From NCBI GenBank assembly GCA_040905475.1, contig JBBDRM010000010.1, positions 29,244 through 61,359 on the forward strand: DNA of 32,116 bases, written 5' to 3'. Shown here in pieces: positions 1 to 32,116 of this stretch. The notes below the pieces were generated by a model. It saw only the letters and a program-made list of their open reading frames with translations. It had not been told where the DNA came from and did not search any database. A program made the translations under genes and the position numbers. The DNA comes from Actinomycetota bacterium (GTDB taxonomy: Bacteria > Actinomycetota > AC-67). Each line of letters starts with the position of its first letter. Positions within the stretch are counted from its first letter, which is position 1.

Positions 1-33
1 CGCTTCGCGGCCGGCCGACGCGTTCCACCAGAC

Positions 34-2448
34 CTACTTGATCATGCGCACCCGGCAGGCCCGGGCGACGGCGAGCGCCGACGTCGCCGCACCGAGCATG
101 AACAGATGGCCGGCGGCCGAGGTCCCGACGCCGGTGGCCGGAAGCTGCTTCGCCCCCTTCACCGCCGCCTTCGCTGCGGGAGCCGGCTTGGGCGCCGAGG
201 CGGTGCCACTCGCTTGCAGCGACCCGATGCCCATCGTTATGCCCGAGTCGGCGAACTCGCCGCCGTAAACCATCCGCATCCCACCCGAGCAGAAACAGCT
301 AACCTGGAACCGCAGGCGGAGCGTTGAGCCTGCGGGGACCACGGTCGGCGGGGTCACGAAGGGATACTCGCCCCTGGTCGGAGTCGGCCCCGCCATCGCT
401 CCGTCGGAGACCTCACCGCCCGCCACGCCCACGGTCTTGCCGTCGGTCGCGATCGCGTCGAGCGCGTACGTGATGCTCCCGGCACCGTAGGCGCCCAGCA
501 CCGGCTGACTCTCATGCGCAAAGTAGAAGGTGAACTTCGCGAGCCCGCCGACCGTCGTCGTGGTCTTCAACGGCTCCGAAACGAACTCGGCCGGCGTGCC
601 GACCCCATATGTGGTCGTGTAGTCGGCGATGCCCGCCTGACAGTCGGTGGTCGCCGGCGTCGGGGCAAGACCGCCGGTTGGAGCGCCGGCTTGGAGCGCG
701 CAGCCCTCAGGCGAGGTCGCGGGGCCTCCGCTGCCGTCTGGCTGGAAATGGAGCGTGTAATCGCTCGCCTTCACGAACTTGGCGAGGTTCGCTAGTGCGT
801 TCTTCTGCGGGGTCAGCTGCACGAAGGCGACGCTGACCTGCCGCGTAGCCAAGAGGTCGATCGGGTCGCGGGCCCAGAGGTTCCCGACCACGTCGATCGT
901 CCACTCACCGTAGGTCACTTTCGGCGGCTGGATCAGGTTCCCGGCGTCGTCCGTCCTGGCGTTGACGAGGTCCACGAAGACCGACGAGAGCCCGGTGTCC
1001 TGGGAAACGACGCTCGTAGCGACCTCGGTGCCGGCTGCGTCGGTGATCACGAGCTGCCAGTCGAAGAGGCCGAGCGGATTGCCGGCGAGCGGGACGGCCG
1101 GGAACGCGACGGTGGCGTTGAACGCCTTCGTTGTCGGCGGCACGTCGACCTCGTAGCTCACGGTCTCGAGGCCGAGCGCGGTCGCCGGAAGCGTCGGCGT
1201 GAACGTCCACAGATCCGAGGACACCACCGAGAACTCCCGCTCGGCGCGAACGGTGGTGTCGCGCTTCGCCTGCAGGCTCGCGAGGAGCGCCGGCGAGAAA
1301 TCGGGTCGACCGACGAGCTTGATCGCCTCGACCGTGTCGATCCAGCCGTAGCCGGCGTGCCAGAACGGCGTGTTGTCGCGCATCCGCACGGTCGTGACCT
1401 GCATCACTTCGCGGACCTGCGTCGGGGTGAGCGTCGGGCGCGCTTGCAGCAGCAGCGCCGCGAGGCCGGCGGCGTGCGGCGCGGCCATGCTGGTCCCCGA
1501 CGCGGTCGCCGTCCCGCCGGGGGCGGGCGGCACCGTGGCCAGATTCACATAGAAACCGGTGGGCGTGCCGCTGGAGACGATGTCGCTCCCCGGCGCGCTT
1601 ATGTCGGGGTGGTACATCCCGATCCGATCGCCGTCGAAGCGGACGTGCTCGGTCTCGGGGAGGGGGATCGGGATCGAGTTGTCGAAGCGCAGGCCGCCCG
1701 AGCTGAAGCTCGAACGCTGGACCGAGGTCGTGCCGGATCCGACCGAGATCACCCACGGCGCGATCGACCATGGGTTGACCTGCATCTCGGCGTAGCTGTT
1801 GCCGGCCGAGAACGTGATGACGACTCCCGCGTCGGCCACAGCCTTGGTCGCGATGTTGATCGGGTGGTCCGGATCGAACAGCTTGAAGGAACTCCCCCAC
1901 GAGTTGTTGACGACGTCGATGTTCCACGCGTCGCGGTTCTCGATGATGTTCTCGAAGGCCGCGACGATCGTGAGGATGAGCGCGACGTCGCCGGTCCCAT
2001 AGCCGATCAGCTCTGCGTCCGGAGCCATGCCCACCTGATCCGGTGTCGTCGTGCCGTCGGCCGCGACGATCCCGGCGACGTGCGTTCCGTGTCCGGAGCT
2101 GAGGTCCGAGTTGTTGTACGGCAGCTGGTCGATCGGAAGGATCAACGTGCCCGGCGGCATGTTCGGGTCGACGTACAAGCCGGTGATGCCGAGGTATTCC
2201 GGCCCGACGAACTTCACGTTGTGCGTCACGTGGTCGGCGAGATCGGGGTGCGTGGCATCGATCCCCGTGTCGAGGATCGCGACGCCGACGCCCTTGCCGG
2301 TCAGGTGGGTCGGTATCAAGTCCGCGCGAACGGACGCGCGGGACTCTCGCGAGTGATAGTCGACCTTCTCGTTCGGATAGATGTCCTTCGCGAGGCCCTT
2401 GATCATGGCTTCCCGCATCTGTGCCTTCGTCCCGTGGAGGAACGCCAT
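34..2448 (-). CDS. S8 subtilisin-like serine protease with C-terminal LPATG anchor signal
   Basis: Secreted subtilase expected to cleave proteins outside the membrane. The catalytic triad is visible: Asp60 in AILDTGID, His120 in GHGTHVAG and Ser320 in SGTSMAAPHAAG, with the oxyanion-hole region around NNSWG (181-185). About 400 residues of beta-rich C-terminal sequence follow. The protein ends with LPATG at 769-773, a hydrophobic stretch and a basic tail (RACRVRMIK), the layout of a sortase substrate. The ATG at 2448 is the first in this frame, but reading open upstream to about 2556 gives an I9-like prodomain start (QKLIGIATYP), and a good signal peptide lies in another frame at 2547-2705. 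The true gene therefore probably starts at 2705 and is frameshifted; restored length would be about 890 residues. It diverges from the hydrolase at 2869. Family assignment is firm; substrate and anchoring are inferred. Confidence 0.93.
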   Translation of the reverse strand: MAFLHGTKAQMREAMIKGLAKDIYPNEKVDYHSRESRASVRADLIPTHLTGKGVGVAILDTGIDATHPDLADHVTHNVKFVGPEYLGITGLYVDPNMPPGTLILPIDQLPYNNSDLSSGHGTHVAGIVAADGTTTPDQVGMAPDAELIGYGTGDVALILTIVAAFENIIENRDAWNIDVVNNSWGSSFKLFDPDHPINIATKAVADAGVVITFSAGNSYAEMQVNPWSIAPWVISVGSGTTSVQRSSFSSGGLRFDNSIPIPLPETEHVRFDGDRIGMYHPDISAPGSDIVSSGTPTGFYVNLATVPPAPGGTATASGTSMAAPHAAGLAALLLQARPTLTPTQVREVMQVTTVRMRDNTPFWHAGYGWIDTVEAIKLVGRPDFSPALLASLQAKRDTTVRAEREFSVVSSDLWTFTPTLPATALGLETVSYEVDVPPTTKAFNATVAFPAVPLAGNPLGLFDWQLVITDAAGTEVATSVVSQDTGLSSVFVDLVNARTDDAGNLIQPPKVTYGEWTIDVVGNLWARDPIDLLATRQVSVAFVQLTPQKNALANLAKFVKASDYTLHFQPDGSGGPATSPEGCALQAGAPTGGLAPTPATTDCQAGIADYTTTYGVGTPAEFVSEPLKTTTTVGGLAKFTFYFAHESQPVLGAYGAGSITYALDAIATDGKTVGVAGGEVSDGAMAGPTPTRGEYPFVTPPTVVPAGSTLRLRFQVSCFCSGGMRMVYGGEFADSGITMGIGSLQASGTASAPKPAPAAKAAVKGAKQLPATGVGTSAAGHLFMLGAATSALAVARACRVRMIK

Positions 2449-2546
2449 CGGCAGGTGCTTCAGTGGCTGGACGACGAGCCCGAGCCTCCGGAGCGCCCTC
2501 GCCTTGGCGGCGGAGGGCGGCGCCGTCGGGTAGGTCGCGATACCGA

Positions 2547-2705
2547 TCAGCTTCTGGGCCCGGACGGCAGCGCCAGGAGCTGCGAGATGCCCGGGCGCGA
2601 CAGCGGGCCGGGCTTCGAGCGGGCGGCCGGGCTGCCCGGCACCGGCGACAAGCTCAAGGCCAGCAAGGCGCCGATCGCGAGCGCTACGGAACGGTTCAGA
2701 CGCAT
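2547..2705 (-). pseudogene. Out-of-frame signal-peptide segment of the S8 protease
   Basis: A 52-residue reading frame beginning MRLNRSVALAIGALLALSLS, a textbook Sec signal peptide with basic n-region, hydrophobic core and a likely cleavage after SPAA. Its ATG at 2705 has a strong ribosome binding site (GGGAGG, 2710-2715, minus strand). It runs into TGA at 2547-2549, while the protease prodomain is read in the neighbouring frame over the same bases. Joining the two needs a single extra base (or a one-base backward slip) somewhere between about 2625 and 2547, a very GC-rich stretch. It is best read as the true 5' end of the protease gene separated by an indel, either an assembly error or a real mutation. 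Confidence 0.7.
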
Positions 2706-2868
2706 CGATCCTCCCTGGAAACCGGCGCTATGGGGTCTGGTTCGACGCCCGCCGGCAATGCTCCTGGCCGCCCGGTCCAGGCGAAGCGCGCATCAAGGAA
2801 AGGACTTCGGGCGCGCGAAGGCGAATTGTCCAGACTTATCCAGGTTGAACAAAAGGCGGAGGCCAGCC

Positions 2869-4671
2869 GTGACGCGACGCTTGCTTACGAAGATGCTGCT
2901 CGTTGGGGTCGTGCTTCTGGGCTCCCTGGCGGTGCCGGGGACCGCTCCGGCCGACGGCCCGACCCACTACGTCGAGATGAGCGATGGGACGCTCATCGCC
3001 GTGAACGTTCAGTTCCCCACCGGCGCCGCGCCGGTCGGCGGGTGGCCCACGATCATCCAGATCGACGGCTACGGCGGCGCATCCGACCCGATGAACGCGG
3101 ACAGCAAGACGTTCGGCGACGGCAACTACGCCACCGTGCACATGTCCTTGCGAGGAACGGCGTGCTCGGGCGGACAGTTCGACCTCTTCGACCGCCGTTC
3201 GTCGGAGGACGGGAACCAGGTGATCGAGTGGATCGCCGACCAGGAATGGTCCAACGGCAAGGTCGCGATCTGGGGCCACTCGTACTCGGGGCTCACCGGC
3301 TGGCTGGTCGCCTCGACCCAGCCGGAACACCTCGTCGCGATGTCGGTGTCGGGCCTCATCGACGACCTCTATCGCGGGATCGTCTACATGGGCGGCGTTT
3401 CCAACTTCGGATTCCCGCTGATCTGGACCGGCGCCTACCGCCCCGCGTCCGAGCACACGAGCGGCACGATCCCCGGCTTGCAGTCCGGTGATGCGACTTG
3501 TTTGACGAATCAGCTCGGTCGGGTTCCACCCGACGTTGCGGACAACGCGATCCTGAACGGCGTGCTCGCGCTCGGCGAGGACGGGCAGTGGTGGAAGTCA
3601 CACTCGACGATCACCTACATCGACGCGATCAACATCCCGACGCACATCGTGCAGAGCTATCAGGACGAGCAGACCGGCCCGCGCGGCTCGAACCTGCTTT
3701 GGCAACGGCTGGACGAGCTGAAACCGGATCTGCCGAAGCGCCTGTTGCTCACGAACGGCGTTCACTCGACCAACACTTCGCCGCCGCAGATCCGCGACGA
3801 CCGCGTCGCGTTCCTCGACTGCTACGTGCGAGGTGTGTGCTTCGGCGACATCCTCGATCAGTCGAAGCGGGTGAAGGTCTTCTTCGAGATGCACGACGTC
3901 GAGGGTTCCCTCGAGCCGAACGGGGTCCTCGCCGACGCGAACTGGCCGCTGGATGTGACCCAATGGACGCGCTACTACTTCGGAACCGGCAACGCCCTCG
4001 GCCCGACACCGCCAGGCGCGGCCGAAGCGGCGGATCCGTACGTGTCGGGATCCAAACGCGCAGGCGCTTGGGTGTACTACGCGACCAACGTGGGAGCGGA
4101 GCTGACGACGGCCGACCTTCCCGATGAAGTCCGGTACCAGACCGAGCCGTTCACGCAGGACGTCGGCATCGCAGGCCCGATCGACGTCACGCTCTATGCG
4201 TCGTCGCTCGCCGTCGACACGGAGTTCTACGTCGAGGTGAACGACGTCGACGCGGACGGCAACATGACCCGGCTCCAGCGCGGGATGCTCAAGGCGTCCC
4301 ACCGCGAGCTGGACCTCGCCCGTACCGATTTCACTCCCGGCGGAGAGATCTACCGTCCGTACAACCCGCACACCAATACGCTGCTGAACCTCATCACGCC
4401 CGGTGAGATCTACAAGTACGAGATCGAGGTCTTCCCGCTCGGCCACGTGTTCCGCGCCGGGCACCGGCTGCTGCTGCGTGTCACGACTCCGCCGATCGCC
4501 GACTCGATCGCGTTCTACATCCCGACGACGCCGCCGGGCGTGAACCAGATCTTCCACGACGCCGAGCACCCGTCCTCGATCCTGCTGCCTTTCGTGCCGT
4601 TGCCGGCGCTCGGGGCCCCGCTCGCCTGCGGCCAACAGGTCGGACTGGAGCGGTGCAACCCGGGGGCGTAA
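2869..4671 (+). CDS. Secreted CocE/NonD-type (X-Pro dipeptidyl-peptidase S15 family) hydrolase
   Basis: Exported serine hydrolase of the CocE/NonD family, which hydrolyses esters or acyl-peptide bonds; the substrate cannot be told. The GTG start at 2869 has an AGGCGGAGG-like site about 6 bases upstream and yields a 600-residue protein with a signal peptide (TRRLLTKMLLVGVVLLGSLA). The alpha/beta-hydrolase nucleophile is Ser138 in GHSYSG; Asp266 in SYQDEQTG and His299 in NGVHSTN are the likely partners. A C-terminal jelly-roll domain (about 365-590) follows, with the typical EVNDVDADGN and LKASHRELD stretches. The same frame stays open far upstream to 1357, but that part only mirrors the protease gene on the other strand. 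It is divergent from the protease and 66 bases before the lipoprotein at 4738. Confidence 0.9.
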   Translation: MTRRLLTKMLLVGVVLLGSLAVPGTAPADGPTHYVEMSDGTLIAVNVQFPTGAAPVGGWPTIIQIDGYGGASDPMNADSKTFGDGNYATVHMSLRGTACSGGQFDLFDRRSSEDGNQVIEWIADQEWSNGKVAIWGHSYSGLTGWLVASTQPEHLVAMSVSGLIDDLYRGIVYMGGVSNFGFPLIWTGAYRPASEHTSGTIPGLQSGDATCLTNQLGRVPPDVADNAILNGVLALGEDGQWWKSHSTITYIDAINIPTHIVQSYQDEQTGPRGSNLLWQRLDELKPDLPKRLLLTNGVHSTNTSPPQIRDDRVAFLDCYVRGVCFGDILDQSKRVKVFFEMHDVEGSLEPNGVLADANWPLDVTQWTRYYFGTGNALGPTPPGAAEAADPYVSGSKRAGAWVYYATNVGAELTTADLPDEVRYQTEPFTQDVGIAGPIDVTLYASSLAVDTEFYVEVNDVDADGNMTRLQRGMLKASHRELDLARTDFTPGGEIYRPYNPHTNTLLNLITPGEIYKYEIEVFPLGHVFRAGHRLLLRVTTPPIADSIAFYIPTTPPGVNQIFHDAEHPSSILLPFVPLPALGAPLACGQQVGLERCNPGA

Positions 4672-4722
4672 CCGGAGAGAGCGGACTGGAGATCGGCCCT
4701 GTGCCGGGGCTGTGGGTGTCGC

Positions 4723-4728
4723 TACAGT
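4723..4728 (+). promoter_or_regulatory. Possible -10 element for a leaderless transcript
   Basis: TACAGT ends 9 bases before the ATG at 4738, and there is no recognisable ribosome binding site in between. This spacing would place transcription initiation at or next to the start codon, as in the leaderless messages common in actinobacteria. No convincing -35 hexamer is visible, so the call is weak. Confidence 0.3.
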
Positions 4729-4737
4729 GGCGGCATC

Positions 4738-5178
4738 ATGTCCGGCCGCTCGCGCCCTTTGACGATGTTCGCCGCCTCGCTGCTGATGGCCGCGCTCGTG
4801 GCGGGATGCGGGGGCGGCCCAACGTCACAGGCGACGCCCGGCGCGCCGAGCACGGCCGCGTCCCGGCCGAGCAGCACCGCGAAGCTCAAGATCCTCCTTC
4901 CCAAAGCGGGGGACGCCCAGGGCGGGCCCACCGTGACGCTTCGCGTCGGGCTCGACGAAGCGAAACTCGTTGAGTTCACATCGTCGAACCTCAAGCCGAA
5001 TGAGGGTCACTTGCACGTACTCCTCGACGGTCGTTTGATCTCGATGACGTTGGGACTGGAGCAGCAGATCCCCGACGTCGCCGCGGGGAGCCACGTGATC
5101 CGGGTCGAGTTCGTGGCCAGCGACCACGCGCCGTTCGCGCCGCGCGTGGTGCAAGAGGTCACCTTCGAGGTGACGTGA
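4738..5178 (+). CDS. Lipoprotein with a small beta-sandwich-like domain (DUF4399-like)
   Basis: A 146-residue lipoprotein: basic n-region, hydrophobic core and lipobox VAGC with Cys24 as the lipidation site, then a Ser/Thr/Pro-rich spacer to about residue 45. The remaining 100 residues contain GHLHVLLDG, AAGSHVIRVEF and DHAPFAP. This style recalls small extracellular domains annotated DUF4399 or similar (ligand-binding beta sandwiches); the resemblance is from memory and no function is claimed. Its TGA overlaps the ATG of the next gene by one base (TGATG), so the two are translationally coupled and head a run of exported proteins reaching 9112. Confidence 0.8.
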   Translation: MSGRSRPLTMFAASLLMAALVAGCGGGPTSQATPGAPSTAASRPSSTAKLKILLPKAGDAQGGPTVTLRVGLDEAKLVEFTSSNLKPNEGHLHVLLDGRLISMTLGLEQQIPDVAAGSHVIRVEFVASDHAPFAPRVVQEVTFEVT

Positions 5179-5729
5179 TGGCTCACGCGCGAACGCTCGT
5201 CCTTTCGCTGACGGCTTGCGGCGCAGCGATGCTCCTCGGTGCTTGTGCGATCAGCGGCGGCGTGCCCACGATCGTCGCCGACGCGGAGCCGATCCCGGGC
5301 GGATGTCCGCCTTCGATATGTCCGAAACACACACCGACGCAGCCGCCCCCACCCGACGACCCTCCGCCGGAGCCGACCGCGACGGCGACCACGGGCAAGC
5401 CCAAGCCGAACCCGAAGCCGACCTCACCGGGCGGAGCCGTACCGGTGCCCGGTACCACCCCGACCGCCGGCGCGACGAACAGCGCGATCCCCACGACGCC
5501 GGTGGCTCCGTCGAACACCAGATTCGCAGCGTTCCCGTTCTCCGCCTTCCCGTACGACCAAGCCTTCCCGCGCGATCCACCACCGGCTCCCGAGCCGCTC
5601 AGTCTTCCTCCGCCCAGCGGCCTGGTCGCGCTCGCGGCCGTCCTTGCCGCCGGAGCCGCCGCTGCAACTAGCATGGCGTCGCGTCGGCGAACATGGGCTT
5701 CCACGCCCTTGCCAGGAGGTACCCATTGA
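5178..5729 (+). CDS. Proline-rich lipoprotein with a C-terminal membrane segment
   Basis: A 183-residue protein of unknown function. It has a lipobox-like LLGAC (Cys23), a long low-complexity region rich in Pro, Thr and Lys (about 40-110), a short FPFSAFPYDQAFPRD segment, and a hydrophobic stretch near 147-167 (GLVALAAVLAAGAAAATSMA) followed by RRR. If both ends are membrane-attached, the proline-rich part would be an extended tether across the cell wall. The ATG at 5178 is chosen over the GTG at 5175 because it makes the TGATG junction with the previous gene. Its stop overlaps the start of the next gene by four bases. Sequence composition is low-complexity, so homology will be hard to trace. 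Confidence 0.72.
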   Translation: MAHARTLVLSLTACGAAMLLGACAISGGVPTIVADAEPIPGGCPPSICPKHTPTQPPPPDDPPPEPTATATTGKPKPNPKPTSPGGAVPVPGTTPTAGATNSAIPTTPVAPSNTRFAAFPFSAFPYDQAFPRDPPPAPEPLSLPPPSGLVALAAVLAAGAAAATSMASRRRTWASTPLPGGTH

Positions 5730-6958
5730 ATCCGTCCCGCTACGCGAGGGCCGCCCTTCTGCTTGTGCTAGCGGCGTGCACCTCGACCGTCCGGTCGGAC
5801 CCTTCGCCGGTCAAGCTGGGCTCGCTGTACCCGACGACGGGAGTGCTGCAGCGCTTCGGCACCGAGGAACTCCGGGGCGTCGAGATCGCCGTAGAGCTTT
5901 TCAACTCGCGTGGCGGTCTCCGCGGACGGCCCGTCGAGCTCGTGAGCGCCGACGCGCCCGACATCGATGCCGGGTGGCGCGAGGCGCATCGCCTCGCGGA
6001 CGAAGGCGTGCCGGTGATCATCGGCTCGTACTCGAGCACGCTCGCGCTCGCTGCCAGCGAAGCCGCACACCGGGAAGGGATCCTCTACTGGGAGACGGGC
6101 GCGGTCGCCGACCTCGTGACCGGACGCGGCTACCCGGAAGTGTTCCGGATGGGGCCATCGGGTGCGGTTCTGTCCGCGCAAGCCGCCGGCTTCGCCACGA
6201 AGGTGCTCGCCCCGCAGTTCAAGATCGCGACCAAGGACCTGAAGGTCGCCGTCGTCTACGAGGATGACCCTTACGGTTCGTCGGTCGGCGAGGGGATCAA
6301 GCGCGAGGCCGCCTCGCGAGGCTTCCGGCTCGTCGGCAGTTTCCCCTACGATCCGGTGAAGGAGGACTTCGCCGGCATCCTCACCTCGCTCGGCCGGCTC
6401 GAGCCCGACATCGTCGTGGCCGCGAGCTACCTCCACGACGGCGCGCGCTTCCGCGAACGGCTGGTGTCTTCTGGTTTGAAGATCAAGGCGCTGATCGGAA
6501 AGTGCGCGGCCTTCTACACCGCCGAGATGGCGAAGCTCCTGGGGTCGAAGATCAACGGTGTGTTCGTCTCGGACAAGCCGATGGACCTCGCACCGACCGC
6601 GCTCACGACGGAAGGACGAGCCCTGGCGGAGGAGCTGCGGTCCCGGTACCTCCACCGTTACGCGGGCACACCGGAGGCGGCGGCGTACATGGGCTTCTCC
6701 GGCGCTTGGGCGCTGCTCGCGCACACGCTCCCCCGGGCCCGCTCCTTGGCGCCGACGGACATCGCGGCGGCGGCCCGTTCCATCGATATCCCGGACGGGA
6801 GTCTGCCGAACGGCGCCGGCATCCGTTTCGCGCCCGCGGGCGGACCCGAGTCCGGGCAGAACCTACGTGCCTTCGGGGTGGTGTGGCAGTGGCAAGATGG
6901 GAAGCCGGTCCTGGTGTGGCCGCCGGCCGCCGCGCGCGGCGCGCCGGAGTTTGCCTAG
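5726..6958 (+). CDS. Solitary ABC-type substrate-binding lipoprotein (branched-chain amino acid type)
   Basis: Type I periplasmic-binding-fold protein of the Leu/Ile/Val-binding (Peripla_BP_6) family, which captures small ligands outside the membrane. TTG at 5726 is the start: AGGAGG lies at 5714-5719 and the codon overlaps the preceding stop as TTGA. It gives a signal ending in LAAC (Cys18) and a 410-residue protein. Family features include LGSLYPTTGVLQRFG at the mature N-terminus, ELRGVEIAVELFNSRGG, VIIGSYSS and KVAVVYEDDPYGSSVG. No ABC permease or ATPase is present nearby, so it may serve a distant transporter or act as a sensor or carrier for the neighbouring exported proteins. The next gene starts inside its 3' end. 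Confidence 0.86.
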   Translation: MNPSRYARAALLLVLAACTSTVRSDPSPVKLGSLYPTTGVLQRFGTEELRGVEIAVELFNSRGGLRGRPVELVSADAPDIDAGWREAHRLADEGVPVIIGSYSSTLALAASEAAHREGILYWETGAVADLVTGRGYPEVFRMGPSGAVLSAQAAGFATKVLAPQFKIATKDLKVAVVYEDDPYGSSVGEGIKREAASRGFRLVGSFPYDPVKEDFAGILTSLGRLEPDIVVAASYLHDGARFRERLVSSGLKIKALIGKCAAFYTAEMAKLLGSKINGVFVSDKPMDLAPTALTTEGRALAEELRSRYLHRYAGTPEAAAYMGFSGAWALLAHTLPRARSLAPTDIAAAARSIDIPDGSLPNGAGIRFAPAGGPESGQNLRAFGVVWQWQDGKPVLVWPPAAARGAPEFA

Positions 6959-7191
6959 CGGCCTGGCTGGCGAGCCTGACCGCGTGCGGGGGCAACGACG
7001 TCCCGCCGCTGCCCGATGAGTTCCGCCGCCTCGAGCAGCGAGAAGCCGGCTGCATCGCTTGTCACGACGGACGCAGGGTCGCGGTTCTCGACCCGGCTAC
7101 GATCGCGACCCCCTCGGGTCACCCGTCGCTCGGCGCGTCGAAGATCCTGAGCAGCCTCTCGGCCGAGGACCGGGCGCGGCTCGGACTCTAA
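6916..7191 (+). CDS. Small lipoprotein with a CxxCH haem-binding motif
   Basis: A 91-residue lipoprotein beginning at GTG 6916, 43 bases inside the previous gene. This start gives a complete signal: AAGRRARRAG, a hydrophobic core and lipobox LTAC with Cys24. The mature part contains CIACH (46-50), the covalent haem c attachment motif, but no Met that could be a classical sixth ligand; His69 in SGHPSLG is an alternative. It is shorter than usual monohaem cytochromes c (about 80-100 mature residues), and its fold is unclear. A zinc or purely structural role for the cysteines is possible. It is followed after 106 bases by the LVIVD propeller gene. The start is inferred from the lipobox, as the ribosome binding site is weak. 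Confidence 0.68.
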   Translation: MAAGRRARRAGVCLAAWLASLTACGGNDVPPLPDEFRRLEQREAGCIACHDGRRVAVLDPATIATPSGHPSLGASKILSSLSAEDRARLGL

Positions 7192-7200
7192 GCGGTCGCC

Positions 7201-7280
7201 GGGATGGTCGCCTGCCCGATCCCAGCGTGCCGGCAGGAAGGAATGGCGTCGTAGCGCGAAGAACCCTGTCGGGAGTTTCG
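7201..7280 (+). other. Leader with interleaved inverted repeats before the LVIVD gene
   Basis: In the 106-base gap before the gene at 7298, GGGAT (7201-7205) can pair with ATCCC (7219-7223), while CCTGCC (7211-7216) can pair with GGCAGG (7232-7237). The arms are interleaved, so they would form a pseudoknot or alternative structures. A third small hairpin uses CGAA/TTCG with a CCC/GGG top (7257-7280), just ahead of the ribosome binding site. It matches no riboswitch class I can name with confidence. The repeats may be chance in GC-rich DNA. Confidence 0.3.
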
Positions 7281-7297
7281 GAAGGAGGCGCAGGGCG

Positions 7298-9112
7298 ATG
7301 AGACGGATCCTTACCGCGATCGCGATCGTAGGCCTGCTCGCCGGCGTGTTCCCGGCTCGCGGTGCGACCCCCGACTCGGGAACGGTCAGTCCCACCTCGC
7401 CGACTCTTAGCTACCAGGGAGCCGAGTTGACGGGCGCACCCATCGCCGGTCCGCCCCTGTGTGTCGAGGGCGTGATCTGCGACACGTTCACGCTCACGCT
7501 GGAGGTCCCGGCCGGTTTCTACGAGACGGAGACGCGCGAACTCGTAGCTTCGATCTCGTGGGAGGACAACGCCAACGACCTGGACCTCTTCGTGTGCCCG
7601 GGAACCCAACAGGAAGACCCGGAGTGTAGCGACGGCACGTCCGAGCTGAGCGCCGGCACCGATTCCGAAACGATCGTGATCAAGGAGCCGCAACCGGGTA
7701 CCTACCGCGTCATCGCGGTGGCGTACGGCGGCACCACCGCCTACGAGGGAAGCATCGGGTTCCTGCCACCTCCAAAGCCGGCCGCGCCGTCGCTCGTGAC
7801 CCGGCCGGGAGACCTGACGGCAGAGACCACCGGCGACGGGCGGCTCATCGCTTCGATCGCGTTCCCCGGCGGGACCGATCTCGACTTCAGCGGAACGCTC
7901 GCGTTCGTCGGCTCCTACGACGGCACGGACGGCGGTTTGAGGATCTTCGACATCGCCGACCCCCGCCGCCCGCGACTGATCGGCCGCTTCCCGTGCTCGG
8001 GAAACCAGAACGACGTCGGCGTCTACCGCACGACCGTCGTCATGGGGATGCACAGTTCGGGAAGCACACCCGGATGTACGCCTGTGGACGAGGGCGGCCT
8101 TCGCATCATCGACGTCACCGACCCCACCCGGCCGACGCAGACCGCGTTCGTCAAGATCGGGCCGGCCGGGACGCACACGCTCACCATCGTCGGGGACACC
8201 GGATACGTCTACGCCAACCCCGGTGGCCTCGGGACGAGCCCGGACGAATTCCCCACCACGATCGTGGACATCCGCGATCCCTCGAATCCCAAGATCGTCG
8301 GCACCTGGACCCCACCGCAATCGCTCGGGTGTCACGACATCAACGTCGTCGGGAACCGCGCATACTGCGCCGGCTCCAACGTGACGCACATCATGGACAT
8401 CACCGATCCTGTCCACCCGACCGTCGTCTCTTCGATCTTCAACCCGGTGATCCAGCTGCACCACGGGGCAGCTCCGAGCTCGGACGGCAAAGTGCTCGTC
8501 ATCGCCGACGAAGCGATCGGGGCTCACCTGTGCGATCCGGCGGGAGCGAATCCGACCGGGGCTTACTGGTTCTACGACATCTCCGATGAGCATCAGCCCG
8601 TCCTGCGAGGGTGGACGGGCACCCCCGGGCTTACCGACGTCGCGGTGCTCGGTTACGTATGCACCGCTCACAACTTCAACATGGTCCCCGACCGGCCTTG
8701 GATGGTCGCAGCCTCCTACACCGCGGGAACTTCGATCATCGACTTCACCGACCCCGCAGCGCCCACGTTGGTCGCTCAGGTCAGGGGGGCAGAGGCCGAT
8801 ACGTGGTCGTCGTATTTCCACAACGGCTTCATCTTCACGGGCGATCGCGGTCGTGGCTTCGACGTGATCGAGCATCCGGAGCTGACCGCCCTCGCGCCTG
8901 CCGGACTCGCTGCGCCCCAGCCCGCATCGCCGAAGCCGGCGCCCCAGCCGAGCGTGCGTTCCGGCCGAGCGCTGCCGGGAACGGGGCTCGAATCGGGCGC
9001 ATTGGGTCTGACCGGCGGAGCTTTGCTCGCAGGTGCCACCGCGGTTGGCGTCTGGTCGTCGAGATCGCTCCGCGGCCCTTCGCGTCGCCAGCGGCGCGGT
9101 CCGGCGGCGTAG
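7298..9112 (+). CDS. Exported LVIVD-repeat beta-propeller protein with LPGTG anchor signal
   Basis: A 604-residue surface protein. AGGAGG precedes the ATG, and a signal peptide (RRILTAIAIVGLLAGVFPA) follows. Residues about 65-155 look like a PPC-type beta domain (SWEDNANDLDLFVCPG, QPGTYRVIAVAYGG). Residues about 170-540 contain LVIVD repeats with recurring DITDP-x-x-P blocks (GLRIFDIADPRRP, GLRIIDVTDPTRP, IMDITDPVHP, IIDFTDPAAP), predicted to fold as a beta-propeller. LPGTG at 559-563, a hydrophobic segment and an Arg-rich tail complete a sortase-type signal. A Cys-His/Cys pattern (LGCHD...YCAG) and VCTAHN are shared with the paralogue at 15023. The role is unknown; adhesion or ligand binding are guesses. 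Confidence 0.9.
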   Translation: MRRILTAIAIVGLLAGVFPARGATPDSGTVSPTSPTLSYQGAELTGAPIAGPPLCVEGVICDTFTLTLEVPAGFYETETRELVASISWEDNANDLDLFVCPGTQQEDPECSDGTSELSAGTDSETIVIKEPQPGTYRVIAVAYGGTTAYEGSIGFLPPPKPAAPSLVTRPGDLTAETTGDGRLIASIAFPGGTDLDFSGTLAFVGSYDGTDGGLRIFDIADPRRPRLIGRFPCSGNQNDVGVYRTTVVMGMHSSGSTPGCTPVDEGGLRIIDVTDPTRPTQTAFVKIGPAGTHTLTIVGDTGYVYANPGGLGTSPDEFPTTIVDIRDPSNPKIVGTWTPPQSLGCHDINVVGNRAYCAGSNVTHIMDITDPVHPTVVSSIFNPVIQLHHGAAPSSDGKVLVIADEAIGAHLCDPAGANPTGAYWFYDISDEHQPVLRGWTGTPGLTDVAVLGYVCTAHNFNMVPDRPWMVAASYTAGTSIIDFTDPAAPTLVAQVRGAEADTWSSYFHNGFIFTGDRGRGFDVIEHPELTALAPAGLAAPQPASPKPAPQPSVRSGRALPGTGLESGALGLTGGALLAGATAVGVWSSRSLRGPSRRQRRGPAA

Positions 9113-9148
9113 CGCCGGAACACGAGCCGGAAATTAATCTGCGAACCG

Positions 9149-10099
9149 TTACGCCTTTGACAGGATCGCGATGTCGTCCGGGGCATCGCCGACGGGAATG
9201 GTCTTGATTACCCGGTGGTTCTCCGTGTCGATCACCGACACCGTGTCGGAGCCAAAGTTCGCGACGAAGAGCAGCCTTCCGTCCGGGGAGATCGCGATCC
9301 CCCCGGGCTCCTGTTGTACCCGGATCGTGTCGACCACTTGGAACGTCAGCGCGTTGATCACGCTCACCGTGCCGTCGTTCTTGTTCGTCACGTAGAGGCG
9401 CCTTCCGTCCTGCGCCATCGCGAGCAGCGACGGATCCTTCCCCACCTTGATGGACCCGAGGATCTGGAAATCATCCGTGGAGAGGACGGACACCGCGCTC
9501 CACGTCCTGCTCGTCACGAATGCGTACTTGCCGTCCGGCGAGAACACCGCGTCGTAGGCGAAGGGCCCGGCCGGGTGCCGCGAGACAAGTGTTCCCGTCG
9601 CCGGGTCGATCTCGCTGAGATCGTTCGACCCGCGGTTCACCGCCCACAGACGACCGCCGGGTCCGGCGATGATCTGGTGCGGCGCGAACCCGATCGCCTC
9701 GGTCGTGAGAACGGTGAGCGTCGTCGTGTCGATCACGGTCATGTAGCCGTCGCCGCAGGCGACGAAGGCGCGACCCGCCGCGAACGCGGCGTTGACCGGA
9801 CCCACGCAAGTTTTGATCGAGGTAACGACCTTCCGCGAAGCGATGTCGATCACGGAAACGGAATCGCCCTCGATGTTCGACGCCCAGATCCGCTTGGCGC
9901 CCGGCTCGATATCGACGCCGTGCGGTTTTCCGGGCAACGGGATCCGCGCGAGCACTTTCATCGATCCGGCGTCTACGACGGCGACGTCCTTCGAGTTCGT
10001 GTCCGCGACGAACAACGTGCCCTCGAAGCTCGGAGACGAGCTACAGGAGACGAGAACGAGCAAGCACGCGAGCGCACCGAGTGTGGAGCGAAGCTTCAC
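9149..10099 (-). CDS. YVTN-type beta-propeller lipoprotein
   Basis: A 316-residue exported protein made almost wholly of YVTN-type propeller repeats: GTLFVADTNSKDVAVVD, KRIWASNIEGDSVSVID, RRLYVTNKNDGTVSVIN and RLLFVANFGSDTVSVID are blade signatures about 40 residues apart, enough for seven blades. The GTG at 10099 gives a lipobox LVSC with Cys19; a GTG at 10117 would add six residues. An open frame upstream to 10516 mirrors the divergent gene. Such propellers act as ligand-binding scaffolds, and the large subunits of methylamine and related quinoprotein amine dehydrogenases share the fold. It diverges from a MauE-TlpA-PqqD gene with about 100 bases between, so co-regulation is plausible. It is convergent with the LVIVD gene at 9112. 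Enzymatic activity cannot be inferred. Confidence 0.87.
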   Translation of the reverse strand: MKLRSTLGALACLLVLVSCSSSPSFEGTLFVADTNSKDVAVVDAGSMKVLARIPLPGKPHGVDIEPGAKRIWASNIEGDSVSVIDIASRKVVTSIKTCVGPVNAAFAAGRAFVACGDGYMTVIDTTTLTVLTTEAIGFAPHQIIAGPGGRLWAVNRGSNDLSEIDPATGTLVSRHPAGPFAYDAVFSPDGKYAFVTSRTWSAVSVLSTDDFQILGSIKVGKDPSLLAMAQDGRRLYVTNKNDGTVSVINALTFQVVDTIRVQQEPGGIAISPDGRLLFVANFGSDTVSVIDTENHRVIKTIPVGDAPDDIAILSKA

Positions 10100-10201
10100 G
10101 GCGTCGGAGGGTAGCACGGCGGCCGGATGCGGAAGATCCGGCAAAGGCCTCCGCGGAGTCCGGCGGACGAAGGCTGCAGGGCCGGTAGGATTCGCATCTC
10201 G

Positions 10202-11644
10202 ATGGACGCATCCTCGGTCGTGCTCCGCATCATGCTCGCGGCGGTGTTCGCCGTCTCGGGGATCGCGAAGCTCCGTGATCGCGAGGGAACGCGGCGTGCG
10301 GTGGAGGGCTTCGGCCTGCCGGGCGCGCTCGTGGGTCCTGTCGCATTCGGGCTCCCGATCGCCGAATGCGCGATCGCGGTATCGCTCGTTCCCGGCACCT
10401 CGGCTCGGGCCGGAGCGGTCGCCGCCATCGGGCTGCTGGCCGCGTTCATCATCGGGATCTCGATCAACCTGGCTCAAGGACGCCGCCCGGACTGCCACTG
10501 CTTCGGGCAGTTGCACTCCGCTCCGGTCGGACCGTCGACGCTTGTGCGAAACGTGTTCCTGGCCGCGGCCGCAGGGGTCGTCGTGTTCGGTGCGGGCCCC
10601 GACGCCGGCGGCAGCGTGATCGACGCCATCGAGGACCTCGACGGCCCAGGGGTCGTCATCGTTAGCGTCGCGGTCGTTGCGATCGCCGTGGCGCTCGCCG
10701 TTCTCGGTCGCAGTGGAACGACGCTCATCACCGGCGGGCCGACCGACGCCGAAATGGCCGCGAGGCGCCCCACCGCACCACCGGTCGGAAGCGCCGCGCC
10801 CTCGTTCTCCCTCGCCCGGGCCTCGGGCGGCACGGTCGCACTCTCCGATCTGCTGGCGCGGGGCAGGCGTGTGTTGCTCGTCTTTTTCTCACCGTCGTGC
10901 GGTCCGTGTGTCCGGATCGCGCCCGAGCTTGCACGCTGGCAGCGCGATTTCGCAGACACCTTGACGGTGACCGTCTTGAGCAGCGGCGCCCCGGAGGCCG
11001 TACTCGAGCGCGCGACCAAGTACGAGATCGCCGGGGCGCTAGTCGATGAGCATGGTGAGGTGGCGAAGTCGTATGGTTCTCGCGGCACGCCGGGAGCGAT
11101 CTTGATCGACCCGAGCGGCCTGGTTGCTTCCGCACACGCATCGGGCGACGGGGAGATCAACGATCTGCTCATCGAGGCATTCGGCCTGACCGAGGTCGTT
11201 GCCGGCGTCGCGGCTGAGATCGAGGCCAAAGCCGAAGCGTCGCACGAGCACGATGATGAAGACGGTCACGATCACACCGAACACCTGAAGGTGGCTTCGC
11301 CTGCCGAGGATCTCCTCGACCCGCAAGCGCTCGGAGCCACGTTCGTTCCGGTCGGCCGCAGCGATGTGTCGATCGCCGAGCGCGACTACGAGATGGTTCT
11401 GGTCGACCACGGGTCCGGAGCTGTGCACGTGCTCAATCCGACGGCCGCGATCGTGTGGCAGTGCTTGGATGGGACCGGATCCGTCGAGGAGATCGTCGGC
11501 GACATCGCCGAGGTGTTCGAACGCGACAGGGGCGAGGTTCAGGAAGCCGTGCTTGAGGTCGTTCGGCGATTCGGACGACAAGGGTTGCTCGAAGGGGTCG
11601 GCGTCCCGCCGGAGAAACCGGCGCCCGCTCAGGCCGCGCCTTAG
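10202..11644 (+). CDS. MauE/DoxX-TlpA thioredoxin-PqqD three-domain fusion protein
   Basis: A 480-residue membrane redox protein. Residues 1-170 form a MauE/DoxX-like membrane domain with about five hydrophobic segments and a C98-H-C100 motif (RPDCHCFGQ), typical of MauE-type redox proteins. Residues about 195-330 are a TlpA/peroxiredoxin-like thioredoxin fold with active site C233-GP-C236 and cis-Pro297 (RGTPG). A His/Asp/Glu-rich linker (348-361) could bind metal. Residues about 376-465 are a PqqD-like domain (VLVDHGSGAVHVLNPTAA); PqqD and related RRE domains bind peptides destined for modification. MauE and MauD (thioredoxin-like) mature methylamine dehydrogenase; here both are fused to a peptide-binding domain. 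The start at 10202 removes an unlikely N-terminal extension to 10127. It ends 10 bases from a convergent gene. Confidence 0.88.
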   Translation: MDASSVVLRIMLAAVFAVSGIAKLRDREGTRRAVEGFGLPGALVGPVAFGLPIAECAIAVSLVPGTSARAGAVAAIGLLAAFIIGISINLAQGRRPDCHCFGQLHSAPVGPSTLVRNVFLAAAAGVVVFGAGPDAGGSVIDAIEDLDGPGVVIVSVAVVAIAVALAVLGRSGTTLITGGPTDAEMAARRPTAPPVGSAAPSFSLARASGGTVALSDLLARGRRVLLVFFSPSCGPCVRIAPELARWQRDFADTLTVTVLSSGAPEAVLERATKYEIAGALVDEHGEVAKSYGSRGTPGAILIDPSGLVASAHASGDGEINDLLIEAFGLTEVVAGVAAEIEAKAEASHEHDDEDGHDHTEHLKVASPAEDLLDPQALGATFVPVGRSDVSIAERDYEMVLVDHGSGAVHVLNPTAAIVWQCLDGTGSVEEIVGDIAEVFERDRGEVQEAVLEVVRRFGRQGLLEGVGVPPEKPAPAQAAP

Positions 11645-11654
11645 ATCGGACGGT

Positions 11655-13136
11655 TCAAAGGCCGATCGGCACCAGCGCGTTGCAGGAGACATCGCGCAGC
11701 GCGGACTGCGTCCCGAGCGGGAGACTGGGATCGAAGCTCAGGTCATACACTGCGCTGGAGAGCGGACCGTCCTCGTTCCCTGTGGCGTTGTAGGTGTCGT
11801 AGCAAGACGCGTCGCCCCAGGGCCCGTCGAACGCCTCCGCCTTCGCGATCACATCTGCGGCATCGTCGGGAAGGAGCCAGCCGAGCGCGACTTCGGACTG
11901 CGCCCACGCCGTCACCTTCGACACGTAGTCGGCGTGCGTCGCGTACAGCGCGGTGATCTTCTCGGCCGGCCACGACTTGTACAAGCCCCACAGCGGGCAT
12001 CCCTCGCCGGAGTTGTAGGCCACGGGCACCTGGACGAACGGATGGCGCATCCCGCCGACCGCAAGCCCGTTCGCGTCTCGCCTCACGGAGCCGTCGGCGT
12101 CGCGCTCGATCCGCGGGATGCTCGGCGGCAGCTCGCCGGTGGTCAGGAAGTGGTGCGTCCACCAGAGCCCGGCTCGCGCCGAATAATCGACCGATCCCCG
12201 GTTCGTCGAGCACGCGGCCGTCACCGCGTCGGGGACCGACGGAGTACCTGCGTCGCGCATCTGCATGGCCCAGATGTAGTTCCACCACGCCGCCGGCGCA
12301 TGCGAGGTTCCCGCTTCTTCCCAGAGCCGGTACCGATCGTTGTCCGCCGGAAGCTCATCCTGCCCTTCCTCGTTCAGCTGAAGGATCGGCGTGGTTAAGT
12401 CGTCGTACGGTCCGCCGCCGCGCGTGATGTTGAACACGTCGACGAGGCCCGCTTCGGCGTCGTACCCCTCGTTGATGTACGACGTGAGCCGGCTTGCCGA
12501 CTGCGAGGCGCCGCCTGCCGCGATGTGCTGCAGCTTCAGCCCACCCAGCGGATCCACGGGCTTCGGCGTTCCGATCGTGGTTCGGTTCAGAAGCGGATCG
12601 CGGAGCGCCTTCATCGCCTGCGAGAAGATGTCGTACGAGTACTCGTCGCCGGGATGGAAGATCGTCGCGTACCGGAGCGGATCCCAGCCCTTCGGCGCGA
12701 GGGGCCCGCAGCACAGGCCGGCCAGCTGCGCCGAGACGCCGACATACGCGAAGCCGTTCCGTACGAGGAACTCCCACGCGACCGGCCACACCGTCTCGAG
12801 GTCGGTTCCTCCCGTCACGTTGAGCCATTCGACGATCACGGTCCCGTTGAACGCGGCCGGATCGGCGGGCCGCTTCACGATCATGCGGCTCTTGTACGGG
12901 GCCGCGATCGGAGCCAGCGGTCCGCGGGTGCGCGCGAGCCCGCCGTAGAAGAACTCTTCCTCCACGTACCCGTACGGTGCGATGTCGTAGAGGCTGGCGT
13001 TCCACGCGTGCCCGCGGATCCCGCCGGAGATCGGCCCTTCCACGATCGGGTTCGGCACCGAGGCGCCTCCCATGTGCGGGACGCCGAGCGACGCGAGAAG
13101 CACCAGAAGCCCGGGGACGATCCGGCGGCGCCTCAC
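11655..13136 (-). CDS. Exported alpha/beta hydrolase (Abhydrolase_10-like)
   Basis: A 493-residue serine hydrolase of the type annotated 'alpha/beta hydrolase domain' (PF20091). GTG at 13136 overlaps the upstream stop as GTGA and gives a short signal peptide (RRRRIVPGLLVLLASLGVP). The likely nucleophile is Ser211 in AGGASQSASR. Other family-style blocks are GTVIVEWLNVTGG (98-110), GFAYVGVSAQ and the late MRHPFVQVPVAYNSGEG segment. A CC pair (142-143) and several later Cys suggest disulfides outside the cell. It is coupled to the exported alpha/beta hydrolase before it, so the two probably act on related substrates, which are unknown. The alternative GTG at 13142 would add two residues only. 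Confidence 0.84.
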   Translation of the reverse strand: MRRRRIVPGLLVLLASLGVPHMGGASVPNPIVEGPISGGIRGHAWNASLYDIAPYGYVEEEFFYGGLARTRGPLAPIAAPYKSRMIVKRPADPAAFNGTVIVEWLNVTGGTDLETVWPVAWEFLVRNGFAYVGVSAQLAGLCCGPLAPKGWDPLRYATIFHPGDEYSYDIFSQAMKALRDPLLNRTTIGTPKPVDPLGGLKLQHIAAGGASQSASRLTSYINEGYDAEAGLVDVFNITRGGGPYDDLTTPILQLNEEGQDELPADNDRYRLWEEAGTSHAPAAWWNYIWAMQMRDAGTPSVPDAVTAACSTNRGSVDYSARAGLWWTHHFLTTGELPPSIPRIERDADGSVRRDANGLAVGGMRHPFVQVPVAYNSGEGCPLWGLYKSWPAEKITALYATHADYVSKVTAWAQSEVALGWLLPDDAADVIAKAEAFDGPWGDASCYDTYNATGNEDGPLSSAVYDLSFDPSLPLGTQSALRDVSCNALVPIGL

Positions 13137-14164
13137 GAGCACCTCGGGTGCGTCCCGTTCCGCGCGTCCAGCCAATCGGCGATCGCGTCGTTCGTCGCCG
13201 GTGCGTTCGTGTGAAGCATGAACGAGTGCCCGGCTCCCGGCACAACCTGCAAGGTCTTGTCTGAGGCGCGCACGAAGTGGAGAAGCTCGTTCTCACCGAA
13301 GTGCGCCGGGAAAAGCACGTCATCCTCGGCCAGCACGAGCAGAACCGGACCGTCGTACAGCGGGACCGCGTAGCGCGAGGGTTGGAAGCTGATCGAGAAG
13401 ATCTCGCCCGACGGGGTTAGATTCGCCAGCGCGTTGTCGAGCGCCACCACGTCGGGATCGGACAGGGATGTGTAGAAGTCGGCCGCGCGCGTATCCGGAT
13501 CGCTCTCGAAATACATGTAGTCGTCCTGGAGCGCCGCCACGTTGTCGCGGGGAACCCATTGCCGCAGGAGCCAGTGATTGTTCACGAACGGCTCGTGGGT
13601 ATAGCCGGTTGCGATCAGGACGCTCGCGAGCTCCGGATGCAGGCCGGCAGCGAGCTCCACGATCTCCGTGCCGGCCGAGTGCCCGATCAAGCCGACCCGG
13701 TCGAAGGCGTTCGGCAAGGTGGCCTCGTACGTCCCGCCGCGGAGCTGCCGGACGATCTGCGCGGTCATCTCCGCATACCCCTCGACGGTGAGCGTGTAGC
13801 CGTTCGGTTGGTCGGGTGAGCCGGAGCCTGCGGACGCTCCGTACCCGAGCCGGTCGATCGCGACCATGCCGTAGCCGCGCTCGGCCAGCGCCTGGGCGAC
13901 CGAGTAGGTCTCGGGCTCGAGCGGGAAGTCCCAAGCCCATTTCCCGTACGAAAGCCCGTGCATCGCCAGAAGCACCGACGTCGTGCAGCCGGCCGGGCGT
14001 ATGAGCGTTCCCTCTACCGTGTAGGACTTGAGCGGGTCGAGCGGGTTGGTCACCTGGAAGGCAACCGGCTCACGAGTGATCGGGGCGGAGCCGGGCGCGG
14101 AGCGGGGAACCAGCGGAAGACAGAGCAGGATCGAAAGTGCGAGCGCCACCCTGATCCGACCCAT
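13133..14164 (-). CDS. Exported alpha/beta hydrolase
   Basis: A 343-residue secreted hydrolase. The ATG at 14164 has a strong ribosome binding site (GGAGGGGGG about 5 bases upstream) and starts a signal peptide (GRIRVALALSILLCLPLVP); the longer frame to 14248 has neither. The nucleophile is Ser163 in GHSAG; the oxyanion region is LLAMHGLSYG (65-74); the acid is probably in VLAEDDVLFP and the base His in GAGHSFML. It resembles lipases and esterases of the general alpha/beta family, but the substrate cannot be assigned. It is the first gene of a two-gene minus-strand unit with the hydrolase ending at 11655 (four-base overlap) and diverges from the gene at 14293. Confidence 0.86.
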   Translation of the reverse strand: MGRIRVALALSILLCLPLVPRSAPGSAPITREPVAFQVTNPLDPLKSYTVEGTLIRPAGCTTSVLLAMHGLSYGKWAWDFPLEPETYSVAQALAERGYGMVAIDRLGYGASAGSGSPDQPNGYTLTVEGYAEMTAQIVRQLRGGTYEATLPNAFDRVGLIGHSAGTEIVELAAGLHPELASVLIATGYTHEPFVNNHWLLRQWVPRDNVAALQDDYMYFESDPDTRAADFYTSLSDPDVVALDNALANLTPSGEIFSISFQPSRYAVPLYDGPVLLVLAEDDVLFPAHFGENELLHFVRASDKTLQVVPGAGHSFMLHTNAPATNDAIADWLDARNGTHPRCS

Positions 14165-14292
14165 TGAACCCCCCTCCGACGGTATCGGGATAGTTCCGCT
14201 TCGTCCCCTCGGGTTCCTCCCCGGCCGGCTGTTTGGCCGCGGGACCATCCTGGGGTCAGACTGAAGTCCGGCCGACGATGGAGGAGCGCGAG

Positions 14293-14673
14293 ATGAACGA
14301 TCCCGATGGGCTCGTCCGCGAGTTCTGCGAGGCGTGGTCGAAGAAGAACCCGGATCTTCTCACCGACTACTTCACCGAGAACGGCGTGTACCACAACATG
14401 CCGATGCAAGCCCTCGAAGGACGTGAGGCGATACGCGGGTTCCTCACCGGGTTCCTCTCCGGCGTGGACACCGCCGAGTTCCGGATCCTCCATCAGGTGG
14501 CGTCCGGCGATGTCGTGATGAACGAACGCGTCGACGTCTTCCGCACGACCGAAGGCCGGGAGGGCGCTTTCCCCGTCGCCGGGATCTTCGAGATCCGGGA
14601 AGGCAAGATCGCCGCCTGGCGCGACTACTTCGACATGGCCCAGGTCACAGCGTTCCTGACTGGGCAGAGCTGA
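14293..14673 (+). CDS. Limonene-1,2-epoxide hydrolase-like protein (SnoaL/NTF2 fold)
   Basis: A 126-residue cytoplasmic NTF2-fold protein of the limonene-1,2-epoxide hydrolase family. The known catalytic set of that enzyme is preserved: Tyr33 and Asn35 (VYHNMP) would hold the water, and Arg79 and Asp81 (NERVD) with Asp111 (WRDYFD) match the Asp-Arg-Asp triad. Active epoxide hydrolysis is therefore plausible, though the natural epoxide is unknown. The ATG at 14293 is chosen because GGAGGAG precedes it by 6 bases; the ATG at 14278 overlaps that site. It stands alone on the plus strand, divergent from the exported hydrolase pair. Confidence 0.85.
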   Translation: MNDPDGLVREFCEAWSKKNPDLLTDYFTENGVYHNMPMQALEGREAIRGFLTGFLSGVDTAEFRILHQVASGDVVMNERVDVFRTTEGREGAFPVAGIFEIREGKIAAWRDYFDMAQVTAFLTGQS

Positions 14674-15022
14674 GCCGGGGGTCAGCCGCAGATCTCGCAG
14701 GGGACGTCGCTCCACGAACGGGCTCGCCGGGAGGATCCACGGTTAACCGCGCTCCCCGATCAGGCTTTCCTTGCCCTGGTCGGCGGCTTGGACGAGCTGA
14801 TCCGGGAGTGCCTCCGCACCTACGGAGCCATCGCGCTTCCCGAGCTCGCCGAACCCGCACTCCAAGTGGTCTTCGCCTTCCTCGGGCGGCGAAACCCACC
14901 CCGGGTGGAGGTCCGTTGGGGCCCCGCCGGCCCCGACCCCTCGGAGGAAACAGGGCCCCCTCCGTCGAACCGCTCCTGAGCGACCCCAACCGGGTCGCGC
15001 TCGATCCGGCCCGGAGGATGAC
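14674..15022 (+). other. 349-base gap with a cryptic open frame
   Basis: No recognised gene. In the frame of the preceding gene, reading stays open from its stop to 14979, and the part after TTG 14788 encodes a 63-residue peptide with protein-like content (DELIRECLRTYGAIALPELA). It has no good ribosome binding site and ends in a Pro-rich tail. A small truncated or degraded gene is possible. The last 20 bases hold the GGAGG site for the gene at 15023. Confidence 0.3.
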
Positions 15023-16798
15023 ATGCGGCGGTTGGCGATCATGACCCTGACCATCTGTTTCGCGGCACTTCCCACGATCGCCCGCGCGGATCATGTCCCG
15101 CCGCAGCTCGGCATCATCCCCGGGCCGCTTCCGGCGCCGCCGGCCCTACTGTCCGAGGGTCCGATCAGGTTCGTCGGGAACACGCCGACCGGCCGCTCAT
15201 TCGCCGGAACACTCGGCGAGGTTCCCCCATTCACGCGCGACGGGAAACGGTACATCGTCGCCGGCTCTTCCGTGTACGGGTTCTCGGTCATCGACGTGAC
15301 CGACCCCGCTGCGCCGACGACGGTCAGCGAGTACGCGTCGGCCTTCGGCTGTCCTGGCTCGGCGCTGATGCAGGTGTCGGATGGCAGCACGGATCCGATC
15401 GAGATCGCGCTGGCGTACGGCGGATGGGAGAACGACATCTCCTGGTCGCCGGACGGACGCTGGGTCGTGATGGGCATGGACGCGCCCGGTCGCTGCCACG
15501 ACCCGATCTTCGGAGGCATCGAGATCGTGGACCTCGCCGACGTGACCAACCCGAAGCTCGTGCACCTCGTGCGCAACAACGGCCAGGCGCACAGCGTCAC
15601 GCTCGACCCGCTGCACCCGTGGCTCGCCTACATCTCCACGTCGGACAGCGAAGACGTCCTCTACATCGTGGACTACAAGATGTGCATGGATATCCCGGCC
15701 GGCGCCTGCGCGCCGACCGTAGCGGCGGCGGTGTTCGACTTCGACTACTGGCCTGCGCTCTACGACAAGGCCGAGAAGCGGGACAAGACCGAGGACGGCT
15801 GTCACGACCTCCGCTTCTACAAGGACCGGGCGTACTGCGCCGCCGTCGGCTCAACGATGATCCTCGACGTTTCCAAGGTCTCGGAAGCGACCGGCCGGCT
15901 TTCGGGAACGCACCTGACCGAAGGACCAGACGCCTGTTCCCTCGTCGACGCCGACCCCATCTTCGCCCCGGGGATCAAGGTCACGGACTGTCGTAACTGG
16001 CACAAGGACGTCTTCCGCGACCGCAAGGCGAAGGTCGTCAACATCCCGCTTCTGTCCGTGATCGACCACGACGGCAGCAAGCCGACGACGGAAGACATCT
16101 ATATCGCGCATCAGGCGGAGGCGATCGCCGACGGCAAGATCATGATGATCACGGATGAGCGCGGCGGCGGACTCGGGACGGACACGTGCCCCGGCGGCGG
16201 CGTCTGGTTCTACGACATCCGCGACGAGAAGAACCCCGTCTTGATGCGCCAGCCCGATGGCAAGCCGGGCGTGTACCTCCCGCAGTGGAACATCCCGAAC
16301 ATCCTCGGCCAGAACCCGAGCTGCACGGCCCACTACGGCAAGGAGTTCGCCGACGAGAACCTGCTCACGTTCGGCTGGTACACGAACGGGATGCGGGTCC
16401 TTCGCTACTACCCCGATTTCACGAAATCACCGGCACAGATCCGGTTCGAGGAGATCGCAGGCTTCGCCGGCCTGGACCTCACGATCGACTCGATGGTCTT
16501 GTCGCGGAATCCCGACAACGAAGACGAAGTCTTGGTGTACGCGGCGAACGTCCTCCGGGGGATCGACGTCTTCGCCGTCGAAACGCCGCGGCTCACCCGC
16601 GCGGCCGCGTTCGGCGGTGCGGCCGCCGAACCGGCGCCGAAGCCCCAGCCCGTCGCGAAGCCGAAGGTCGGTGGGACGAAGACCACGACAGGCGGAGCGT
16701 TGCCCGGAACGGGGATCGCAGATCCGGGCGTCCTCGCGTTGATACTGCTCGCGCTGGCGCTGGCGGCCCATTCGCTGAGGCGCAAGACCGCTCCCTGA
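15023..16798 (+). CDS. Exported LVIVD-repeat beta-propeller protein with LPGTG anchor signal (paralogue)
   Basis: A 591-residue surface protein with GGAGG 6 bases ahead of the ATG and a signal peptide (RRLAIMTLTICFAALPTIARA). Residues about 45-530 carry LVIVD-type repeats (YGFSVIDVTDPAAP, IEIVDLADVTNPK, GVWFYDIRDEKNPV), predicted to be a propeller. It shares with the protein at 7298 the GCHD...YC pair, the WFYDI-D blocks, an SCTAH/VCTAH motif near the C-terminus and an RG-D-V final blade, so the two are diverged paralogues; this one lacks the N-terminal PPC-like domain. A Pro/Lys-rich spacer leads to LPGTG at 560-564, a strong hydrophobic segment and LRRKTAP. It has several extra Cys residues. 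Function is unknown. Confidence 0.9.
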   Translation: MRRLAIMTLTICFAALPTIARADHVPPQLGIIPGPLPAPPALLSEGPIRFVGNTPTGRSFAGTLGEVPPFTRDGKRYIVAGSSVYGFSVIDVTDPAAPTTVSEYASAFGCPGSALMQVSDGSTDPIEIALAYGGWENDISWSPDGRWVVMGMDAPGRCHDPIFGGIEIVDLADVTNPKLVHLVRNNGQAHSVTLDPLHPWLAYISTSDSEDVLYIVDYKMCMDIPAGACAPTVAAAVFDFDYWPALYDKAEKRDKTEDGCHDLRFYKDRAYCAAVGSTMILDVSKVSEATGRLSGTHLTEGPDACSLVDADPIFAPGIKVTDCRNWHKDVFRDRKAKVVNIPLLSVIDHDGSKPTTEDIYIAHQAEAIADGKIMMITDERGGGLGTDTCPGGGVWFYDIRDEKNPVLMRQPDGKPGVYLPQWNIPNILGQNPSCTAHYGKEFADENLLTFGWYTNGMRVLRYYPDFTKSPAQIRFEEIAGFAGLDLTIDSMVLSRNPDNEDEVLVYAANVLRGIDVFAVETPRLTRAAAFGGAAAEPAPKPQPVAKPKVGGTKTTTGGALPGTGIADPGVLALILLALALAAHSLRRKTAP

Positions 16799-16805
16799 AC
16801 CCGGC

Positions 16806-16828
16806 GTGAAGACGTCGCGGGTTTTCAC
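16806..16828 (+). terminator. Possible weak hairpin terminator
   Basis: GTGAAGAC (16806-16813) and GTTTTCAC (16821-16828) can form an 8-base stem with one G-U pair around a 7-base loop, 8 bases after the stop of the LVIVD gene. No clear U-tract follows, so intrinsic termination is uncertain. Confidence 0.3.
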
Positions 16829-16901
16829 GAGCAAGCCGCTCGCACGCCGGCTCGCGTGACTCTTGCGCGACGGTCGACCTCCGGGTGACAGTTAGCGCTC
16901 G

Positions 16902-18473
16902 ATGAGCGACGAGGAAATCCGGCCGGACCTATCCGACGTTCTGCGACGACAGGCCGCCACGAAAGACGAAGCTCGACAGGATGCCGTCGCGAAGCGCCAC
17001 GCATCGGGCCGTCGAACCGCGCGGGAAAATCTGGCGGATCTTTGCGACCCGGATAGCTTCGTGGAGTACGGGTCGTTGGCGCTGGCCGCACAGCGAAGCC
17101 GCCGAAGCGTCGAGGAGCTGATCGCCAGGACGCCGGCGGACGGGCTCGTGGCGGGCATCGGGCGCATCAACGGCGAGCTTTTCGAGGACGACCGATCGCG
17201 CGCCGCGGTGCTCTCGTACGACTACATGGTCCTGGCCGGCACGCAGGGATACCTGAACCATCGGAAGAAGGACCGCCTCTTCGAGGCGGCGGAGCGCCTG
17301 CGGCTCCCGGTCGTCCTGTTCGCCGAGGGCGGCGGCGGCCGGCCGGGAGACGTCGATGCCCCGATGGTCGCCGGGCTCGACTGCATGGCGTTCGCGCTCT
17401 TCGCGAGGCTGAGCGGCATGGTGCCGCTCGTCGGGGTCGTCTCCGGCTATTGCTTCGCCGGCAACGCGGCGCTGCTGGGGTGCTGCGACGTCATCATCGC
17501 GACCGAGGACTCCAGTATCGGGATGGGCGGCCCGGCGATGATCGAGGGCGGCGGCTTGGGAACGTTCCGCCCGGAGGAGGTCGGGCCGATCTCCGTGCAG
17601 CAATCGAACGGCGTCGTCGACGTGACGGTGCGCGACGACGAGGAAGCCGTCGCGGTCGCCAAACGCTACCTGTCGTACTTCCAGGGCTCGATCGAGAAAT
17701 GGACCTGCGCAGATCAGACGGAGCTCTGCGGCGTCGTTCCCGAGTACCGACGCACCGCCTACGACACCCGGCGCGTTCTCGCGATCCTCGCCGATACCGA
17801 CTCCGTCCTCGAGCTGCGTCCACGCTTCGGTCGGACGATCACAACATCGCTCGCCCGTATCGAGGGACGGCCGATCGGCGTGATCGGCAACGACCCCCGG
17901 CACCTCGGCGGTGCGATCGACAGCGCGGGCGCCGACAAGGCCGCGCGCTTCATGCAGCTGTGCGACGCGCACGACGTTCCGATCCTGTTCTTGTGCGACA
18001 CGCCCGGGTTCATGGTCGGGCCCGAAGCAGAGAAGTCGGCTCAGGTTCGGCACTTCGCCCGTATGTTCGTCACGGGCGCGAGCCTCACCGTTCCGTACTT
18101 CACGGTCGTTCTCCGCAAGGGCTACGGGCTGGGCGCGCAGGCGATGGCCGGCGGCAGTTTCCACGCGCCGCTCTTCACGGTCGCGTGGCCGACCGGCGAG
18201 TTCGGCGGCATGAACCTCGAAGGCGCGGTTCGTCTGGGATTCCGCCGGGAGCTCGACGCGATCGACGACGCCGATCAACGCCAAGCCGCCTTCGAGCAGA
18301 TGGTGGCGGCCGCCTACAAGCACGGCGAGGCGCTCAACATGGCCGCGCACTTCGAGATCGACGACGTGATCGACCCCGCCGACACCCGCGCGTTGATCGT
18401 GAACACTCTCCGGTCGACACCGCCGGTCCCGGCACGATCGGGGAAGAAGCGGCCCTCCGTCGACCCATGGTAA
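16902..18473 (+). CDS. Biotin-dependent acyl-CoA carboxylase, carboxyltransferase subunit
   Basis: A 523-residue carboxyltransferase (crotonase-fold, two-lobed) that moves CO2 from carboxybiotin to an acyl-CoA such as propionyl-, acetyl- or methylcrotonyl-CoA. The N-lobe has RRTARENLADLCDPDSF (32-49) and the Gly-rich oxyanion loop GGGGRPGD, while the C-lobe has GVIGNDPRHLGGAID, LCDTPGFMVGPEAEK and RKGYGLGAQAMAGG, all family hallmarks. Length is typical for the beta subunit. No biotin carboxylase or biotin carrier gene is in the window, so partners must lie elsewhere. The next gene begins 11 bases after the stop and is probably co-transcribed. Acyl-CoA specificity cannot be read. Confidence 0.9.
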   Translation: MSDEEIRPDLSDVLRRQAATKDEARQDAVAKRHASGRRTARENLADLCDPDSFVEYGSLALAAQRSRRSVEELIARTPADGLVAGIGRINGELFEDDRSRAAVLSYDYMVLAGTQGYLNHRKKDRLFEAAERLRLPVVLFAEGGGGRPGDVDAPMVAGLDCMAFALFARLSGMVPLVGVVSGYCFAGNAALLGCCDVIIATEDSSIGMGGPAMIEGGGLGTFRPEEVGPISVQQSNGVVDVTVRDDEEAVAVAKRYLSYFQGSIEKWTCADQTELCGVVPEYRRTAYDTRRVLAILADTDSVLELRPRFGRTITTSLARIEGRPIGVIGNDPRHLGGAIDSAGADKAARFMQLCDAHDVPILFLCDTPGFMVGPEAEKSAQVRHFARMFVTGASLTVPYFTVVLRKGYGLGAQAMAGGSFHAPLFTVAWPTGEFGGMNLEGAVRLGFRRELDAIDDADQRQAAFEQMVAAAYKHGEALNMAAHFEIDDVIDPADTRALIVNTLRSTPPVPARSGKKRPSVDPW

Positions 18474-18484
18474 GGAGCTCGCGC

Positions 18485-19858
18485 ATGGCGGACATCGCTT
18501 CTCGGCTCGGTGAGATCGTCGGTGAGCAGAACGTGCTCGCCGGCGACGCGGCCGGCGAGGACTACACCCACGACGAGTCGCTGACGGCGACCCCCCAGAG
18601 GCCGGCGTTCGTGGTCCGGCCGGCCTCCACGGACGAAGTCGCCGGCCTCGTGGCACTCGCCCGCGAGCACGGCCTCCCGATAACCGCTCGCGGGTCGGGT
18701 ACGGGCCTCTCAGGCGCCTGCATCCCGCAGGAGGGCGGCATCCTGATCTCCTTCGAGCGGATGAACCGGATCCTCGAGGTCGACCTATCGAATCACGTGG
18801 CCGTCGTGCAGCCCGGGGTCACGCTCGACGAGCTGGACAAGGCCACCGCGGAGCACGGTCTCGTCTACCCGGTGTACCCGGGCGAGAACTCGGCGAGCCT
18901 CGGCGGGAATGTGGCCACGAACGCCGGAGGCTTGCGCGCAGTGAAGTACGGCGTGACCCGCCACCAGGTACTCGGCCTCACCGCGGTGCTCGGGACCGGT
19001 GAAGTCATCCGGACCGGCGGCAAGTTCGTGAAGGCGACCACCGGTTACGACCTGACCCAACTGATCATCGGGTCCGAGGGAACGCTGGCGCTCGCGACCG
19101 AGGCGACGCTGAAGCTGTACCCGCGGCCCGACCACGCGACGACACTGCTCGCGCCGTTCTCGACCTTGGATGAGGTCACGGTCGCGGTCCCGAGGATCGT
19201 CGGGAGCGGTGTCGGACCGCTGATCGTCGAATACATCGATCTCATCTCGATGCAGGGCATCCTGAACAACGCCGGGTTGGATCTCGGGATCCCCCCGAAC
19301 ATCAAGGAGACCGCACTCGCCTACCTCGTCGTCGTGCTCGAGGACCGCCGAGCGGATCGACTCGAAGAGAACGTCGAGGAGATCGCGACGCTCATCGCCG
19401 GGCTGGGCGCGCTCGACGTCTACGTGCTCCCACCGCAAGCCGGCACGCAGCTGATCCACGCGCGCGAGCGCGCGTTCTGGGCCGCGAAGGCGGCCGGCGC
19501 GCACGACATCATCGACATGGTCGTGCCGCGCGCCTCCATCCCCGAGTACATGGCCAAGGTCAACGAGCTTGCGCAAGCGAGCGGCTCGTTCATCACCGGG
19601 TGCGGCCACGTCGGCGACGGGAACGTCCACCTGTCGGTCTTCCAGGCCGACCCCGAAGCGCGTCACCGGCTCATCCACGACATCTTCCGCGCTGGGATGG
19701 AGATCGGCGGCGCGATCTCGGGCGAGCATGGGATCGGGACGGAGAAGAAGCGCTACTACGCCGACCTTGAGCAGCCCCCGAAGCTGGAGCTGATGCGCCG
19801 GATCAAGACCGCGTTCGACCCGGACGGGATCCTGAATCCCGGCATCATCTTCGACTGA
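18485..19858 (+). CDS. FAD-linked 2-hydroxyacid dehydrogenase (GlcD/D-lactate dehydrogenase type)
   Basis: A 457-residue flavoenzyme that oxidises 2-hydroxyacids such as glycolate, D-lactate or D-2-hydroxyglutarate to 2-oxoacids. The ATG at 18485 is preceded by AAGGAG. The FAD-binding PCMH-type domain (about 38-215) shows ARGSGTGLSGACIPQEGGI and GENSASLGGNVATNAGG; the C-terminal FAD-oxidase domain shows the metal/substrate motif CGHVGDGNVH and GEHGIGTEKKRY near the end. No iron-sulphur GlcF-like partner follows. It is tightly linked to the carboxyltransferase gene, so a shared short-chain acid pathway is possible but unproven. It converges on the VapC gene 5 bases away. Confidence 0.9.
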   Translation: MADIASRLGEIVGEQNVLAGDAAGEDYTHDESLTATPQRPAFVVRPASTDEVAGLVALAREHGLPITARGSGTGLSGACIPQEGGILISFERMNRILEVDLSNHVAVVQPGVTLDELDKATAEHGLVYPVYPGENSASLGGNVATNAGGLRAVKYGVTRHQVLGLTAVLGTGEVIRTGGKFVKATTGYDLTQLIIGSEGTLALATEATLKLYPRPDHATTLLAPFSTLDEVTVAVPRIVGSGVGPLIVEYIDLISMQGILNNAGLDLGIPPNIKETALAYLVVVLEDRRADRLEENVEEIATLIAGLGALDVYVLPPQAGTQLIHARERAFWAAKAAGAHDIIDMVVPRASIPEYMAKVNELAQASGSFITGCGHVGDGNVHLSVFQADPEARHRLIHDIFRAGMEIGGAISGEHGIGTEKKRYYADLEQPPKLELMRRIKTAFDPDGILNPGIIFD

Positions 19859-19863
19859 AAGTC

Positions 19864-20274
19864 TCAGGGGACGATCGACAGGCCTCCGAACTGACGGAAG
19901 TGTCGGTCGAGCGAAAACGCCTCCCGGATCTCTAAGCTCTCGGCGACGGCGAAACTCGTCGCGTCGGTGAACGAGAACTCCTTGTCGGCGAAGGAGAGAA
20001 TGATCTCCCAGGCGCGAATCTCGTGATCCTCCCCCACCCGGACGATCGGGATCAGCTCGCTAGCGAGGAGGCTCTCCCCCCAGACGACGGCACGGTCGCG
20101 GCCGAGGCGGGTGAGCAGCAGCGTGTAGCTCTCGTCGAAGACGAAGTTGGTAGTCAGCAGCCGCGCGCCCGCTTCGATGAGGTCCACGAACGCACCCCGG
20201 GTCCGGCCATGGGATCGTTCCGCCGGGTCCTCGAGCGACAGGAAGGCGCTGGAGTCGACAAGCACGCTCCTCAT
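19864..20274 (-). CDS. vapC: PIN-domain ribonuclease toxin (VapC-like)
   Basis: A 136-residue PIN-domain protein. The acidic metal-binding residues expected of a Mg-dependent RNase are visible: Asp7 in VLVDSSAF, Glu48 in FVFDESYTLL, Asp104 in SFTDATSFAV and Asp123 in AFSLDRHF. In VapBC modules such proteins cleave RNA (tRNA or rRNA) unless held by the antitoxin. The start overlaps the stop of the RHH-type gene at 20271-20510 by four bases (ATGA), the usual antitoxin-toxin order. The family call is good; the RNA target is unknown. Confidence 0.87.
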   Translation of the reverse strand: MRSVLVDSSAFLSLEDPAERSHGRTRGAFVDLIEAGARLLTTNFVFDESYTLLLTRLGRDRAVVWGESLLASELIPIVRVGEDHEIRAWEIILSFADKEFSFTDATSFAVAESLEIREAFSLDRHFRQFGGLSIVP

Positions 20275-20510
20275 CGGGGTCGCCGGTACAGGTCCCGCTT
20301 GGCTCGCTCGCCGGAGTAGGAGCTGCCACTCGGCTCGCTCGGCCCGAGGACGCGCCGGTAGAAGGGGTCCGCGGTCGGCTCCTTCGGACGGGTGGCATCG
20401 TCGATCAGATCGCGGACGACCCGAGCCATCGAACCGTCCTCACCCGCGCGCTGGCGGAGGAGCCGGTACTGCTCCTCGGTGAGGTAGAGCTGCATCTTCC
20501 GCATCGCCAT
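20271..20510 (-). CDS. Ribbon-helix-helix antitoxin (VapB/CopG-like)
   Basis: A 79-residue protein whose N-terminal 45 residues (MRKMQLYLTEEQYRLLRQRA then SMARVVRDLIDDA) fit a ribbon-helix-helix DNA-binding domain: one beta strand and two helices. The Arg-rich C-terminus (PSGSSYSGERAKRDLYRRPR) would wrap the toxin. The ATG at 20510 is taken; ATG 20504 is an alternative. An 8-base palindrome (AGCATGCT, 20517-20524) sits 6 bases upstream and could be an autoregulatory site. It is coupled to the PIN-domain gene. Confidence 0.85.
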   Translation of the reverse strand: MAMRKMQLYLTEEQYRLLRQRAGEDGSMARVVRDLIDDATRPKEPTADPFYRRVLGPSEPSGSSYSGERAKRDLYRRPR

Positions 20511-20516
20511 ATATCC

Positions 20517-20524
20517 AGCATGCT
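20517..20524. promoter_or_regulatory. Short palindrome upstream of the antitoxin gene
   Basis: AGCATGCT is a perfect 8-base palindrome located 6 bases before the antitoxin start. RHH antitoxins commonly bind such dyads to repress their own operon; here this is only a positional inference. Confidence 0.3.
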
Positions 20525-20715
20525 ATCACGCTGTACATCGGGACGGGTGAGGAGGTGTGAGGGCACGTTCGATGCCCTCCAAGACGAAGGCAGGGGTGCA
20601 CCTCACAGGGGATCAATCCCGAGCCGCTGCTCGAACGATCCGCACTCCTGTGTGCCCACTGCCTGAGAGCCCAGAGGACGTGGACTGGGAGGGCATGAAT
20701 TCTTGGCTAACCCAC

Positions 20716-22575
20716 CTACTTCACACGGAACACGCCGCGCATCGAGGGATGCACGCGGCAGAAGAACGTGAAGGTGCCCGCCTCGGTCGGCGTGAACGTC
20801 CACGAGACCCGCTGGCTCGGCCCGGCGCCGATCCCGAGCTGCTGGGAGTCGAAGTCCATCGGGTCGATCCCGCCCGTGATCACCCCGCTCCCACCGTCGG
20901 CGATCGGATAGTCGACCGTCGTCGGTCCGGTGCACGGCGCCGCGCAACGCGTGATCGTGTGCCACATATACGCGGCGGTGTCGAGGTTATGGAACGAGAT
21001 CGTCTCGCCGAGGTTCACGTACGGCACGCCGAGGCTCCCCGCCAGGCCCATGTCGGTCAGCCCGAACGTGAAGCCGCCGATCAGCACGTCGTTCAGGTGC
21101 TGGCCGTCGGGGGCCGCGGCCCAGTCGGTCGGCGAGGTGCCGTGATCTGAGCCGTGGTTGCCGCTGGTCGGGATCTGGCCGTGCGTAACCTGGCCGCGCT
21201 GGCATAGCCGCGTCGCGCTCGCGACGCAGGTGTGCGCGAGCGGCGATCCGTCGGGTCCGTTCGGGACTTTGGCCACCGCCGGGATCGACGGATCGAGGAC
21301 GACGCTCGGATCGAAGACGTCGACGCCTTCGGGGATGCCCCCGGGAACCACCCACGACATCACGATCGCCATCTGCTCGTACCAGGAGCCGATCGCGGTG
21401 TCGTAGATGCCGTTGAGCCGGAGGATGTCTCCTTCCTGCACGTCGACCGCCCAGCCGTGATCCAGGGTCGAACCGGTCATCGAGTAGTCCCACGAGATCG
21501 GCGCGTTCCCGATACGGTCTGTGTTCGGCTCGTCTTGCCAGTAATACGCCTCCGAGATGTTGATGAGCCGCGACTCGGCGCCGCGAACGAGCTCTACCTC
21601 GGTTCGTAAGCCTCCGTTGTGGACGTGCCCGCCCATGAGGATGAGCGTCCCGGACGTTTCACCGCCTAAGGCTTCCGTCGTGATGGTGAAGTCTTTCCCG
21701 TGGACTTCGGGGCTGAAGTCTTTCCCTTGCTGCGCGCTCACGTTGCCGTTCGAGTTGAATGCCGCACAGTTGAGATCCGGGAAGCGGCACTCGCCGCCGG
21801 CCCCGAACCCGCGCTGGATGTTGAAGATCGGGTTGAGGAAGTACGTCTCGGTTTCCGGGTGGAACGCGCTGCCGCCGGCGTCGAGCCAGATGTTGCGCGC
21901 GTTCGTGATCAAAGGCTTTCCGTCGGGCTGTGGGACGTCGGCGTCCTCTGCCGCGACGAAGTCGAGGTCGTACAGGACGAAGACCGGATACGTCTGTGCC
22001 GTCGCGTTGTGCACCATGTGCAGGAACAGCCATTGATCCATCGCACCGACCCGCATGCCGTAGCGGTACGGCCACGTCGAGATCGTCTTCTCCTCACCGG
22101 AGGCGAAGAACGGCCCCGAACCGTAGGACGGATACGTGTTGATCCAGGTGCCGTGGTGGAGGTGCACGTTCTCGACCGGCGGGGTCACGCCCTGCGCGTC
22201 CACGAGGCCCGGCTTGAAGCGAACGATGTAGCCGTCGTAGAGCGGCTTCTCGAACGTGACCGGCTGGATCAGGACGTCGTCCTGTCCCGGCTTGTTCAGG
22301 ATCGGACCGAACACGACGCGCAGCCGCCGGCACTTCTCCCCGTAGTTCAACCCGCTGGGGCGCAGTTCGTAGTCGCTATCGGTGGTGCAAGCGCCGGCGT
22401 CGAGCACCGTGCCGGCCGGCCCGAGCGCCTCGCGAACGGTCTGCCCGTGCGGGCTCGCGATCGCGTCGCCGATCGGTTTGATAACGCGGGGATCGTAGAT
22501 CGGCGGATCCGCGAACGCGGCCGAAGCTACGGCGAGCAAAACCACGAGAAGACTTGCGAGAGCGCGACGATTCAC
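20716..22575 (-). CDS. Exported SURNod19-like protein with C-terminal cupredoxin copper site
   Basis: A 619-residue exported protein starting at GTG 22575 (GGAGG 5 bases upstream) with signal peptide NRRALASLLVVLLAVASAAFA. Residues about 60-440 resemble the 'stress up-regulated Nod19' family, with His-rich VENVHLHHGTW, LFLHMVHNATAQTYPVF and LMGGHVHNGG. The last 140 residues look like a cupredoxin: ETISFHNLDTAAYMWHT with His539, then FFCRVHPSM with Cys606, His609 and Met612. The C-x2-H-x2-M spacing matches the type 1 copper loop of amicyanin. Electron transfer or copper binding at the cell surface is likely; the role of the large N-terminal part is unknown. It has its own promoter (22624-22651). 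Confidence 0.83.
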   Translation of the reverse strand: MNRRALASLLVVLLAVASAAFADPPIYDPRVIKPIGDAIASPHGQTVREALGPAGTVLDAGACTTDSDYELRPSGLNYGEKCRRLRVVFGPILNKPGQDDVLIQPVTFEKPLYDGYIVRFKPGLVDAQGVTPPVENVHLHHGTWINTYPSYGSGPFFASGEEKTISTWPYRYGMRVGAMDQWLFLHMVHNATAQTYPVFVLYDLDFVAAEDADVPQPDGKPLITNARNIWLDAGGSAFHPETETYFLNPIFNIQRGFGAGGECRFPDLNCAAFNSNGNVSAQQGKDFSPEVHGKDFTITTEALGGETSGTLILMGGHVHNGGLRTEVELVRGAESRLINISEAYYWQDEPNTDRIGNAPISWDYSMTGSTLDHGWAVDVQEGDILRLNGIYDTAIGSWYEQMAIVMSWVVPGGIPEGVDVFDPSVVLDPSIPAVAKVPNGPDGSPLAHTCVASATRLCQRGQVTHGQIPTSGNHGSDHGTSPTDWAAAPDGQHLNDVLIGGFTFGLTDMGLAGSLGVPYVNLGETISFHNLDTAAYMWHTITRCAAPCTGPTTVDYPIADGGSGVITGGIDPMDFDSQQLGIGAGPSQRVSWTFTPTEAGTFTFFCRVHPSMRGVFRVK

Positions 22576-22623
22576 GGGGCCTCCGATGCGATACTGGACA
22601 GGTTAGGACAAACCGGCCCTAGA

Positions 22624-22651
22624 ATCTTACCGATCGGTCGGATTCGGTCAA
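22624..22651 (-). promoter_or_regulatory. Sigma70-like promoter with palindrome in the spacer
   Basis: On the minus strand TTGACC (22651-22646) and TAAGAT (22629-22624) are separated by 16 bases, close to the housekeeping consensus. Transcription would begin near 22617, leaving a leader of about 40 bases with GGAGG before the GTG at 22575. A perfect 10-base palindrome, ACCGATCGGT (22629-22638), overlaps the spacer and the -10 edge, a position suited to a repressor. Confidence 0.6.
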
Positions 22652-22683
22652 GATCGCTCGCGGACGCGGGTCCTCGGCAAGCG

Positions 22684-23595
22684 TTAAAGCGCTGCCGAAC
22701 CCGGCGATTCGAGAGGACGGAGCCGGTTACGGATCCGTTCTATGGAGAGCGCCGCAGGTTCTGTGGAGGCCATGAACTCGATGAGGTGACGGACGAACCG
22801 CTCAGGCGAGTCCCGGTGTGGGAAGTGGCCGGAGCCTTCGAAGATCTCGAGTCGGCTCGCCGGCATCGCCTTGTGCGCGTCATAGGCGTGCGAGACCGGG
22901 ATCAACGGATCCCGGTCGCCCCACACGATCAGCGTAGGAACCTCGGCTGCGAGATACAGCCGGTCGTTGGCGCTGACGCGCTGACCCCCGACGTCGACGA
23001 CGGCGCGCAACGTGTGTAGGAACGCAGCGCGGGTCTCCGGATCGGAGAGCGACGAGTAGCTCCGCCAGATCTCACTCAGCCCCGGGGTCGGGCGCATACG
23101 CGCCTTGGCCAGCCATCCCCCAACGGTCATCCCCACCTTGCGCACGGGCTCCGAACACCCGAGCGCGAGCAGGTACTCCGCGCCGGGCGCGCTCAACGCT
23201 CGGAGCAGTGCGCTCACCTCGCGGCCGAGACCGCCCGACGAGACCAGAACAAGACGATCGCAACGTTCGGGGAACTGGTAGGCGAACTGCATCGCGACGC
23301 CGCCGCCGAGCGACTGTCCCACGATCGTCGCGCGATCGATCCCGAGCACGATCATCAAGTCACGGATGCCGCTGGCGAGGGCCCCGAGCGAATAGTCGCC
23401 GCGCGGCTTCGCGGACGCGCCGTGTCCCGGCATGTCCGGAGCGAGGACGGTCGCCGACCGTGCCAGAGCCGGCAGGATCGGCGCCCACGTCTCGGAGCTC
23501 CCTGCCATGCCGTGGATGAGCACGACGGCCGGGCCTTCCCCGCCGTGGCGAAACCCGATCCTGTTCCCGTGGAGGAGGACCTCTTGCAGCTCCAT
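22684..23595 (-). CDS. Alpha/beta hydrolase
   Basis: A 303-residue cytoplasmic alpha/beta hydrolase without signal peptide. Visible triad: Ser95 in VGQSLGGG, Asp229 in WGDRDPLIP and His257 in GSGHFPH, with oxyanion motif LIHGMAGSSETW. The style is that of C-C bond or ester hydrolases and lipases near fatty-acid genes. The ATG at 23595 lies only two bases after the TAA of the desaturase gene, so the two form one transcription unit and translation is coupled; the longer frame to 23721 overlaps the desaturase and is not credible. It probably acts on a lipid or acyl ester, by context only. Confidence 0.87.
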   Translation of the reverse strand: MELQEVLLHGNRIGFRHGGEGPAVVLIHGMAGSSETWAPILPALARSATVLAPDMPGHGASAKPRGDYSLGALASGIRDLMIVLGIDRATIVGQSLGGGVAMQFAYQFPERCDRLVLVSSGGLGREVSALLRALSAPGAEYLLALGCSEPVRKVGMTVGGWLAKARMRPTPGLSEIWRSYSSLSDPETRAAFLHTLRAVVDVGGQRVSANDRLYLAAEVPTLIVWGDRDPLIPVSHAYDAHKAMPASRLEIFEGSGHFPHRDSPERFVRHLIEFMASTEPAALSIERIRNRLRPLESPGSAAL

Positions 23596-23597
23596 CC

Positions 23598-24491
23598 TTA
23601 GCTCGCGCGTTTCTCTTCGAAACGTGAAGCGGAGGCGTCGAGCTTCTCGAGGAAATCGAAGATCTCCTCCCGCGCGCACTTCGCCTCGTCGTTCAACCCT
23701 TCGAGCTCCGCGAGCCGCCACTTCTTTAGAACAGGGACGAGCACCTGATCGTGGTGGATGCGCAGATCGTAGATCCCCGCGCTCGCGATCCGGATGGCCT
23801 TCTCGCGGAAGCCCGGCAACTCCAACCCGGGCATCGAGAAGCCGAGCACCTGACGGTTCATGGCGAGCACCATAGCGCTCGGGTCGACTTCGAGCGCGGA
23901 GCCGGCAACGTCCCGATAGAAGACGTAATGGAGGTTCTCATCGAGAGCGACGCGAGCCATCAACCGCTCCGCGGCGGGGTCGCCCGTGATCGCGCCGGTG
24001 TTGCGGTGTGCGATCCGGGTCGCGAGCTCCTGGAAGGTCACGTACACGAGACCGTCGAGCGGGCTCGGCATCTCGTTCGCGTAGAAGCCGCGGCCGACGT
24101 GATCCATCCGGCCGCGCTCTAGCGCCACGGGATCTACGCCTCGAGTGACGATGAGGTAGTCGCGGATCGCGATCGAGTGCCGCCCTTCCTCAGCCGTCCA
24201 GCGGCGGATCCACTCACCCCACGGTCCGTCGCCACCGAACATCTCCCAGATCGCGAGGTGGTAGTAGGGGAGGTTGTCCTCGGTGAGGAGGTTCAGCTCG
24301 AGCGCCGTCTGCGCGATCCCACCGAGCTTGCTGTCCGAGGCCTGCCAGGGATCGGTCTCGTAGTTCCGCCCCAGCTCGAAGGGCACGAACTCGTGTGGGA
24401 ACCATTCCGTTGCCGTCGACATGTGCCGATCCAGCGCGTTGCCGACGACCGGCTGCAGCTCGGTGAGCAGGTCTTTCGAGGATGTCAGCAT
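23598..24491 (-). CDS. Diiron acyl-ACP desaturase (FA_desaturase_2, DesA-like)
   Basis: A 297-residue soluble desaturase of the plant stearoyl-ACP and mycobacterial DesA1/DesA2 family, which inserts double bonds into acyl-ACP chains. All six diiron ligands can be placed: Glu71, Glu102 and His105 (EEGRH), Glu155 (FQELATR), Glu185 and His188 (DENLH). The ATG at 24491 has AGGAGG 5 bases upstream. It needs ferredoxin and a reductase, neither present here. Upstream lie a promoter and a repeated inverted-repeat operator (24513-24558), so expression is probably under a fatty-acid-responsive repressor. It is co-transcribed with the alpha/beta hydrolase that follows. Confidence 0.92.
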   Translation of the reverse strand: MLTSSKDLLTELQPVVGNALDRHMSTATEWFPHEFVPFELGRNYETDPWQASDSKLGGIAQTALELNLLTEDNLPYYHLAIWEMFGGDGPWGEWIRRWTAEEGRHSIAIRDYLIVTRGVDPVALERGRMDHVGRGFYANEMPSPLDGLVYVTFQELATRIAHRNTGAITGDPAAERLMARVALDENLHYVFYRDVAGSALEVDPSAMVLAMNRQVLGFSMPGLELPGFREKAIRIASAGIYDLRIHHDQVLVPVLKKWRLAELEGLNDEAKCAREEIFDFLEKLDASASRFEEKRAS

Positions 24492-24512
24492 CTCGCCTCC
24501 TAGTTCGTCCTG

Positions 24513-24558
24513 GTTACGCTGCCGTAACTTACTACCGCGTAGGTTACGTTACCGTAAG
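24513..24558. promoter_or_regulatory. Tandem inverted-repeat operator
   Basis: Two 16-base dyads start 30 bases apart: GTTACG-CTGC-CGTAAC (24513-24528, perfect arms) and GTTACG-TTAC-CGTAAG (24543-24558, one mismatch). Between them CTAC-CGC-GTAG (24532-24542) is a third dyad. Spacing of about three helical turns places the copies on the same DNA face. The pattern is typical for a TetR-family dimer site. It lies between the divergent desaturase and PAP2-DGK genes and overlaps the desaturase promoter. Confidence 0.65.
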
Positions 24559-24569
24559 AGCGAGGTCAA
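24541..24569 (-). promoter_or_regulatory. Probable promoter of the desaturase operon
   Basis: On the minus strand TTGACC (24569-24564) is followed after 17 bases by TAACCT (24546-24541), a modest -10. The second operator copy occupies the spacer and touches the -10, so a bound repressor would block polymerase. Confidence 0.45.
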
Positions 24570-24640
24570 ACACGCGCAACGGCCGCGGACGTCGCCCGAC
24601 GCTGCGTCGGCCCAGCTGATCCGGGGTAATTCTCCAGACC

Positions 24641-25996
24641 ATGAGTCGCAGAGAGCGGGTGCGGGAGCGCGTCCTCGGCAGCAAGAGAAGGTTCTACATC
24701 CCTTTCTCGTTGCGGCGGATGGACCGCGAGATCTTCGACTCGGTGGCCAGGTACCACTCACCGGTCCTCGACAAGACTCTCCCGAGGCTCGGGCGCGCGG
24801 CGAATCACTCGGGCGTCTGGATGGCCGCCGCCGGCGCGCTCATCCTGCTCGGGGGCCGGCAACGCCGCCGCGCCGCTACAAGGGGACTCCTTTCACTCGC
24901 TGCCGCTTCGGCGATCGCCAACCTGCCGGCGAAGTTCGCCATCCGGCGGCGACGTCCCGATGCGCTCCTGGTCCCGGAGCTACGACGACTACTGAGGATG
25001 CCGACCTCCTATTCGTTCCCGTCGGGTCACTCTGCCTCCGCAGCCGCTTTCGCGACTGGAGTCGCACTCGAGATGCCTCCGCTGGCCGTGCCGGCAGGAC
25101 TTCTTGCCACCGGCGTCGGGGCATCTCGTGTCTACACCGGTGCTCACTATCCGAGCGACGTTCTCGTCGGGATGGCGCTCGGAGCGGCGATCGCGCTCAC
25201 CTCCCGGCACTTTTGGCCGATCGTCCGACTCGATGGCACACATCCGCCGTCGCTCCGCACCACAGGTCACGCAGAGATCGCTCCGCAAGGCCGCGGCCTC
25301 ACCATCGTCATGAATCCGGACTCGGGTCCGGTGTGGCGCGATCCGCGGCCGGCCCTTGGCCAGGCCGTGCCCGAAGCGACCCTGATCGAGGCCACGGGCG
25401 ATGAGGTGCCCGCCCGGCTGAGAGAGGCGGCCAAGGAGGCCACCGTGCTCGGTGTGGCGGGGGGGGACGGCACGGTGAATGCTGCCGCCGAAGTCGCGCA
25501 GAAGCGAAAGAATGCCGCTCCTCGTCGTGCCGTCCGGCACGCTCAACCACTTCGCTCGAGACCTCGGGATCGCGTCGATCCCCGACGCGATCAGGGCGTG
25601 GGAAGGAGGAGTGATGGCATCGGTGGATCTCGCGGCCATCGACGGCAAACCGTTCCTCAACACTGCGAGCTTCGGTGCGTATCCGGAATTCGTCGACCAA
25701 CGAGACCGGCTGGCGCGACGGACGGGAAAGTGGGCTGCGACCGCGATCGCGCTCGCACGCGTCTTGAGACGATCGCAGCCGACCGAGATCGAACTCGACG
25801 GGGAACGGCGGCGGATCTGGCTCGCGTTCGTCGGAAACTGTCGCTATTCGCCCGCCGGTTTCGCGCCTGCCGTGCGCGAACGCCTCGACGACGGACGCTT
25901 CGACGTCCGATTGATCACGGCCGAGCGTCGGTGGTCGCGAACCCGGGCCGCCCTCGCGGCGATAACCGGCACCCTGGAGCGGTCGAAGGTCTATGA
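24641..25996 (+). CDS. PAP2 phosphatase-diacylglycerol kinase fusion, 5' part (frameshifted)
   Basis: The first 290 codons (to 25510) are the start of a bifunctional PAP2 phosphatase/diacylglycerol kinase-like protein. PAP2 motifs are complete: K98-x6-R105-P106, PSGH (127-130) and SR-x5-H169-x3-D173, in a multi-pass membrane domain that dephosphorylates lipid phosphates. From about residue 218 a DAGK catalytic domain begins (TIVMNPDSGP, then GGDGT at 274-278, the nucleotide loop). After AEVAQKRK the homology jumps to the +1 frame, where LLVVPSGTLNHFARDLG continues; the rest of this frame to 25996 is out-of-frame sequence. Removing one A at 25511-25512 would restore a product of about 499 residues. 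It diverges from the desaturase across the operator array. Confidence 0.82.
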   Translation: MSRRERVRERVLGSKRRFYIPFSLRRMDREIFDSVARYHSPVLDKTLPRLGRAANHSGVWMAAAGALILLGGRQRRRAATRGLLSLAAASAIANLPAKFAIRRRRPDALLVPELRRLLRMPTSYSFPSGHSASAAAFATGVALEMPPLAVPAGLLATGVGASRVYTGAHYPSDVLVGMALGAAIALTSRHFWPIVRLDGTHPPSLRTTGHAEIAPQGRGLTIVMNPDSGPVWRDPRPALGQAVPEATLIEATGDEVPARLREAAKEATVLGVAGGDGTVNAAAEVAQKRKNAAPRRAVRHAQPLRSRPRDRVDPRRDQGVGRRSDGIGGSRGHRRQTVPQHCELRCVSGIRRPTRPAGATDGKVGCDRDRARTRLETIAADRDRTRRGTAADLARVRRKLSLFARRFRACRARTPRRRTLRRPIDHGRASVVANPGRPRGDNRHPGAVEGL

Positions 25997-26141
25997 GGAG
26001 CACCTTCTCGACGGATTCGAGATGCGCTCCATGAACGGCCCCTTCCGCCTCGCGCGGGATGGAGAGACGTTCGATGGATCGGAGCGTGTATCGGTCGAGA
26101 AATTGCGGCAACCGCTCTCGGTCTTGATCCCGCCGTCTTAG
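25512..26141 (+). pseudogene. Diacylglycerol kinase domain, 3' part (separated by frameshift)
   Basis: From ATG 25512 the frame encodes 209 residues that complete the DAGK domain begun in the upstream frame: PLLVVPSGTLNHFARDLGI (substrate/nucleotide region), NTASFGAYPEFV, WLAFVGNCRYSPAGF and the C-terminal MRSMNGPFRLARDGE, which is the family's C-terminal beta-sandwich. Alone it lacks the GGDGT loop and cannot bind ATP normally. It may be produced with the 5' part through a ribosomal shift at CGA-AAG-AA, be a broken gene, or reflect an assembly insertion of one A; the last is simplest. The stop is one base from the convergent DedA gene. Confidence 0.8.
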
Positions 26142-26142
26142 A

Positions 26143-26847
26143 TCAATCTGCTCGCTGAAGGTAGCGCCCCAAGATGAAAGCCATCAGCCCCAAAGCCAAG
26201 ACCCCTGCGATCGTGATCCACTTCTTTCCGTCCTTGTACGCCTCGCCGAGGAGGTAGCCGGCACCGATCGCTTCCGCGATCGATAGCAAGCCTCCCACCC
26301 CGTCTGCGGGAAGGAACTCTTTCGTCTTCATGCCGGAAGATCCCGCCGCCGCGCCGACGAGCGTCGAGGGGAACACCGCGAGCCGGCCGATCACGACGAG
26401 CTTCGCCCCTTTCCGCCGTAGGAGCTTCTGCAGGGTCTTGATCTTCTCGACGGGTAGAACCTTCGTACCGATTCCGGGAAGCTTGCCTTTCCGGATCTCG
26501 GGTGCGAAACCCCGGCCCAGCGCGAACGAATGCCACACGCCAAGGATCGCCAGCGGTACGGCCGCTATGACGATCGCCAAGAGGTTCGTGTCGCCTTGCC
26601 GCGCCAGGAAGCCACCGGCCAGAAGGACCTCTTTCGTCGGTCGCATGAGGACGAGGACGAGGAAATGCTCTCGATACAGCACCGGAGCCAGCGGGATGGC
26701 GATGATCCCCATCACGATCCGGAAACCAGCCAGCCAGAGCAGGGGCATCCGGTAGCGTCGGGCCGGGCCTCGCGGTGCCGGGTTTGCGGCTCTCGAAGCG
26801 GTACGGCTTCGTCGCCTCGGTGACTTCGTCGCAGATCTCGTCGCCAT
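26143..26847 (-). CDS. DedA-family membrane protein
   Basis: A 234-residue integral membrane protein of the DedA (SNARE-associated/VTT) family, members of which flip or transport phospholipids and support envelope integrity. After a basic Ser/Arg-rich N-terminus (about 33 residues) come hydrophobic segments near 34-60, 85-110, 175-205 and 210-230. The diagnostic stretch is KLVVIGRLAVFPSTLVGAAAG with G-R and a proline in the re-entrant region, then LGEAYKDGKKW. A start at a later ATG (MPLLWLAGF) is possible, as the N-terminus is disordered and the ribosome binding site is weak. Neighbouring PAP2 genes on both sides suggest a phospholipid-related role. Confidence 0.78.
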   Translation of the reverse strand: MATRSATKSPRRRSRTASRAANPAPRGPARRYRMPLLWLAGFRIVMGIIAIPLAPVLYREHFLVLVLMRPTKEVLLAGGFLARQGDTNLLAIVIAAVPLAILGVWHSFALGRGFAPEIRKGKLPGIGTKVLPVEKIKTLQKLLRRKGAKLVVIGRLAVFPSTLVGAAAGSSGMKTKEFLPADGVGGLLSIAEAIGAGYLLGEAYKDGKKWITIAGVLALGLMAFILGRYLQRAD

Positions 26848-26893
26848 CGCCGGCTAGGTTTTCCGCGTCTCCGGCTGGGGCAAACCAACCGAC

Positions 26894-27655
26894 GTGAGAA
26901 ACGCGGCTTCTACATTCATCCGCAAACGGCTCGATCCGGCCGGACGGTACGGCCTGAGGACGACCCTGTTCGCGATCGCGATCATCCTCGCGGCGATCCC
27001 GTTCGGGTTCTTGCTCGACCAGGTGGTCCGGCGAGGGGATCTGATCACGGTCGACACGGCAGCCGCGCGCAACCTTCACCATCTGGTCGCCGGGCGCGAA
27101 GCGCTGGTCGTATTCCTCAAGGTCGTGACGTTCCTCGGGACACCGCCGTGGTTCTTCTTGATCGTCACCGTCGCGGCGCTCTACCTGTGGCGCAGGGATC
27201 GGTTCCGTCTCGCGGCGTACCTTGTGACGACCTCCATCGTGGGCGGGATCATCGATTCCGTGGTCAAGATCGTGGTGGACCGGCCGCGTCCATCATTAGA
27301 GGATCCGATCCTCCTCGCACACGGTAAGAGCTTCCCTTCAGGGCATGCGATGTCTTCAACCGTCGTGTACGGGGCTCTACTGCTCACGTTCATGCCCGCG
27401 ATCCCGAAGCGCTTCCGTCGATCCGCGATCGTCGCCGTCTCGTTGCTGGTACTCGTGATCGGCTTCTCGCGCCTGGCGCTGGGGGTTCACTACCTGACCG
27501 ACGTGCTCGGTGGTTATGCGCTCGGCGCCGCCTGGCTTGCAGCCTCGACCGCCACGTTCAGCATCTGGCGTACCGAGCGCGGTCGGAAGCCCGTCGAGCC
27601 CCTCGAAGGCCTCGAGCCTGAAGCCAAGCGGGACCTGCAGGTAAGCGGCAAGTAG
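26894..27655 (+). CDS. PAP2-family membrane phosphatase
   Basis: A 253-residue multi-pass phosphatase. The three catalytic motifs are intact: K125-x6-R132-P133 (KIVVDRPRP), PSGH (148-151) and SR-x5-H199-x3-D203 (FSRLALGVHYLTD). Such enzymes hydrolyse phosphatidate, lipid pyrophosphates or undecaprenyl pyrophosphate on the outer membrane face. Five to six hydrophobic segments are visible. GTG 26894 is the start, 46 bases from the divergent DedA gene, so the two may share a control region. The 40-residue hydrophilic tail (RTERGRKPVEPLEGLEPEAK) is cytoplasmic by prediction. It is a distinct paralogue of the PAP2 domain at 24641. Confidence 0.9.
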   Translation: MRNAASTFIRKRLDPAGRYGLRTTLFAIAIILAAIPFGFLLDQVVRRGDLITVDTAAARNLHHLVAGREALVVFLKVVTFLGTPPWFFLIVTVAALYLWRRDRFRLAAYLVTTSIVGGIIDSVVKIVVDRPRPSLEDPILLAHGKSFPSGHAMSSTVVYGALLLTFMPAIPKRFRRSAIVAVSLLVLVIGFSRLALGVHYLTDVLGGYALGAAWLAASTATFSIWRTERGRKPVEPLEGLEPEAKRDLQVSGK

Positions 27656-27679
27656 CGGCGACCGCGCGAGGCGGCCGGC

Positions 27680-28819
27680 TTACAACCCGAACGTCTTCGC
27701 CACGATCTCTCGCTGGATCTCGCTCGTTCCTCCATAGACCGTCGAGACGAGCGTCGTGCGGACGAGACGCTCCATTTCGTATTCGGTCGTGTATCCGTTG
27801 CCGCCGAGCATCTGCATGCCCTCGATGGCGACCTTCTTCGCGACCTCGGTCGCCTTGATCTTGGCCATCGAGGCCTCGCGCGGGAACAGCTTCGTCGGGT
27901 CCTCGTCGACCCTGGCCGCAACGTCGTAGACCAGCAGGCGCGCACACTCGAGCTCGATCGCCATGTCGGCGATCCGGTGCTTGATGACCTGGAACGAGCC
28001 GATCGGACGGTCGAACTGCTTCCGCTCCTTCACGTACTGGAGCGCGTCCTCGAACGCCCGCTGACCGACGCCGAGGATGAGCGCCGCGATGATCAGCCGC
28101 TCGACGTTGAGCCCGGCCATCAGCTGCATCCACGCCTGATCCGCCTGTCCCAAGACGTTGGCGGCGGGCACGAAGCAGTCGTTGAAAAACACGTCGTTCT
28201 GCTCGCGGCCGCCCATCGTCTCGATGCCGCGGATCTCGAGGCCGGCGGCATCGGTCGGAACAGAGATCATCGACAGCCCCTCGTGCTTCGAGCCGTTCGT
28301 ATCGGTGCGGCACACGAGCAGGATGTGGTCGGAGATGTGTGCGCCGGAGATCCACGTCTTGTGACCGTTGATCACGAAGCCGCCGTCACGTCGCTCGGCC
28401 CGGCACTTCAGCGAGCCGACGTCCGACCCCGAGTCCGGCTCCGACATCGCGATGGCTTCGTTCCGGCCGCGCACGATACCGCCGAGGATCTCGTTCTTCT
28501 GCTCCTCGGTCCCGAACCGCTGGTAGGCCCCACCGACGATCGCCGTCACGGCGTAGTGCGCGATCGGGAGCTGCCCGCGCCCGATCTCCTCGAGGAAAAG
28601 GCACAGGTCGACCATCCCGCCGCCGGCGCCGCCGTACTCCTCGGGGATCCCGATCCCGAGCCACCCCAGGTCGGCGACCTTCTCGTACAGCTCCTGGTTG
28701 TGCGGCGACGTTCCGTTGTTCGTGAGCGCGTTGCGCTGCTCGCGGCTTCCCGACTCTCGCTTACAGAAGTCGCGGATCGCCTCGACGAACGCCTTCTGCT
28801 CTTCCGACAGGCGGGTCAT
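27680..28819 (-). CDS. Acyl-CoA dehydrogenase
   Basis: A 379-residue FAD enzyme that forms the trans-2 double bond of an acyl-CoA. Family blocks include [14 protein letters not shown] (FAD/substrate region), [32 protein letters not shown] and [15 protein letters not shown]. The C-terminal motif reads YGGTSEIQR, so the MCAD-type catalytic Glu of YEGT is absent; Glu240 in LNVERLIIA occupies the site used by isovaleryl- and long-chain enzymes. The ATG at 28819 overlaps the thiolase stop as ATGA; a longer frame to 29971 is the thiolase mirror. Last gene of the operon that starts with the SDR. Substrate chain type is unknown. Confidence 0.92.
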
Positions 28820-30036
28820 CGCTTCGCCGCCCCAGAAGTTCCCGGCAGGTCGGCCTTGCGGTACATCGTCACGACGACCGCGCCGCCGAGCCCGATGTTG
28901 TGTTGGAGCCCCAGCTTCGCGCCCGGCACCTGACGAGCGTCGGCGGTTCCGCGCATCTGCCACGTGAGCTCCGAGCACTGCGCGAGCCCGGTGGCGCCGA
29001 GCGGATGGCCCTTCGAGATGAGTCCGCCGGACGGGTTGACGACCCAGCGGCCGCCGTAGGTCGTCGCCTGCTCGTCGACCAACGTTCCGCCCTTCCCCTC
29101 CTCGCATAGGCCGAGCGCCTCGTAGGTTATGAGCTCGTTGGTCGAGAAGCAGTCGTGCAGCTCGATCACGTCGACGTCTTCCGGCCCGTAGCCCGACTTC
29201 TCGTAGACCTGCTGCGCGGCCTTGCGGGTCATGTCCGACCCGACCAGCGAGATCGCGCTGCGGCGGTCGAACGTCTCCTTGGGATCGGTCGCCATCGCCT
29301 GCGCGACGATCTCGACCGCCTGATCCTCGAGGCCGTTCTCGCGGACGAAGTCCTCGCTCGCGAGGATCGCAGCGCCCGAGCCGTCCGACGTCGGCGAGCA
29401 CTGCAGCTTCGTCAGCGGGGCGTGGATCATCTTCGCGTCGAGGATCTCCTGGAGCGAGTACTCCTGCTGGAACTGCGCGTACGGGTTGTTCACCGAGTGC
29501 TTGTGGTTCTTCCAGCCGATCCAGGCGAAGTTCTCGGGCCGCGATCCGTAGCGCTCCATGTGCTCGCGGCCGGCGGCGCCGAAGATCTGCGGGGCCGGCG
29601 GCGACGACTCGGGCGCGACGAGCTCGAAGAGCTGCGTGTAGTGCCACTCGACCGGGATCGCGCGATCCATGAACGTCCCACCGAGCGAGCCCTTCTTCAT
29701 CTTCTCGAAGCCGAGCGCGAGCGCGCAGTCGACGATGCCACCCTCGACGGCCTGGCGCGCGAGGTAGAGGGCCGTGGACCCCGTGGAGCAGTTGTTGTTG
29801 ACGTTCACGATCGGGATCCCGGTCAGCCCCAGCTCGTAGACCGCGCGCTGCCCCGACGTGGACTCTCCGTACACGTACCCGACGAACGCCTGCTCGATCT
29901 TGTCGTAGGAGATCCCGGCGTCGGCGAGCGCCTTGGTTCCGGCTTCCTTCGCCATCTCGGGATAGTCCCACCCACGGGACTCGGGCTTCTCGAACTTGGT
30001 CATCCCGACCCCGACCACGAACACCTTGCGTCCCAT
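28816..30036 (-). CDS. SCPx-type thiolase (acetyl-CoA acyltransferase)
   Basis: A 406-residue thiolase that releases acetyl- or propionyl-CoA in the last step of beta-oxidation. Active-site blocks are those of the SCP-x/lipid-transfer thiolase group: Cys83 in [11 protein letters not shown], His294 and Cys296 in LHDCFSTNE, His344 in GHPLGATG. Such enzymes act on branched or sterol side-chain acyl-CoAs in mammals and actinobacteria. The ATG at 30036 has AGGGGG about 8 bases upstream. It is 20 bases after the MaoC gene and overlaps the acyl-CoA dehydrogenase by four bases. No SCP2 domain follows in this gene. Confidence 0.92.
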
Positions 30037-30056
30037 CTGAAAACCCCCTGTCGTTC

Positions 30057-30908
30057 CTAGCGCAGAGTGATCGCCGCGTTCGTCAGTACCGGCAGTCCTC
30101 GTTCCTTCGTCGTCGCTTGGAGGACCAGCTTGTCGTCCTCGCGCCACATCGACGTCACGATCGTCTCGCCCGGGAACACGTGACCCGAGAAGCGAACCTG
30201 GTAGCGCGCCACCCTCGACACGTCGCCGCCGAGCTCGTGATCGACCGCCGCCTTGCACGCCACGCCGAACGTGCACAATCCGTGGAGGATAGGCTTTTCG
30301 AACCCGCCCATCGCCGCGAAGTTCGGGTCGGCGTGCAGCGGGTTCTTGTCCCCGCTCAACCGGTAGAGCAGCGCCTGCTGCGGCAGGGTAGGCGATTCGA
30401 CGACCCGGTCGGGCTCGCGATCGGGAGCGACGTTGCCGGGCTCCGGGCCGCGCTCGCCACCGAACCCGCCTTCTCCGCGGAGGAACACGGAGAATCGGTT
30501 CGTGAACAGCGCTTTCCCCGCGTCGTCGGTCGTGTTGGACTCGATGACGACGACGGCACCCTTACCCTTGTCGTAGATGTTCGCGATGCGCCCCGACGAG
30601 ACCACCTTGGCCTGGGTCGGGATCGGATCGGCGATCTCGATGTCCTGCTCGCCGTGGAGCAGCATCACCGGGTTGAAGGTCAGGCCGGGAACGCTGAACA
30701 GCCCGCCGAGCGCCCCGAAGACGGGGATGACGCCGAAGCTCGGAAGTACCTTGAGGTTGGCTTCGTAGGTGTATTCGAGCTCTGCGGGGTCGGTCGGCTG
30801 TGCGCCCGCGCCGACGCCGAGGTGGTAGAGGATCACGTCGTCGGGCTCCCATGAGGCCTGACCTTCGGGGAACTCGGCGCCCACTGCTTTATCGGGTTCG
30901 ATCGGCAT
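30057..30908 (-). CDS. 2-enoyl-CoA hydratase 2 (MaoC family, MFE-2-like)
   Basis: A 283-residue double hot-dog enoyl-CoA hydratase that adds water to trans-2-enoyl-CoA to give the (3R)-hydroxy product. The hydratase-2 motif is clear: [17 protein letters not shown] with catalytic Asp187 and His192 (D-x4-H), followed by [10 protein letters not shown]. Length fits the two-repeat form found in the hydratase part of peroxisomal multifunctional enzyme 2. AGGAGG lies 6 bases before the ATG. It is 9 bases downstream of the SDR, which supplies the matching (3R)-hydroxyacyl-CoA dehydrogenase; the two enzymes thus form a split MFE-2. Confidence 0.92.
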
Positions 30909-30917
30909 CGTGGCCTC

Positions 30918-31826
30918 CTAGGATGTGAGCAGCGGAACCGCGGCCGCGAGCTCCTCGGCGGCGTTGCCCGGGATGACGTAGCCGTCGGTGTCGCGGATCT
31001 CGTCGATGTGGTCGCGGATCTCCTCCGGCGTCGGCACCGAACCCTGCCCGCCGAACCAGCCGGGCGTGAGACCGACGAAGATGCGCGCCACGCGGCCGCC
31101 GCCGACGGAGAAGATCTCGTGTGTCAGCGTGGATTCCTCCGAGCACAGGTGCGCGACGAGCCCCGAAACCTGAGACGGATGCAGTTTGTCGGCGAGCGGC
31201 CCCAGGAGATCGCCGAGCAGACGGGTCTGCGCGATCGGCGCGATCACGTTCGAGAGGACGTTGTACTTCGCGCCCTCCTGCGCCAGCACGTTCGAGAGGC
31301 CGACGAGCCCCATCTTCGCGGCCCCGTAGTTCGCCTGACCGAAGTTGCCGAAGATCCCGGCCGCCGATGCGGTGAATACGAAGCGTCCGTAGCCGCCGCG
31401 CTCCTTCATGAACCGGAAGGCCGGCTGCGACACGAAGAAAGCGCCCTCCAGGTGCACCGAAAGCACGGCCTTCATGTCCTCGGGCGCGAGCTTCACGAAG
31501 GACTTGTCGCGGAGGATCCCGGCATTGTTGATGACGATGTCGACCTGACCGAACGCGTCGAGCGCCGCCTTGACGATCGCCTCGCCACCCTCCGGCGTGG
31601 TGACCGAGTCGTAGTTCGCGACCGCCTGGCCGCCGGCGTCTGCGATCTCCTTGACGACCAGGTCGGCGGCGCTCTGCCCCGCCCCGGTGCCGTCCGCGTT
31701 GCCCCCGAGGTCGTTCACGACCACCGCGGCGCCGCGCGAAGCGAGAAGGAGCGCGTGCTCGCGCCCTAAGCCGCCGCCGGCCCCGGTGATGATCGCCACC
31801 CGTCCGTCGAACCTGACATCACTCAT
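30918..31826 (-). CDS. SDR (3R)-hydroxyacyl-CoA dehydrogenase, MFE-2/HSD17B4-like
   Basis: A 302-residue short-chain dehydrogenase that would oxidise the (3R)-hydroxyacyl-CoA with NAD. The cofactor motif is TGAGGGLGREHA (14-25), followed by NDLGG, NNAG (100-103), catalytic Ser154, and Tyr167-x3-Lys171 (NYGAAK). The length and the C-terminal stretch past the core resemble the dehydrogenase domain of peroxisomal multifunctional enzyme 2. The ATG at 31826 has AAGGAG about 8 bases upstream. It heads the run SDR-MaoC-thiolase-acyl-CoA dehydrogenase, spaced 9 to 20 bases or overlapping, and follows a regulator-like gene by 20 bases. Confidence 0.93.
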   Translation of the reverse strand: MSDVRFDGRVAIITGAGGGLGREHALLLASRGAAVVVNDLGGNADGTGAGQSAADLVVKEIADAGGQAVANYDSVTTPEGGEAIVKAALDAFGQVDIVINNAGILRDKSFVKLAPEDMKAVLSVHLEGAFFVSQPAFRFMKERGGYGRFVFTASAAGIFGNFGQANYGAAKMGLVGLSNVLAQEGAKYNVLSNVIAPIAQTRLLGDLLGPLADKLHPSQVSGLVAHLCSEESTLTHEIFSVGGGRVARIFVGLTPGWFGGQGSVPTPEEIRDHIDEIRDTDGYVIPGNAAEELAAAVPLLTS

Positions 31827-31846
31827 CTCGCTGTCTCCTTTCGTTG

Positions 31847-32116
31847 TTAGCGCCGCGGGCGCGCCCGAGCGCCCTCTTCGATCAGCGGCCGAACCGTTCG
31901 CTTCCACGCCGCGAGGAGCTCGGCCTCGTTCCCTTCGCCCCGCATCATCTGGGTCATCGCCATCCCGGCCGCCAGCCGGATCGTCATCTCGATCGCATCT
32001 CGGAACGCCTTGCGACGAAGCGCCTCCGGACCGAAGACCTTGGCGCACAGCTCGCGGATGCGCTCGTCGGCGTCGCGCTCGACCGCGCGCACCGCAGGCC
32101 GCAACGCCTCGTCCGT
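31847..32116 (-). CDS. C-terminal part of a probable TetR-family regulator (cut by window end)
   Basis: The frame is open to the end of the window, so only the last 89 codons of the protein are present. The visible sequence is all-helical in style (ADERIRELCAKVFGPEALRR, AAGMAMTQMMRG, AAWKRTVRPLIEEGARARPR) and fits the ligand-binding C-terminal domain of TetR/AcrR regulators; the DNA-binding part lies outside. It sits directly before the beta-oxidation operon on the same strand, a common arrangement for the operon's own repressor. The regulator identity is a contextual inference. Confidence 0.55.
   Translation of the reverse strand, partial: TDEALRPAVRAVERDADERIRELCAKVFGPEALRRKAFRDAIEMTIRLAAGMAMTQMMRGEGNEAELLAAWKRTVRPLIEEGARARPRR

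What the first reader, a model, noticed from the sequence alone, without database searches (positions are those of the whole stretch)
10202..11644. MauE-TlpA-PqqD triple fusion with a His-rich linker
One polypeptide joins a MauE/DoxX membrane redox domain (C98-H-C100), a thioredoxin fold with CGPC (233-236), a His/Asp/Glu-rich linker (348-361) and a PqqD-like peptide-binding domain. MauE and MauD are accessory proteins for tryptophan-tryptophylquinone maturation in methylamine dehydrogenase, and PqqD-type domains deliver peptides to modifying enzymes. The combination suggests a membrane-bound thiol-redox device that holds a peptide or protein client during export or maturation. No radical SAM enzyme or precursor peptide is visible nearby.
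Basis: partly seen in the sequence, partly recalled or inferred. Interest (0 to 1): 0.62.

Follow-up and report, generated by a model that had tools for sequence, protein, structure and literature searches.

The report
Membrane thiol-redox enzyme with peptide-docking domain
One bacterial protein joins a membrane thiol-redox device (MauE plus a thioredoxin-fold domain) to a small PqqD-type peptide-docking domain, a combination seen in only this one of the genomes searched, and relatives of its parts sit beside cysteine-rich proteins that are exported folded, which suggests that it sets the disulfide bonds of one such client.

Summary
In detail: window 10202-11644 (+) encodes one 480-aa protein with MauE (Pfam E 5e-29), a TlpA/ResA-like domain with CGPC (2e-16), a His/Asp/Glu linker and a complete PqqD domain (6e-15). 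AlphaFold gives the last domain the RRE order bbb-aaa; its best solved matches are the leader-binding lasso B1 proteins TbiB1 and TfuB1. No other triple fusion turned up in 397 genomes of the phylum or among 80 MauE-TlpA loci from a scan of 84,980 species, so it is rare, perhaps unique. The PQQ/TTQ reading is weak: no SPASM radical SAM or lasso B2 protease was found in the genome. New evidence points to a client type. MauE-TlpA genes outside one housekeeping context often sit beside twin-arginine (Tat)-exported Cys-rich proteins (12 of 51 loci; 14 ORFs nearby against 1 far away). In three loci such proteins carry an N-terminal PqqD domain. Charge patterns in 70 of 70 sequences, and a Tat signal fused behind TlpA in two relatives, put the CxC loop, TlpA and PqqD on the cytoplasmic side. 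Best explanation: an RRE-guided oxidoreductase acting on a Cys-containing client before Tat export. The window's own client is unidentified.

The parts
10202..11644 (+). whole fusion gene, 480 aa; single gene between a divergent and a convergent neighbour
10205..10588 (+). MauE domain (residues 2-129), four of the five membrane helices
   Evidence: Pfam PF07291 5.1e-29; helices 2-25, 41-61, 65-91, 111-130 in the model
10493..10501 (+). C98-H99-C100, invariant in the 40-row homologue alignment
10643..10717 (+). fifth membrane helix (residues 148-172)
10784..11179 (+). TlpA/ResA-like thioredoxin-fold domain (residues 195-326)
   Evidence: Pfam AhpC-TSA 1.9e-16; best fold match ResA, TM 0.79 on target
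10898..10909 (+). CGPC redox motif (residues 233-236); both Cys invariant in homologues
11240..11284 (+). His/Asp/Glu-rich linker (residues 347-361), low model confidence
11327..11599 (+). PqqD/RRE domain (residues 376-466)
   Evidence: Pfam PqqD 6.1e-15; model bbb-aaa, pLDDT 86; TbiB1 and TfuB1 best PDB matches
9149..10117 (-). divergent neighbour: YncE-like beta-propeller lipoprotein; no proven link
   Evidence: Pfam YNCE 1.5e-19; sequence; gene call

Best explanation
This is a membrane-anchored thiol-disulfide oxidoreductase of the MauE-TlpA type that has gained a client-docking domain. The PqqD/RRE domain holds a segment of a Cys-containing precursor on the cytoplasmic face. The tethered CGPC domain then sets the redox state of that client's cysteines, most likely making disulfides, and passes the electrons to the MauE CxC motif and on into the membrane. 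The client is then exported folded, most likely by Tat. Shown here: the three domains, the RRE fold, the charge pattern, and the association of relatives with Tat-exported Cys-rich proteins. Inferred: cytoplasmic docking, direction of electron flow, and the identity of the client.
For: Domains and fold. MauE-TlpA genes outside the tgt-yajC-secDF context have a Tat-signal Cys-rich ORF within 1.5 kb in 12 of 51 loci: 14 ORFs in 133 kb near against 1 in 345 kb far, nominal p 2e-7. PqqD domains sit N-terminal to a Tat signal and Cys-rich domain near MauE-TlpA in L074, L075 (four genes, in the tgt context) and L079, 89 bp downstream on the same strand in L079. In L023/L025 a Tat-Cys-rich domain is fused behind MauE-TlpA. 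All 70 sequences carry more K/R on the loop 1, loop 3 and post-TM5 side. The genome's own PqqD/HprK/NTP_transf_5 cluster includes a Tat protein with 10 Cys. The decRiPPter paper reports MauE near precursors with at least 8 Cys (PMC7794033).
Against: No Tat Cys-rich gene is in the window. The fusion is a singleton, so it has no conservation of its own. The positive-inside comparison favours the longer segments (about 79 residues against 26), although K/R per residue also agrees. TlpA/ResA proteins usually work outside the membrane and are often reductants. Most MauE-TlpA loci have no recognisable client next door.
Confidence: 0.42

Rival explanations
1. The PqqD domain is an adaptor to the genome's HPr-related-kinase (HPr-rel-A-like) clusters: it binds the kinase, nucleotidyltransferase or their shared substrate in trans, and the redox part supplies thiol chemistry to that pathway.
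For: The closest PqqD relatives (46% and 45% identity) include a stand-alone PqqD in an HprK_rel_A + NTP_transf_5 + Tat-protein cluster (L036). The genome itself has such a cluster (L033) plus other PqqD genes. This overlaps with the best explanation, since these clusters also hold a Tat protein.
Against: The fusion gene is not in or near those clusters; the HPr-rel-A PqqD and HprK models are matched only below their cut-offs.
Confidence: 0.2
2. An extracytoplasmic TlpA/ResA-type reductant; the PqqD domain is exported with it and serves as a generic protein-binding domain on the outer face.
For: TlpA, ResA and DsbE relatives act outside the membrane by established knowledge; the neighbours are secreted beta-propellers.
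Against: The charge pattern in 70 of 70 sequences favours the opposite side; a Tat signal fused after TlpA in L023/L025 needs TlpA in the cytoplasm; RRE domains with known function act in the cytoplasm (own knowledge).
Confidence: 0.2
3. Part of quinone-cofactor (TTQ or PQQ) or lasso peptide maturation.
For: MauE and MauD take part in methylamine dehydrogenase maturation; PqqD and lasso B1 are the nearest solved folds.
Against: No SPASM radical SAM and no lasso B2 protease found in the 97%-complete genome; no mau structural or precursor genes in the window; PQQ, lasso and MauD models below cut-off.
Confidence: 0.05
4. A recent chance fusion or assembly join without a function of its own for the PqqD part.
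For: Only one example found; absent from the four family relatives, as are its two neighbours.
Against: The frame is open throughout and the PqqD domain keeps the whole profile and core motifs, which argues against decay.
Confidence: 0.13

Closest known systems
MauE-TlpA and MauE-TlpA-TlpA membrane proteins (MauE/DoxX redox family)
   Same: CxC membrane domain, fifth helix, CxxC thioredoxin domain; 30-45% identity over the shared part
   Different: Relatives often continue into one or two further TlpA domains; here a PqqD domain takes that place
MauE + MauD of methylamine dehydrogenase maturation
   Same: Same two domains, there as separate proteins; the client MauA is a disulfide-rich exported subunit (own knowledge)
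   Different: Fused here, MauD model not met (39.5 against 188.6 bits), no mau structural genes in the window
Stand-alone PqqD / RRE proteins (TbiB1, TfuB1, PqqD; HPr-rel-A PqqD)
   Same: Fold bbb-aaa, 27-28% identity to lasso B1 proteins, up to 46% to actinobacterial stand-alone PqqD
   Different: Fused to a membrane redox enzyme; no SPASM radical SAM or lasso B2 partner found in the genome
MauE-containing candidate RiPP clusters of Streptomyces (decRiPPter, PMC7794033)
   Same: MauE linked to Cys-rich precursors
   Different: No RRE fusion is described in the passages read; here also a Tat-signal link and PqqD-Tat-Cys precursors

Membership tests
MauE family (PF07291) | profile match above cut-off and CxC motif | tested here: met
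   101.6 against 27 bits; C98, C100 invariant
TlpA/ResA-type thioredoxin fold | AhpC-TSA/redoxin fold with CxxC | tested here: met
   60.5 against 26 bits; ResA best fold match
PqqD / RRE domain (PF05402) | profile above cut-off and bbb-aaa fold | tested here: met
   55.7 against 23.4 bits; model and fold search
PqqD / RRE domain (PF05402) | binds a leader or recognition peptide | not testable with these tools
   needs binding data
PQQ biosynthesis PqqD (TIGR03859) | model cut-off; SPASM radical SAM partner | tested here: not met
   20.6 against 46 bits; no SPASM match in the genome
Lasso peptide B1 (NF033530) | model cut-off; B2 protease partner | tested here: not met
   38.8 against 70 bits; no PF13471 match in the genome
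HPr-rel-A PqqD (TIGR04353) | model cut-off; HprK_rel_A neighbour | tested here: not met
   22.9 against 35 bits; no such gene in the window, though the genome has a similar cluster elsewhere
MauD (TIGR02661) | model cut-off | tested here: not met
   39.5 against 188.6 bits

The most novel reading that the evidence does not exclude
An RRE-guided, cytoplasm-facing disulfide-forming enzyme that oxidises specific Cys-rich precursors before Tat export: enzymatic disulfide formation in an unexpected compartment, and a use of RRE domains outside peptide modification, with PqqD either fused to the enzyme (window) or to the client (L074, L075, L079).
Probability: 0.27. Interest if true: 0.7.

Novelty: new variant of a known kind. 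Interest (0 to 1): 0.42.

Why it matters
MauE is a long-known maturation factor with an unsettled mechanism. The fusion, together with PqqD-Tat-Cys-rich neighbours of MauE-TlpA in other genomes, links MauE-TlpA to a testable client class and suggests that RRE domains guide redox folding as well as peptide chemistry.

Tried and rejected
A full-length query over 397 phylum genomes scored only four candidates per genome, so I repeated it with a PqqD alignment and read 13 regions with longer open frames; none held MauE or TlpA. Earlier Tat-Cys filters gave different counts: the codon-based gene caller drops Cys-rich genes, and one search was too strict (6 loci). One search is the final filter, fixed after seeing the earlier ones, so its p-value is indicative only, and ORFs of one locus are not independent. 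Plasmid relatives gave only MauE-TlpA or TlpA matches, and the one inspected has no annotation. Literature searches found no MauE-PqqD fusion in the library held.

Full report
Observation. The ORF at 10202-11644 (+) is open and encodes 480 residues. Pfam finds MauE, AhpC-TSA/redoxin and a complete PqqD domain, all above gathering cut-offs. AlphaFold with 39 homologues gives five membrane helices and a confident thioredoxin domain. With six PqqD relatives the C-terminal domain folds as bbb-aaa, pLDDT 86, the order that the RRE literature requires (PMC12710340). Foldseek places it first with the leader-bound lasso B1 proteins TbiB1 and TfuB1, TM about 0.82 on the target, E about 1e-5; the sequence search agrees. 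The thioredoxin part is closest to ResA.

Rarity. The four other species held for the class lack the fusion, and lack close relatives of the two flanking genes tested, so this looks like an accessory region. Over 397 genomes of the phylum no second fusion appeared, with the full-length query or with a PqqD alignment and inspection of the longer frames. A further class search gave none (searches cover the same 66 genomes). The scan of 84,980 species returned 80 MauE-TlpA loci; none carries PqqD in the same ORF. Many have a second or third TlpA domain where the window has PqqD. These scans are not exhaustive: genome contigs was matched by six exact peptide patterns.

Surroundings. The gene stands alone: a divergent YncE-like lipoprotein starts about 85 bases away, and a convergent Abhydrolase_10 gene follows. 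A secreted LVIVD protein with 10 Cys lies beyond the lipoprotein. No radical SAM, precursor or Tat Cys-rich gene was found in the window. Genome-wide there is no SPASM domain and no lasso B2 protease, which removes the usual PqqD partners. Three other PqqD genes exist. One lies in a cluster with an HprK_rel_A-like kinase, an NTP_transf_5 protein and a Tat protein with 10 Cys (L033). The window's PqqD domain is most like stand-alone actinobacterial PqqD proteins, one of them in such a cluster.

What MauE-TlpA does in relatives. Twenty-nine loci, mostly Acidobacteriota, share a tgt-yajC-secDF context. In the other 51, 12 have within 1.5 kb an ORF with a twin-arginine signal and at least 5% Cys: 14 such ORFs in 133 kb near the gene and 1 in 345 kb further away, and that one is in a MauE-TlpA locus too. 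Ktedonobacter racemifer has three in a row (L059). In L074, L075 and L079 the Tat Cys-rich proteins begin with a PqqD domain; in L079, a Solirubrobacterales genome, this gene follows MauE-TlpA by 89 bases, in the same order as the domains of the window fusion. In L023/L025 a Tat-Cys-rich domain is fused behind MauE-TlpA. The decRiPPter study independently noticed MauE beside precursors with at least 8 Cys (PMC7794033).

Topology. Across 70 sequences, mean K/R is 3.8 in loop 1, 2.1 in loop 3 (with CxC) and 3.9 after TM5, against 0, 0.2 and 0.9 in the other three segments; all 70 lean the same way. Part of this is length, but the density agrees. By the positive-inside rule CxC, TlpA and PqqD then face the cytoplasm. 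The fused Tat signal of L023/L025 asks for the same. That would place PqqD where RRE domains work, and would put thiol chemistry before Tat export, which carries folded proteins (established knowledge; PMC7317946 abstract).

Mechanism. I therefore propose docking of a Cys-containing precursor by PqqD, oxidation of its thiols by CGPC, and electron transfer to MauE CxC and the membrane. Domains, fold, charge bias and neighbour association are shown; docking, oxidising direction and client are inferred. The 10-Cys Tat protein of the kinase cluster is the first candidate client, but nothing links it to this gene except the shared PqqD type.

Noticed in passing
L075 2-697, 879-1523, 2160-2675, 3411-3932; L074 12369-13001; L079 2323-2943: A protein type with an N-terminal PqqD domain, an internal Tat signal (SRRxVxR) and a Cys-rich C-terminus, near MauE-TlpA genes in genomes of two phyla (Acidobacteriota, Actinomycetota); no description was found in the papers searched.
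   Followed up: partly
L023 1414-2943; L025: MauE-TlpA fused to a Tat-like signal and a Cys-rich domain that recalls the MauA light chain; a natural topology reporter.
   Followed up: partly
L051 and 28 other loci, mostly Acidobacteriota: MauE-TlpA-TlpA lies in a conserved tgt-yajC-secDF context, with Tat Cys-rich genes seen only in L075, so it may have a general export-related role there.
   Followed up: partly
L033 3048-7681; L036 4475-11783: Clusters of PqqD, HprK-related kinase, NTP_transf_5, response regulators, sugar genes and a Cys-containing Tat protein (choice-of-anchor P) in the own genome and a relative; function unknown.
   Followed up: partly
L135 3047-4588 and 9960-11354; L138 5336-6745; L144 2318-3361: PqqD domains at the end of glycosyltransferase-like and methyltransferase-like frames, so PqqD is a mobile fusion domain in this phylum (partner types judged by eye).
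   Followed up: no
window 7298-9112: Secreted LVIVD-repeat protein with 10 Cys and an LPGTG-like cell-wall anchor end.
   Followed up: no
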